Positions 1 through 45,269 of a stretch of 45,269 bases of DNA are shown here, piece after piece (the first letter of the stretch is position 1; every line of letters begins with the position of its first letter). Under the pieces are notes generated by a model that made no database searches, was not told the DNA's origin, and worked only from the letters and a program-made list of their open reading frames with translations. The position numbers and the translations under genes are program-made. Source of the stretch: a virus; IMG/VR virus record IMGVR_UViG_3300006641_000048, positions 1-45,269 of that record. The stretch is one strand, 5' to 3'.

Positions 1-79
1 GAGATAGTAGGGAGTAGAAGGTTAGACCCACCCCTACACCCTACCGGGAGAGCAAGGGGTTACTTTTCAAAACACCCCC

Positions 80-108
80 TACACAACGGGCCGTATGGCG
101 TGCATAAT
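80..108 (+). promoter_or_regulatory. possible sigma70-like promoter for the first gene
   Basis: TACACA at 80-85 and CATAAT at 103-108 are separated by 17 bases, a 4/6 and 5/6 match to TTGACA and TATAAT. It lies 104 bases upstream of the first small reading frame. The -10 hexamer is the same as in the better promoter at 986-1014, but the TATGC extension seen there is absent, so this is the weakest promoter call. An imperfect palindrome (CCCA-ACATGC-TGGG) at 177-190 could be an operator in the leader. Confidence 0.35.
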
Positions 109-123
109 GACGGCATATAAAGT

Positions 124-138
124 CCGCCCTACGGGCGG
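124..138 (+). other. leader hairpin
   Basis: CCGCCC, TAC, GGGCGG forms a perfect 6-bp stem just downstream of the candidate promoter. It is not followed by a U-tract, so it is more likely a 5' leader structure than a terminator. Confidence 0.4.
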
Positions 139-211
139 AACCGCAAAACAGCCGTCTTTATAACCCGCCCCGCCAACCCAACATGCTGGGCACAATCAAG
201 GAGCCTCTTCC

Positions 212-259
212 ATGCCACAAGCCTTTCGCGTAAACTTTAACCTTCTGGAAAGGAACTAG
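212..259 (+). CDS. 15-codon candidate leader peptide
   Basis: A strong ribosome-binding site (AAGGAGCC) lies about 6 bases before ATG at 212. The frame reads MPQAFRVNFNLLERN and stops at TAG 257-259, three bases before the next ATG at 263. The AGGAAC that would serve the next gene lies inside its last codons, which suggests translational coupling. The evidence is only the site and spacing; no family is recognised, and a chance frame of this length cannot be excluded. Confidence 0.4.
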   Translation: MPQAFRVNFNLLERN

Positions 260-262
260 GCC

Positions 263-874
263 ATGCCGATCTCTCAAGACCGAATGATCTCCCTCATAAC
301 CGACTTCCGCAAAACCTCAGACGGGCTCAACATGCTTCAATCCCAACTCCACGCCCTAATCGGCGGGCTTCCGCCTGCCCCATCCCGCGAAGAACTCCTC
401 GAAACGATCCAGGCAATCCAATTCCTCAACACCCAATCTTTTTCCGCAGACCTTCAAAACCTCGCGGCGGAAGAACGGCATTTCAAATCAGCTTACAAGA
501 AAAACCAACGGACAGCCGCATACGCGCGGCGGAAAAGCCTAACCGGCCAGTCCCGCTTCGTCAACACCCCCGAGCACCAACTCGAAGCCGCAACGACCGC
601 CTCCTACACGCCCAGAACCCCAACGAGCCTTCGGCTCTCCAAGCCCCTTTCTTCCGCCATCGCAGACGCCCGGAAAGCCGAAGAGATGAAGGATTACCGC
701 GAGGACCTGCTTTCGCCCCTCACCCTCCGTAAACTCGAACTCGACGCCCTGAGAGCAAAGTATAATATGCCAGCCCTCTACGACGACCCGGCAGACGATT
801 CCCAACCCCTACACCCCGACGATTGCCCTACGGGCAGCCCCAATGCCGAAAGTGCTGACGACGGGCTTTTCTAA
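263..874 (+). CDS. hypothetical protein, 203 aa
   Basis: First substantial gene of the plus-strand arm. The protein is hydrophilic, with no signal peptide or membrane segment. A basic patch at about residues 70-90 (KSAYKKNQRTAAYARRKS) is followed by a charged helical stretch at about 135-165 and a Pro/Asp-rich tail ending ADDGLF. That acidic-then-LF ending recurs in several small proteins of this arm. I recognise no family. The ATG is chosen because AGGAAC lies 5-10 bases upstream and the preceding mini-frame ends there. Its place at the head of the arm suggests early expression, by inference. Confidence 0.75.
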   Translation: MPISQDRMISLITDFRKTSDGLNMLQSQLHALIGGLPPAPSREELLETIQAIQFLNTQSFSADLQNLAAEERHFKSAYKKNQRTAAYARRKSLTGQSRFVNTPEHQLEAATTASYTPRTPTSLRLSKPLSSAIADARKAEEMKDYREDLLSPLTLRKLELDALRAKYNMPALYDDPADDSQPLHPDDCPTGSPNAESADDGLF

Positions 875-917
875 CCGGCGCAACGCGCCCCCGCATACGG
901 CCCATATATAGAAGTGT

Positions 918-956
918 GTTAGGGCCATGCCAAATCGACGCCCGCATGGTCCTAAC
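918..956. repeat. 39-bp interrupted inverted repeat, copy 1
   Basis: GTTAGGGCCAT (918-928), 17 bases, then ATGGTCCTAAC (946-956). The arms pair over 13 bp if the inner GC is included, with one G.U in RNA. The same arms and the same 17-base gap recur at 14804-14842 and 43819-43857, and in weaker form elsewhere. It lies between gene 1 and the promoter at 986, with 29 bases from its end to the -35. It may be an operator for a dimeric regulator, or a terminator/insulator hairpin. Confidence 0.7.
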
Positions 957-985
957 CCCTTGAACCCATTACCAAATCCACCCCC

Positions 986-1014
986 TTGCCATGCCGCCCC
1001 GCCTATGCCATAAT
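986..1014 (+). promoter_or_regulatory. sigma70-like promoter, TATGC-type copy 1
   Basis: TTGCCA (986-991), a 17-base spacer ending TATGC, then CATAAT (1009-1014). The following ATATCCCGTGGCC is nearly repeated after the promoter at 4212 (ATATCCCATGGCC). Conservation of spacer end, -10 and downstream bases between two otherwise unrelated intergenic regions supports a real promoter. It would drive the small-gene run starting at 1073. Confidence 0.65.
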
Positions 1015-1072
1015 ATCCCGTGGCCATTCCGGCCCGCTTCGCCATATCTGGCGCACTTAACGGAGTCACCCA

Positions 1073-1279
1073 ATGCAACACGCAAAGCAGCTTTCCACCT
1101 TCATCAACTCCCGGATCGACGAAACCGGCGAGGCCGTGCCGTTTTGGGAGATCGTGCGGTTCGCACAGGAACTCGACCCGGCGCTTTTCTTCCGAGTCGA
1201 TGAAACCGACCCCGACATGATCGAGTTTCTTTTCCAAGACGACTCGGACATTTCCCTGACCTATCGGGCCGACCTCTAA
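1073..1279 (+). CDS. hypothetical small acidic protein, 68 aa
   Basis: ATG at 1073 follows CGGAGTCACCCA, the standard ribosome-binding site of this arm. The product is acidic, with alternating hydrophobic residues (FWEIVRFAQELDPALFFRVD) and no membrane segment. It is the first gene after the promoter at 986. No family recognised. Confidence 0.7.
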   Translation: MQHAKQLSTFINSRIDETGEAVPFWEIVRFAQELDPALFFRVDETDPDMIEFLFQDDSDISLTYRADL

Positions 1280-1290
1280 GCCCAACATCT

Positions 1291-1308
1291 GGGGGCATAC
1301 GTGCCCCC
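1291..1308 (+). other. intergenic hairpin with UACG loop
   Basis: GGGGGCA, TACG, TGCCCCC: a perfect 7-bp stem with a UNCG-class tetraloop, 11 bases after the stop at 1279. There is no U-tract, so it may stabilise or process mRNA, or terminate weakly. Confidence 0.5.
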
Positions 1309-1328
1309 ACAAACTATTGGAGCCTTCC

Positions 1329-1532
1329 ATGACCAGCCCTAACTACAACGACGCCCTCCAACACCTCCTTTCCGCAATCAACATCCTCTCCCCCGACGGC
1401 AAAACCCAAGCCGCTTTCTTGAAAATAGTCCGTTCGATGGAGCGGGACGGGGCTTCCCCTTCCGACATATGCGCCCAGCTCACTTGCGCCCTCTTCGACG
1501 GCCTCACCTACAACAACTGGCCACGCCTCTAA
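1329..1532 (+). CDS. hypothetical small protein, 67 aa
   Basis: ATG at 1329 is preceded by TTGGAGCCTTCC, so it is preferred to an in-frame TTG at 1317. The product is a compact helical protein without membrane segments (ALQHLLSAINILSPDGKTQ near the N-terminus, a Cys in DICAQLTCALFDGL). It sits in the same run as its neighbours with hairpins on both sides. Function unknown. Confidence 0.7.
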   Translation: MTSPNYNDALQHLLSAINILSPDGKTQAAFLKIVRSMERDGASPSDICAQLTCALFDGLTYNNWPRL

Positions 1533-1535
1533 CCA

Positions 1536-1552
1536 ACGGGCCTCTGGCCCGT
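1536..1552 (+). other. intergenic hairpin
   Basis: ACGGGCC, TCT, GGCCCGT: a perfect 7-bp stem immediately after the stop codon at 1532, followed by CCCCTCC rather than a U-tract. One of a series of hairpins separating the small genes here. Confidence 0.45.
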
Positions 1553-1579
1553 CCCCTCCAGCCTTATGGAACCTTCGTC

Positions 1580-1897
1580 ATGACCAACATCTCTAACGAC
1601 AAATACGTTCCTAAAATGTCTCGCGCTGACGGCCTTTCCCGCTGGCGCTTTTACGACGCGCAGTCCCCCGGCAACCGGGAACTTTTCCAGAACTTCCCGA
1701 TCGACGTTTGGCCCTCATCCTGCGGCCAAATGACCCCACAAGGCTGGGCTCTCACCGAAACTTCTTACCTCGCGTCGCTTCGCAACATCTGGGGGCCGGA
1801 TCACCCCGCCGTCATCGACGCGGCCAAGCGCTGCGGCCTCCGCCGAGGCAAACCCACAAGACTGGCAACAATAGACGACCTCGCAGACCTCTTCTGA
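1580..1897 (+). CDS. hypothetical protein with acidic LF tail, 105 aa
   Basis: ATG at 1580 follows TGGAACCTTCGTC, the same spacing and sequence as the site before the helicase gene at 6252. The middle is rich in Trp and Pro. The C-terminus runs RLATIDDLADLF, very like the ends of the 4282 and 8591 products. Such an acidic/hydrophobic terminal peptide could be a docking motif, for example for a clamp or SSB-like partner; this is inference. No catalytic motif seen. Confidence 0.7.
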   Translation: MTNISNDKYVPKMSRADGLSRWRFYDAQSPGNRELFQNFPIDVWPSSCGQMTPQGWALTETSYLASLRNIWGPDHPAVIDAAKRCGLRRGKPTRLATIDDLADLF

Positions 1898-1900
1898 CCC

Positions 1901-1938
1901 CTGCTAGAAGGGGACGCGCAAGCGCCCCTTTCCAGCAG
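1901..1938 (+). other. long intergenic hairpin with GCAA tetraloop
   Basis: CTGCT at 1901 pairs with AGCAG at 1934-1938, and the stem continues to CGC/GCG closing a GCAA (GNRA) loop at 1918-1921. This gives 17 positions with two A-C mismatches and one G.U. It follows the stop at 1897 by three bases and has no U-tract. Confidence 0.5.
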
Positions 1939-1968
1939 TGATCAGACTGCAAACCACGGAGTCCCCCA

Positions 1969-2103
1969 ATGTCCACAGTCTATATCGTTCTTCGCAACGG
2001 CTTTCCAATCGCAGCATTCCGCACCCGCGCCAAGGCCGAAGCCTTCTGCGCTACAGCAGTCTATCCCGACTTCCTCACCTACTTCGCTCAAGACGTCCTC
2101 TAA
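1969..2103 (+). CDS. mini-protein, 44 aa
   Basis: ATG at 1969 follows ACGGAGTCCCCCA, the standard site. The product starts MSTVYIVLRNGFPIAAF and ends FAQDVL. The beta-strand-then-helix pattern (xVYIVLRxGxPxAAFxTRAKAEAF) suggests a small alpha/beta fold. The stop at 2101-2103 is followed directly by the next ribosome-binding site. No family recognised. Confidence 0.6.
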   Translation: MSTVYIVLRNGFPIAAFRTRAKAEAFCATAVYPDFLTYFAQDVL

Positions 2104-2116
2104 AGGAGCCAATCCA

Positions 2117-2356
2117 ATGCCCCGGCAAAGACTCATCTTCCAGATCGCCTCTGAAATCCAACGCACCTGGCCAAAGCCATCCCCTTCCGCCGCGCCCTAT
2201 CTCCACGCCATGTTCGGGCTAGCGCACATTACCGACTCCTACGGCGCCGACTCCGCCCGTTCCGTCATCGCCTATTTCCTCTCCAACGCCTCCGGCTGGC
2301 GAGGCGAGGACGCGCGGCGAATTAAAGCTGAACTCAAAGACCTCCTCCAACACTAA
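2117..2356 (+). CDS. hypothetical protein, 79 aa
   Basis: ATG at 2117 has AAAGGAGCC upstream. The product is helical: a basic N-terminus (MPRQRLIFQIASEIQRTW), a middle with HAMFGLAHITDSYG, and a charged amphipathic C-terminus (ARRIKAELKDLLQH). It could be a small nucleic-acid or protein-binding helical bundle, but no family is recognised. Confidence 0.65.
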   Translation: MPRQRLIFQIASEIQRTWPKPSPSAAPYLHAMFGLAHITDSYGADSARSVIAYFLSNASGWRGEDARRIKAELKDLLQH

Positions 2357-2371
2357 TCCCGGAGCACTTCA

Positions 2372-2665
2372 ATGACCGAGTCCTACATCCACTCTTCTCC
2401 CGCCGGAACCTCCTACGTTGGCCCAGACGCCGTATCCTACTTCCGCGCCAAGGCCATTCGCTCGGCCCTTCGCCTCTACCTCCGCACTGACGGGGCCATC
2501 CGCCCAACTCGCGGCTGGACCTTAACTCTCGGCCTTGCAAGCGCCAAGCCCTACACCGGCCAGACCTACAAGCGGACCCGCGCCGACGCTCAGCGCTGCA
2601 TTTCCGACCTCGACGTCTGGATCGCCACCATGGCCTCAGCCCTTCCCATCACCGAGTCCATTTGA
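2372..2665 (+). CDS. hypothetical protein, 97 aa
   Basis: ATG at 2372 follows CCCGGAGCACTTCA. The product is hydrophilic, rich in Arg/Tyr/Thr, with a central basic segment (FRAKAIRSALRLYLRTDG) and a C-terminal helix containing DLDVWIATMASALP. It is in the co-directional run of small genes with 15-30-base spacings. No recognised family or catalytic motif. Confidence 0.65.
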   Translation: MTESYIHSSPAGTSYVGPDAVSYFRAKAIRSALRLYLRTDGAIRPTRGWTLTLGLASAKPYTGQTYKRTRADAQRCISDLDVWIATMASALPITESI

Positions 2666-2695
2666 AATCTTCGAGCCCCCAACCCGGAGTCTCCC

Positions 2696-2890
2696 ATGCA
2701 ACCTACCGACCTCTTCCTCGCCGTCATCCAGCTCAACTTCGGCAACGAGCGCCTAACTTTCGGCCCCTTCACTTCCTACACCGAGGCCAACGACTTCGCC
2801 CAGGCAAAATTCCACGAATACGCCTGCGGCAAATGCGCTTACGTCGAGACTCTACTTCCTGCCATCCTCTTCCCCTCCCGCCGCGTCTAA
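2696..2890 (+). CDS. hypothetical protein, 64 aa
   Basis: ATG at 2696 is preceded by CCCGGAGTCTCCC. The N-terminus (FLAVIQLNFGNERLTFGPF) suggests beta strands, and ACGKCAY is a CxxC pair that could bind metal or form a disulfide; only two Cys are present. Function unknown. Confidence 0.65.
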   Translation: MQPTDLFLAVIQLNFGNERLTFGPFTSYTEANDFAQAKFHEYACGKCAYVETLLPAILFPSRRV

Positions 2891-2903
2891 CCCGGAGCCT
2901 CCC

Positions 2904-3077
2904 ATGTCCCGCAAGCACTACCAAGCCATTGCCTCCGCCCTATCCAATGCTCGCGCCTTCATGCCAGACCCTGCTTGGCGCGCCCTCTGCGACTCCATCA
3001 TCTTAACCCTCAAGTCTGCCAATCCCTCCTTCTCCCCTGCCAAATTCCGCGAGGCCCTCTTCAAGGAGACTGTCTGA
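2904..3077 (+). CDS. mini-protein, 57 aa
   Basis: ATG at 2904 follows CCCGGAGCCTCCC. The product is MSRKHYQAIASALSNARAF and onward, basic and helical, ending ALFKETV. Its stop TGA (3075-3077) overlaps the ATG of the next gene by one base, so the two are translationally coupled. A similar pattern occurs in many small phage proteins next to nucleic-acid enzymes, but no function can be assigned. Confidence 0.65.
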   Translation: MSRKHYQAIASALSNARAFMPDPAWRALCDSIILTLKSANPSFSPAKFREALFKETV

Positions 3078-3487
3078 TGCAAACCTTCCTTCCTCTCCCC
3101 TCATTCACCGTCTCAGCTTCCTGCCTCGACCGCCAACGCCTCGGCAAGCTGCGGGTCGAGGTCTTGCAGCTTTTGCAAGCCCTTTCCGGCCAAAAGTCTG
3201 GCTGGTCCAACCACCCCGCTGCCAAGATGTGGCGCGGCTTCGAACCGGCCCTCGCAGCTTACGGCCTCGCTATTTGCAATGCCTGGACCGCACGCGGCTA
3301 CCGTGACACCTGCTATGAAAAAATCCGCCCCTTCTTCTCCGAGCAGATAACCTATCCATTCTGGTTCGGAGACGAGGCGTTTCACGCCGCACACCGTTCC
3401 AATCTCCTCCGCAAAGCCCCGGAGCACTATGGCCGCTTCGGCTGGACCGAAACCCCCGACCTTCCCTACATCTGGCCTTGCAACTAA
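3077..3487 (+). CDS. MSMEG_6728-like / pyrimidine-dimer DNA glycosylase-like protein, 136 aa
   Basis: Starts at 3077, overlapping the previous stop. The opening MQTFLPLPSFTVSASCLDRQ, followed by RLGKLRVEVLQLLQAL and NHPAAKMWRGFEPALAAYGL, matches my memory of the conserved family annotated MSMEG_6728, which is distantly related to T4 endonuclease V (Pyr_excise). If active, it would incise DNA at UV dimers; that activity is inferred, not established for this branch. The length fits the family. UDG at 20780 and the helicase at 6252 would make a repair theme. Confidence 0.6.
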   Translation: MQTFLPLPSFTVSASCLDRQRLGKLRVEVLQLLQALSGQKSGWSNHPAAKMWRGFEPALAAYGLAICNAWTARGYRDTCYEKIRPFFSEQITYPFWFGDEAFHAAHRSNLLRKAPEHYGRFGWTETPDLPYIWPCN

Positions 3488-3499
3488 CGGAGCCTCTCC

Positions 3500-3823
3500 A
3501 TGCACCACTACATCGAAACCAGCACTAACTTCATGGGCTTTGACTTCATCCTCTCGGCCACCTTCTCCATAACCTACCTCGGCCACCCCGGTCGCACTTA
3601 TGGCCCCCCGGAGTTCTGCTTCCCTCCCGAGCCACCCGAGTTCGAGATCGAGTCCATTACCCTCCAGCTCGATGCCCCCGGCTCCTATCCAGAGTTCAAA
3701 GCCACCGGAAAACTATTCCAGGTCCTGGCCAACAGCCGGGCCATTGACGACGCAGTGCTCGAAGCCATCGAAGAGGCCGAGCACGCTCCCGAATACGACG
3801 AGGATCTCGCTCGCGACCGCTAA
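3500..3823 (+). CDS. conserved phage hypothetical protein, 107 aa
   Basis: ATG at 3500 follows AACGGAGCCTCTCC. The N-terminal half looks like a beta sandwich (DFILSATFSITYLGHPG), followed by a Pro-Glu run (PPEPPEFEIESITL) that I recall from other phage and prophage proteins of unknown role. The C-terminus is strongly acidic. No enzyme motif is seen. Confidence 0.7.
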   Translation: MHHYIETSTNFMGFDFILSATFSITYLGHPGRTYGPPEFCFPPEPPEFEIESITLQLDAPGSYPEFKATGKLFQVLANSRAIDDAVLEAIEEAEHAPEYDEDLARDR

Positions 3824-3826
3824 CCC

Positions 3827-3848
3827 GAGGGGGCGGAGCCCCCTCTTT
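3827..3848 (+). terminator. probable intrinsic terminator
   Basis: GAGGGGGC, GGA, GCCCCCTC: a perfect 8-bp GC stem starting four bases after the stop at 3823, followed by TTT. The U-tract is short, so termination may be partial, letting some transcripts continue into the two membrane genes downstream. Confidence 0.55.
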
Positions 3849-3861
3849 CCCGGAGACTCCA

Positions 3862-3954
3862 ATGTCCAAAGAAAACGCTTCCCTCCTAGCCGATTGCCTC
3901 TGCGCTGCCATCGCCGGTGCAGCCATCACCGCAATTGCCCTCCTTCTAACCTAA
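3862..3954 (+). CDS. 30-aa single-span membrane protein
   Basis: ATG at 3862 is preceded by CCCGGAGACTCCA. The product MSKENASLLADCLCAAIAG continues as a hydrophobic Ala/Ile/Leu helix to the end (about residues 8-30). Ribosome-binding site, spacing and the adjacent membrane gene support translation. Function unknown; one of several mini membrane proteins here. Confidence 0.5.
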   Translation: MSKENASLLADCLCAAIAGAAITAIALLLT

Positions 3955-3965
3955 CGGAGCCCCCA

Positions 3966-4136
3966 ATGGGCATTCTCTTCCTCCTTTTCTTCGCCCTTTT
4001 CTTCCTCTCCTTCCACATCTTCCTCCACCTCGCTCTCCGCCTCTTCATCCTCGCAGAATACCTTTTGATCTGGGACGACACCGAGCGCCTCCGCTACTGC
4101 CCGAAGGGCATCCTCTACACCCTATTCTGCGAATGA
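3966..4136 (+). CDS. 56-aa membrane protein
   Basis: ATG at 3966 follows AACGGAGCCCCCA, preferred to an in-frame upstream frame that has no ribosome-binding site. Residues about 2-33 are almost entirely hydrophobic and Phe/Leu-rich, followed by a soluble tail with WDDTERLRYCPKG. It would insert in the inner membrane with a short cytoplasmic tail. It pairs with the 30-aa protein just upstream. Confidence 0.6.
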   Translation: MGILFLLFFALFFLSFHIFLHLALRLFILAEYLLIWDDTERLRYCPKGILYTLFCE

Positions 4137-4148
4137 CCCCCAAGCCCA

Positions 4149-4173
4149 AACTTCGAGGGCGAACTTCGAGGGC
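4149..4173. repeat. tandem 12-bp direct repeat upstream of a promoter
   Basis: AACTTCGAGGGC occurs at 4149-4160 and again at 4162-4173, one base apart (13-bp period). It lies 38 bases upstream of the -35 at 4212, a place where an activator or repressor could bind. A related TTCGAGGGCGGGGG occurs at 6000 inside coding sequence, so chance is possible. Confidence 0.5.
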
Positions 4174-4211
4174 AGTTTCCCATTCAATCCATCCAGCACA
4201 CGTTAAACCCC

Positions 4212-4240
4212 TTGCAATCCCGTCATACCTATGCAACAAT
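4212..4240 (+). promoter_or_regulatory. sigma70-like promoter, TATGC-type copy 2
   Basis: TTGCAA (4212-4217), 17 bases ending TATGC, then AACAAT (4235-4240), followed by ATCCCATGGCC. It closely matches the promoter at 986-1014 in spacer end, -10 region and downstream bases. It would start the run from 4282 through the HIRAN and helicase genes. Confidence 0.65.
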
Positions 4241-4281
4241 ATCCCATGGCCTAACCCGGCCAACCTTCTGGAGCCTGCCTC

Positions 4282-4605
4282 ATGTCCCGCACTCCCCCCG
4301 CCCATTCCGCTTCCGCCATCTATTCCGAGGGCGATTACATTTTCCTCCAGCTCCGCGCCTCCAAAGGCTACACAACTGAACTTTCCTTCCCGGCCACTCC
4401 CGGCGGCATGGCCGCGCTGCTCCGCCTTCTCCGCGAACGCGAGATGCTCGGCGCGACCGCCCCGCAAGCCATTGCCATGCCGTCCATGCCAGTCCAGCAT
4501 GTGATCGACTCATGGCTCAAGACCAACGCCCCGAAGAAGAAGGAGAAGCCCCAACTCGCAACCCTCGACACTATCGACTCACTGCTTGATAGCTTTGACC
4601 TCTGA
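4282..4605 (+). CDS. hypothetical protein with acidic tail, 107 aa
   Basis: ATG at 4282 is preceded by TTCTGGAGCCTGCCTC. The product has a beta-rich start (YIFLQLRASKGYTTELSF), a helix with RLLREREML, a Lys-rich linker (PKKKEKP) and an ending QLATLDTIDSLLDSFDL. That tail parallels RLATIDDLADLF of the 1580 product and DLDSLIADLF of the 8591 product. First gene after the promoter at 4212. Function unknown. Confidence 0.7.
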   Translation: MSRTPPAHSASAIYSEGDYIFLQLRASKGYTTELSFPATPGGMAALLRLLREREMLGATAPQAIAMPSMPVQHVIDSWLKTNAPKKKEKPQLATLDTIDSLLDSFDL

Positions 4606-4651
4606 CCCACCCCCAACTCACGCCCCTATGGGCCAAACCGGAGTCACTTTC

Positions 4652-4924
4652 ATGAATAACATCTTCACCCACCTTTCCAGCCTCAACGCCGAAATCGCCC
4701 TCTACCGCTCGACCTACAAATACACCTCCGACGACGAACGCTGGAACATCACCGTCACCCTGGAAGCCTCCGGGACGCAGATCAAGATCAGCAAGTCTGG
4801 CCCGACCGCCGAGGCGGCCCTTCGTTCCGCCTATTCCGCAATCCTCCCCCTCATCGAGTCTCGGCCCGTGGCCGCAGCCCTCCAGCTTCCATCCCTCACC
4901 TTCGAAGGCGAGATCGTTTCGTGA
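4652..4924 (+). CDS. hypothetical protein, 90 aa
   Basis: ATG at 4652 follows ACCGGAGTCACTTTC, preferred to an earlier in-frame start with no site. The product has beta-strand-like segments (ERWNITVTLEASGTQIKI) then a helix with AALRSAYSAILPLIE; the pattern resembles small single-domain alpha/beta phage proteins. It overlaps the next gene by four bases (GTGA). Confidence 0.65.
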   Translation: MNNIFTHLSSLNAEIALYRSTYKYTSDDERWNITVTLEASGTQIKISKSGPTAEAALRSAYSAILPLIESRPVAAALQLPSLTFEGEIVS

Positions 4925-5121
4925 CCCCTTCCGCCGTCATCAAATACGCCAGCGCATATTGCGCTGGCCTTCCCCCTTCCCAGCGGGAAACCTACCTTCG
5001 CGGCCTTTTGGCCTATTGGACTCGGGCGGAGCGATCTCGCCGCCCCCCATTCCCACCAGCCGAGATCAAAAAAGTAATCTCTTTCATCATGCAGGAGCTA
5101 TACAATGTCAGAAGAAACTAA
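4921..5121 (+). CDS. hypothetical basic protein, 66 aa
   Basis: GTG at 4921 overlaps the previous TGA, indicating coupled translation. The product is basic and helical (RETYLRGLLAYWTRAERSRR, then AEIKKVISFIMQELYNVRRN). It overlaps the next gene by 17 bases. The fold could be a small helical nucleic-acid binder; no family recognised. Confidence 0.6.
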   Translation: MTPSAVIKYASAYCAGLPPSQRETYLRGLLAYWTRAERSRRPPFPPAEIKKVISFIMQELYNVRRN

Positions 5122-5365
5122 GCCTGTCGGCTTCGCCGCCATGGACCCCGCCCGTCAGCGCGAGATCGCATCCATGGGCGGCAAGGCGGTTCCGGCACAC
5201 AAACGGACCTTTGCTTCCCGCCCCGGCCTTGCAGCTGAAGCCGGTCGTAAGGGCGGCCTCGCCGTCGCCCCCGAACTTCGAGGCTTTGCCCGCGACCACG
5301 CCCTCGCAGCCCTTGCCGGTCGCCGTGGCCGCGCAAGCCAAGCCAAAGGCTCCCCCAATGAATAG
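5105..5365 (+). CDS. KGG-type (stress-induced repeat) protein, 86 aa
   Basis: Two or more Gly-rich repeats are visible: GFAAMDPARQREIASMGGKA near residue 9, then LAAEAGRKGGLAV and LAALAGRRG. These match the KGG / stress-induced bacterial acidophilic repeat family, found in general stress proteins and in small phage proteins. ATG at 5105 has CAGGAGC upstream and overlaps the previous gene. It is basic and may bind nucleic acid; role in the phage unknown. Confidence 0.7.
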   Translation: MSEETKPVGFAAMDPARQREIASMGGKAVPAHKRTFASRPGLAAEAGRKGGLAVAPELRGFARDHALAALAGRRGRASQAKGSPNE

Positions 5366-5573
5366 CCTTTCCCCCGCCGACAAAGCCAGACTCGATCAGG
5401 CGGTCGAAATCCTCAAAATCCTGGCCCCCGGCCATGGCATCATCTGCATCTTCGCTTGCAACCTTGGAGAAGAAGTCGAAATCCAGACCGGATCATCCGT
5501 CACGATCGAAACCCAGCTCGCAATCTTCCATTCCATCATCAACTCCCTTTCCCCAACAGGAGTCCCTCAATGA
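5358..5573 (+). CDS. hypothetical protein, 71 aa
   Basis: ATG at 5358 overlaps the end of the previous gene by eight bases and has only a weak site (AAAGGCTCCCCCA), suggesting coupling. The product has an N-terminal helix (ADKARLDQAVEILKIL) and hydrophobic strands (HGIICIFACNLGEEVEI). Its stop overlaps the HIRAN gene ATG (ATGA). Function unknown; possible partner of the HIRAN protein. Confidence 0.6.
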   Translation: MNSLSPADKARLDQAVEILKILAPGHGIICIFACNLGEEVEIQTGSSVTIETQLAIFHSIINSLSPTGVPQ

Positions 5574-5992
5574 CCGTCCACACTCTTGATCTCGTCGGCG
5601 CCCACTTCCGCCCCCCGGCCAAGGCCATCATCCAGGCCCTGCCGACCAGCCACCCCCTCGAACTCCGGCCCGAGCCTTCCAACCCCTACGACGCGAACGC
5701 CGTCGCAGTCTGGATCGACGCCAAGACCATCCCCGACGACGCGCTTGAAGAACTGCGTTACACCCTCCCCGGCATGGGCCAGGACATTGACTCGCTCATG
5801 GAGCAGCGCTTCTGGCATATCGGCTACATTCCGAAGGAACACGCCGCGACACTCCAAGACCCGATCGCCCGTCGGATCGAAGCTCACAACGTCGAAGCCT
5901 CAGTCTCCGGCGAGGGCTTCCTCCTTGACGGCTGGCCTGCCACCCTCTCATTCAACGGCGCAGGGAAGCCCAATGTCAAATTCGCCATATGA
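5570..5992 (+). CDS. stand-alone HIRAN-domain protein, 140 aa
   Basis: ATG at 5570 follows CAGGAGTCCCTCA. The product shows HIRAN landmarks: LVGAHFRPPAKAIIQAL at residues 7-23, PSNPYDANAVAVWID around 36-50 and HIGYIPKEHAATL around 82-95. HIRAN domains bind DNA ends or ssDNA and occur in HLTF/Rad5 and in bacterial DNA-repair contexts. The UvrD-like helicase follows after one small gene, so a shared role in stalled-fork or repair processing is plausible but inferred. Confidence 0.75.
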   Translation: MTVHTLDLVGAHFRPPAKAIIQALPTSHPLELRPEPSNPYDANAVAVWIDAKTIPDDALEELRYTLPGMGQDIDSLMEQRFWHIGYIPKEHAATLQDPIARRIEAHNVEASVSGEGFLLDGWPATLSFNGAGKPNVKFAI

Positions 5993-6239
5993 CATTCTTC
6001 GAGGGCGGGGGCTTATCCCCCCGTCACCGCAGACTCTCTATCCATTTCCCGAACTCGAACCCGGAGACGCCTTCTTCATTCCTGCCCCTGCAAGTAACGT
6101 CATCGTCTTGAACGCTGCAAGACGTTACCGCGAGAAACACAATTCAGTGTTCAAAATCAAAACCCGGAAAGAAGTCCACAACGGCCAGCCCGGCCTCATG
6201 GTCTATTGCATCTCAACCGACCCGAACCGGGTCAAATAA
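5973..6239 (+). CDS. hypothetical protein, 88 aa
   Basis: ATG at 5973 lies inside the end of the HIRAN gene (20-base overlap) with AGGGA upstream. The product has LEPGDAFFIPAPASNVIVLN then a basic run AARRYREKHNSVFKIKTRKE, compatible with a small DNA-binding domain. A similar layout, PGDSFFVP then basic helix, occurs in phage DUF-type proteins next to repair genes. Function unknown. Confidence 0.65.
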   Translation: MSNSPYDILRGRGLIPPSPQTLYPFPELEPGDAFFIPAPASNVIVLNAARRYREKHNSVFKIKTRKEVHNGQPGLMVYCISTDPNRVK

Positions 6240-6251
6240 GGAACCTTCGTT

Positions 6252-7742
6252 ATGACACCGACCCCCGAACAACTCGCCATCATCGAGGCCGCTTCCCGCC
6301 CCGAGTCCCTTATCATCAACGCCCTTGCCGGGACTGGCAAAACCACAACCCTTGTCATGCTGGCCGAAGCCCTCCCCCGCGAGCCAGCCCTTGCACTAGC
6401 GTTTAATAAGAAGATCAAAGAAGAACTCGAAAAGCGTTTCCCCCCGAACTTCTCCGTCATGACAATGAACGGGCTCGGCCACCGCGCATGGTCATTCACC
6501 ATCAACAAAAAGCAGATGATGATCGACGGGAACAAGATCGGAAGGCTTACAACTGAAGCCCTCAAGCCCTTCAAAGAATCCAAGGATCAATGGGCCTCCA
6601 TCCGAACGCTCGTCGTCCTCGCCATGCAGCGCGGCCTTGTCCCCTCCCAATTCCAGCACGCCAAGGGCCTCCTTCCAGACACCCCCGACAACTGGCTATC
6701 CCTCGACGAGGAACTCGGCCTGGAGCTTACACACGACGAGCGGAAGCTCGCAAGGCAGATCCTTATCTCCTCAATCGAGGAAGGGATGAAAGGCACAATC
6801 TCGTTCGACGACCAGATCTACCTCCCCGTCGTATTCTCCGGCGCGTTCCCCAGATTCAACACGGTCCTTGTCGATGAGGCTCAGGACTTGTCCCCCCTCA
6901 ACCACCAGATGCTGAAGAAGTGCTGCGCCGGAAAGCTCATCGCCGTAGGCGACCCTAAGCAGGCAATCTACGCCTTTCGCGGGGCCGACCACAACAGCAT
7001 GACCAACCTCAAAGCCCTTCGCCCAGCCTGGATCGAACTTCCCCTCAACACGACCTTTCGTTGCCCGAAGGCCATCGTGTCCCGCCAGCACCCTCACGCC
7101 CCGTTCTACCGCGCGGCGGAAAGCAACCCGCCGGGCCTTGTCCAGACCCTGCCAAGCCCATGGGATTGGGATGACGTTAAAGCACACGGCAACGATATTG
7201 CCGTTCTATGCCGCAACAACGCGCCCCTCGTCTCCTTCGCTTTCAAACTCCTCCGCCGTGGCATCGGTGTGAAGATGCTCGGAAGAGACATAGGCAAGGG
7301 CCTCAAGTCTTTGTGCAAGAAACTTTCTCCAGAACTTTCCCTTCCAGTTAAGGACTTTGTTCAAGTCCTGATAGAATGGCGCCTGTCCGAGACCTCAAAA
7401 GCCGAGGCCAACGACGACCTGAACAAAGTCGAGTCGATAAACGACCGGGCTGAGTGCATCGCAGCAGTCATCGACGCGCGCCACCCCGAAACCGTGAAAG
7501 ACCTGCTTTCTGAGATCGAGTCTTTCTTCTCCCGCGACACCGGCCTTGTCACCCTCGCGACCGGGCACAAGTCCAAGGGCCTGGAGTGGAAAACAGTCCT
7601 CCACCTGGACCCCTGGAGACTCCCTTCTCGTTTCGCCAAGTCCGAGGCGGCACTCTTGCAAGAAGCCAACCTCCAATACGTAATCGAAACCCGCTCAAAA
7701 CACACCCTCCTTCTGGCCGACCTCAAAACCTTCGAGGCTTAA
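6252..7742 (+). CDS. UvrD/Rep-like superfamily 1 DNA helicase, 496 aa
   Basis: Walker A ALAGTGKTTT is at residues 24-33; the DEAQD Walker B is near 207, with VGDPKQAIYAFRGAD just after, then TFRCPKAI, and near 438 GHKSKGLEW, followed by YVIETRSKHTLLL. These are SF1A motifs I-VI in order, so an ATP-driven 3'-5' ssDNA translocase is expected. The length is short for UvrD, as in phage versions with reduced 1B/2B domains. ATG at 6252 follows AAGGAACCTTCGTT. It sits directly after the HIRAN pair. Confidence 0.9.
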   Translation: MTPTPEQLAIIEAASRPESLIINALAGTGKTTTLVMLAEALPREPALALAFNKKIKEELEKRFPPNFSVMTMNGLGHRAWSFTINKKQMMIDGNKIGRLTTEALKPFKESKDQWASIRTLVVLAMQRGLVPSQFQHAKGLLPDTPDNWLSLDEELGLELTHDERKLARQILISSIEEGMKGTISFDDQIYLPVVFSGAFPRFNTVLVDEAQDLSPLNHQMLKKCCAGKLIAVGDPKQAIYAFRGADHNSMTNLKALRPAWIELPLNTTFRCPKAIVSRQHPHAPFYRAAESNPPGLVQTLPSPWDWDDVKAHGNDIAVLCRNNAPLVSFAFKLLRRGIGVKMLGRDIGKGLKSLCKKLSPELSLPVKDFVQVLIEWRLSETSKAEANDDLNKVESINDRAECIAAVIDARHPETVKDLLSEIESFFSRDTGLVTLATGHKSKGLEWKTVLHLDPWRLPSRFAKSEAALLQEANLQYVIETRSKHTLLLADLKTFEA

Positions 7743-7743
7743 C

Positions 7744-8013
7744 ATGAAACTCTTCCTCCTTTCCCAGTCTGTGATCGACGGCTACGACGTTTACGACTCC
7801 TGTGTTGTCGTGGCAGAGGACGCGATCGACGCCAGCACGATCCACCCCCGAAGCACATGGAGTGGGAAGCTGCTCCGCATTAATCCAGACGAGACAAACT
7901 TCTGGCCTGACTGGCCGAACCAGTCTGGTGACATTTCCGTGAAATACCTCGGAGAAGCCGCACCCTCATTCACTTCCCCCTCCGTCATTTGCGCCTCCTT
8001 CAACGCAGGATAA
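7744..8013 (+). CDS. conserved phage hypothetical protein, 89 aa
   Basis: ATG at 7744 begins two bases after the helicase stop. The opening MKLFLLSQSVIDGYDVYDSC and VVAEDAIDASTIHP are typical of a small conserved phage family that I recall without a known function. The rest is Trp/Pro-rich (NFWPDWPNQSGDISVKYLG). Soluble, with no motif pointing to catalysis. Confidence 0.7.
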   Translation: MKLFLLSQSVIDGYDVYDSCVVVAEDAIDASTIHPRSTWSGKLLRINPDETNFWPDWPNQSGDISVKYLGEAAPSFTSPSVICASFNAG

Positions 8014-8018
8014 TCCCC

Positions 8019-8591
8019 ATGCACACCACTGCTTATGCCAACGCAGCCCTTTTTGCCAATACCTACGTTCGCCCTGGCAACACAATCCTCGAGATCGGTT
8101 CCCGCGACGTTAACGGGAGCCTCAGACCCTTCTTCCCAGACTGCGTTTATCTCGGCGTGGACGTAGAGCCTGGCCCGAACGTGGATTACGTTCTCTCCGA
8201 CCCCTACCGCATACCACTCCCATCCGAGTCTTGCGACATAATCCTCTCCACTTCCGCCTTCGAGCACACGGAGTTCTTCTGGCAGACCTTTCTCGAAATC
8301 ATGAGGCTCTTGAAGCCGAACGGATTGTTTTATCTTAATGCCCCATCTAATGGCCCGGTTCACCGTTACCCCGTGGACTGCTGGCGGTTCTACCCTGACG
8401 CCGCCGAGGCACTCGTGAAGTGGGGCCGACACAAAGGCTTCTCCTGCACCCTTCTGGAGTCCTTCACAACCGCGCCATCCGGCGACGTTTGGGCTGACTT
8501 CGTGGCAGTCTTTCTCAGGAATGAAAAGCACAGCTCTGATCACCCGTCCCGCATGTTCCCCCATCTTTCCTCCTTCCACGAGCACAAGTGA
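8019..8591 (+). CDS. class I SAM-dependent methyltransferase, 190 aa
   Basis: ATG at 8019 (AGGATAATCCCC upstream) is preferred to an earlier in-frame start. Motif I is ILEIGSRDVNG (residues 23-33); the acidic residue ending strand 2 is in GVDVEPGPNVD; LKPNGLFYLNAPSNG is the late motif. It resembles Methyltransf_11 enzymes, whose substrates range from lipids and sugars to small molecules. No DPPY or PCQ motif of DNA methylases is seen, so the substrate is unknown. A host-surface or metabolite substrate is possible. Confidence 0.8.
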   Translation: MHTTAYANAALFANTYVRPGNTILEIGSRDVNGSLRPFFPDCVYLGVDVEPGPNVDYVLSDPYRIPLPSESCDIILSTSAFEHTEFFWQTFLEIMRLLKPNGLFYLNAPSNGPVHRYPVDCWRFYPDAAEALVKWGRHKGFSCTLLESFTTAPSGDVWADFVAVFLRNEKHSSDHPSRMFPHLSSFHEHK

Positions 8592-8935
8592 TGCACTTCC
8601 TCGACCCCGAGAGGCCACTCGTCGCCTCCCTCCCTGCCTTCGCCCCCGACGTTCCGGCGTTCGGCAAGTCCATAATCCCTGGCCTCTACGTCGTGCCACG
8701 CGGAACTCCCGAGTCCAACGTCTTGGAAATCTCCGGCTTTTTCTCCGCAGGCAAAAACGCCTCAACCCGCAAGGTCATCGAGATTCCGCTCGCGGAATTT
8801 CCGGCCTTCTGGCAACGCTGGCTTGTCGATCCCGAAGGCGTGGCGGAGAAGGAGTTCGGCCTCCAGCCGCCAAAGGCCGCGCCTCCGGCCAAAGCCTTTT
8901 CCGACCTTGACTCCCTAATCGCAGACTTGTTCTAG
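8591..8935 (+). CDS. hypothetical protein with LF tail, 114 aa
   Basis: ATG at 8591 overlaps the methyltransferase TGA (TGATG); a GTG at 8588 is an alternative. The product is Pro/Ala-rich with beta-like segments (SNVLEISGFFSAG, STRKVIEIPLAEF) and a disordered linker before the ending FSDLDSLIADLF. The tail matches the ends of the 1580 and 4282 products. The middle could be an OB-like or DNA-binding domain with a tail docking a partner, in the manner of SSB; this is inference only. Confidence 0.65.
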   Translation: MHFLDPERPLVASLPAFAPDVPAFGKSIIPGLYVVPRGTPESNVLEISGFFSAGKNASTRKVIEIPLAEFPAFWQRWLVDPEGVAEKEFGLQPPKAAPPAKAFSDLDSLIADLF

Positions 8936-8945
8936 GAACGCGGCC

Positions 8946-9623
8946 ATGGTTCAAACTCCCGAAGAACGCCGGAAAGCAAAATCTGCCTATACGAAACGAT
9001 GGCGCGAGGCCAATCGCGAAGCCTATCTCGAACAAAGCCGGGCCTATCGGGAACGCCGCAAGGCGCGTGGAGAGGCGCCGCGAAAGCACGACCCCGAAAC
9101 GCGCAAGGCGTGGGCAAAGGCAAACCCGGAAAAAGTGAAGGCCGACCGCCAACGCCAACGCCTTCGTCGTAAGGGCCTGCTCCCTCCCCCGCCCGGTTAC
9201 ACGGTCGAAGAATACGTGGCAAAGCACAAAGCCCGCGCAGCCGCCGTCTATGCCCGTTACTACGCCCGACTCAAGGCCGACCCCGAGTTCCTGGCCCGAC
9301 GCGCCGCGCAACAACGAGCCTACGCCGCCCGCAAACGCAGCGCAGAGGCCAACGCCAAGGCCGAGGCAAGAGCTGTCAAGGCCGCACAACGCGCCGAGCT
9401 TAAAGCCGCTCGCCTGGCCGAACGTGAGGCACAAAAGACTGCCCGAGCGCAAGCACGAGAGGCTAAGCGTTTGCAAAAAGCTCTCGAAGCAGCGAAGCGA
9501 AAGGCTGAGCACCGCAAGGCTCTTGGCCTCGACTGCAAGCCCACGCCTAAGCCCCTACCTAAGCCAGTGGTAAAGCCCGTCCGCTTGATGGGCCGTCTCG
9601 AAGCCCTCTCAAAATGGAGATAA
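8946..9623 (+). CDS. very basic Ala/Arg/Lys-rich coiled protein, 225 aa
   Basis: The N-terminus has repeated Tyr-aromatic/basic units (AYTKRWREANREAYLEQSRA, then YRERRKARG) like the N-terminal regions of some phage HNH proteins, but no HNH motif is present. Residues about 95-200 are a long Ala/Lys/Glu/Arg helix (AEAKAEARAVKAAQRAELKA-type), then PKPLPKPVVKPV. The protein resembles eukaryotic H1-like basic tails and may condense or bind DNA. It could also be a scaffold-type filament. The start has no strong ribosome-binding site (GGAACGCGGCC). Confidence 0.65.
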   Translation: MVQTPEERRKAKSAYTKRWREANREAYLEQSRAYRERRKARGEAPRKHDPETRKAWAKANPEKVKADRQRQRLRRKGLLPPPPGYTVEEYVAKHKARAAAVYARYYARLKADPEFLARRAAQQRAYAARKRSAEANAKAEARAVKAAQRAELKAARLAEREAQKTARAQAREAKRLQKALEAAKRKAEHRKALGLDCKPTPKPLPKPVVKPVRLMGRLEALSKWR

Positions 9624-9625
9624 CC

Positions 9626-10435
9626 ATGCTTTTCCTCAAGCTCGCCGCGTCAGCCCTCAAAATCTGGCAGCCCCCCACAACCACCCACAAAAACATCTCC
9701 TACGGAAAGCACCCCGAGCAGACCCTCGATGCTTATTTGTTATCTGATGGCGCCTTCCACCCTGCCATCGTCTTTATCCACGGGGGCGGCTGGCAGGAGG
9801 GAGACAAGTTCGTTTACGAAGGGAGAGCAAAAAAGTGGAACGCCGCAGGCTTTCACGTATTCGCTCTCAACTACCGCCTCGCGAAGATGAACGATACAGC
9901 GACGCAATGGCCCGCGCAGCTAACAGACTGCCAATCGGCCCTCACCTGGCTTTGGAAGAATGCCCAAGCGTTAAAATTCTTCACTCACAAAACCGCTGTT
10001 GCCGGAGACTCCGCTGGCGCACATCTCGCCATGTCCCTAAGTGCAGCACACTGCTCCCTCATCATTCCCGCAGCAGTCCTTAACATGTTCGGCCCCTCCG
10101 ATCTAACTCGTCCTCCCTTCCCCGACCTTCTCAAATCCCTAGCCATCTTCGGCGGAAAAACCTACGCAGACTGTCCCCTACTCTACAAAAACGCTTCCCC
10201 CCTCTATTCCATAACCCATACCTTCCCCCCAACCTGCTCCATCCACGGCACAGCCGACGCCACCGTTCCAATCACTCAAGCCTACGCTCTTCACGCCCGC
10301 CTCAGCAACATGAAAGTCCCAAACAAACTCCTCACATATGACGGGGGCCATGAGTTCGCAGACCTTTCCCTCTTCGCCCAATTCAATCTGGAAATGCAAT
10401 CCATCATCCAGATTTCTGAGTTCCTAGGAGTCTAA
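9626..10435 (+). CDS. alpha/beta hydrolase (esterase/lipase type), 269 aa
   Basis: Oxyanion-hole motif HGGGW is at residues 52-56. The nucleophile elbow GDSAG holds Ser129. Asp211 (HGTADATVP) and His242 (DGGHEF) complete a catalytic triad. This pattern fits BD-FAE/HSL-type carboxylesterases. ATG at 9626 has TGGAGATAACC upstream and starts two bases after the previous stop; an in-frame ATG at 9614 lies inside that gene. Such enzymes are rare in phage replication arms, so it looks like an acquired metabolic or decay-type gene. No signal peptide is clear. Confidence 0.8.
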   Translation: MLFLKLAASALKIWQPPTTTHKNISYGKHPEQTLDAYLLSDGAFHPAIVFIHGGGWQEGDKFVYEGRAKKWNAAGFHVFALNYRLAKMNDTATQWPAQLTDCQSALTWLWKNAQALKFFTHKTAVAGDSAGAHLAMSLSAAHCSLIIPAAVLNMFGPSDLTRPPFPDLLKSLAIFGGKTYADCPLLYKNASPLYSITHTFPPTCSIHGTADATVPITQAYALHARLSNMKVPNKLLTYDGGHEFADLSLFAQFNLEMQSIIQISEFLGV

Positions 10436-10436
10436 A

Positions 10437-10643
10437 ATGAACAGCACAAAGAAAGGCCAGGATAATCGAAACAAAATCCGAAAACTCCTCGTCACATACC
10501 CTGGCATAACAGGAGTAGAGATTTCAGAGCTTCTGAACCTATCCACTTCCTCCGTCTCCCGTCACATCACCAAGATCAAAGCGGGATGGAAAGCGATGAA
10601 CTTGTCAATGATGCTGAGTAAGATTGGAGATGAAAATGACTGA
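10437..10643 (+). CDS. winged-helix/HTH DNA-binding protein, 68 aa
   Basis: ATG at 10437 follows CTAGGAGTCTAAA. The product has a basic N-terminus and a clear helix-turn-helix: VTYPGITGVEISELLNLSTS with SSVSRHITKIKAG as the recognition helix. This is the MarR/ArsR-like replicated-helix pattern. It starts the compositionally distinct cassette and could regulate it or the phage. The following gene overlaps its end (GGAG inside it). Confidence 0.7.
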   Translation: MNSTKKGQDNRNKIRKLLVTYPGITGVEISELLNLSTSSVSRHITKIKAGWKAMNLSMMLSKIGDEND

Positions 10644-10917
10644 CGATCACGAAGCCTACGGGGCAATGATCTATCGCGGCAAGCGCGAAGCGGAGCAGGC
10701 AAAGCCTGAAGGTTCTCTCCGAGAGCGCGTGGATCGCGCAATTGCTATAGCGCGATTTGAGGGCAATAGCGAAGCCGACGCCGCCATAGCCAACGTCATC
10801 GAGGAGTGTGCGCGAAAGTGCGAAGAATTAGACGATTACGCAAAGCACATTGAGGATAGGCCAGCTTGCGGTAGCGAGTGCGCCGCCGCCATCCGAGCCA
10901 TAAAGGAGAGCAAGTGA
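10636..10917 (+). CDS. hypothetical protein, 93 aa
   Basis: ATG at 10636 is chosen from GGAG six bases upstream (start region TTGGAGATGAAAATG). The product is charged and helical (RGKREAEQAKPEGSLRERVD), with a CARKCEEL element and a C-terminal Cys (PACGSECAAAI). Two CxxxC-like pairs could bind metal, but no fold is recognised. Part of the AT-richer, G-rich cassette. Confidence 0.6.
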   Translation: MTDDHEAYGAMIYRGKREAEQAKPEGSLRERVDRAIAIARFEGNSEADAAIANVIEECARKCEELDDYAKHIEDRPACGSECAAAIRAIKESK

Positions 10918-11126
10918 TGCGAGCCTATGCTCAAAAAGCCCTTTCTTGGGGCGTATATCTTGTGGTTGGGACAACGCACCACCTCATAATCTCTTTCTCA
11001 CCGCGCTTGTTCGAAAGCGACGACACTAGAAAGGCAAGAGCGTTTGAACTAGCGCAGAAAATAAACGAAGCAATTCGTAGTGGCGAAAGTGACTGGCAGG
11101 CTTTGAAGGAGAGCATCAATGGCTGA
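10917..11126 (+). CDS. hypothetical protein, 69 aa
   Basis: ATG at 10917 overlaps the previous TGA (TGATG), with GGAGAGCAAG upstream. It begins MRAYAQKALSWGVYLVVGTT with a hydrophobic segment of about 15 residues (possible membrane anchor), then a basic/acidic helix (ARAFELAQKINEAIRSGESD). It overlaps the next gene by eight bases. Function unknown. Confidence 0.55.
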   Translation: MRAYAQKALSWGVYLVVGTTHHLIISFSPRLFESDDTRKARAFELAQKINEAIRSGESDWQALKESING

Positions 11127-11352
11127 CGACACCATTGAAGTGAGCACCGAGGAGATGTGGTTAGCATACGGTCATAATTATGACTGGAGCCCGCCGCCTA
11201 AAGCCGCGTGGCCGTATCGTCTGCCAGTCGTGCGGTTTGCTAGGTTCCTCGTGAATGCGTGGCGTGTCGAGCGCCACTACAGCATGTGCATCGGCATCCG
11301 CACCGGCTACGACAATTGGGTGCTCTTTGGCATGGCGCGCGGATGGGTCTGA
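11119..11352 (+). CDS. hypothetical protein, 77 aa
   Basis: ATG at 11119 lies inside the previous gene end, giving ATGGCTGA coupling, with AAGGAGAGC upstream. The product starts MADDTIEVSTEEMWLAYG; the MADD/MTDD opening is shared with other genes of this cassette. It is Trp/Tyr-rich and soluble, with no recognised domain. Confidence 0.55.
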   Translation: MADDTIEVSTEEMWLAYGHNYDWSPPPKAAWPYRLPVVRFARFLVNAWRVERHYSMCIGIRTGYDNWVLFGMARGWV

Positions 11353-11365
11353 AGGAGAGCGAGTG

Positions 11366-11512
11366 ATGCGAGCCATAGCCTTATCAATCCTATGCCTGTG
11401 CACTGTGTTCATCGCAGCTTACGCAACTCACCCGAAAGGGACTGAAACGGCAAATGTCGCTGTATATGTCCTGTTCTTTTTGGCGCTTGCCTGCATTGTT
11501 TGGGGATTGTGA
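11366..11512 (+). CDS. 48-aa two-span membrane protein
   Basis: ATG at 11366 follows GAAGGAGAGCGAGTG. Two hydrophobic segments are visible: residues 2-20 (MRAIALSILCLCTVFIAAYA) and 30-47 (VAVYVLFFLALACIVWGL). The short charged loop between them contains KGTET. It is shorter than typical holins, but the topology is holin-like; the location in the early arm argues against a main holin. Confidence 0.55.
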   Translation: MRAIALSILCLCTVFIAAYATHPKGTETANVAVYVLFFLALACIVWGL

Positions 11513-11514
11513 CC

Positions 11515-11772
11515 ATGGCTGACGACATTCTCATACAAATACGCGCGGCATTCGACGGAGTGGTTGTCTACGAGAAAAACATAGTCTTGAGAAAGGCATC
11601 CGACGAAATCGAACGGCTGCGGGCGGAGCTTGCCGCCATGAAAAGCCTAGCATACGACCGACTGTTACAAGTCGAGGCTGCACAAGTTGAGCGAGACGCA
11701 ACTATCGCGCGGGCAGAGAAGGCCGAGCAAGAAGCACGATCATGGGAACAGCAAGCGAGGTTAAAATACTAA
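11515..11772 (+). CDS. coiled-coil protein, 85 aa, paralogue A
   Basis: ATG at 11515 overlaps a GTG/TGACC context. It starts MADDILIQIRAAF and continues as one long coiled coil with DEIERLRAELAAMK and ARAEKAEQEARSWEQQARLK at the end. The last 13 residues are identical to those of the 12308 product, and the start resembles that of the 12486 product. This is a shuffled family, probably structural or regulatory; function unknown. Confidence 0.65.
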   Translation: MADDILIQIRAAFDGVVVYEKNIVLRKASDEIERLRAELAAMKSLAYDRLLQVEAAQVERDATIARAEKAEQEARSWEQQARLKY

Positions 11773-11773
11773 C

Positions 11774-12124
11774 ATGAGCGACGAAGAATTGAGGATGGAA
11801 GCCTATTATTACGGCTTCGATAAAACAGAGTGCAGGCCAGTCGATAAAATACTGAGCGCCGTAGCCTGTGCAGGCAAAGCGTTCCATAGTACTTATTGCT
11901 GGTCAGACGATTGCACTTGGCCGGGGCACACAGGCGACACTCCTATTGAGTGGATGCAGAACGCCGCCGATGAGTGCGCCGACGAGATAACTAAACTCCG
12001 CGAGGCGCTAAAGGCGGCGAGGGAGGTGTTAAAGAAACACGCCGATCTGATAACGGATGATGACTACGATGCAGTCACCGCGCAGATCGACAAAGCATTG
12101 GGAGGAAAAAATGAGAACGCTTAA
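11774..12124 (+). CDS. cassette protein, 116 aa, paralogue B
   Basis: ATG at 11774 begins one base after the preceding stop region. The first half has HSTYCWSDDCTWPGHTG, a Cys/His cluster that could bind metal. The second half is coiled with ADEITKLREALKAAREVLKK and ends IDKALGGKNENA. The LREALKAAREV and IDK-LGG segments recur at the end of the 12486 product. The pattern suggests duplication and recombination within the cassette. It overlaps the next gene by 14 bases. Confidence 0.6.
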   Translation: MSDEELRMEAYYYGFDKTECRPVDKILSAVACAGKAFHSTYCWSDDCTWPGHTGDTPIEWMQNAADECADEITKLREALKAAREVLKKHADLITDDDYDAVTAQIDKALGGKNENA

Positions 12125-12311
12125 TTTGGATGTTAAAATAGACGAAACTTTCATGGCTGCGTGGGATGAGTTTGGCGACGATAAATCGACAGAATTTCTA
12201 ATCACGATAACTGCTGATCGGTGTGGAGTGCCATATTATCGTGTCGTTGATGCTCTTGAGCGAATGGCAAAGCTCGCTGAAAAGGACAAAGCATTGGGAG
12301 GGGTGGAATGA
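12111..12311 (+). CDS. cassette protein, 66 aa
   Basis: ATG at 12111 follows GGGAGGAAAAA, a strong site, and lies inside the previous gene end. The N-terminus suggests beta structure (MRTLNLDVKIDETFMAAWDE), then helices (PYYRVVDALERMAKLAEKDK). The ending KALGGVE parallels neighbouring gene ends. No recognised family. Confidence 0.6.
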   Translation: MRTLNLDVKIDETFMAAWDEFGDDKSTEFLITITADRCGVPYYRVVDALERMAKLAEKDKALGGVE

Positions 12312-12484
12312 GTGCTGCAGGAGAAGAACGAAATGCGGAGATTGTGCAGCTGCGCGCCCGCGTCGCGGACCTCGAAGCCAAGATAGAACGGACCCGCGAT
12401 GAGCGGGATGCCGCGATCGCACGGGCGGAACGGGCTGAGTACGAAGCGCGGTCATGGGAACAACAAGCGAGGTTGAAATACTGA
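12308..12484 (+). CDS. coiled-coil protein, 58 aa, paralogue C
   Basis: ATG at 12308 overlaps the previous TGA, with GGGAGGGGTGGA upstream. The product is nearly all coiled coil: VQLRARVADLEAKIERTRDE, then ARAERAEYEARSWEQQARLK. The C-terminal 13 residues match the 11515 product exactly, and the DNA around both gene ends is very similar (TCATGGGAACAACAAGCGAG). It looks like a truncated duplicate. Confidence 0.6.
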   Translation: MSAAGEERNAEIVQLRARVADLEAKIERTRDERDAAIARAERAEYEARSWEQQARLKY

Positions 12485-12485
12485 T

Positions 12486-13241
12486 ATGACTGACGACATT
12501 GTAGCGCGAGCGCGTGCATTTAAGCCGATAAACCATCATCCTATAACGGCGGTTCGTTTACTGAATGAAATGGCAGGCGAAATCGAACGGCTGCGGGCGG
12601 AGCTTGCCGACGACAAGGCATTCATATCCGCTCAGAAAAAGCAAATAGGCCAGTTGCTTGACTGGCAAGTGCAATTGAGCGCAGAGCGAGACGCAGCTAT
12701 CGCTCTGGCTGAGAAGGCGGAAAAGCGTCGTGAAGAACGCGACGCCCTCAGCGAGGAACTTCGGGCGGCGCAGGAGTGGGCGAAGGAATGCGCCTGTAAC
12801 GCGGAAATAAATCGGTTGCGCGTAGAGACGCTTGAACGCGGGGACGAGTCTTTCAAGATTAGAGCGCAAGCACAGGAAACAATCAATGAATGGAGAGCCC
12901 GTGCCGAAGCGGCAGAAGCCGAGCGAGACGCAGCTATCGCGCGGGCGGCAGAATGGAAGCAGGAAATCGAAAAAGTCGCTGACGTATGGGAGTCGATGTG
13001 GCGCGGGAAGCACAGTGAGGCTCGCGCGGACTGGCTTATCAACGATATTGTTGCGTTCATAAACGACCAGAGCGGACAGATGGATGCCATGCGCGAGGCG
13101 CTAAAGGCGGCGAGGGAGGTGTTTTCCAAGCCGATTAAGGTAGCTGGAGATGACATTATCATACGCGGGCCGATCAATCTCGCCGCCATCGTCTTGCTGA
13201 TCGACAAAGTGTTGGGAGGGGTTGATGGAAAAGCTGATTGA
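12486..13241 (+). CDS. large coiled-coil protein, 251 aa
   Basis: ATG at 12486 overlaps a preceding TGA region. The protein is nearly continuous coiled coil: EIERLRAELADDKAF, RDAAIALAEKAEKR, ERDALSEELRAAQEWAKE and AEAAEAERDAAIARAAEWK. The N-terminal MTDDIVARARAF recalls paralogue A. The C-terminal MREALKAAREVF plus LIDKVLGG recalls paralogue B, so it appears chimeric. A structural, filament or inhibitory role is possible; no enzyme motif is seen. Confidence 0.7.
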   Translation: MTDDIVARARAFKPINHHPITAVRLLNEMAGEIERLRAELADDKAFISAQKKQIGQLLDWQVQLSAERDAAIALAEKAEKRREERDALSEELRAAQEWAKECACNAEINRLRVETLERGDESFKIRAQAQETINEWRARAEAAEAERDAAIARAAEWKQEIEKVADVWESMWRGKHSEARADWLINDIVAFINDQSGQMDAMREALKAAREVFSKPIKVAGDDIIIRGPINLAAIVLLIDKVLGGVDGKAD

Positions 13242-13314
13242 GCATTTCGATTGGCGGTTGGTCTGGGTTGGCTATGTTGCTTTGTGGATCTACTACAAAT
13301 GGAGATGGGGATGA
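13225..13314 (+). CDS. 29-aa membrane mini-protein
   Basis: ATG at 13225 has GGGAGGGGTTG upstream and overlaps the previous gene end. The product is MEKLIEHFDWRLVWVGYVAL followed by WIYYKWRWG: a Trp/aromatic single transmembrane segment. Its TGA overlaps the next ATG (ATGA). One of several tiny single-span proteins in the arm. Confidence 0.5.
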   Translation: MEKLIEHFDWRLVWVGYVALWIYYKWRWG

Positions 13315-13568
13315 GCCTTGTAAAACGTCTGCACGAAGAGAGCCTTGGATGGGGGACCGGTCCATCCATTTTGTGCGCAGCCGCCGCCTCAGAGATTACC
13401 CGCCTCCGCGCCCGCGTGGCGGAACTGGAGGCGGCGCTTGAGCCGTTTGCGTTTGAGGCAAACGAATGGAAGGGTTCTCCAGACGAGCAAGAGGTTGACA
13501 TATACGGAATTGAACTAGGAGCCATTCGCCGCGCCCGCGCCGTGCTCAATAAGGAGAACGAAAAATGA
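13311..13568 (+). CDS. phage coiled-coil-type protein, 85 aa
   Basis: ATG at 13311 overlaps the previous TGA with TGGAGATGGGG upstream. The second half has SEITRLRARVAELEAALEPF, a pattern seen in many phage proteins of unknown function, then an acidic stretch ending KENEK. It overlaps the next gene by four bases (ATGA). Confidence 0.6.
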   Translation: MSLVKRLHEESLGWGTGPSILCAAAASEITRLRARVAELEAALEPFAFEANEWKGSPDEQEVDIYGIELGAIRRARAVLNKENEK

Positions 13569-13804
13569 TGGAAATTTATGTAAAAGTAAACGACAAAGTT
13601 ATTGCCGTAGCTACGGCATTAAATGTCAGCAATCTATCTAAAATGTCGGACTATGAGGGGACTTTTTACACACGTGCAAACCCCGTAACTGGCGAATACA
13701 GAAAGATGGGACAATATAAAATTTACTCCCACGATAGAGAGCAAAGCCCGTGGGCGCTGGTCGAGAAGATTGCAAGAAAGATAATGGAGAATGACAATGG
13801 TTGA
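13565..13804 (+). CDS. hypothetical protein, 79 aa, AT-rich gene
   Basis: ATG at 13565 overlaps the preceding TGA, with AAGGAGAACGAAA upstream. Beta-rich (MMEIYVKVNDKVIAVATALN) with a Tyr/Lys-rich middle and a C-terminal helix ALVEKIARKIMEND. The DNA is clearly AT-richer than most of the left arm. Unknown function. Confidence 0.6.
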   Translation: MMEIYVKVNDKVIAVATALNVSNLSKMSDYEGTFYTRANPVTGEYRKMGQYKIYSHDREQSPWALVEKIARKIMENDNG

Positions 13805-14111
13805 GTGGTCCGACGCCGCGATTGAGGCCGCTATGTCTGCATATTGGAAAAGTAACTGGGAAGGAAAGGCAACAGACCAGAACTATCGTTATCGCATAGA
13901 TGCAATGCGTGAAGCCCTCGACCCTGCGGTGAAGGCGAAGCGCCTAAAGGATGGGTTAAGCTGGAGTGAATTGAAGTCTGCCATTGCTGAAATTGATGAA
14001 AGCTACCGGATCGGCTGGAACGCCGCCATCGAAGCAGCGGCGCTAGAGGCCGAGAAAATGGTTGGCGGATTTAGCGCGGCAGCGGAAATCCGAAAACTCG
14101 CGAAGGAATAG
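13797..14111 (+). CDS. hypothetical protein, 104 aa
   Basis: ATG at 13797 is preferred because GGAG lies seven bases upstream; an ATG at 13791 is an alternative start that adds two residues. It overlaps the previous TGA. The protein is helical: DAAIEAAMSAYWKSNWEGKA, DGLSWSELKSAIAEIDESYR and AALEAEKMVGGFSAAAEIRK. The YRIDAMREALDPAVKAKR stretch is like coiled regions of its neighbours. No family recognised. Confidence 0.6.
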   Translation: MVEWSDAAIEAAMSAYWKSNWEGKATDQNYRYRIDAMREALDPAVKAKRLKDGLSWSELKSAIAEIDESYRIGWNAAIEAAALEAEKMVGGFSAAAEIRKLAKE

Positions 14112-14114
14112 CAA

Positions 14115-14249
14115 ATGCTCATAACCGCCCTCGCCGTAATCGGCGGCTACACCGTCGCAGGGACGGTGTGGAGCATCATAACCTATCTCTTCCACGACCG
14201 GGAAGGAAACAGTGGACGATTTAAACATTGGGAGAAAGATGATGAGTGA
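14115..14249 (+). CDS. 44-aa single-span membrane protein
   Basis: ATG at 14115 follows CGAAGGAATAGCAA. The product opens MLITALAVIGGYTVAGTVWS with a transmembrane helix to about residue 26, then a charged tail with GRFKHWEKDDE. Orientation N-out/C-in is expected. It closes the compositionally distinct cassette. Confidence 0.5.
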   Translation: MLITALAVIGGYTVAGTVWSIITYLFHDREGNSGRFKHWEKDDE

Positions 14250-14283
14250 ATTTTTCTCCCTCTCACCTCGGAAAGGAACTTCG

Positions 14284-14499
14284 ATGAACCCAGTATCCAA
14301 AGCCCTCCGCTCCTACGACTACCGTTCGAGCGTGGAAAGCGTCATGCGTCTCGGTGCAGACGAAATCGACCGCCTCTCCGTCCACGCCTCCCGTCTCGAA
14401 GATGAACTCGAGATCGCGAAGAGCGTCATCAAAAACCTAACATCTGCCATAGACAACCTCCACGAAACCCTCTCTCTTCTCGGAGCAAAAGATGATTGA
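14284..14499 (+). CDS. coiled-coil protein, 71 aa
   Basis: ATG at 14284 follows AAAGGAACTTCG, the same site type as the helicase. A longer version could begin at 14239 or 14242 (GGGAG upstream) and add 14-15 residues. The body is coiled (RLGADEIDRLSVHASRLEDE, LEIAKSVIKNLTSAIDNLHE). The codon style returns to that of the rest of the left arm. Unknown function. Confidence 0.6.
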   Translation: MNPVSKALRSYDYRSSVESVMRLGADEIDRLSVHASRLEDELEIAKSVIKNLTSAIDNLHETLSLLGAKDD

Positions 14500-14749
14500 C
14501 TTAACAGAAACCTATCTCGGAGACGGCCTTTACGCCTCTCACGACGGCTACCACTTCATTCTACGCGCCCCACAAAGTAACGGCGACTCCGAAGTTTTTC
14601 TGGAGCCAGCTGTCCTTGAACAATTCCTATGTTACGCAGCAACACGCTTAAATTCAACAATAGTCGTCACACCAGAAGGATTACTTTCATGCACCCCTAC
14701 GACCAACTCTTCCGAGTCCTCCAAATCTGCATCTACGCCATCGGAATAA
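14492..14749 (+). CDS. conserved phage hypothetical protein, 85 aa
   Basis: ATG at 14492 overlaps the previous gene end. The opening LTETYLGDGLYASHDGYHFI, followed by LRAP, is a motif I recall from a widespread small phage family with ETYLGDGLYAS at the start; its function is unknown. A helix with LEPAVLEQFLCYAA follows. The last 20 residues are Ser/Thr-rich and could be disordered. The membrane gene at 14689 overlaps its end. Confidence 0.7.
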   Translation: MIDLTETYLGDGLYASHDGYHFILRAPQSNGDSEVFLEPAVLEQFLCYAATRLNSTIVVTPEGLLSCTPTTNSSESSKSASTPSE

Positions 14750-14808
14750 CTTACTCCATAAAGTTCGTCTTGATGGTTGTTCTTATGCTGATGAATGAAG
14801 GATGGTAG
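14689..14808 (+). CDS. 39-aa single-span membrane protein
   Basis: ATG at 14689 (AGAAGGATTACTTTC upstream) overlaps the previous gene in another frame. The product is MHPYDQLFRVLQICIYAIGI and then a hydrophobic helix with MVVLMLMNEGW at the end. Its stop TAG (14806-14808) is the start of the 39-bp repeat copy 2. Confidence 0.5.
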   Translation: MHPYDQLFRVLQICIYAIGITYSIKFVLMVVLMLMNEGW

Positions 14809-14842
14809 GCCCATCCGGGCCACAATTCCGAATGGACCTAAC
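14804..14842. repeat. 39-bp interrupted inverted repeat, copy 2
   Basis: GGTAGGCCCAT (14804-14814), 17 bases, then ATGGACCTAAC (14832-14842): 19 of 20 fixed positions of GTTAGGNCCAT...ATGGNCCTAAC. The left arm begins at the preceding stop TAG. The promoter -35 at 14871 lies 28 bases beyond its end, nearly the same distance as for copy 1 (29). Possible operator, or terminator plus promoter punctuation. Confidence 0.7.
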
Positions 14843-14870
14843 ATTCTTTCACAGTCCCGCATTTTAGGGG

Positions 14871-14899
14871 TTGCAATGGCCTAAACAATATGCCATTCT
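14871..14899 (+). promoter_or_regulatory. sigma70-like promoter, TATGC-type copy 3
   Basis: TTGCAA (14871-14876), 17 bases ending TATGC, then CATTCT (14894-14899). The -35 and TATGC extension match the promoters at 986 and 4212, but the -10 is only 3/6 to TATAAT, so it may need the extension or an activator. It would drive the recombination/replication run from 14945. Confidence 0.5.
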
Positions 14900-14944
14900 A
14901 ACCCCGTCACCATCCGCCCCGTGGGGCCGCATAGGAAACCGAAA

Positions 14945-15427
14945 ATGTCAGATCGAGTCCTTAATCTCCCTCACGGGATTTCCGTTAACGTCGCTCAGCC
15001 CTTTGTCGAGGGCCACGTTCTTACCGCTCTTGAAGCGGAAAAGCTCAACCACGTTCTTGCGGACTCCATCCGCACGAGCCTTATGTCCAAGCTAAAGCGT
15101 CTCCTCAAGTCGGGAGAGGTTGACGCTGCGTCGGCGGGAGCGGACTTTCAGAGCTATGCTGACTCCTATAGCTTTGTTGTCCGCTCCCCCAAAGCTGCTT
15201 CCGATCCGATCATGAAGGAAGCTCAGAAGATCGCGAAGGATCAGGTTTATGCCGCCATCCGCAGCAAAGGCGGGAACCCTTCCGACTACACCTCTGAGCA
15301 GATCGCGGAATACGTCTCCAAGGTTCTCCAGAACCGACCGGAAATCCGTGAGGAAGCGGAGCGCCGGATCAACTCAACTCGCGAGATGGCGGCGGACATC
15401 CTCCCTGACTTCTTCGACGCCGCCTAA
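14945..15427 (+). CDS. hypothetical protein, 160 aa
   Basis: ATG at 14945 has AGGAAACCGAAA upstream, preferred to an in-frame start 24 bases earlier. The protein is helical and mixed-charge: LEAEKLNHVLADSIRTSLMS, LLKSGEVDAASAGADFQSYA and REEAERRINSTREMAADILP. It ends with the terminator at 15430. Its place as first gene after promoter 3 suggests early or middle expression. No recognised domain. Confidence 0.75.
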   Translation: MSDRVLNLPHGISVNVAQPFVEGHVLTALEAEKLNHVLADSIRTSLMSKLKRLLKSGEVDAASAGADFQSYADSYSFVVRSPKAASDPIMKEAQKIAKDQVYAAIRSKGGNPSDYTSEQIAEYVSKVLQNRPEIREEAERRINSTREMAADILPDFFDAA

Positions 15428-15429
15428 CT

Positions 15430-15456
15430 GACGGGGCTTCGGCCCCGTCTCTTTTT
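15430..15456 (+). terminator. intrinsic terminator
   Basis: GACGGGGC, TTCG, GCCCCGTC: a perfect 8-bp stem with a UUCG loop, followed by TCTTTTT. It lies just after the stop at 15427, a textbook Rho-independent terminator. Downstream genes may be read through or use another start. Confidence 0.9.
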
Positions 15457-15468
15457 CTGGAGCCTTGT

Positions 15469-15738
15469 ATGTCCCGAGAACTTGAAATTCTTTACGAGGC
15501 ATTTCATTCCGAGCATGGAATTGAGGTTGAGCTTTTAGGTAATTATCAAGTATCACTCCAGCGCCTTTACGCTGCTCGCCGGAGTGACCCGGACTTGGAA
15601 ATCCTTCAGATCTCCCGTCCCCCGACAAATTCCCCAACTCACATCTGGATCGTGAAGAAGGGAGTGCAACAGGTAGCAAGTTCTGCCGGTCAAGAAGAGC
15701 CGCTCTTCTCCCTGACCGATCTTCTAGGAGACGATTAA
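15469..15738 (+). CDS. hypothetical protein, 89 aa
   Basis: ATG at 15469 follows TTCTGGAGCCTTGT. It is alpha/beta-like: ELEILYEAFHSEHGIEVELL, then a segment with DLEILQISRPP and HIWIVKKGVQQVAS. The end EEPLFSLTDLLGDD is acidic/hydrophobic but does not end in LF. The next ATG follows its stop immediately. Function unknown. Confidence 0.65.
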   Translation: MSRELEILYEAFHSEHGIEVELLGNYQVSLQRLYAARRSDPDLEILQISRPPTNSPTHIWIVKKGVQQVASSAGQEEPLFSLTDLLGDD

Positions 15739-15954
15739 ATGGCTGGCCGTCTGTCCGATGACACTACGAAGGTCCATCTCCACCTATTCACAGAAGATCT
15801 CGACTTTGTGGATGCCATGATGTGCAGGCAGGGGATACGGACAGTCGGGCGATCAAAAGCCATTCGCCTCATCGTCCATGCCTGGGTTCAACACGTAAAG
15901 AGGAAGTCCAATGCAAAACCAGTCCCCTTCGACCCCTCAATCCTCGACGAATGA
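15739..15954 (+). CDS. possible ribbon-helix-helix DNA-binding protein, 71 aa
   Basis: ATG at 15739 directly follows the previous stop. An early strand (TTKVHLHLFTEDLDFVD) followed by helices with GIRTVGRSKAIRLIVHAWVQ and a basic tail is compatible with a CopG/Arc-like ribbon-helix-helix protein. The motif is suggestive rather than decisive. It could regulate this segment or bind DNA during replication. Confidence 0.55.
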   Translation: MAGRLSDDTTKVHLHLFTEDLDFVDAMMCRQGIRTVGRSKAIRLIVHAWVQHVKRKSNAKPVPFDPSILDE

Positions 15955-16168
15955 AGCTCTTGCGGAAGCGAGCCCGGCCAGCCTGGACGAGCTAATCAAC
16001 CGCGCCCCCGATCTTTCCGATGCTGAAGTCGATCGGATCGTGGCATATCTCTGGGAAAGCCGAGATAAGTTCGCCAAATCTGAGTCAACGCCGAAGCCCA
16101 AGAAAGCTCCTCGCCAGAAAGGCCCGATCCTCTCCGCAGACGAAATTCTCGATGCCCTCAACTTCTAG
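15911..16168 (+). CDS. hypothetical protein, 85 aa
   Basis: ATG at 15911 follows GGAAGTCCA and overlaps the previous gene by 44 bases. An N-terminal disordered Ser/Pro/Gln stretch leads to a helical core (APDLSDAEVDRIVAYLWESR), a Lys/Pro linker and the end ILSADEILDALNF. The short acidic/hydrophobic end is like, but not the same as, the LF tails elsewhere. Confidence 0.6.
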   Translation: MQNQSPSTPQSSTNEALAEASPASLDELINRAPDLSDAEVDRIVAYLWESRDKFAKSESTPKPKKAPRQKGPILSADEILDALNF

Positions 16169-16175
16169 GTGCCTC

Positions 16176-16373
16176 ATGACCCTTGCTGAACTCGAAGCCT
16201 TGATCGAGCATATCCGTTACCAATCCGCTACATGGCTCGGAGACGAAGCCTGCGAGAACATCGACCGACTCATAAACCACACGCTGACCCTCCATCACAC
16301 TCTCGACTCCGTGAACAAAAAGATCTCCTCCGGCTACCGCTTCGTGAAAGTTCATCAAGATGACGGAAAATAG
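16176..16373 (+). CDS. hypothetical protein, 65 aa
   Basis: ATG at 16176 has CTAGGTGCCTC upstream. Helical: TLAELEALIEHIRYQSATWL, NIDRLINHTLTLHHTLDSVN, ending VKVHQDDGK. It overlaps the nuclease gene start by 14 bases, so it may be a partner or just coupled. Unknown function. Confidence 0.6.
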   Translation: MTLAELEALIEHIRYQSATWLGDEACENIDRLINHTLTLHHTLDSVNKKISSGYRFVKVHQDDGK

Positions 16374-17298
16374 CTCAATTTCCACGCTCTCCCCCCGCTT
16401 TCAATTCGCATGGGACAGCACATCCATAGGGGCACTCAAGACCTGCCCCCGCTACTACCAGCTTTCAATCCTGGAAGGCTGGCAGCCGAGGCAATTGTCG
16501 GTCCATCTAATCTTCGGCCTTCACTACCACGCAGCCCTCGAATACTACGACCATCTCCGTTTCGGCGGGATGGACTATGACGAGGCTCTCCGCCATGTTG
16601 TCCGCAAGGTCTTGGCGCTGACATGGGACGAGAAGAAAGGACGCCCCTGGCTCTCAGACGATCCGAACAAAAATCGCGTGACGCTCCTGCGTTCTGTCAT
16701 GTGGTATCTTTTCCAGTTCAAAGACGACCCGATCGAAACGGTAAGACTGGCGAACGGTAAGCCAGCGGTAGAATTGTCCTTCCGCTTCGACTCGGGCTAT
16801 ACGTCACGGAAAGGCGAGAGCCTGCTCCTGTGCGGCCACCTTGACCGCCTGGCCAGCATGACCTCCAAGTTCTACGTCCTCGACCGGAAAACCACCAAGT
16901 CCACAATCAACTCCTCTTTCTTCGACAAGTTCTCCCCCGACAATCAAATGTCCCTCTACGCTGTCGCCGGGAAGATCGTTTACAACATTCCGATCGAGGG
17001 GATCATCGTTGACGGAGCGCAGATCGCGCAGTCCTTCACCCGGTTCCTACGCGGAGTCGTTCCACGGAACGAGGCGGTGCTGGAAGAATGGTATTTCGAA
17101 CTCGGCCAATACCTTGCTACTGCGGAGCTTTACGCGGAAAACAATTACTGGCCGATGAATGACAAGGCTTGCGGAATGTATGGCGGTTGCCCCTTCCGCA
17201 AGATTTGTAGCCTTCCGCCTTCCGTCCGAGGCGAGTGGCTGAAAGCCGACTTCACCCGTCGGATTTGGGACCCCCTGCAAGTAAGAGGAGATATATGA
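16360..17298 (+). CDS. Cas4/AddB-like PD-(D/E)XK nuclease with Fe-S cysteines, 312 aa
   Basis: RecB-type core: GHLD at about 159-162 and LDRKTTK around 174-180 (Asp175, Lys177) give the nuclease motifs II and III. Cys29 plus Cys271, Cys277 and Cys283 have the spacing of the 4Fe-4S cluster of Cas4/AddB-type exonucleases. The protein should degrade or trim DNA ends, usually 5'-3' ssDNA for Cas4. The Sak4-like ATPase and DUF669-like protein downstream make it part of a phage recombination module. No cas1/cas2 is nearby, so this is not CRISPR adaptation. Confidence 0.85.
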   Translation: MTENSSISTLSPRFQFAWDSTSIGALKTCPRYYQLSILEGWQPRQLSVHLIFGLHYHAALEYYDHLRFGGMDYDEALRHVVRKVLALTWDEKKGRPWLSDDPNKNRVTLLRSVMWYLFQFKDDPIETVRLANGKPAVELSFRFDSGYTSRKGESLLLCGHLDRLASMTSKFYVLDRKTTKSTINSSFFDKFSPDNQMSLYAVAGKIVYNIPIEGIIVDGAQIAQSFTRFLRGVVPRNEAVLEEWYFELGQYLATAELYAENNYWPMNDKACGMYGGCPFRKICSLPPSVRGEWLKADFTRRIWDPLQVRGDI

Positions 17299-17489
17299 TG
17301 AAACAGGCAGCAGAATACCTCTCCGCCCTTCCGAAATCCCTGACCGAAGATCAGCTCGCCGCCGTGTCAACAGTCATCGAGGGCATCCTGTCTGATGCCG
17401 AGGATTATTGGGAAAACGGCTACGAGCACGGCCATTCTTCTGGCTACGATCAGGGCTACGCCGACGGCAGCAGTAAAGACGACGAATAA
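17295..17489 (+). CDS. hypothetical acidic protein, 64 aa
   Basis: ATG at 17295 overlaps the nuclease stop and has AGAGGAGATAT upstream. N-terminal helix (KQAAEYLSALPKSLTEDQLA), then an acidic, Gly/Tyr/His-rich tail ENGYEHGHSSGYDQGYADGS. The low-complexity tail may be disordered. Function unknown. Confidence 0.6.
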   Translation: MMKQAAEYLSALPKSLTEDQLAAVSTVIEGILSDAEDYWENGYEHGHSSGYDQGYADGSSKDDE

Positions 17490-17510
17490 TCCCCAAATCC
17501 TGGAGCCTCC

Positions 17511-18311
17511 ATGCCATCTCTCAAAAACCATCACTCTTCCGGCACGACCAAACTCCTTCTCGTCGGAGACCCCGGATCAGGCAAGACCGGAGCCCTTGCA
17601 TCCCTCGCCGCAGCTGGCTACAAAATCCGTATCCTCGATCTGGACAACGGCGTTGACGTTCTCCGTGACCTTCTAACCTCCGGGAAGTATTCGTCCGGCA
17701 TCGAGAACGTGGATTACGTCACCATCACCGAGCCGATGAAAAACGTCGCAGGTAAGCTGATCCCGTTCAAGGCGTCAGTCTGGCCTCGTTGTGCGTCTAT
17801 GCTTTCTGACTGGACCGACGGCGAGACCAAACTTGGTTCCATCACAACCTGGGATCAAAACACTGTCCTCGTAATCGACTCCCTCTCCCTCCTGTCCGAC
17901 GCAGCCCTCTCTTTCATCCTGTCACTCAACGGTCGCCTCGGCCAGCCCCCACATCAGTCCGATTGGGGCCTGGCTCAGGGCCTTGTCGAGAGCATGCTCC
18001 GTATGCTTTACGACGAGAGCGTGAAATGTAACGTCGTGATCAACTGCCACATGAAACCAATGGGAGACGATAACGGCCCGGAGCGTTACTACCCAAACAC
18101 TCTCGGCAAAGCCTTGCCCCCGAAAGTCGGGAGATACTTCAACACTGTCCTGCTCGTCCAGTCCTCTGGCCGAGGGTCAAACCTCAAACGCCAGATCTTC
18201 ACCACCCCTCAAGGCACTATCGAGTGCAAGAACACGGCGCCTTCTAAAGTGCTTCCAAGCTACCCGATCGAAACCGGCCTTGCAGAATACTTTAAGGCTG
18301 TCAGAGCTTAG
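17511..18311 (+). CDS. Sak4-like RecA-fold ATPase (phage nucleotide-binding protein), 266 aa
   Basis: Walker A GDPGSGKT is at residues 19-26; Walker B VLVIDSLSLL lies near 120-129, then NCHMKP near 180. This is the AAA_24 / phage nucleotide-binding family to which Sak4 annealing proteins belong. It probably anneals or pairs ssDNA in phage recombination. The nuclease lies upstream and an ssDNA-binding-like gene downstream. ATG at 17511 follows TCCTGGAGCCTCC. Confidence 0.85.
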   Translation: MPSLKNHHSSGTTKLLLVGDPGSGKTGALASLAAAGYKIRILDLDNGVDVLRDLLTSGKYSSGIENVDYVTITEPMKNVAGKLIPFKASVWPRCASMLSDWTDGETKLGSITTWDQNTVLVIDSLSLLSDAALSFILSLNGRLGQPPHQSDWGLAQGLVESMLRMLYDESVKCNVVINCHMKPMGDDNGPERYYPNTLGKALPPKVGRYFNTVLLVQSSGRGSNLKRQIFTTPQGTIECKNTAPSKVLPSYPIETGLAEYFKAVRA

Positions 18312-18356
18312 GCCAGGGCTTCGGCCTTGTCCTAATACCCGCCCAGCGATGGGCTT
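18308..18356 (+). terminator. paired intergenic hairpins
   Basis: After the stop at 18309-18311, TTAGG...CCTAA encloses an imperfect stem with a TTCG loop (18308-18335). Then GCCCA, GCGA, TGGGC (18341-18354) is followed by TTTCCT. The first starts at the stop codon, as do several copies of the 39-bp repeat. Together they may terminate or dampen readthrough into the ssDNA-binding gene. Confidence 0.5.
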
Positions 18357-18373
18357 TCCTAGGAGAAACTAAA

Positions 18374-18811
18374 ATGGCTGTTAACTTTCGTGAACTTCTC
18401 TCTGTCAAAGCTGACGACGTTCAGGCCCCGATCCCCCTCCCGGAAGGAACCTACCACGGAACTGTCGCCTCCTTTGAATACGGAGACAACAACAAGAACA
18501 AGACCCCTTACGTTCGTTTCGTCGTGAAGCTCCATTCCGCCGACTCGGACGTTGCCCCGGCAGACCTCGAAGGCATCGACCTCGCGGCGAAGAAGCTGTC
18601 TACCAACTTCTACCTCACGCCCGATGCTCGTTTCCGGCTGAAGGACTTCCTTATCTCCCTCGGCCTTGCGACGGAAGGGCTTTCCTTCGACGAGCTGATC
18701 CCGGAAGCGGTCAATCAGCCTGTTCTCGTTTACGTGACGCAGCGCTTCAACCCGGAAAAGCCGGACGAGCCGCCGCGCAACGACATCAAGACGATCAAGG
18801 GCGACGCCTGA
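18374..18811 (+). CDS. DUF669-like, putative ssDNA-binding protein, 145 aa
   Basis: The sequence LPEGTYHGTVASFEYGDNNK, with PYVRFVVKLHSADSD, DLAAKKLSTNFYLTPDARFR and LKDFLISLGLATE, resembles the DUF669 family that follows Sak4-type ATPases in phages and is thought to act as an SSB. ATG at 18374 is preceded by CTAGGAGAAACTAAA. Length and neighbours fit. A tail like DDDIPF is absent. Confidence 0.75.
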   Translation: MAVNFRELLSVKADDVQAPIPLPEGTYHGTVASFEYGDNNKNKTPYVRFVVKLHSADSDVAPADLEGIDLAAKKLSTNFYLTPDARFRLKDFLISLGLATEGLSFDELIPEAVNQPVLVYVTQRFNPEKPDEPPRNDIKTIKGDA

Positions 18812-18818
18812 CAACAAG

Positions 18819-18838
18819 AGAGGGGCTTCGGCCCCTCT
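18819..18838 (+). terminator. hairpin with TTCG loop
   Basis: AGAGGGGC, TTCG, GCCCCTCT: a perfect 8-bp stem eight bases after the stop at 18811. It is followed by TCCCC, not a true U-tract, so it is probably a weak or partial terminator. Confidence 0.55.
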
Positions 18839-18858
18839 TCCCCTCTCGGAGCACTCAC

Positions 18859-19038
18859 ATGGACATTCTTATTGACTTGAACAAAGCAGAATTTGCTACC
18901 GCTATAGAAGATTATCTGAAAAAGCGGGGCTTTTCTCAAGATACACAAGTTACTCTTTCTGGAGTTTTTGAGGTTCAAATAAAACTCATAAAACCTCTAG
19001 GAACATCTGGAGTAGAATACCTACCTGCGGAGAAGTAA
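18859..19038 (+). CDS. AT-rich small protein, 59 aa
   Basis: ATG at 18859 follows CTCGGAGCACTCAC. The product is MDILIDLNKAEFATAIEDYL, with KKRGFSQ and a beta end (GVFEVQIKLIKPLG). The DNA is noticeably AT-rich compared with its neighbours. The first 12 bases (ATGGACATTCTT) are identical to those of the next gene, suggesting local duplication or a copied start. Unknown function. Confidence 0.6.
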   Translation: MDILIDLNKAEFATAIEDYLKKRGFSQDTQVTLSGVFEVQIKLIKPLGTSGVEYLPAEK

Positions 19039-19039
19039 G

Positions 19040-20434
19040 ATGGACATTCTTCTATCCGAAATCTGGATCGACCGGCCTTCCCGCCAGCGGAAAGAACTCG
19101 ACGTTTCCGATCTACTCGAAAGCATCCCCCGTCACGGAGTGCTTGTCCCGATCATCGTGACCCTCGAGCCTGGCCCGAATGGCGAACCCTACAAACTCCT
19201 TGCCGGAGAGCGCCGCTTCACCGCCTCTTCCAAACTCGGCCTGCCCACCATCCCTGCTCGTCAGCTTGACGACCTCCCCCTCACCGAGCAGCGGATTATC
19301 GAACTCGAAGAGAACCTTCGAAGAAAGGATTTGACCTGGCAGGATCAATGCGAGGCCGTCGCGTCACTCCACGAAACCCTTTCCGAGCGGAACGCCGACT
19401 GGTCTATCCCTCAGTCCGCCAGCCACATGGGTTATTCCGCAGAGTGGGTTCGAAAGTGTTGCAGGATCGCGCGAGAACTCCATCGCGAAAACGTGCGGGA
19501 AATGGACTCCGCAACACGAGCCTTCAATTTCATTGCGCGAGAGGATGAACGAGTCGCCTCGGACGCGATTTCAAACATCCTTCATTCCGCCACAGAGGCG
19601 GTTGAGGACGCATCCGAACGGGCGATAGGGCCGGACCCCTTAGACGACCTAATCCATCCATCCACGCCCCGCGACAACCCCGGCAAAACGCCATTCATTA
19701 TCCCGTCCGAACAATCCATCCTTCAGCAGTCTTTCCTCGACTTTGCCCCTTCCTATCGCGGCGAGCCTTTCAACCTAATCCACTGCGATTTCCCTTACGG
19801 CGTCAACGTATTCGGCGGGAAGTGGTCTGGAAAACAATCTTGGCACAACTACAAAGACACGGCAGATATTTACGAGCAGCTTATTGCTTGCCTCTGTGAG
19901 AACCTGGATCGTGTGATGGCACACAGCGGGCACCTGATCTTCTGGCTTTCCGCTGACATAAAAATCCAAGCCCGAACCCTCGAAATGTTTTCCCAGTTCG
20001 CCCCGCAACTTTCCTTCTGCACCTTCCCACTGATCTGGGTCAAAAGCGATAACGTCGGAATTGTGCCAGACCCCAAACGCGAGCCCAGACGAATTTACGA
20101 AACCGCACTTATCGCCTCTCGCGAGGACCGACTGCTGGTCAAGCCGGTCTCCAACGCCATCTCCGCCCAAACCAACAAGGAGCATCATCCACACACCAAA
20201 CCCGAACAAGTCCTTCGCCACTTCTTTCAGATGTTCGTCGATACGAACACACGAATGCTCGATCCCACTTGTGGGGGTGGCTCGTCCCTTCGTGCAGCAG
20301 AATCCCTCGGCGCAGCCCACGTGCTGGGCCTAGAGATAAATGATGATTATGTCTCGAATGCCCGAAGGGCGCTCAACTCTTTCCGCGTCCTTCGTGCAGC
20401 ATCAAACATCCAAAAGGAGCAAACGAATGTTTGA
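19040..20434 (+). CDS. ParB-like domain fused to DNA N4/N6 methyltransferase, 464 aa
   Basis: N-terminal ParB-like domain: IWIDRPSRQRKELD, GERRF at 56-60 and EENLRRKDLTW near 94. C-terminal DNA methylase: CDFPYG near 249-254 is motif IV (DPPY-like, here DFPY); DPTCGGG near 408 is motif I; GLEINDDYVSNARRAL follows. It belongs with ParB-methyltransferase fusions of phages and prophages, which modify adenine or cytosine to resist restriction. ATG at 19040 follows AGAAGTAAG. Confidence 0.85.
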   Translation: MDILLSEIWIDRPSRQRKELDVSDLLESIPRHGVLVPIIVTLEPGPNGEPYKLLAGERRFTASSKLGLPTIPARQLDDLPLTEQRIIELEENLRRKDLTWQDQCEAVASLHETLSERNADWSIPQSASHMGYSAEWVRKCCRIARELHRENVREMDSATRAFNFIAREDERVASDAISNILHSATEAVEDASERAIGPDPLDDLIHPSTPRDNPGKTPFIIPSEQSILQQSFLDFAPSYRGEPFNLIHCDFPYGVNVFGGKWSGKQSWHNYKDTADIYEQLIACLCENLDRVMAHSGHLIFWLSADIKIQARTLEMFSQFAPQLSFCTFPLIWVKSDNVGIVPDPKREPRRIYETALIASREDRLLVKPVSNAISAQTNKEHHPHTKPEQVLRHFFQMFVDTNTRMLDPTCGGGSSLRAAESLGAAHVLGLEINDDYVSNARRALNSFRVLRAASNIQKEQTNV

Positions 20435-20780
20435 GAACCCAATGCAAGATCAGGTGACGCCTACTGCCAACCCCCAGCTCGTCATCATTGGCGAGGCCAT
20501 GGATCGGATTGCCCAGCTTTTTTCCGAGAAGAACTCGGAGTATGGGGACTCCGGCGACATTCTGGCAAACTTCCGGCGCCTCGCAGAGCAGCAGGGCGTT
20601 CCCATGTCCACCGCCTGGTTCTTCCTTGCTGGCAAACACATCGACACAATCACGCAATACATCAAAGACCGGCGAGATGCTGTAGCCCGTCACCGGACCC
20701 AGCCAATCTCCGAACGCATTGACGATCTGATCGTCTATTCCCTGCTCCTTCTCGCCATCACGGAAGAGGAGTCTCGTTAA
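20427..20780 (+). CDS. DUF1599-like (nucleotide-modification-associated) protein, 117 aa
   Basis: ATG at 20427 has AAAAGGAGCAAACGA upstream and overlaps the methylase. The body has AQLFSEKNSEYGDSGDILAN, with FRRLAEQQGVPMSTAWFFLA, KHIDTITQYIKD and ERIDDLIVYSLLLLAITEEE. This resembles DUF1599 / Nmad1-type helical proteins, related to MazG-like folds, found in phage DNA-modification loci. Paired with the methylase it may act in nucleotide metabolism. Its stop overlaps the next ATG. Confidence 0.65.
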   Translation: MFENPMQDQVTPTANPQLVIIGEAMDRIAQLFSEKNSEYGDSGDILANFRRLAEQQGVPMSTAWFFLAGKHIDTITQYIKDRRDAVARHRTQPISERIDDLIVYSLLLLAITEEESR

Positions 20781-21829
20781 TGCACACCCCTGCGCCCGCT
20801 TTCGCTCACACATCTGGCCCGAAAGACGCTAAGATCGCGTTTGTGGGAGAGGCGTGGGGGCAGCAAGAAGCCCTGATCGGAAAGCCCTTCCAAGGCTACT
20901 CCGGTCAGGAGCTTTCCCGAATGCTGCAAGAGGCCGGGATAACCCGGCGGGACTGCTTTTTCACAAACGTATTTGCCCTCCAGCCCATGAACAACGACAT
21001 TGGCGATCTTTGTGGGACAAAGGCTGCGACGGCTTCACCCTATCCTGCTCTTGGCAAGCTCGGCCAATACATGAGGCCAGAGTTTCAGCCAGAACTTGAT
21101 CGACTAAAAGAAGAGCTGGAGGCCGTCCGTCCAAACCTCGTCGTGGCGCTCGGAGCAACGGCCTGCTGGGCACTCCTTCACACAAAAGGCATCGGGAGCC
21201 TCCGTGGCACCGTCGCAACGGCAGCGCTCCTTCCAGTCAAGGTCCTCCCCACCTATCACCCTGCTGCCGTCCTTCGAAACTGGGCGTGGCGTCCAATCAC
21301 CATCGCAGACTTAATGAAGGCGAAGCGCGAGAGCGAGTTTCCCGAAATACGCCGCCCGCAGCGTTTCATCCTTGTAAATCCCACTCTTGCCGAGTGCGAA
21401 GCCTGGGTCGAAGAGCATCTCCGCGACGAGTGCGCTTGCGATATTGAGACGAAATTCGGCACGATCGAGATGATCGGTTTCTCTGCGTCTCCGACTCACG
21501 CGATGGTTGTTCCCTTCTATGACGCGAACGCACGGAAAAGCTACTGGCCTTCTCCCGCCGCCGAGAAAGACGTTCGAAAGTTCGTGCAGAAAATCCTCGG
21601 GAACCCCAAAATCATCAAGATTTTCCAAAACGGCCTTTACGATCTCCAATACCTCATAAAAGAAGGCTTCCGTCCGAAAGGCTGCCTCCACGACACTATG
21701 CTCTATCACCACGCCCTCTACCCCGAGCTTCAAAAGGGCCTTGGCTTCCTCGGCAGCGTTTACACTTCCGAACCCGCCTGGAAGATGATGAGAGGGAAGA
21801 AGATTACGGAATTTAAGAAGGACGACTGA
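20780..21829 (+). CDS. uracil-DNA-glycosylase-like domain fused to a 3'-5' exonuclease domain, 349 aa
   Basis: Residues 1-190 form a family-4/5-type UDG: VGEAWGQQEA at 22-31, TNVFALQP at 62-69 and TYHPAAVLRN at 158-167. The usual CRPP Cys is replaced (FALQP), so the Fe-S cluster of family 4 is probably lost. Residues 200-349 are the start of a DnaQ/PolA exonuclease: DIE at 221-223 (motif I) and NGLYDLQYL at 284-292 (motif II). It stops after KKITEFKKDD; motif III is found in the 22164 product. It overlaps the preceding stop at 20780. Confidence 0.85.
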   Translation: MHTPAPAFAHTSGPKDAKIAFVGEAWGQQEALIGKPFQGYSGQELSRMLQEAGITRRDCFFTNVFALQPMNNDIGDLCGTKAATASPYPALGKLGQYMRPEFQPELDRLKEELEAVRPNLVVALGATACWALLHTKGIGSLRGTVATAALLPVKVLPTYHPAAVLRNWAWRPITIADLMKAKRESEFPEIRRPQRFILVNPTLAECEAWVEEHLRDECACDIETKFGTIEMIGFSASPTHAMVVPFYDANARKSYWPSPAAEKDVRKFVQKILGNPKIIKIFQNGLYDLQYLIKEGFRPKGCLHDTMLYHHALYPELQKGLGFLGSVYTSEPAWKMMRGKKITEFKKDD

Positions 21830-21830
21830 G

Positions 21831-22052
21831 ATGCAATCCCGTCGCCACTCCCTTCTCGAAGCCTGCCTTAACACCGCGTCCGGCTTTTTCCTTTCCCTCC
21901 TCACACAATGGCTCGTCTTTCCCTTATTCAACTTCAACCCGAGTATCCAAGAAAACCTCACAATTACCTCCATCTTCACCCTCGTCTCCATTCTCCGCTC
22001 ATATTTTTGGCGGAGACTGTTCAACGCAAGGAGTCACAAATGGCCCCGCTAG
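21831..22052 (+). CDS. DUF7220-like membrane protein, 73 aa
   Basis: MQSRRHSLLEACLNTASGFF starts a known small phage family (QSRR..SL.EA..N...G), with a segment LLTQWLVFPLFNF and a second ITSIFTLVSILRSYFWRRLF ending in basic residues. Two transmembrane spans are likely. It lies between the two parts of the polymerase, and its end overlaps the next gene. The role of the family is unknown. Confidence 0.75.
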   Translation: MQSRRHSLLEACLNTASGFFLSLLTQWLVFPLFNFNPSIQENLTITSIFTLVSILRSYFWRRLFNARSHKWPR

Positions 22053-22153
22053 GAGCAATGGCTATTGTCAGCCTAGTCTATTACGTCGTCACTGGATATG
22101 AGCTGGCGCTTATCGCCTGGCTCCTCCTAACCCTTTTCCTTCTCTTCATCTAA
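22040..22153 (+). CDS. 37-aa single-span membrane protein
   Basis: ATG at 22040 has AAGGAGTCACAA upstream and overlaps the previous gene end. The product MAPLGAMAIVSLVYYVVTGY is hydrophobic to the end (LLLTLFLLFI). It is the second membrane gene sitting between exonuclease and polymerase parts. Confidence 0.5.
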   Translation: MAPLGAMAIVSLVYYVVTGYELALIAWLLLTLFLLFI

Positions 22154-22163
22154 GGCACTTTCC

Positions 22164-23645
22164 ATGCCAGTCATCGACACATCAACCCTGCAAGAGGGCG
22201 TGACCCTTGCTGAGAACGAACAAATCTACAACGGCCTGGACTGCTGCATCACGCACGAAGTCTTGAACGCACTCCGCGCTCTAGGCCCGGCCCCAGCCAT
22301 CTACGACTTCTCTCGCGCCCTCCAAGCCCCAAGCCTCACAATGATGCAGATGGGCTTTCGAATTGACCCTTACGAGCGGCAGAAAGGCATCGAAACCCTT
22401 ACAAAAGAAATCACGCGACTCACGGGTATTCTGAACCGCTTCGCCTACGCGGTATGGGATCGCCCGCTTAATGCCAATTCCCCAAAAATGCTCCAAGACT
22501 TTTTCTTCAAGGCCATGAACATTCCAGAAATCTGGACCTCGAAGAAAGGAGAACGAAAGCTCTCGATGGACCGAGAAGCCCTTGAAAAACTCGACAACTA
22601 CTACCACGCCCGCCCAATTGTCTCCACAATCCTAGCTATCCGTGACACTACAAAGCAACTTTCCGTGCTCCAAACTGAAGTCGATTCAGATGGACGAATG
22701 AGGACTTCTTACAATGTCGCAGGAACAGAAACTGGCCGATTTTCTTCAAGCAAAAACGCTTTTGGCACAGGAACAAATCTCCAAAACATTACCGCTTCTC
22801 TACGAAAAATGTTCATCGCTGACCCAGGGCATAAAATCTGCGGCATCGACCTTGAACAAGCTGAGAGTCGAGAAGTCGGATGGCTTGCAGGAACTCTATT
22901 TGATGATTGGAGCTACCTCGACGCTTGTTATAGCGGTGACCTCCACACTCTTGTTGCTCGAACGGCCTGGCCAGAATTGTCTTGGACCGGAGACGCAAAG
23001 GCAGACCGAAAACTTGCCGATACTCCCTTCTACCGCCACCTTACTTACCGAGATATGGCCAAGAAACTCGGCCACGGAAGCAATTATCGTGGACTACCTC
23101 CAACCATGGCCCGTCACGCAAAAATTCCCGTCCCCGTCGCAGAGTCCTTCCAGACCCGCTATTTCGGACGCTTCCCCGGTATTCCCCGCTGGCACCGATG
23201 GGTCGCCCAGCAACTCCAAACAACTCACCGTATCATCACTCCTTTCGGAAGAGAGCGAACCTTCTTCGGACGAGCGCAGGATGACACGACATTACGGGAG
23301 GCGATCGCATTTTCGCCACAGAGCGCGACGGCGGATCGACTAAACCTCGTCCTCTGGCGCATCTGGAAATACATGCCGCAAGTCCAGCTCATCGCACAAA
23401 TTCACGACGCCTTTTATTTCCAATACCCCGAAAGCCTGGACGAAGAAGAGGTAATTGCTGAGGCCCTCTCCCACTTCCACATCGACTTCGAGCATAACGG
23501 CCATAAACTAATCGTTCCCGGCGAAGCCAAAGTCGGCTGGAATTGGGGCAATTTCGATCCCGACTCCAACCCCGATGGCCTCGCTAAATGGAAGAATAAG
23601 AAGGACGAGCGGACACGCACCCCGCTGTTGTCCCAAAAGCTGTGA
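22164..23645 (+). CDS. polA: PolA-family DNA polymerase (polymerase part plus exonuclease motif III), 493 aa
   Basis: The N-terminus has IYNGLDCCITHEV at 21-33, which is exonuclease motif III (Tyr22...Asp26); motifs I and II are on the 20780 product. Polymerase motif A GIDLEQAESRE is near 227-237, motif B RDMAKKLGHGSNYRGLP near 296-312, and motif C QIHDAFYF near 412-419. The sequence KKITEFKKDD (upstream gene end) followed by ENEQIYNGLD would read naturally in one chain, so one ancestral gene seems to have been split. The ATG at 22164 has only a weak site (AAGGCACTTTCC). Confidence 0.85.
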   Translation: MPVIDTSTLQEGVTLAENEQIYNGLDCCITHEVLNALRALGPAPAIYDFSRALQAPSLTMMQMGFRIDPYERQKGIETLTKEITRLTGILNRFAYAVWDRPLNANSPKMLQDFFFKAMNIPEIWTSKKGERKLSMDREALEKLDNYYHARPIVSTILAIRDTTKQLSVLQTEVDSDGRMRTSYNVAGTETGRFSSSKNAFGTGTNLQNITASLRKMFIADPGHKICGIDLEQAESREVGWLAGTLFDDWSYLDACYSGDLHTLVARTAWPELSWTGDAKADRKLADTPFYRHLTYRDMAKKLGHGSNYRGLPPTMARHAKIPVPVAESFQTRYFGRFPGIPRWHRWVAQQLQTTHRIITPFGRERTFFGRAQDDTTLREAIAFSPQSATADRLNLVLWRIWKYMPQVQLIAQIHDAFYFQYPESLDEEEVIAEALSHFHIDFEHNGHKLIVPGEAKVGWNWGNFDPDSNPDGLAKWKNKKDERTRTPLLSQKL

Positions 23646-23655
23646 GGGGGCTTGT

Positions 23656-25851
23656 GTGGACTTTATTGACAAGTTTGTGGAGATGACGGACGAGCGACCT
23701 TCTCCGGCATTATTCCGTAAATGGGCTGCCATTACAACACTGTCCGGCGCGCTCGAAAAGCGCGTCTGGACCATGACTAAAGCCGGACCTCAGTTTGCCA
23801 ATCTCTACACAATGCTTGTCGCCCCGCCAGGCATCGGCAAATGCTTGAGATTTGGCGAGCAAGTGTTGACCTACGAAGGAAAAAGTGTTCCAGTAGAAAC
23901 ACTTGTAGAAGGGGATTTGCTGATTGGCCCTGATGGACAATCTCGCAAAGTTCTTTCTAATTCTCCTGGCTTTGGGCGGCTATACAAAGTCTCCCCGAGA
24001 AAAGGGCGGGCATGGTATTGTAACGGAGATCATATCCTTTCACTTCGAAAAAGCAGAGCCCCAAACACAGGGACAATAAAATTCGTAACTGTCAATGAAT
24101 GGCTTCAATGGAACCCTTGGCAGAAATCTGAATGGAAACTTTGGAGAACAGGAGTTCAATCTTTTTCTCCAAAACCAACTCCCATAATCGACCCTTACTT
24201 TCTTGGGCTTCTACTCGGGGATGGAGATAGTGATGTAAGAAATGGTATTGTCATTACAACTGCAGATCAAGAAATCGTATCCTATGTCCAAGAACAAGCT
24301 GTAGAATGGGGACTTACTGTCAGCCGTTATGGATCATATCGTTATGCCCTTGTCCAACTCGAGCAACGTCAGAACTCTCTCCATGTTGAAATAAACAAAA
24401 TCTTAACTGACATAAAATGCGGCACAAAGTTTGTGCCCGAGCAGTATCGTTCCGGCTCCTATTCCACTCGTCTTCAGCTTCTTGCTGGACTTCTCGACGC
24501 TGACGGTTCACTTTGCCCTTCAAATTCCTTTGACTTTATCTCGAAAAGTCCCCAACTCGCTCAGGACGTAGCATTTCTTTCTCGTTCCCTCGGCTTGTTC
24601 GCAAATATCAAATCTTGCTTTAAAACTTGCGGAACTTTTGTTGGCGAGTATTGGCGTGTTATTATAAGTGGAGATATTGACATTATCCCTTGTAAGATCG
24701 AAAGGAAAAAGGCCAAACCTAGACGCCAGATAAAAAATCCATTAAATACTGGATTTAACATCACCCTTTCAGATGAAGGTTGGTGGGCAGGATTAGCTGT
24801 CGATGGAGATAATCAATTTCTTCTCGACGACTTCACAGTTATACACAACTCTCAAGCCATCAACCCAGCAGAGTCCCTGCTCAAAGCCACTCGCAAATTC
24901 AAAATCGCCCCAAACAGCGTTACAGGCGCCTCGTTCATCGACGCCCTGGCAAAGGCCGGAACGAGCTTCATAATCAGCCCGTCCCAAAAACTTGAATATC
25001 ACAGCCTCTTCGTATTCGCTGCAGAACTCGGAGTCTTTCTAAACTCCTACGACCTCGGATTTCTTTCTGTCATAAATGAACTGTTCGACCACAAAGACTC
25101 CTATCGAGAGGAACGAAGGCACTCCCTAAAAGAACCGATCGACATTCCCCGCCCCATGACCACGCTCCTCGTGGGCTCCCAGCCTGGCTTCCTCGGAACC
25201 CTCTTGCCCGAAGCTGCCTGGACAATGGGCTGGACCTCACGCCTGCTCATGGTCTATGCCTCTGAAGTCCCCGACACTCCGCTCTTCGGCACTTACACCG
25301 CTCAAGACGAAATCCAAAAGACCCTAATCACCAAGCTCGAAGAGTGTTCCCGTTACTATGGGGAGATGAAATGGGATGGCCCGGCCATCTCAGAAATCGA
25401 AAGCTGGAAAAAGACTGGCTTTGCCCCGATCCCGGACCATCCAAAGCTCGCGAATTACGTCCCTCGCCGTGGCCGGATTTTTGCCTTCAAACTCGCCATG
25501 ATCTCTGCCATGTCACGAGGCGAGGAGAAGGTGATTAGACGGCAAGATGTGGAGAGGGCGAGAGGCTGGCTTCTGGAAATCGAAACCCTGATGCCTCAAA
25601 TCTTCCGTGACATGGTAATGCGGTCAGACGATCAAGTGATCGAAGAAACCTTCCAGTTCTGTTTCACAATGTATCTCAAAAACCGAAAACCCATCCCAGG
25701 CTCCATGATCTTACGTTTCCTCAGCCAACGCACTCCCGCCGAAAAAGCCGAGCGGATTCTGTCGTTGATGGAAAAGTCTGGAATGTTTGAGAGGATGGCG
25801 GGGCAGGAAGCCTATGTGCCGTTGGCAAGAGAGAGGCACGGGATGGCTTAG
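23656..25851 (+). CDS. DUF3987-like phage ATPase interrupted by an intein, 731 aa
   Basis: GTG at 23656 follows GAGGGGGCTTGT, preferred to an in-frame ATG at 23575 that lies within the polymerase gene. Host protein: FIDKFVEMTDERPSPALFRK, KWAAITTLSGALEKRV, Walker A LVAPPGIGK (residues 54-62) completed after the intein by SQAI. After it come AELGVFLNSYD and INELFDHKDSYREER, then PMTTLLVGSQPG. This resembles DUF3987-type replicative ATPase/helicase proteins. It closes the replication run, ending at the convergence point. Confidence 0.75.
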   Translation: MDFIDKFVEMTDERPSPALFRKWAAITTLSGALEKRVWTMTKAGPQFANLYTMLVAPPGIGKCLRFGEQVLTYEGKSVPVETLVEGDLLIGPDGQSRKVLSNSPGFGRLYKVSPRKGRAWYCNGDHILSLRKSRAPNTGTIKFVTVNEWLQWNPWQKSEWKLWRTGVQSFSPKPTPIIDPYFLGLLLGDGDSDVRNGIVITTADQEIVSYVQEQAVEWGLTVSRYGSYRYALVQLEQRQNSLHVEINKILTDIKCGTKFVPEQYRSGSYSTRLQLLAGLLDADGSLCPSNSFDFISKSPQLAQDVAFLSRSLGLFANIKSCFKTCGTFVGEYWRVIISGDIDIIPCKIERKKAKPRRQIKNPLNTGFNITLSDEGWWAGLAVDGDNQFLLDDFTVIHNSQAINPAESLLKATRKFKIAPNSVTGASFIDALAKAGTSFIISPSQKLEYHSLFVFAAELGVFLNSYDLGFLSVINELFDHKDSYREERRHSLKEPIDIPRPMTTLLVGSQPGFLGTLLPEAAWTMGWTSRLLMVYASEVPDTPLFGTYTAQDEIQKTLITKLEECSRYYGEMKWDGPAISEIESWKKTGFAPIPDHPKLANYVPRRGRIFAFKLAMISAMSRGEEKVIRRQDVERARGWLLEIETLMPQIFRDMVMRSDDQVIEETFQFCFTMYLKNRKPIPGSMILRFLSQRTPAEKAERILSLMEKSGMFERMAGQEAYVPLARERHGMA
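23842..24849 (+). mobile_element. LAGLIDADG-containing intein in the P-loop, 336 aa
   Basis: Begins with Cys (CLRFGEQVLTYEG) and ends HN before Ser, so splicing would restore GIGKSQAI. Hint block A is at the start, block B is near NGDHILSL, and block F/G is VDGDNQFLLDDFTVIHN. Two dodecapeptides, GLLLGDGDS (about 24205-24231) and LLAGLLDADGS (about 24478-24510), mark a homing endonuclease. Row 24241-24300 has 22 G+C of 60, versus 41 of 60 at 25141-25200, so the element is compositionally foreign. Confidence 0.93.
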
Positions 25852-25885
25852 GGCCACCCCGTCCTCACGCCCGCATGGGTCTATT
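25847..25885. repeat. 39-bp inverted repeat, degenerate copy at convergent ends
   Basis: CTTAGGGCCAC (25847-25857), 17 bases, then ATGGGTCTATT (25875-25885): 15 of 20 fixed positions. The left arm covers the plus-strand stop TAG (25849-25851) and the right arm touches the end of the minus-strand tail gene (stop at 25881). The position between converging genes suits a bidirectional terminator. Confidence 0.45.
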
Positions 25886-27593
25886 GATACGTCACCGAGA
25901 TATTTCCAGCATCAAATGAGGCCCCGCCTAACACATTTACTCTCACACCATCCAAGGTTCCGCCAAGTGTTGCCTTTGTCCCTGCTGAAACATGACCAGC
26001 CTGGCTAGCGGCATTTGTAATCAACAGGCCATTTTCGATCCAGGTCGTTCCAGTTGGATTTATTAGCGTAGCATGACCATAGATTAAATCTGATGCTGCA
26101 ATGGTTGTAGTAGAGTTTGTCAGAATATATCCACCTGTAGTTGATCCTGTATATGTAGTGCCCGACGCTCCACCCAACAAACCGGCATTTGAAACATAAG
26201 TGCCTGTTGCGAATGTTCCGCTTTGTGAAATTTCAATTTCAATGTCATTACTGGTCGCTGACCAACTAACACCTGCGAAGGTTACAATTACTTCTTTTAT
26301 CCCAGAAGGAAGCCCTGTAAAGGTTACAGAAGTGCCAGTATTAGAAGCTGCTGAAACTGTAGTAATAGGATGATAATTCCCTCTCGCCACCCAGTTCGCC
26401 CCGTCCGACGTAAGCGTAAGACTCCCGCCCGGCCAGATCGTCAACGAGCTTGCGCCATTGATTGTCGAGGTCGTAGGAGTAAGCGTTATAACCGTCGATC
26501 CCAGGTTCTGCATGAACGTCTGGAATCCATTCGGAAATCCATTTGCAGTGATAGCCTGCGGCAACGTCACGGCAATAGCCGAGCCATTCGTCAGCGTGAC
26601 GAGCTTATTATAATCCGTCGCTAGCAGCGTATAAGTCGTTCCTGTCTGCGCGTTCACATACGTAGGCGGATTGACGTAGTTATATTCCAGAATCTGCCAA
26701 TTTGACCCGCCAAGATACACCGCAACAAGTGAGTCTCCTGCCGAAGTCGTGATGCTCGAGCCTGACGGCGTAATCATGCTCGTCGCATTATACGTAATCG
26801 TATTCGCTCCCGCAAACGTCACGTAATAAACCGAGTTTACAGACGCTCCCGCACCACCCGAGCCGAACGATGTGATAGTTGTTCCAGACCCTGTAACATT
26901 TACGACATGCGAAGGAATGGAGTTTAGGTTCGTGGTTGCCGCACCCGCCAAAGTAGCAGTCGCACCAAACCCCCCAGTATCATTCGTGATAAGCTGGAAT
27001 TGTCCAGTGCTTTGCACATACGTCACGCCGACGACGTTGTTCGCAACAATCTCCCCTCCCGACAAAAAGACCGGACCGGCTGCCGTCGGCTTCACAATCG
27101 CAATCGTCGAGCCACCGGAAACCGCAAGCGTGGTGCTGCCGGTATTTGTCAGTCCAGCGAAGAAGTAAATGGTTTGCCCGTCGATCCCGGAGAACGAGCT
27201 ACTCGTGACGGTCTGAGCGTTAGCCGTTCCCCCGCTCGTCCCACCCCACGACACACCTGCTGCCGCAGTCGTATCCGCTGTATATTTCGACCAGATTGTA
27301 TTCCCAAGGGAGTCCTTCAAGACCTGGCAATACGCGCCAGAGCCAAAGATCGTCGCCCGCCCCGCTGCGTCTAGCACGACTGGGTTCGTGTTCAGAATGG
27401 TCCCGCCGGAGTCCTGCCAGGTGTTCTTGGCAATGGTGCAGGTCGGATAGTTGCTGTAGAAATAGACAAGCCCACTCGCGTAGGGATTGCCATTTCCGTC
27501 GATGAATTGCTGTTGCCCATTCGGGACGAGCGTGGCGGCGTTTGCCGCACTTGCTACCAACAGCAGCCAGAGGGCTAAAAGAACCTTCTTCAT
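25881..27593 (-). CDS. tail appendage protein with an N-terminal signal peptide, 570 aa
   Basis: Start at 27593 (GGAGGTGAGGA upstream), first of the tail genes. Residues 1-19 form a classic signal peptide (MKKVLLALWLLLVASAANA). Then NGQQQFIDGNGNPYASGLVY starts a tail-protein head-binding domain family. The middle is Gly/Thr/Ser beta-rich. The last about 160 residues (TFTGLPSGIKEVIVTFAGVS and GTLDGVRVNVLGGASFDAGN) look like receptor-binding tail fibre C-termini. The DNA for that part is AT-richer, suggesting exchange. A secretion signal on a tail protein is unusual. Confidence 0.75.
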   Translation of the reverse strand: MKKVLLALWLLLVASAANAATLVPNGQQQFIDGNGNPYASGLVYFYSNYPTCTIAKNTWQDSGGTILNTNPVVLDAAGRATIFGSGAYCQVLKDSLGNTIWSKYTADTTAAAGVSWGGTSGGTANAQTVTSSSFSGIDGQTIYFFAGLTNTGSTTLAVSGGSTIAIVKPTAAGPVFLSGGEIVANNVVGVTYVQSTGQFQLITNDTGGFGATATLAGAATTNLNSIPSHVVNVTGSGTTITSFGSGGAGASVNSVYYVTFAGANTITYNATSMITPSGSSITTSAGDSLVAVYLGGSNWQILEYNYVNPPTYVNAQTGTTYTLLATDYNKLVTLTNGSAIAVTLPQAITANGFPNGFQTFMQNLGSTVITLTPTTSTINGASSLTIWPGGSLTLTSDGANWVARGNYHPITTVSAASNTGTSVTFTGLPSGIKEVIVTFAGVSWSATSNDIEIEISQSGTFATGTYVSNAGLLGGASGTTYTGSTTGGYILTNSTTTIAASDLIYGHATLINPTGTTWIENGLLITNAASQAGHVSAGTKATLGGTLDGVRVNVLGGASFDAGNISVTYQ

Positions 27594-30016
27594 TCCTCAC
27601 CTCCATAAAGCGGATTGTAACTTACGGCTCCGTGCATCAGCGGCCTGACCGCCTTCCGTGCAACACGCCGAGTGTTTCGACCTAGTGTCTCGTCAAAAAT
27701 CTGCTTCTTCACCGGAGCAAGATTTGACGCAAGTTTTGTCGCGGCTTGCTTACCTGCCGAAGCCGCTAACGCTGCCATCAACGCCCCACCCATCACCGGA
27801 ACGCCACGGGTAAAAAGCGGACCTCCAGCTTCAAGCATTGGGCCAAGCAGCGGAACCTCATTCGCCACCGTTCCAAGCGCCCCAAGCCCAAACCCATACT
27901 TTCGCCACGCCTCATGCTCAGCTTTTTGCTTTGCAATTCCAAGCGCCTCGCCCGTCGCATTAACCCCTGGCAGATGTTCTCCAATCGGGGCAAGATCACG
28001 AAGCCTCGCACTCGCCCCCTTCCTATCTACCGCTGCTGCAACCTTCTTAGGATCGGCAATGCCGCTATGCTCCAGCACTTTCTCAACCGTGCTTGCACTT
28101 CTATAGTCCGCATTAAGCGCTTTCAAAACCCTCGCCGCCTGCGGATTATTTTCTTCCAGCATCAATTCCAACGCCTTCCTAATCTCTCCCCCATAATGCT
28201 TTTTCAACGGATTAGTCAGCCCCTCAAGCCGTTGATCTAACGGTCCGCCCTTCTGCGTGAAGTTCCTAAAATACTGCCCATCAAGCCTTCCATTTTGCAC
28301 CCGAGCAGACAAACGCTCAATAATACTCTGCACCGTCCGCTTCATGGTCGGATCGGCCAAGTTATCCGCCTGTCCATAAATCGAGTTAAACTTGTTGACC
28401 GCTCCAGTCGTAGCACGCATCGGAGCAACATGCGCCGCAATGGCGTCATAGCCTTGCCCCATGGCCTTCTTCGCAGCTTCTACTGACTCCGGCCTCAAAT
28501 CCGCTGCCCCAAAAGTCTTTCCAACCTCCTCATTAAACCTCTTCACCTGTGCATTCAGCTGTGATGGCGAGGCGGTGTGTTCAAAAAACTGCTTCGCCTC
28601 CCCCTTCGCAAACTGCCCAGGATGCACCGGAATGTTATACTGTTCCAGTGCCTTCTTCCCCATCTCCCTCAAATTTCCTTCCCACTCCGGCTGAAACACG
28701 CCCCCAGCCTTTGGACTGGCAAAACGCGACAGCCCCGCTCCCAGCACTCCACCCATCAGCATGTTCTGTCCGAACTGCTGCGTCAGCGGCGTTTCCGTAT
28801 CTCCAAGCGTTCCGCCAAGTCCCTGACTCACCCCCTCCAGCGCCGTCTGCCCTGCCGCCTGCCCAGCCCCCTGAGCAAAGCTCGATCCAAATCTCGTAGC
28901 CGTGCCACCAAGTCCCGGCATCGCCTCGGCCCCAAGCGGCACCATCTGCCCGGCCTCGCCCCCTGCAAACCGCGTAGCCGCAGGGCTATACGCTTTCACC
29001 GCCGCAGCAAAATTCGGCGCATAAGCCTGAAAGGCTGCATCTACAGCAGGGGCTGCTGCCTTCGCTGCCGGGGCAAGTGCCTTCATCGCCAGCCCGCCAG
29101 ACGCCAGCGTTCCAAGCCCTTCCGGCACATATCCCATCAGCGGGTTCTGTTCCTTAAACCAGCGTTCCTGCCGTTGTAAGTCATTCCGCTCCGTTTCGTA
29201 ATCCCGCCCGCCAATGTAATGCGCTCCAGCCGCTCGAAGCTGCGGACCAAAGCCCATCGCTATGCCACTGACAAACGACTGCCCCGGCCCCCACTTCTGC
29301 GCCAGTTCCCCCGCCGGAATTGCATCTCCAGTGAACGACGCGAACTTGTTCAGCGAGCCAAGCCGCCCCGCAAAGTTCAACCCCGCAGTCGGATCATTCG
29401 GCTTATACCCCTGCGGACGCTCGTAGTGCATCTCCGCGATCGCCAAGTCCCGCGCATTTCCAGCAGACTCCAGAGCCTTCCTCGCCAGCGCAACATCAGG
29501 GCTATTCCGAAGCTCATAAAGCGCGTAGGCATTCTGCTGTTCCATAGTCGGACGTTCCGCCCCGGTGAATGCCCGCATTGCATCGAGGCGTTCTTTGCGG
29601 TGGCCGTAAAGCCCGTAGCCTGTGCCCGAGTCATGTACCGCTGTCGGATCGAAATTGCTTTCCGACGCCGCAGCCCCCGTCAAAAAGAGCGCCTCCTTTG
29701 GCGACGCGCCAATGCTAATCAGATGGTCGTAATGCGCCCGTGCCCGCTGCAAGGCTCCTTCATACGGGGCATTCACATTCCAGTCTTTCTTCCCGGCCTT
29801 TGCCATTTCCTGCGCCCGAGCTTCCATCGGGGTGGATTGAGGCTCAGGTCGGGCAACTGGGGCCACGGCTCTTGGGGGAGGAGCTGGCAGGCCATAGTCA
29901 TGGTGCCACTCCTCTTCCCAGCTCTTTGTCGGGCCAGGGGGTGGCGCAACATTTGCCGGGGCCGTTTCGGTCGGCAGTTTATAATCCTGCCTCCACATCT
30001 TTTCCCAGTCGTTCAT
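27590..30016 (-). CDS. ejection protein with N-terminal tail-lysozyme domain, 808 aa
   Basis: Start at 30016 (GGGGGTGAGGA upstream). Two tryptophan-rich repeats (WEKMWRQDYKLP, then WEEEWHHDYGLP) lie at residues 4-15 and 33-44. Residues about 90-190 match phage tail lysozyme (SESNFDPTAVHDSGTGYGLY with catalytic Glu119). The rest is Ala-rich and helical, with QAAGQTALEGVSQGLGG-type segments, as in virion-internal ejected proteins. It would cut peptidoglycan when DNA enters the cell. It overlaps the tail gene stop by four bases. Confidence 0.8.
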   Translation of the reverse strand: MNDWEKMWRQDYKLPTETAPANVAPPPGPTKSWEEEWHHDYGLPAPPPRAVAPVARPEPQSTPMEARAQEMAKAGKKDWNVNAPYEGALQRARAHYDHLISIGASPKEALFLTGAAASESNFDPTAVHDSGTGYGLYGHRKERLDAMRAFTGAERPTMEQQNAYALYELRNSPDVALARKALESAGNARDLAIAEMHYERPQGYKPNDPTAGLNFAGRLGSLNKFASFTGDAIPAGELAQKWGPGQSFVSGIAMGFGPQLRAAGAHYIGGRDYETERNDLQRQERWFKEQNPLMGYVPEGLGTLASGGLAMKALAPAAKAAAPAVDAAFQAYAPNFAAAVKAYSPAATRFAGGEAGQMVPLGAEAMPGLGGTATRFGSSFAQGAGQAAGQTALEGVSQGLGGTLGDTETPLTQQFGQNMLMGGVLGAGLSRFASPKAGGVFQPEWEGNLREMGKKALEQYNIPVHPGQFAKGEAKQFFEHTASPSQLNAQVKRFNEEVGKTFGAADLRPESVEAAKKAMGQGYDAIAAHVAPMRATTGAVNKFNSIYGQADNLADPTMKRTVQSIIERLSARVQNGRLDGQYFRNFTQKGGPLDQRLEGLTNPLKKHYGGEIRKALELMLEENNPQAARVLKALNADYRSASTVEKVLEHSGIADPKKVAAAVDRKGASARLRDLAPIGEHLPGVNATGEALGIAKQKAEHEAWRKYGFGLGALGTVANEVPLLGPMLEAGGPLFTRGVPVMGGALMAALAASAGKQAATKLASNLAPVKKQIFDETLGRNTRRVARKAVRPLMHGAVSYNPLYGGEE

Positions 30017-31578
30017 TCCTCACCCCCATCAAACCGAATAACACCGCGACGCCGTAGAATATCCGTCCATTCCTGATCCAACTGCGTCGGATTATACCCC
30101 TTATTCCGATCCCTCTTATTCTGCTGCTCATAAAAGTTCAAATGATTTTCCCTGTTAATCAGAGCATCATTCACCTTCTCCATATAATTCAGCATCCTCT
30201 TGATGCCTGCAGGGGACGAAGTCAGACTCGGAAAGATCTCCATGAACTTCAAAACTTCTTGCTGCGTGACCTTGTTGGCCGAGCCGACGGCCTGCCTCAG
30301 CCCGCCAATAGCCGTCAAGGCGCCGAGCTTCTGAAGTGCCTCTGCCGCCCCCGCCCACTCCTTCGGATTATCCGAGCCGGTCAACTTTTTAGAGAGACTA
30401 TTCAAAGCCCCGACGAGAGGCTTTTTGAAAACATCATCATCCTTCATACCTTCAGCCAGGGACTGAGCCTCATTCGTGAGTTTCGCAGCCTTCATCCGCA
30501 ATTCCGCGGTCGGCCCTGTTCCCGACTTTCCAAGCTCTGTCAAATCCTTTACAAGATCACGAGTCTCGGAAATTGCCATTTGACTCTGTTGCGCTGCCGT
30601 TGCCCCCATATGCACTTCGTCTTTGAGCTTTGCCCACGGGCTGTCAGGATGCCGCGCTTCTTCCTCTCTCTTCGTCCAAAGCGGTGGTTCCGCAGCGCGC
30701 CCGAGAGCGGCAGGAGGAGGCGAGGGGACCCCCTCCTGCCTAGCCGCAAGACCGGAGGGAGGAGCCGACCCCCCGCCTGCAGCATCCTGTTGCATTGGCG
30801 AAGCCAATTGCATTGGTTGACCAGCTTCCTGCGGAGCAGCCTCCTGCGGAGCACCCCGTCCCATAGCCTCTTGCTGCCCAGGGCTGAGCGCGCCCGGCAC
30901 CATATACGCCGGAGCAAGCCGCTTCTGCCCTTCCGTCGGAGAACCTGGTGTAGTGTCGAAGAACTCAGTCTGGGCGGTCAGGGTCTTGAGGTCCAGGCCA
31001 GAAGTTTTCAAAGCCTCCATGCCTTGCGCAGAATGTGAAACAATCCCCCGCAAAATACTATCTTCCGGCACTTTATTCTGCTTCGCCTGCCCAAACATTT
31101 GCAGATACTTCACACCCTGCCGACCGTCAATGACTCCTGCCGATTGCAATTTCGCCAGAAACGACGGCATCATTCCATCTTTCCGACCCGTCCGAGCAGC
31201 TTCTTCTAGCTCTCCCGCCGCAAACTTCCCCATCAAATCCAGCTCTTTACTCCTCGCCTCCAACTGGCTATTCAAGGTCTGTTCCTTGACCAGCCCCTGT
31301 GCAAGGCTATCCTTCAACATCTGGGAATAGATCGGCCTCAACGCCGGGTTAGCCGCCCCCTTTGACAGCACTTGGTGCATGTCAATTTCTCCACTCTCCG
31401 GGTCCACGCTTTCCTGCATGACCTGGCCGAGAGCGTTCTGCGCATCCATCATTTGCTGCCGCTGCTGCATAGCTTGAGCTTGCGCCGCCAGCCCCTGCAT
31501 ATGCGCCATAGACTGGAGCGGATTAGGGGCCTCGAAGTGGGCAGGAGCAGGAGCCTGCGGAAAGGGAATATCCGGCAT
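30013..31578 (-). CDS. putative internal virion / DNA ejection protein, 521 aa
   Basis: Start at 31578 (AAGGAGTAAAAA). Helical, Gln/Ala-rich N-terminus (MQGLAAQAQAMQQRQQMMDA) and SKEL-type coil, a Pro/Gly-rich middle (about residues 240-305), then coiled coil (DLVKDLTELGKSGTGPTAEL). It lies between the lysozyme-bearing gene and another Gly-rich ejection-type gene, in an order like the gp7/gp20/gp16 block of P22-like phages. Role inferred from place and composition. Confidence 0.6.
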   Translation of the reverse strand: MPDIPFPQAPAPAHFEAPNPLQSMAHMQGLAAQAQAMQQRQQMMDAQNALGQVMQESVDPESGEIDMHQVLSKGAANPALRPIYSQMLKDSLAQGLVKEQTLNSQLEARSKELDLMGKFAAGELEEAARTGRKDGMMPSFLAKLQSAGVIDGRQGVKYLQMFGQAKQNKVPEDSILRGIVSHSAQGMEALKTSGLDLKTLTAQTEFFDTTPGSPTEGQKRLAPAYMVPGALSPGQQEAMGRGAPQEAAPQEAGQPMQLASPMQQDAAGGGSAPPSGLAARQEGVPSPPPAALGRAAEPPLWTKREEEARHPDSPWAKLKDEVHMGATAAQQSQMAISETRDLVKDLTELGKSGTGPTAELRMKAAKLTNEAQSLAEGMKDDDVFKKPLVGALNSLSKKLTGSDNPKEWAGAAEALQKLGALTAIGGLRQAVGSANKVTQQEVLKFMEIFPSLTSSPAGIKRMLNYMEKVNDALINRENHLNFYEQQNKRDRNKGYNPTQLDQEWTDILRRRGVIRFDGGEE

Positions 31579-31588
31579 TTTTTACTCC

Positions 31589-32470
31589 TTAACCATTCGA
31601 CCAGGGCATTGCTGGTCCAGAAAGTGTTGATCCAACTGGGCCTGTATAACCGTAGTTATACGCACCAAGGTTCATAGGGATTCCCGATGTGCTTGGGGTT
31701 CCGGCCAGCGGATTGCTTCTGCCATATATCGAGGCCAGCATCGGAAACTGCGAGGCACCAGCAATGCCCGCACCGATCCCGCCGTAAAGCGCGTTGATCC
31801 CACCAGCCTGTGCATTGGCCGCGCCCATGACCCCTGCTCCAAGCGTGTTCCCCATGTTCGTCATGCCTGCAATGCTTTGTCCATTCAGCGCCGTCGCGCC
31901 TTGCATATTCGCCACAGCCGCGTTCGAACCGAGAGTGCTCGGGCCATAAAGCATGTCAAACGCTTGCTTGTTCTGGGCAAGGTAGTTCTGGAGCTGCTGC
32001 TGGAACGTGGTGGAAGCCAGGCCGGACGCATAGTCTGCGCCCCCTTGCAGCGCATTGCCTGACGCTCCAAGCCCCTTCGCCGCCGCCGAGTTCTGAACCG
32101 CTTTCAGCCCCTGATTTAAAGTAAACTGGTATCCAGGGGTTTGCTCAAGCTGTTCCATCGTCGGACGAAACGTCGAGATCAGAGAACTTCCACCCCCGCC
32201 GATGTTTTCTGCTCCACCCTGCAAATACTTCATAAGCAGGTCCATTGCTTTGGACCCGGTCTGCATGTAAGGCGAGAGATTGGCAGAAGCGGCTTTAAAC
32301 CGCTTATTCGCCGCTTGAAGCGCCTGCGCCTGCACCAGCGCGCTCATCTGCGCCGACTGATTAGCTGCCCCCGCCTGAATCCCTGCCGCCTGGTTCGCGC
32401 CAATGCCGGAGATCAGGCCCCCAAGTGCCGAGCCTCCTGCACCAATGAGCGCCATTGTAATCGGGTCCAT
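31589..32470 (-). CDS. Gly/Ala-rich putative DNA-transfer protein, 293 aa
   Basis: Start at 32470 (GGAGAGGTCA). N-terminus has MALIGAGGSALGGLISGIGA, a hydrophobic Gly-rich span, then coils. The element TPGYQFTLNQGLKAVQNSAA, followed by KGLGASGNAL, is shared with many phage tail or DNA-transfer proteins I recall. The C-terminus is Gly/Ala/Asn-rich. It likely acts in the virion tail tip or as an ejection protein. Confidence 0.6.
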   Translation of the reverse strand: MDPITMALIGAGGSALGGLISGIGANQAAGIQAGAANQSAQMSALVQAQALQAANKRFKAASANLSPYMQTGSKAMDLLMKYLQGGAENIGGGGSSLISTFRPTMEQLEQTPGYQFTLNQGLKAVQNSAAAKGLGASGNALQGGADYASGLASTTFQQQLQNYLAQNKQAFDMLYGPSTLGSNAAVANMQGATALNGQSIAGMTNMGNTLGAGVMGAANAQAGGINALYGGIGAGIAGASQFPMLASIYGRSNPLAGTPSTSGIPMNLGAYNYGYTGPVGSTLSGPAMPWSNG

Positions 32471-32479
32471 TGACCTCTC

Positions 32480-32728
32480 CTAAGCCATCGAGATAACTTT
32501 ATAGGTATTCGCACCTATAACAAGTGTATCTATCTGCGTCCATCCAGTCGGAACAGCCGCCGCATTCGGTAGCAATACTGCCGCCGCCGTTTGCACTCCC
32601 GCAGCCGTAAACCCAATCGGCACACTATTCGCCACAAGCGCGGAGAGCAGGAGTTGAAGTTGCCGTGTGGCATTTCCATGCTCATCCACCAGCTCTTTCA
32701 TCGAGTTCGGAACACGAGGCTGTTGCAT
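32480..32728 (-). CDS. small structural-arm protein, 82 aa
   Basis: ATG at 32728 overlaps the previous gene TAA (TAATG), preferred to a longer in-frame start. N-terminus is polar; residues about 30-60 are Ala/Leu-rich (LLLSALVANSVPIGFTAAG) and the end has WTQIDTLVIGANTYKVIS. It lies between gp10-like and DNA-transfer genes. Function unknown. Confidence 0.6.
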   Translation of the reverse strand: MQQPRVPNSMKELVDEHGNATRQLQLLLSALVANSVPIGFTAAGVQTAAAVLLPNAAAVPTGWTQIDTLVIGANTYKVISMA

Positions 32729-34143
32729 TACGTTTCCAGTTTTTCCACATCCACAAACGCTCCGTTCAGCGCCGTTGCCGCCGGAGCCGTCCACGACAGT
32801 TCAAACACCCTATCCCTTGCAATCCCAAGCCTATTCCACGAAGGAATGGTCCGATACTCGCCAGACATACCTAGCGACTGCTGCAGCCCATTCCCAAACG
32901 ACACGCCACGATCGTCGCTCCAGCGAAGCGTCACTTGCGGATCGACAGTCGGATCTTCAATCGTCCCGACTTCAATATCCGCGATAAACTGCTTATAGCT
33001 AATCCTGTCCAGATCTTTTACGATGTGTGGGAAGGAGCGAAGCCGCATAATCGGCTGCCCCGCATCATCGTAAGCAGTCAAAGACCAGTCGTAGAGCTTA
33101 CCGTTTTGCCAGTCCCCACAAATGGTTTTGCCATACGCAAAAGCCACGCAGTTAGCCCGGTGCCGATGCAACGTCCCGTCCGGCTCCAAATACCCCCGCT
33201 GATGCCAGAGCTGCGTGGACAGATCGTAACTCCAAGTCGCGTCCGCAGATGGAAATGTCAGCACATAAAACATATGCGAGCCCTGCTGGTAGCAGAACCC
33301 AATCGCGTCCGAAATCCGATCATACTTGCTGATCGCATCGGTAATGGCAGGGGTGGAAATCACATCTGCCTTGTAAGCCGATCCGAGCATAACAAGCGCT
33401 TGGCCGTTATTATCCTGCGACAGCCAGAAGATACTCAGCCCCCATTTCGCGAGTGACCTTTTAGCTGCGATGCCGTGTTGCAAGAATGCCCCAGGGATCG
33501 CCTGAAAAGGAAAGGGATATGCCCCGACGTTTTGCCAGATTTCGGTCGTGCGCCGCCCAAAAGCCCAGATTTCCTTATGCACCACATCAATAATCTGAAG
33601 CTTGTCTGCGTCGCCAGAGATCGTGGCCAAGGCCAGCGCAGTGTAAGTCGTGGCGTTCGAGTCGCTCGACTGCATATTCGCGTTTTCCGTGGACGAGACG
33701 AGAAACGTGTCGATGTAACGAATCTGGTTCCCGCCAACGAAATTCGCAGGGTTGAACGTGGCGAAGGCCAACGTCGTCAGATTCACACTCCACCCAAACA
33801 AACTTCCATCCAGCACAATCATATAACTTTTATTATCATACATCGAGACAAGGCCGTTTTGCGTCGCAATCGTCCCGAGTTCCTGAAGCACAAAAGTATC
33901 TGGAACGTAGTAAACTTTGTTCCCAATCACAGCGAAGAGCTTGCCATCGGAAGCGGTATAAAGCTGTCGCACTTCTGCAACAATGCCTTGAGCAAGTTCG
34001 ATCAGCCCAGGAGTAGCGTAATGGGTGAAAGGAACCTCCGCATCCTTCGTGTTCATCTCAGGATACAAGTTGATACATCGCTGAGCGTTAGCAATAACGC
34101 TGCGAGCTTCATATGCACCCTGGATTAGCGGAAGCGGAGGCAC
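32728..34143 (-). CDS. P22 gp10-like packaged DNA stabilization / tail protein, 471 aa
   Basis: GTG at 34143 is supported by AAAGGGG upstream (TTTAAG spacer). The opening LPLIQGAYEARSVIANAQRC and INLYPE is diagnostic of the phage stabilization family of P22 gp10. The rest is beta-rich with repeats (WAFGRRTTEIWQNVGAYPFP, FWLSQDNNGQALVML). It would close the portal after packaging and join the tail. gp4-like protein is encoded two genes upstream. Confidence 0.85.
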   Translation of the reverse strand: MPPLPLIQGAYEARSVIANAQRCINLYPEMNTKDAEVPFTHYATPGLIELAQGIVAEVRQLYTASDGKLFAVIGNKVYYVPDTFVLQELGTIATQNGLVSMYDNKSYMIVLDGSLFGWSVNLTTLAFATFNPANFVGGNQIRYIDTFLVSSTENANMQSSDSNATTYTALALATISGDADKLQIIDVVHKEIWAFGRRTTEIWQNVGAYPFPFQAIPGAFLQHGIAAKRSLAKWGLSIFWLSQDNNGQALVMLGSAYKADVISTPAITDAISKYDRISDAIGFCYQQGSHMFYVLTFPSADATWSYDLSTQLWHQRGYLEPDGTLHRHRANCVAFAYGKTICGDWQNGKLYDWSLTAYDDAGQPIMRLRSFPHIVKDLDRISYKQFIADIEVGTIEDPTVDPQVTLRWSDDRGVSFGNGLQQSLGMSGEYRTIPSWNRLGIARDRVFELSWTAPAATALNGAFVDVEKLET

Positions 34144-34182
34144 CTTAAACCCCTTTCAACTTGAGGCCCGAATGGACTTAGG
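34144..34182. repeat. 39-bp inverted repeat, degenerate candidate
   Basis: CTTAAACCCCT (34144-34154), 17 bases, ATGGACTTAGG (34172-34182): 14 of 20 fixed positions, a level that could occur by chance once or so in the window. It fills the gap between the 34178-34573 gene stop and the 32728-34143 GTG start, the same kind of place as the better copies. Confidence 0.3.
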
Positions 34183-34573
34183 CCGAAGTCAACTGCGTCC
34201 AGGTTGTAACGCCCGCCGAGTCGATCAACGCGGCAAAAAGAGCGTTTTTTCCGTTACCCACTGTTCCATACGCAGCGGTATCCACATTATCTCCACTTTG
34301 CGTATAAACCCGAAGATTGCTTGCACCACTGTTCCTAACCCAAACAATGCCGCCCTGCACACCATCTGGCAGCACAACACTATCATTCGCAGAAGCCGCG
34401 ACGGATATTTCATTCAGCCCGTATTTGAGCGTCGGGGTTGAAGAACTCAGACCACCACCTGCGAGTGCAGTAATAGCAACATTATTCTGCCACGTCGGTT
34501 GAGCCAGTGCGTTGTTCAGGTCCGTCCCGTCGATGAGCCGAAAACCTGGGATAAAGGTCTGCGGAATTGCCAT
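34178..34573 (-). CDS. small virion protein candidate, 131 aa
   Basis: Start at 34573 (GACGAGGTAAGACA). The body is beta-rich: MAIPQTFIPGFRLIDGTDLN, LKYGLNEISVAASANDSVVL and IVWVRNSGASNLRVYTQSGD. It lies between gp4-like and gp10-like genes. A decoration or tail/fibre role is possible. I recall similar small beta proteins in P22-like phages but cannot assign a family. Confidence 0.6.
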   Translation of the reverse strand: MAIPQTFIPGFRLIDGTDLNNALAQPTWQNNVAITALAGGGLSSSTPTLKYGLNEISVAASANDSVVLPDGVQGGIVWVRNSGASNLRVYTQSGDNVDTAAYGTVGNGKNALFAALIDSAGVTTWTQLTSA

Positions 34574-34577
34574 TGTC

Positions 34578-35294
34578 TTACCTCGTCTGGTCCGAGTAAA
34601 TGTTATAGACGCCAGGACGGACCAAGTTATCCGGCATCACAAGGCTCGGAATTTGTGCGTTCGCGGAACGCAGAGTCTCAAGTGCATCTTTCGCCAGCCC
34701 GGCAAGCACCGGATCATCTGGCATTCTGTAAGCCGCCCGCGTCCGCACGACCAGGTTGTAATGCAAGGCGCCAAGATACTCAGGCGGGAAAGAGAAGGAA
34801 GTTGTAAGGTCTGGGAAGGTGCTAAGGACGTCTTTCAGCAAGACATGGACTTCGTAGATGGAGGCTTGGGGGACGGGCCAGGGATAAATTCTGCCAAGGG
34901 GATACGAGCTATCGTAGAAGATACACTGAGAAAACGAGACGAGAGATTTCAGGGCGATCCTTGAATAATCCTCCATAGAAGCAAGGAGGGCCAGAGGGTA
35001 ATCGACGTTCTGCGATCCAGTCAGGAGGCGGAAATACGCTTTTTCCAGCCTGTCGGGCCGAACGGTGACGTTAATATCTCCTCCCGGCCCAACTGTATAA
35101 CTTTGCGCTCCCGTGCTTACAACACTCTTATCCACAAGATGCCAAATCAGCCAGCGCTTGACTTGCCATTGCGAGATCATCATGTTGAGGCGCGTGAGCG
35201 CATCGTTAATGTCGTCCGCAAGCATGGTCTGCCCGACACCAAGAACACCAGCATCTTTGAACGCGAGGTTAATAATGTCGAGGGCAGTTGTCAT
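34578..35294 (-). CDS. P22 gp4-like tail accessory / head-tail adaptor, 238 aa
   Basis: The opening TTALDIINLAFKDAGVLGVG, then RLNMMISQWQVKRWLIWHL, is typical of the P22 tail accessory factor gp4 family. It binds portal and gp10 to seal the packaged head. The order coat, a small coil protein, gp4, then gp10 agrees with P22-like layouts. The start has a weak site (AAGG). Confidence 0.85.
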   Translation of the reverse strand: MTTALDIINLAFKDAGVLGVGQTMLADDINDALTRLNMMISQWQVKRWLIWHLVDKSVVSTGAQSYTVGPGGDINVTVRPDRLEKAYFRLLTGSQNVDYPLALLASMEDYSRIALKSLVSFSQCIFYDSSYPLGRIYPWPVPQASIYEVHVLLKDVLSTFPDLTTSFSFPPEYLGALHYNLVVRTRAAYRMPDDPVLAGLAKDALETLRSANAQIPSLVMPDNLVRPGVYNIYSDQTR

Positions 35295-35297
35295 AGC

Positions 35298-35636
35298 TTA
35301 CGCCTTCTTCGGCTCAAGGACGATCTTCTCAGGCGCCGCCTTCGGCGCTTCCTTCGGCGACTCCTTGGCCTTCTGCAACTCTTCCAGCATCATCTTCGCC
35401 TGATCAAGCTCCAGCTGCTTTCTGTCAAGCTCCGCCTTCAGCTCATCTTCCTTCGTCTTAACCGCTCCCGGCCCGCCGGTCGTGATAAAGTCGATCTCCT
35501 CCTTCGCATCGTTCACGATGATCGGAGTCATCCGTTCCTTGTCTCGATACCCGACGACTTTCGGATATTCCTCGAACTTGTAATCGGGAAATTCCATGTG
35601 CTCGAAAACTCCGAGATACGCTTTAGCTTTTGCCAT
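35298..35636 (-). CDS. coiled-coil structural-arm protein, 112 aa
   Basis: Start at 35636 (AAGGAGCAGAGAAC). N-terminus basic with YLGVFEHMEFPDYKFEEYPK, then acidic/basic coil TKEDELKAELDRKQLELDQA and a Lys/Pro tail. It lies directly downstream of the coat gene hairpin. It could be a head accessory; unknown. Confidence 0.6.
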   Translation of the reverse strand: MAKAKAYLGVFEHMEFPDYKFEEYPKVVGYRDKERMTPIIVNDAKEEIDFITTGGPGAVKTKEDELKAELDRKQLELDQAKMMLEELQKAKESPKEAPKAAPEKIVLEPKKA

Positions 35637-35661
35637 GTTCTCTGCTCCTTAGATTGGAGAA

Positions 35662-35677
35662 GGGGGCTTGCGCCCCC
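35662..35677 (-). terminator. post-coat hairpin
   Basis: On the minus strand: GGGGGC, GCAA, GCCCCC, a perfect 6-bp stem with a GNRA loop six bases after the coat stop at 35683, followed by TTCTCC. It may dampen transcription after the abundant coat mRNA. Confidence 0.6.
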
Positions 35678-35682
35678 ATCCC

Positions 35683-36894
35683 TTAGATAATGTCTGCGAC
35701 TGCCACAGCCCATTCGGGCCTGACCCAGAGATAACCGTAAAGCACATCAAGCCTAGTGATGAACTGGTCCGACTTAATGTCGAAGCCAGTCACCATACGC
35801 AGACTCACGCCGTCCATGACCTCTCGGGCCGCTTCCTGCATGTTCTTCGGAAGCTCCAGGTCCGCCGTCGCCATCGTAACCGCTTCCGGCACGAACGCGA
35901 TGTTTTTGCGATAGGTCACGCTCGCCAGCGTCATCGGGGTGATGGCCGCGCCATTCGCAGGAGAAGCCGTAACCGTCTGATACTGGACGTTCGACCCGCC
36001 GACCGGCGGAACAATGGCCGGATAGATCGAGAGGCTCGTCGCACCAACGGCAGCCGCCGCAGTAACAACGAACTGCTGCAACTCACCGGTCGAGACCTTG
36101 GTGATGCGGTTGACCGCGTTCACGCCAGCGATACGGATAATATCGCCCTGCGCAAGCGGGCCGGTCAGCGCGTTCACAACAAGCGTCGTCCCGGTCTGGT
36201 TCGCACCGTTCACGGTCATCGCAGCCCACGCACCAGTCGTGTGCTTGATGATCGTCTGGTCCTCGAACCAGTCAAAGCCGATCGCGTTGTAAACCTCGCC
36301 CTTCCGATACTGCTCGGAAAGTTCCGTGGCAGGATTCAGCAGGCCGGACAGGTTCTGCACGGTGCGAGCCATCGTGATCGGGTCGAGGATGAACTTGCGG
36401 TTCTCCGTCGGCGCCGAGCGAATGGACAGCAACGCCTTCGCGTTCAGCCAGGTCGCAAGCGTCGGGGACAGCAGATTGCCGCCGCCGTCAAAGTTTCCAG
36501 AGAGGTTCGAAATGCCCGGTTCCACGCCAGACATAATGTCCGCCGCAACCGCACCGACCAGATTGTTCACCGCCGGGGCAAGAACGCGCTTGGAATAATC
36601 GTCCAAGCTCATCTTCCGCTCCACGCTGCTGAACGTCACATCGACGCCCTTCTGCGTCGCGACCGTCAGCGTCGTCGAGGTTTCTGCCGTATCCTGCGGC
36701 TGGGCAACCGGGCCGGAGCGGACAGTGTAATCGTTCGGCAAGCGGATACGCAGGCTCGTGCCGATCTTGGCGCCAGTGACGGCGAACTGATCGTCATACT
36801 GCGTGTCGATGTGCTTGAGGAACGAGTTTGTGTTCACCCAAAGGCGCACAGCCTCTCGAGTGATCATGTTGATAGTAAGAAGGGTATTCGACAT
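35683..36894 (-). CDS. major coat protein, P22 family, 403 aa
   Basis: The opening LLTINMITREAVRLWVNTNS, with LRIRLPNDYTVRSG and VDVTFSSVERKMSLDDYSKR, is typical of P22-type coat proteins. Length agrees with the family. Start at 36894 with AACAGGAGACAGCTCAA. The scaffold gene lies just upstream and the gp4-like gene two genes downstream. The strong start and flanking hairpins fit high expression. Confidence 0.93.
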   Translation of the reverse strand: MSNTLLTINMITREAVRLWVNTNSFLKHIDTQYDDQFAVTGAKIGTSLRIRLPNDYTVRSGPVAQPQDTAETSTTLTVATQKGVDVTFSSVERKMSLDDYSKRVLAPAVNNLVGAVAADIMSGVEPGISNLSGNFDGGGNLLSPTLATWLNAKALLSIRSAPTENRKFILDPITMARTVQNLSGLLNPATELSEQYRKGEVYNAIGFDWFEDQTIIKHTTGAWAAMTVNGANQTGTTLVVNALTGPLAQGDIIRIAGVNAVNRITKVSTGELQQFVVTAAAAVGATSLSIYPAIVPPVGGSNVQYQTVTASPANGAAITPMTLASVTYRKNIAFVPEAVTMATADLELPKNMQEAAREVMDGVSLRMVTGFDIKSDQFITRLDVLYGYLWVRPEWAVAVADII

Positions 36895-36931
36895 TTGAGC
36901 TGTCTCCTGTTAAGCGCGAGCGCGCACCACC

Positions 36932-36956
36932 AAAAAAGCAGAAGGGAGTCCCCTGC
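36932..36956 (-). terminator. terminator-like stem with U-tract between scaffold and coat
   Basis: Minus strand: GCAGGGG, ACTCC, CTTCTGC (36956 down to 36938), with two G.U pairs, then TTTTTT at 36937-36932. It lies 38 bases before the coat ATG. A second promoter or readthrough would be needed for coat expression. Confidence 0.55.
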
Positions 36957-36999
36957 GAATTTGACGGTGCTCGCGTCCGTCGCTTTACGAGCCAGCCCA

Positions 37000-37044
37000 G
37001 ACCAAATACCCTTGGTCAGCCGGGGTGAGGTTTAGGCCCTCACC
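37000..37044 (-). other. two stem-loops after the scaffold gene
   Basis: GGTGAGG...CCTCACC spans 37044-37024 and overlaps the scaffold stop; GACCAA...TTGGTC spans 37017-37000. Together with the terminator-like stem at 36932-36956 they make three structures in 145 bases, a candidate regulator of the coat/scaffold ratio. Confidence 0.5.
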
Positions 37045-37780
37045 GTCCCTTACGACGAGATTTTATCTGCTCATTCCGCAGTCTCGCCCATTCTTCCATG
37101 GAAATGTTTGGATCGTCGAGTGACGCCACAGCACTTCCAATACCCTGCACCTTCGGAGTAACCGGCGGGGGCGCCGAGCTAACCCTCTTCGGTGCGTTCA
37201 TAGTCTGCGCGAGTTTCGCAATCGCAACAGCCTGTTTCATCGGCGGCAACATCACAATCCGCGCCGCCTCATCCGGGTTCTTCGCCAGATGGTAAAGCAC
37301 TTCATGGGGCGTCCCAGTCTCGATGGCCGCTTCCGTCAACGTCTGCGGAATGCCGCCAAGAAGCTGCGCCATGTTATTGAGTTGCGGCGCCCAGTCCCCA
37401 TACTTGTTCAGCCCCTCCGACCAAACCCTATCCGTCGTTTCCTTCCACGACTGGTTCCTTGCGATCTCCTGGGCCTGCCGCTGAATTTCCAGCTGCACAA
37501 CCCTCGGATCAAGCCCTTCGTTCCCTTCGGGGGCCTGGGGCTGCTGGTAGGCCGCAACCTGTGCCAGCCGCTCTTCAAGTTCCCTCTTCTGCCGCGTCAA
37601 CTGCCCGATCCGATCAAGCAGTCCTTGCGGCGGCTTCGCGACCGGGGCCTCAGCTTCGCCGCCCTCGGCAGGGGCCTCATCCGCTACAGGCGCCGAAGCA
37701 GCTTCTTGAGCTTCTGGCGGCGGCGCTGCGCCGCTTTCGTCATCCGGCCTTCTCGTCAGCATTTCTCTAAAGTGTTTCAT
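37040..37780 (-). CDS. scaffolding protein, 246 aa
   Basis: Start at 37780 (AAAGGAGCCTGAT). Acidic, Ala/Pro/Glu-rich N-terminal third (residues 15-60), a coil with DRIGQLTRQKRELEERLAQV, then helical segments and a basic end (EQIKSRRKGR). This charge pattern, with a basic coat-binding tail at the end, and its position just before coat fit P22-like scaffolds. Confidence 0.8.
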   Translation of the reverse strand: MKHFREMLTRRPDDESGAAPPPEAQEAASAPVADEAPAEGGEAEAPVAKPPQGLLDRIGQLTRQKRELEERLAQVAAYQQPQAPEGNEGLDPRVVQLEIQRQAQEIARNQSWKETTDRVWSEGLNKYGDWAPQLNNMAQLLGGIPQTLTEAAIETGTPHEVLYHLAKNPDEAARIVMLPPMKQAVAIAKLAQTMNAPKRVSSAPPPVTPKVQGIGSAVASLDDPNISMEEWARLRNEQIKSRRKGR

Positions 37781-37781
37781 A

Positions 37782-38111
37782 TCAGGCTCCTTTACCTTTC
37801 TTCATCTGCAAGACGCCCTCACGCCCTCGACGCAATGTTGCGTCCTTTATTAAAGCATCATGGATTTGATCTTTCAAGCTATCGTCAAGCGCCGTCGTTA
37901 ATAATTGGGCAAGTGTGGCTCTAGCTGCATCGAGATACAGCGGCCAGCACTTCTCCACATATTCCTCCATCGAGCGATTTTCTTGATAAAACTCATCACT
38001 CCTCGATGCCCAGGTTTCATACACTTCCTGCGCCATTTCCTTCGCAGTCTTAGCCACCAGCTTATGCGCGTGAGCACCTTTGCCTGGTAACCTAACGAGT
38101 CCCTCTCTCAT
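37782..38111 (-). CDS. structural-arm hypothetical protein, 109 aa
   Basis: Start at 38111 (AGGGGAATAGG). Helical and charged: LVAKTAKEMAQEVYETWASR, EEYVEKCWPLYLDAARATLA and end EGVLQMKKGKGA. It ends one base before the scaffold gene start region. It may be a head-assembly accessory. Unknown family. Confidence 0.6.
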   Translation of the reverse strand: MREGLVRLPGKGAHAHKLVAKTAKEMAQEVYETWASRSDEFYQENRSMEEYVEKCWPLYLDAARATLAQLLTTALDDSLKDQIHDALIKDATLRRGREGVLQMKKGKGA

Positions 38112-38112
38112 C

Positions 38113-38826
38113 CTATTCCCCTCTCGGCAACATAATCTGCACAGGCATCGGCGGGCGGCGATTATATTGCCTCGCAGCCCAATCCAGCCCCTTCACCGGA
38201 TGCAGCACATAATCCCACGAAAACGGTTCATCCTTCTCCGATCCATACCGATTAAAGTCATACTGATCATACGCCATCCGCCCTTGCGGAGTCGCAAGCA
38301 CATTATACCTTCCAAGACTCGTCCCAATCCGCTCATTCGGATCAGCCAATCCGTTCAGCACATTTCCCCATCCCTGCTCATCAATATGACTCGCCGCCCT
38401 ATACCGATCCACAGGATTTCTTCCCGCCCGACTTTCATACGCCAGTGCCTGCCTCGCGTAACTTTCCTTCAGCCGTCTATACGCCTGATCCGGCGTTTCT
38501 CCTCCAGCCAGTCCCCCGATCTCATCCATCTGCAAAGCATTCCCCGGCGTCAACGCATCCTGCTTGCTCCGCAACATCGCGTAAGCCTCAGCACTTCTCC
38601 GCATACTCTCAGCATCTTGCTGCTTGATGGCTTGCAAATCTTCCGGCAGAAAATCCTTCTCCGTTATCGGACTCGTCCGGCCTAACCAATGCTCCAGATA
38701 TAATCGCGCGTTCACCGGAGCATGGTTATAGACCGAACGAAGCCCCTGCATCAGCACATTGTCAGGAGCGTGCCACTCAGGATGATATTGAGCAGGATCA
38801 TTTTCCTGACTAATGGTCAGATACAT
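38113..38826 (-). CDS. structural-arm hypothetical protein, 237 aa
   Basis: Start at 38826 (ATAGGGGGAAGAA). Helical with Tyr/Arg-rich parts: DFLPEDLQAIKQQDAESMRR, RRSAEAYAMLRSKQDAL and AYRRLKESYARQALAYESRA. C-terminus has PPMPVQIMLPRGE. No enzyme motif. It sits between portal and scaffold, perhaps a head or ejection component. Confidence 0.65.
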   Translation of the reverse strand: MYLTISQENDPAQYHPEWHAPDNVLMQGLRSVYNHAPVNARLYLEHWLGRTSPITEKDFLPEDLQAIKQQDAESMRRSAEAYAMLRSKQDALTPGNALQMDEIGGLAGGETPDQAYRRLKESYARQALAYESRAGRNPVDRYRAASHIDEQGWGNVLNGLADPNERIGTSLGRYNVLATPQGRMAYDQYDFNRYGSEKDEPFSWDYVLHPVKGLDWAARQYNRRPPMPVQIMLPRGE

Positions 38827-38835
38827 TTCTTCCCC

Positions 38836-40389
38836 CTATCGCCCGTAATAGCCCTGCGCCTGCAACCGCTGCTGCTGCTCTCTTCCTCTTTCCGCTTCCC
38901 TCTGCCCGAACAACCGATCGAGCATGGAAGTGAGCTGGTAGTTGATGTTCCCTTCCCATTCAGCTTCGGGCGCTGCGGCAGGGGCCGGAGTCTGGCCTCT
39001 GGCCTTCTGCACAGGCTTTGCCTTCGGCTTTCCAGCCCTAACATCCATCGGCGGCAGCGTCTGCCTCCCCCTCGCCTGCTCCAGTGGCGGAAGGAACTGG
39101 CCCTGCCCAAAAGTCCCGAGATCCTTCTGCCCCCAGCCAACAGGCATTGGCCCGAGTGCATTTCCAGCCGGAGGCCCGTAAAGCGGACTTACATCTGCCG
39201 TCACACCTGACCCCGGAGCGCCAGGCATCATCATCCCAGCGGCGACTGCTGGAGCACCCATCATCATCGCGCGGCCAAGGCCATTCCTCCTTGCCGCTGC
39301 TGGCCCCGGCAAACCCAGCACATCGTAAAATTCTCCCTCGATCGGCCCACCAGATCTGGTCATGGCCGTGCCCGGTGGGCGAGCGAAATGCGGGATCGCA
39401 CGGATTTCCTCCTGCGACAGTCCAGCATCAATGCCAGCCGGAAGGCCCCCTCTCGGCCCACCGCGCTGGACAAAGCCGTCAGGTCCCGGCACTGGCCGCT
39501 CCATGCCCGGCGCAGGCAGTTCCCCGAAATAGCCTTTCCCCTCTCCCCCGAAAGTAAAAGGCTTCGGTCCGGGAGCCTGCTTCACGCCCGGCCTCGGCAT
39601 ACGCTCGAAAGGGGATGGCCCGGCAGGCGCCTCTCCATAATTCGGCCTGTCAGCGTTCGGGCCATACTGCCATTCCCGAAACGCCCTCCGATCCCCTGCC
39701 TGCATCCTCGCCGCAAGCTCATCCATCATCCCAGGCGAATAAAACTCCTGATTATTCCGCACTGCTCGAAGTTCTGGAATGTCCTCGAACCTCGGATCGA
39801 AATACTGCCCCCCTTCCTGCCAGTAATTCCCGAAGTCCTCAGCCCGGAAGGGGCCATTCCGCGCCCCTGGAGTGTAAGGGCCATACTCTCCCCGGCCCTT
39901 ATTCCGGTAATAAGCTGCCATCATGTTGCGGTCGTAAGCAGACATTGGCGGACTGTTCGCGGGGGGCGGCATAGGCGGGCCGCTAATGGCCCGTGGTGGG
40001 GGCGAATTTAGACCGGGGCCACCGGCCCGCCCTTCCACAATAGGCCCTTCACGGCCCGCCATTCCCCCGGCAACCGGCCTTCTATTTGGGGGCATTATTT
40101 CCCCTTCTAACGGACGAAGGCCCGCCCCCCTTCGCATCATCGCCAGCGGCAAAAAATCCATCGCTGCGCCAACCGGATCACGCCTGAAAGTCTCCTGCGC
40201 AACCGGCAGATTCTTATACCTTCTCGCATAATGCCCATACGCACGCTCCGCAGTATCGAGCGGATGCGACGCATAATCCGCGACAGACTGCAACGCGGCG
40301 AGCGGGTTCGTAGCCTGATCGTAAAGCCCCTGGCCAAGGCCAATCAGTCCTTCCGGCACATTCCCGAGCATTTCATCAAAGTAGCTCAT
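38836..40389 (-). CDS. Pro/Gly/Arg-rich protein, 517 aa
   Basis: Start at 40389 (AGGAGGATTAG, a very strong site). Residues about 90-300 are low-complexity (GPPMPPPANSPPMSAYDRNM; GGPRGGLPAG). The ends are helical (AYGHYARRYKNLPVAQETFR; REAERGREQQQRLQAQGYYG). Met runs occur (RAMMMGAPAVAAGMMMPGAP). The position between portal and scaffold is unusual for such a disordered protein. It could be an internal or ejected protein; no family recognised. Confidence 0.6.
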   Translation of the reverse strand: MSYFDEMLGNVPEGLIGLGQGLYDQATNPLAALQSVADYASHPLDTAERAYGHYARRYKNLPVAQETFRRDPVGAAMDFLPLAMMRRGAGLRPLEGEIMPPNRRPVAGGMAGREGPIVEGRAGGPGLNSPPPRAISGPPMPPPANSPPMSAYDRNMMAAYYRNKGRGEYGPYTPGARNGPFRAEDFGNYWQEGGQYFDPRFEDIPELRAVRNNQEFYSPGMMDELAARMQAGDRRAFREWQYGPNADRPNYGEAPAGPSPFERMPRPGVKQAPGPKPFTFGGEGKGYFGELPAPGMERPVPGPDGFVQRGGPRGGLPAGIDAGLSQEEIRAIPHFARPPGTAMTRSGGPIEGEFYDVLGLPGPAAARRNGLGRAMMMGAPAVAAGMMMPGAPGSGVTADVSPLYGPPAGNALGPMPVGWGQKDLGTFGQGQFLPPLEQARGRQTLPPMDVRAGKPKAKPVQKARGQTPAPAAAPEAEWEGNINYQLTSMLDRLFGQREAERGREQQQRLQAQGYYGR

Positions 40390-40398
40390 CTAATCCTC

Positions 40399-42474
40399 CT
40401 AAAACCCGAAGTCCTGTTGCCTCTCAGGCATCTCTTCCTGATGCCCCTCATACGTATCACTGATCGGAACCTCAACGCTCTCCTTGAGGGCCTGATCCCC
40501 AAGCAGCTGTGTCTGCGGCCCCGTCAGCCCAGCATTTTTAAGCAAAATATCGAGCCGTTTCGTGATCGCGTCGTAAACCTCGACCTCGCGTTTTTCCAGC
40601 CTCGCCTGCGCCTTACCCTTCTCCTTCGCAAGTTCGTCAAGCGACTGCTTGAGCGCTTCCTGCATCTGCTGCAACTGCGCCATAAGCATCTGCTCGTTCT
40701 GCGTCGGGCCTTGGCCAAGAGCCTGCGGCGGGACCATCCGCTTGAGCCGCTCTGCCGCCTCTTCCGCCATCGGGAAATCTCCCGCGCGGAACATAATATC
40801 CCCGATGATCCCGGAGAGTGCAGGATTTTGTGTCAGGATCAGGGTCAGCGCATTAAACGCCTCTTCCCGCCTCGTGGCATAGCCTGGCCCCACATCCGCC
40901 ATCACCTCGTAAGTGCCGATCCCAGGGTTCAGCACCCTTCCAATCACTTCCTGATTTTCATTAACTTCCAGCGCGTGAGCCTGCTTGAGCTGCGGATCGA
41001 GCTTGACCTCCAAACTCTCATTATTTTCAGCAAGGATCGAGATGACCCTGTTTGTATCATAAACCTTCGGAACGAGGTCAAGTATAATCTTTCCCACTTG
41101 ACGGATAGCAAGAGCAAGATTATCAATGTAATGATAAGTCGCTCGATCGCCTTGGCGCTGACGCTCCGCGATGGCCTTCCCAGTTCGCTCATTGCCTTGC
41201 TGCCCTAACTGGTTTTCGTATTGCCCCGAAACCATCTGCATTTCGACGTTCGCGATCTCCATGCCTTTCAGCGCAACCGGTGACGGGACAGGTGGCTCAA
41301 CACGAGTAGGTGGAGGCAAAGGCTTACCATCGTCTCCAACAGATTTATAAGGCAAATACGCATGATTCTGCGTGTTCGCAGAAGCCCAATATGTCTCATA
41401 GCCTTCAACGCTTTCTACCCCGACAATCCACGGAGTTTTACTCTGCAAGGCTCCATATTCAACCGCCGCCGACGCCCAATAATTATACATCCTCTGCGGG
41501 TCTTTCAGCGCTCTTGTATGCCCCTTCCGATCCATCACCCCATCAATAATAACTTCCTCTCCAATCACCGGAATAATCGGAATAGTCTGCCCAATCCAGA
41601 CCTTTTCCTCTTCCTCCACCACATGATTTCCGACGATGAAGTGATAGTTGATCTGGCGGCGTGTGATTGGACGGCGGCGGGTCTGGCGGTCTGTCAGGAG
41701 CGGGTTTTTCGGATCAAGCCGCTTCACATCAGACTCCAGCAGCGTCACCGGCCCGGCATCCCCCTCCGTCAGCAGCAGGAAATCCTCAACATCCTCTGCC
41801 TCGAAGTATTCCGCAACTCTTACATGATCCTCATTACTCCAGCCAAAATCTGGCCCGAAGCTCGAAGCCCCTGCATACTGCACATACCTCGGATACTTCT
41901 GGTCAAACACTTCCTTCGGGAGATCTTCGAAGATAAATCCAAACCTCGCGTCCTCCTTCACCGGCCCCCTCGCGTCAGGATCGAGATAGACTGTCAGAGG
42001 GTCCGGGATAGAGCAGACGTAAATGTCTTGATCGAACGAATTATCATCCACGTAGTCCGTCATGACTCGGAGATAGCCGAGGCCTGCATTCACCTGGAAC
42101 GTCGTGGCAATATCGTAATGCGCCTGCGCGTTGCTCTGATATTCAATATGCCTCGCGATCCCGTCCCAAATCCGAGCCGCTTCCGCCGTTGCCCCATTCC
42201 CAGCCGCCCGATACTTAATCCCCGGCTTATTCATCTTCGCATCGTTAATGATGTTCAGATTGTGCTGCCGAGTTTTGTTAATGGTCAGGGCCGGGCGTCC
42301 AGCATTGGTCCGATCATTAAACATCGTCGTCGGCCACTGGAACTTATTATCCGGGTCTGCGTTTGCAAAGCGAATATCATCGATAAACAGTCGCCGGAAG
42401 TAACTCTCCCACTCCTCACAACGACGAAACCGCTCTCTCGCGCGACGGATAAGTGCGTCAAATTTCTCGTTCAT
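40399..42474 (-). CDS. portal protein, P22 family, 691 aa
   Basis: ATG at 42474 overlaps the terminase TGA (ATGA), preferred to a GTG three codons earlier. N-terminus has ESYFRRLFIDDIRFANADPD, NKFQWP and RPALTINKTRQHNLNIINDA, typical of P22-like portals. Then CSIPDPLTVYLDPDARGPVK and a long C-terminal coil (QALGQGPTQNEQMLMAQLQQ). It forms the dodecameric DNA gate of the head. Confidence 0.92.
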   Translation of the reverse strand: MNEKFDALIRRARERFRRCEEWESYFRRLFIDDIRFANADPDNKFQWPTTMFNDRTNAGRPALTINKTRQHNLNIINDAKMNKPGIKYRAAGNGATAEAARIWDGIARHIEYQSNAQAHYDIATTFQVNAGLGYLRVMTDYVDDNSFDQDIYVCSIPDPLTVYLDPDARGPVKEDARFGFIFEDLPKEVFDQKYPRYVQYAGASSFGPDFGWSNEDHVRVAEYFEAEDVEDFLLLTEGDAGPVTLLESDVKRLDPKNPLLTDRQTRRRPITRRQINYHFIVGNHVVEEEEKVWIGQTIPIIPVIGEEVIIDGVMDRKGHTRALKDPQRMYNYWASAAVEYGALQSKTPWIVGVESVEGYETYWASANTQNHAYLPYKSVGDDGKPLPPPTRVEPPVPSPVALKGMEIANVEMQMVSGQYENQLGQQGNERTGKAIAERQRQGDRATYHYIDNLALAIRQVGKIILDLVPKVYDTNRVISILAENNESLEVKLDPQLKQAHALEVNENQEVIGRVLNPGIGTYEVMADVGPGYATRREEAFNALTLILTQNPALSGIIGDIMFRAGDFPMAEEAAERLKRMVPPQALGQGPTQNEQMLMAQLQQMQEALKQSLDELAKEKGKAQARLEKREVEVYDAITKRLDILLKNAGLTGPQTQLLGDQALKESVEVPISDTYEGHQEEMPERQQDFGF

Positions 42475-43829
42475 CCCAACCACCCCAGATCATCGTTCGA
42501 CCGAAAAAGCCCAGAATTATGCGCAAGCCTAGCCAACGCCCCCCTCACCTTCGAGCCCCTCCGATCACTTTCCCCTTGCGAGGCGATCGCCATATACCGA
42601 AAAGCATCTGCCGCGTGTGATGACCAGTCATGTTTTGGCTCCGCACTTAACGTCTCAGTTTTCACATTTTCTTCATAGTGATAATGGCGAAGAGCATGAA
42701 GAAGTCCCTTTTCACACCGCGAAGCATCAAACCAGCAAGTGGGGAATACGCTCCTTGCAGCGATAATGCCGTCGAACTTCGAAAGTCTCGGGACAACTCG
42801 GACGGCAAATCCTGCCTCCCGCATCTGCTCTTCAATAGACTTTCTTGATCCCAGGGTTTCGGCTCTTGCATCGTGGGGGAGCCAGCAGGTTCCATAATCA
42901 TAAAGTTCTCCAGACGATCCCCGGCGAGTTTTTAGAATGTGGATGTAATGGTCGAGGGCCTTCAGCCGATTTTCGTAAAAATCAACAATCCGCCTCTGCA
43001 TCCCGACATACTGCTCGAAGATGATCGAAGTGCTATCCGAGCGACCCAGATCGAAATACAAATTCACGGTGCTTGACGGAACGTGCGGAACACGCGTGAT
43101 CCTGCCCTCTTCTGCACAGTCGCGTAGTTCATCCGCGTAAACCGCCCCCTCCAAACTCTTCCTACACTCCCCCTCCCAAACGTGCAGATAATCATCTCGG
43201 TTCCGCGCTTTCAAGTCGAGCATTTCCTGCTTCAAAACCTGCGGAAACCACGGATTATCCCGCCAGGAAATCTTTTGCACAACTGCATTTTTCGGCGGGT
43301 TCAGCACGAACCGGACGTAAGTATCATCGCTTTCGAGTTCTGGATTGAAGGAAACCCAGATTTCCGAGTTTTCCTTTCGGATGGTCGGGAGCAGGATCTC
43401 CCACGAACTTTTCGTAACTTTATTCGCTTCCTCAACCCAGCAAATATCCACGCCTTCATACGACTTAATCTTCGAGACGTTATTCCGTATGCCCTCGAAC
43501 GAAAACTCCGTGCCTGTTGACGGGCAGAAAATCCTAGCCTGTTCAATCGAGTAATACGCCCCGAGCCCGGTGTATTCAATCTGATCAGTCAAGACTTTGT
43601 GCACTGAGTCTCGGATCGAGTTCTGCAACTCTCTGGCACACAAGATACGAAGGGGCTTCTTCGCGCCGAGAACAACGAGCGCTCTGGCAATGCCCCAGCT
43701 CTTTGCTCCACCACGACCGCCATAGAGCACCCGGTATCTCACGGGCATTCCATTGACTTCTGGCCAGAACAAGCATTGTAGCTTTTCTGGCCATTCAATC
43801 ACCTTCGCATCTTGTGTTGTTAGGTCCAT
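42471..43829 (-). CDS. terminase large subunit, 452 aa
   Basis: ATG at 43829 (ATGGACCTAAC) is preferred to a TTG two codons earlier. Walker A GGRGGAKSW is at residues 37-45; Walker B GVDICWVEEA near 126-135; nuclease acidic residues in YFDLGRSDST and the HDWSSHAADAFRY end region. This is the Terminase_3/PBSX-type motor. It overlaps the portal start. The 39-bp repeat copy 3 covers its start. Confidence 0.92.
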   Translation of the reverse strand: MDLTTQDAKVIEWPEKLQCLFWPEVNGMPVRYRVLYGGRGGAKSWGIARALVVLGAKKPLRILCARELQNSIRDSVHKVLTDQIEYTGLGAYYSIEQARIFCPSTGTEFSFEGIRNNVSKIKSYEGVDICWVEEANKVTKSSWEILLPTIRKENSEIWVSFNPELESDDTYVRFVLNPPKNAVVQKISWRDNPWFPQVLKQEMLDLKARNRDDYLHVWEGECRKSLEGAVYADELRDCAEEGRITRVPHVPSSTVNLYFDLGRSDSTSIIFEQYVGMQRRIVDFYENRLKALDHYIHILKTRRGSSGELYDYGTCWLPHDARAETLGSRKSIEEQMREAGFAVRVVPRLSKFDGIIAARSVFPTCWFDASRCEKGLLHALRHYHYEENVKTETLSAEPKHDWSSHAADAFRYMAIASQGESDRRGSKVRGALARLAHNSGLFRSNDDLGWLG

Positions 43830-43857
43830 GACCAACTCAGTTCCTGATGGGCCTACT
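43819..43857. repeat. 39-bp interrupted inverted repeat, copy 3
   Basis: GTTAGGTCCAT (43819-43829), 17 bases, ATGGGCCTACT (43847-43857): 18 of 20 fixed positions. On the minus strand it starts at the TAG stop of the Lys-rich gene and ends over the ATG of the terminase (ATGGACCTAAC). In mRNA the arms could pair and hide the terminase start codon, leaving the GAACTGAG site in the loop. Confidence 0.7.
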
Positions 43858-44005
43858 TCTTGCCCCGATTATACGCGGCAAGCCCCTTTTTGTCCATTGC
43901 CACATCTTTCTTCGATCCCTCCTTAACCCCCTTCTTCCTCAATTTTGCATCCTTCTTTTTATCCATCTCGGACTTTTCCCATTCCTTCATAGTCATCTTC
44001 TTCAT
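43853..44005 (-). CDS. Lys-rich mini-protein, 50 aa
   Basis: Start at 44005 with AAGGAGTGAGAG upstream. The product MKKMTMKEWEKSEMDKKKDA runs on to KKGVKEGSKKDVAMDKKGLA and YNRGKK: highly basic, helical. I recall similar 40-60-aa Lys-rich proteins near phage terminase genes, role unknown. It occupies the place where a small terminase is often found, but lacks an HTH and is too short for one. Confidence 0.65.
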   Translation of the reverse strand: MKKMTMKEWEKSEMDKKKDAKLRKKGVKEGSKKDVAMDKKGLAAYNRGKK

Positions 44006-44008
44006 CTC

Positions 44009-44599
44009 TCACTCCTTCACGAAAGCATCTACCGTCATCCTAGCTTGCCCACCAGTCACCCATACACCATGCCCAAAAAAGCAACCTCCCCCAAAAGTTA
44101 CACCAACTTTTCCCGCATATGCTATCGCCTGTCTAAACCGATCAGGATACTTTGTCCCCGGCTGCCCTAGCGTATCTGTCCACTTCGCTGGATCAAATAC
44201 CGCTTGAACAGTCCAAGAACCAGAACTTAAATACCTAAAACCTTCTGTCGCCCAATACCTATATTGTGCATATGCTCCCCGCATTGACATATTGTCACCT
44301 TGACGCTGAATAAAAAGTCTAATCTTTCCTCCTGTATCTTGACAAGTATTATTACTTTTCGTTCTCCAATCAAAAAACGGAGTTCCTTGAGTTTGAATAG
44401 TATAAGCCAAGCCAATACCAGTGCCTTTCAGCCCTTTTACATTTGTAGTTAAATAATTCGGCCCAGGCTTTATTCTTGGCCAATCAAAAAAACTTTTTCC
44501 CCCTGCATCTACTCTAACTGACGCAGTTCTATTTAAAATAGACCAGGTTTGTGCCTCAGCCGAGCCACACAGCAGCAAAAACGCTAAAATAACTCTCAT
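44009..44599 (-). CDS. exported protein with signal peptide, 196 aa, AT-rich gene
   Basis: ATG at 44599 has GGGAGAAGAAA upstream, preferred to a GTG five codons earlier. Signal peptide MRVILAFLLLCGSAEA is followed by QTWS. The mature part is beta-rich with Gly/Trp/Tyr (LTTNVKGLKGTGIGLAYTIQ, RGAYAQYRYWATEGFRYLSS). Row 44341-44400 has only 20 G+C of 60, unlike its neighbours. It may be a periplasmic or virion-surface protein acquired recently. Confidence 0.7.
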   Translation of the reverse strand: MRVILAFLLLCGSAEAQTWSILNRTASVRVDAGGKSFFDWPRIKPGPNYLTTNVKGLKGTGIGLAYTIQTQGTPFFDWRTKSNNTCQDTGGKIRLFIQRQGDNMSMRGAYAQYRYWATEGFRYLSSGSWTVQAVFDPAKWTDTLGQPGTKYPDRFRQAIAYAGKVGVTFGGGCFFGHGVWVTGGQARMTVDAFVKE

Positions 44600-44790
44600 T
44601 TTCTTCTCCCACACTTCACCCTTGCAAACTCACCTTCGCCTACCCCAACTCCACCCGTCAACATCACAAACGTCGCAGGCGACGCACAGCCAATTTGATC
44701 TGCTTTCACAGACAACACTGCCCTCGCAGTCTGCTCTGTGCACTCCAATCTCGCCAACGCTGACGAGCAGATCAAAATGACCACGATCAT
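44596..44790 (-). CDS. small exported or membrane-anchored protein, 64 aa
   Basis: ATG at 44790 (GGATAAGAAA), preferred to a longer in-frame start. Hydrophobic MIVVILICSSALARLEC is followed by TEQTARAVLSVKADQIGCAS. An early Cys and two later Cys could be lipoprotein or disulfide features, but no clear lipobox is seen. Its stop overlaps the 44599 ATG (ATGA). Possibly part of a lysis cassette; unproven. Confidence 0.5.
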   Translation of the reverse strand: MIVVILICSSALARLECTEQTARAVLSVKADQIGCASPATFVMLTGGVGVGEGEFARVKCGRRK

Positions 44791-44996
44791 TTTCTTATCC
44801 AGGTTTTGTAAATCAAAACCACCGCTTGCAGCAGAATCCATGCAATACCCATAAATTGCAGAACATCCGCCGAAACAACGCTCCAACTATGCGCCTTTTG
44901 CCACCATACTGGTGTCAAAATCGCTCCAGCTGCTACAACATCAGTGATCCTCAATATCGAATCACTCTGCCCTATTCCACCAACAACTCTGAGCAT
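44787..44996 (-). CDS. small membrane protein, possible holin-like, 69 aa
   Basis: ATG at 44996 has AGGGGAAAGGCC upstream, preferred to an earlier start. Hydrophobic segments are near residues 18-32 (ITDVVAAGAILTPVW) and 49-65 (FMGIAWILLQAVVLIY), with a basic end KTWIRK. The two-span topology and neighbouring spanin-like gene fit a holin or antiholin, but size and position do not prove it. Confidence 0.5.
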   Translation of the reverse strand: MLRVVGGIGQSDSILRITDVVAAGAILTPVWWQKAHSWSVVSADVLQFMGIAWILLQAVVLIYKTWIRK

Positions 44997-45021
44997 GGCC
45001 TTTCCCCTGATTAACAAGACG

Positions 45022-45207
45022 CTACCGCGAATGTGGGAGATTTTTACAAACCGACTTCCATACTCTATTATTCGTGTCGATTTGTTCTTTCGTCCTTCTA
45101 GTATCTGCCCTCGACCAGTAGACCGGGGCATACAGTTGGCAATACGTGTGGAGCGGCATTTGCTGCTCTCCACACCACATCACGAAAAGCAGCCCATAGC
45201 ACAACAT
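45022..45207 (-). CDS. small exported protein, 61 aa, spanin-like candidate
   Basis: ATG at 45207 has AGAAGGGACTGACC upstream. Hydrophobic N-terminus MLCYGLLFVMWCGEQQ is followed by YCQLYAPVYWSRADTRRTKE, then DTNNRVWKSVC. The pattern RPIYxSxADT...HNxxWxxVC is familiar to me from small proteins in phage lysis regions, some annotated as Rz1-like. Cysteines near the start could be lipidated. Call is tentative. Confidence 0.5.
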   Translation of the reverse strand: MLCYGLLFVMWCGEQQMPLHTYCQLYAPVYWSRADTRRTKEQIDTNNRVWKSVCKNLPHSR

Positions 45208-45209
45208 GG

Positions 45210-45269
45210 TCAGTCCCTTCTGAACTCCGTGTCGAAAGCAGCATCAGATTCTTCCCCGGAATGCTCCTT
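45210..45269 (-). CDS. C-terminal end of an upstream gene, partial
   Basis: An open minus-strand frame runs from the window edge to TGA at 45210-45212, reading KEHSGEESDAAFDTEFRRD. It ends two bases before the 45207 ATG. The upstream part is outside the window, so neither family nor reality is certain; a lysis gene such as an endolysin is a possible neighbour. Confidence 0.4.
   Translation of the reverse strand, partial: KEHSGEESDAAFDTEFRRD

Follow-up and report, generated by a model that had tools for sequence, protein, structure and literature searches.

To our knowledge, dispersed operators acting on promoters and elongation are known from very few systems, namely the stoperators, at which a bound repressor halts elongation, and KorB with its long-range promoter silencing. 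In operators of the NikR type, an RHH tetramer recognises inverted half-sites that stand apart from each other. In Cluster A mycobacteriophages, stoperators (those of L5 gp71 and the TipsytheTRex repressor) are present as many dispersed copies in promoters and short intergenic spaces, and the motif diverges between related phages along with the regulator (PMC9283540, PMC6550527). The KorB operators (OB) of plasmid RK2/RP4 are dispersed palindromes located near promoters, the reader being a ParB-family protein (PMC11790492, PMC5016525).

The DNA analysed here (the window) is a 45,269-base contig of an uncultured podovirus-like phage for which no close relative was found in INPHARED, and its genes include those for terminase, portal, capsid, a two-part DNA polymerase, Sak4, an exonuclease and a ParB-methyltransferase. 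Like stoperators, the palindromes described below are dispersed over the phage genome and lie in promoters and short intergenic gaps. The family A DNA polymerase is split into two genes (20780-21829 and 22164-23645), as it is in relatives, the second part in one of these (G020) being a 778-aa protein with an insertion. The 758-aa helicase (23575-25851) has a P-loop insertion with intein-like ends and an LLAGLLDADG motif, as in an intein with a homing endonuclease, and the helicase of relatives is uninterrupted at 395 aa. The region 9614-10643 contains a gene resembling those of esterases and a small HTH gene; neither has a homologue among the related genomes compared, and both are likely to be recent acquisitions, judging from sequence comparison.

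Sequence and copies of the palindrome

A symmetric 37-bp matrix trained with relatives resolved the palindrome as a tripartite site without polarity, TTARRCCCAY-N5-ACTSAGT-N5-RTGGGYYTAA, with six copies in the window beginning at 919, 4601, 14805, 25848, 34145 and 43820. The original prediction of a 39-bp interrupted repeat in three copies proved real, with an expectation of 0 matches to GTTAGGNCCAT-N17-ATGGNCCTAAC in 100 dinucleotide shuffles: the copies at 918-956, 14804-14842 and 43819-43857 contain 0, 1 and 2 mismatches respectively, and hence score 20, 19 and 18 of 20 positions rather than 19, 19 and 18. The constant 17-base gap claimed at the same time was upheld as to length but not as free sequence, for it contains a conserved palindromic ACTSAGT centre, clear in relatives and worn in the window copies. 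Three weaker copies were likewise genuine (25848, 30.5 bits; 34145, 27.0 bits; 4601, 22.9 bits), the 12 genomes scanned yielding 38 sites of at least 15 bits against 0.05 in shuffles. When the window and related phages were scanned with the matrix, as had been suggested, 87 sites of at least 16 bits were recorded in 27 contigs of the phage group against 0 in ten shuffled sets, a count for which the matrix was trained on the same genomes, with every homologous copy from related contigs included, the 16-bit cut-off itself lying far above the shuffled null. Copies number about six per genome in the window's phage group, and approximately 3-7 over all phages. A short literature search located no earlier description of such an element, which does not prove that none exists.

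The first copy (919-955, 28.6 bits) separates gene 263-874 from gene 1073-1279 and is followed by a TATGC-type promoter, TTGCCA-N17-CATAAT (TATGCCATAAT, 986-1014, plus strand), recognised by consensus match only and beginning 29 bases past the 39-bp copy at 918-956. Copy A (14805-14841, 32.8 bits) precedes the replication operon, which begins at 14945 and encodes the RHH-like protein, exonuclease, Sak4, ParB-methyltransferase and DNA polymerase; it is followed by a promoter-like TTGCAA-N17-CATTCT (TATGCCATTCT, 14871-14899, plus strand), the -35/spacer region of which contains an extra half-site, AATGGCCTAAA (14875-14885, plus strand), at a distance of some 44 bp from the copy's right arm. The claim that two copies lie upstream of the -35 of such promoters was thereby borne out, at 29 bases (986) and 28 bases (14871). 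The same arrangement characterised 18 A sites of the window's group, each with a conserved promoter-like TTGCAATGG...TATGGCA 27-30 bp downstream and a further half-site in the promoter -35/spacer region, and the copy at 919 conforms to it. More generally, half-sites (at least 11 bits) occurred within 100 bp of 26% of elements compared with 2% in shuffles. A lone half-site, TTAGACCCAC, is present at the contig's left end (22-31). Half-sites of this kind flank the early-operon element of relatives, and the window's counterpart of that element may lie just beyond the contig end.

The remaining copies lie at gene boundaries. Copy D (4601-4637, 22.9 bits) is placed at the stop codon of gene 4282-4605, before a start near 4652, and copy F (34145-34181) lies in the late operon between head-closure gene 32728-34143 and gene 34178-34573. 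Copy B (25848-25884) fills the 29-bp gap between the convergent stop codons of the early and late operons, both of which are TAG and located inside the arms. Copy C (43820-43856, 35.9 bits), the third of those first described, required one correction, in that it overlaps the minus-strand start codon of terL (large terminase, 42471-43829; PHROG terminase large subunit, 3.1e-66): on that strand its right arm reads ATG GAC CTA A (M-D-L), the first terL codons. No promoter was apparent at copy C, where an activator role may be considered. That the element is itself a promoter was rejected, since the -10-like TATAAT seen in copy C of relatives is missing from the window copy. Helical phasing between element and promoter at A was also rejected, the spacings over distant phages (5-34 bp) giving no clean pattern.

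Conserved positions and diverged sequences in other phages

The genomes compared were all metagenome contigs with mechanical gene calls, and in those that were syntenic the palindromes recurred at the same operon boundaries. Positions E1 and E2 lie where the early and pre-terL operons start in opposite directions; position A, upstream of the replication operon and its promoter, is occupied in relatives too; and position D, between the genes at 4282 and 4652, is also occupied in G021, G006, G007 and G041-G046. At position B, 10 of 14 genomes had a gap of 29 bp between the convergent stop codons, and in each of the 10 both stop codons coincided with arm positions 2-4 (TAR). The element in the gap before terL (position C) was kept in the relatives with terL at least 79% identical whose sequence includes the terL start. 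Copy F had no counterpart at that place in the relatives compared. Seven matrix matches were recorded in G021, a 56,088-bp contig that is probably a complete genome, its ends being identical over 93 bp.

Two more distant relatives (terL ~53%), G053 and G055, encode the ParB-methyltransferase together with a weak RHH match, and each has a repeated palindrome of its own; in G012 and G054, at the same distance and without those two genes, no repeated palindrome stood out. A wider search with the ParB-methyltransferase added about 30 phages, and the RHH-like protein was detected in 19 of the 20 examined; the sole exception, G076, had no repeated palindrome. The RHH-like and ParB-methyltransferase genes were linked in these 19 of 20 distant phages.

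A repeat search blind to position then revealed genome-specific palindromes in nine distant genomes, the one in G055 through a short core of its own. An outer CCCAY...RTGGR with a span of 26-27 bp is common to most of them, the looser case of G055 being TGTCCAT...ATGGACA, and their centres are exemplified by GTTTG..CAAAC, ATGTAATTACAT and TTTCG..CGAAA. They were located at terL starts or upstream of the operon equivalent to that at 14945 for 13 of 14 testable anchors, against 0.3 expected. An anchored look gave weaker cases in G071, G078 and G085, for which significance was not computed, and no repeated palindrome was found in the remaining distant genomes, about half of those with both proteins. 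G053 also has a repeated GC-rich hairpin (L226, 70-105 and 3576-3611), the arms of which change together between copies, so that it is probably an RNA element of another kind.

Conservation of placement while the sequence changes argues for a site with a co-evolving reader. On a broader and more tentative view, which we consider possible, the palindromes would constitute an old regulatory code, preserved widely across a large group of phages that are uncultured and probably virulent. The shared outer CCCAY...RTGGR would be read by a conserved RHH-like protein, and the fast-diverging centre would confer specificity on each phage; such a network would insulate transcription units, and may set compatibility in co-infection.

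Function of the site and its candidate readers

The reading to which we attach a probability of roughly 0.55 is that the palindrome is a dispersed DNA operator or boundary site for a phage-encoded DNA-binding protein. An operator of a phage regulator or a transcription boundary had been among the options originally listed, and is supported by independently evolving arms, placement at operon boundaries, the two copies 28-29 bases ahead of a promoter, and confinement to phages: a degenerate pattern matched 49 viral stretches, but in the 257 Gb of the bacterial and archaeal genome set (84,980 species) it matched a single stretch, probably by chance. A small phage protein, the RHH-like product of 15739-15954 being the likeliest, would bind each site as a dimer or tetramer, and as the operon of that protein starts at copy A, it may be autoregulated. 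At copy A and the early-operon copy, both of them upstream of promoters, the bound protein would serve as an operator complex; within or between operons (the terL start, the convergent junction, D and F) it would act as a roadblock or boundary to RNA polymerase, a role suggested by position only, in that sites in the convergent gap and at the terL start codon are hard to explain by initiation control alone. The outcome would be the separation in time of early, replication and late transcription units.

Two binders had been named earlier. The HTH protein at 10437 was rejected, its homologue being absent from six related element-bearing genomes, whereas the RHH-like protein (71 aa, 15739-15954, plus strand) was retained, being present in every relative covering the region (5/5). 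Among 44 loci encoding this protein, 31 were scanned for an A site, which lay approximately 0.9-1.25 kb upstream of the gene in those with enough upstream sequence. It is small, conserved and encoded behind A, and the strand predicted to contact DNA includes an invariant His, for which reasons it is taken as the first candidate and, on sequence grounds, most likely the best. The AlphaFold model has an extended segment followed by helices at residues 18-28 and 38-58, with no paired strand; the sole RHH protein matched in a profile search was NikR, weakly (E=0.6) and in the expected register, and neither Foldseek nor hhalign supported an RHH fold.

The second candidate is the conserved protein encoded at 19040-20434 (plus strand), in which a ParB N-terminal domain (Pfam ParB_N, 1.2e-11) and an HTH-like region are fused to an N6/N4 DNA methyltransferase (N6_N4_Mtase, 1.3e-9). 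By distribution it is an equal alternative, since co-occurrence cannot part two proteins that are distributed alike, and no clear rule linked the site centre to either the RHH strand residues or the ParB HTH. Were it the reader, the sites would be loading sites akin to parS or OB, from which a clamp of the ParB family silences promoters in the vicinity as KorB does, or organises or marks the phage DNA. That a ParB_N domain and HTH-like stretch are encoded wherever the element occurs, that phages with unlike centres also differ strongly in the HTH region, and that RK2 KorB silences over long range from dispersed OB sites (PMC11790492, PMC5016525) all favour this proposal, but we judge it unlikely: parS and OB are far shorter than the site, the placement of which follows promoters, stop codons and start codons, and no ParA-type ATPase was found in 18 genomes. 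A classical partition locus is itself unlikely for the last of these reasons, and was set aside.

Sites of replication, packaging or recombination (an origin, pac or resolution site) would accord with the copy at terL, with the spread of copies round the map, and with the replication genes that follow copy A. Six copies at operon boundaries and promoters are not, however, what such sites would lead one to expect, and with site polarity absent and no tyrosine integrase in 18 genomes this explanation is distinctly improbable.

The original prediction had left the choice between a protein-bound element and a selected hairpin, of which only the former is supported. As an RNA hairpin, the palindrome would be an intrinsic or bidirectional terminator, an RNase III-type processing site, or a translational operator at terL, and in its favour the arms are able to pair, the element sits in untranslated gaps, and none of 200 shuffles folds as well as the single strand of copy 919 (z -4.4). 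The copies at 4601, 25848, 34145 and 43820, by contrast, folded no better than shuffles, and over 44 non-redundant sites the arms paired no more than permuted arms (p=0.27 Watson-Crick; p=0.11 with G-U): single arm positions varied in z, the highest being position 16 (3.4), but the arms fitted the consensus independently and compensatory changes were absent. The conserved ACTSAGT centre is, moreover, incapable of forming a stem, no Rfam match was obtained, the palindrome lacks the GC stem and succeeding U-tract of an intrinsic terminator, and neither a terminator-like site nor a U-tract was found at convergent junction B in the window. With independent arms, folding that is not conserved, and near-absence from bacterial genomes, a DNA site for a phage-encoded protein is most likely, and an RNA hairpin very improbable. 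That a host protein (a global regulator or chromosome-organising protein) reads the palindrome is equally hard to credit: these phages are presumably transcribed by the host's RNA polymerase, and none of phage origin was seen in the window, but bacterial and archaeal genomes returned only the one match and a given position has different centres in different phages.

Comparison with known dispersed operators

Should the preferred reading of a phage-encoded operator and boundary system be correct, it would represent a further dispersed-operator system, in phages without a close relative in the named collection searched, and would bear on how compact phages seemingly lacking their own RNA polymerase part early, middle and late transcription. 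The natural 'mutants', in which site positions are kept and the centre is changed, would render the co-evolution of operator code and reader testable, and the palindrome offers a sequence handle on the functions of small uncharacterised phage genes.

As with stoperators, the sequence of the palindrome differs between related phages. Stoperators, however, are asymmetric, 13 bp long and aligned with the direction of transcription, each read by a monomer, and number more than 20 per genome, whereas the palindromes described here are symmetric, 26-37 bp in length and number approximately 3-7; stoperator phages are also temperate, with an integrase or parABS, whereas neither a tyrosine integrase nor a ParA-type ATPase was found here in 18 genomes. 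The likeness to KorB and OB resides in dispersed palindromes near promoters and in the ParB-family protein encoded here, a candidate binder, but OB is a short single inverted repeat in place of three conserved blocks over 37 bp, and the ParB domain has no ParA partner here and is fused to a methyltransferase. Separated inverted half-sites, and the weak profile match of the candidate protein, recall NikR and its operators, from which the palindrome differs in sequence, spacing and the dispersal of its copies, and the candidate in the absence of a nickel-binding domain. On these comparisons, the palindrome would appear comparable in its working to the stoperators and the KorB operators, and a member of neither.
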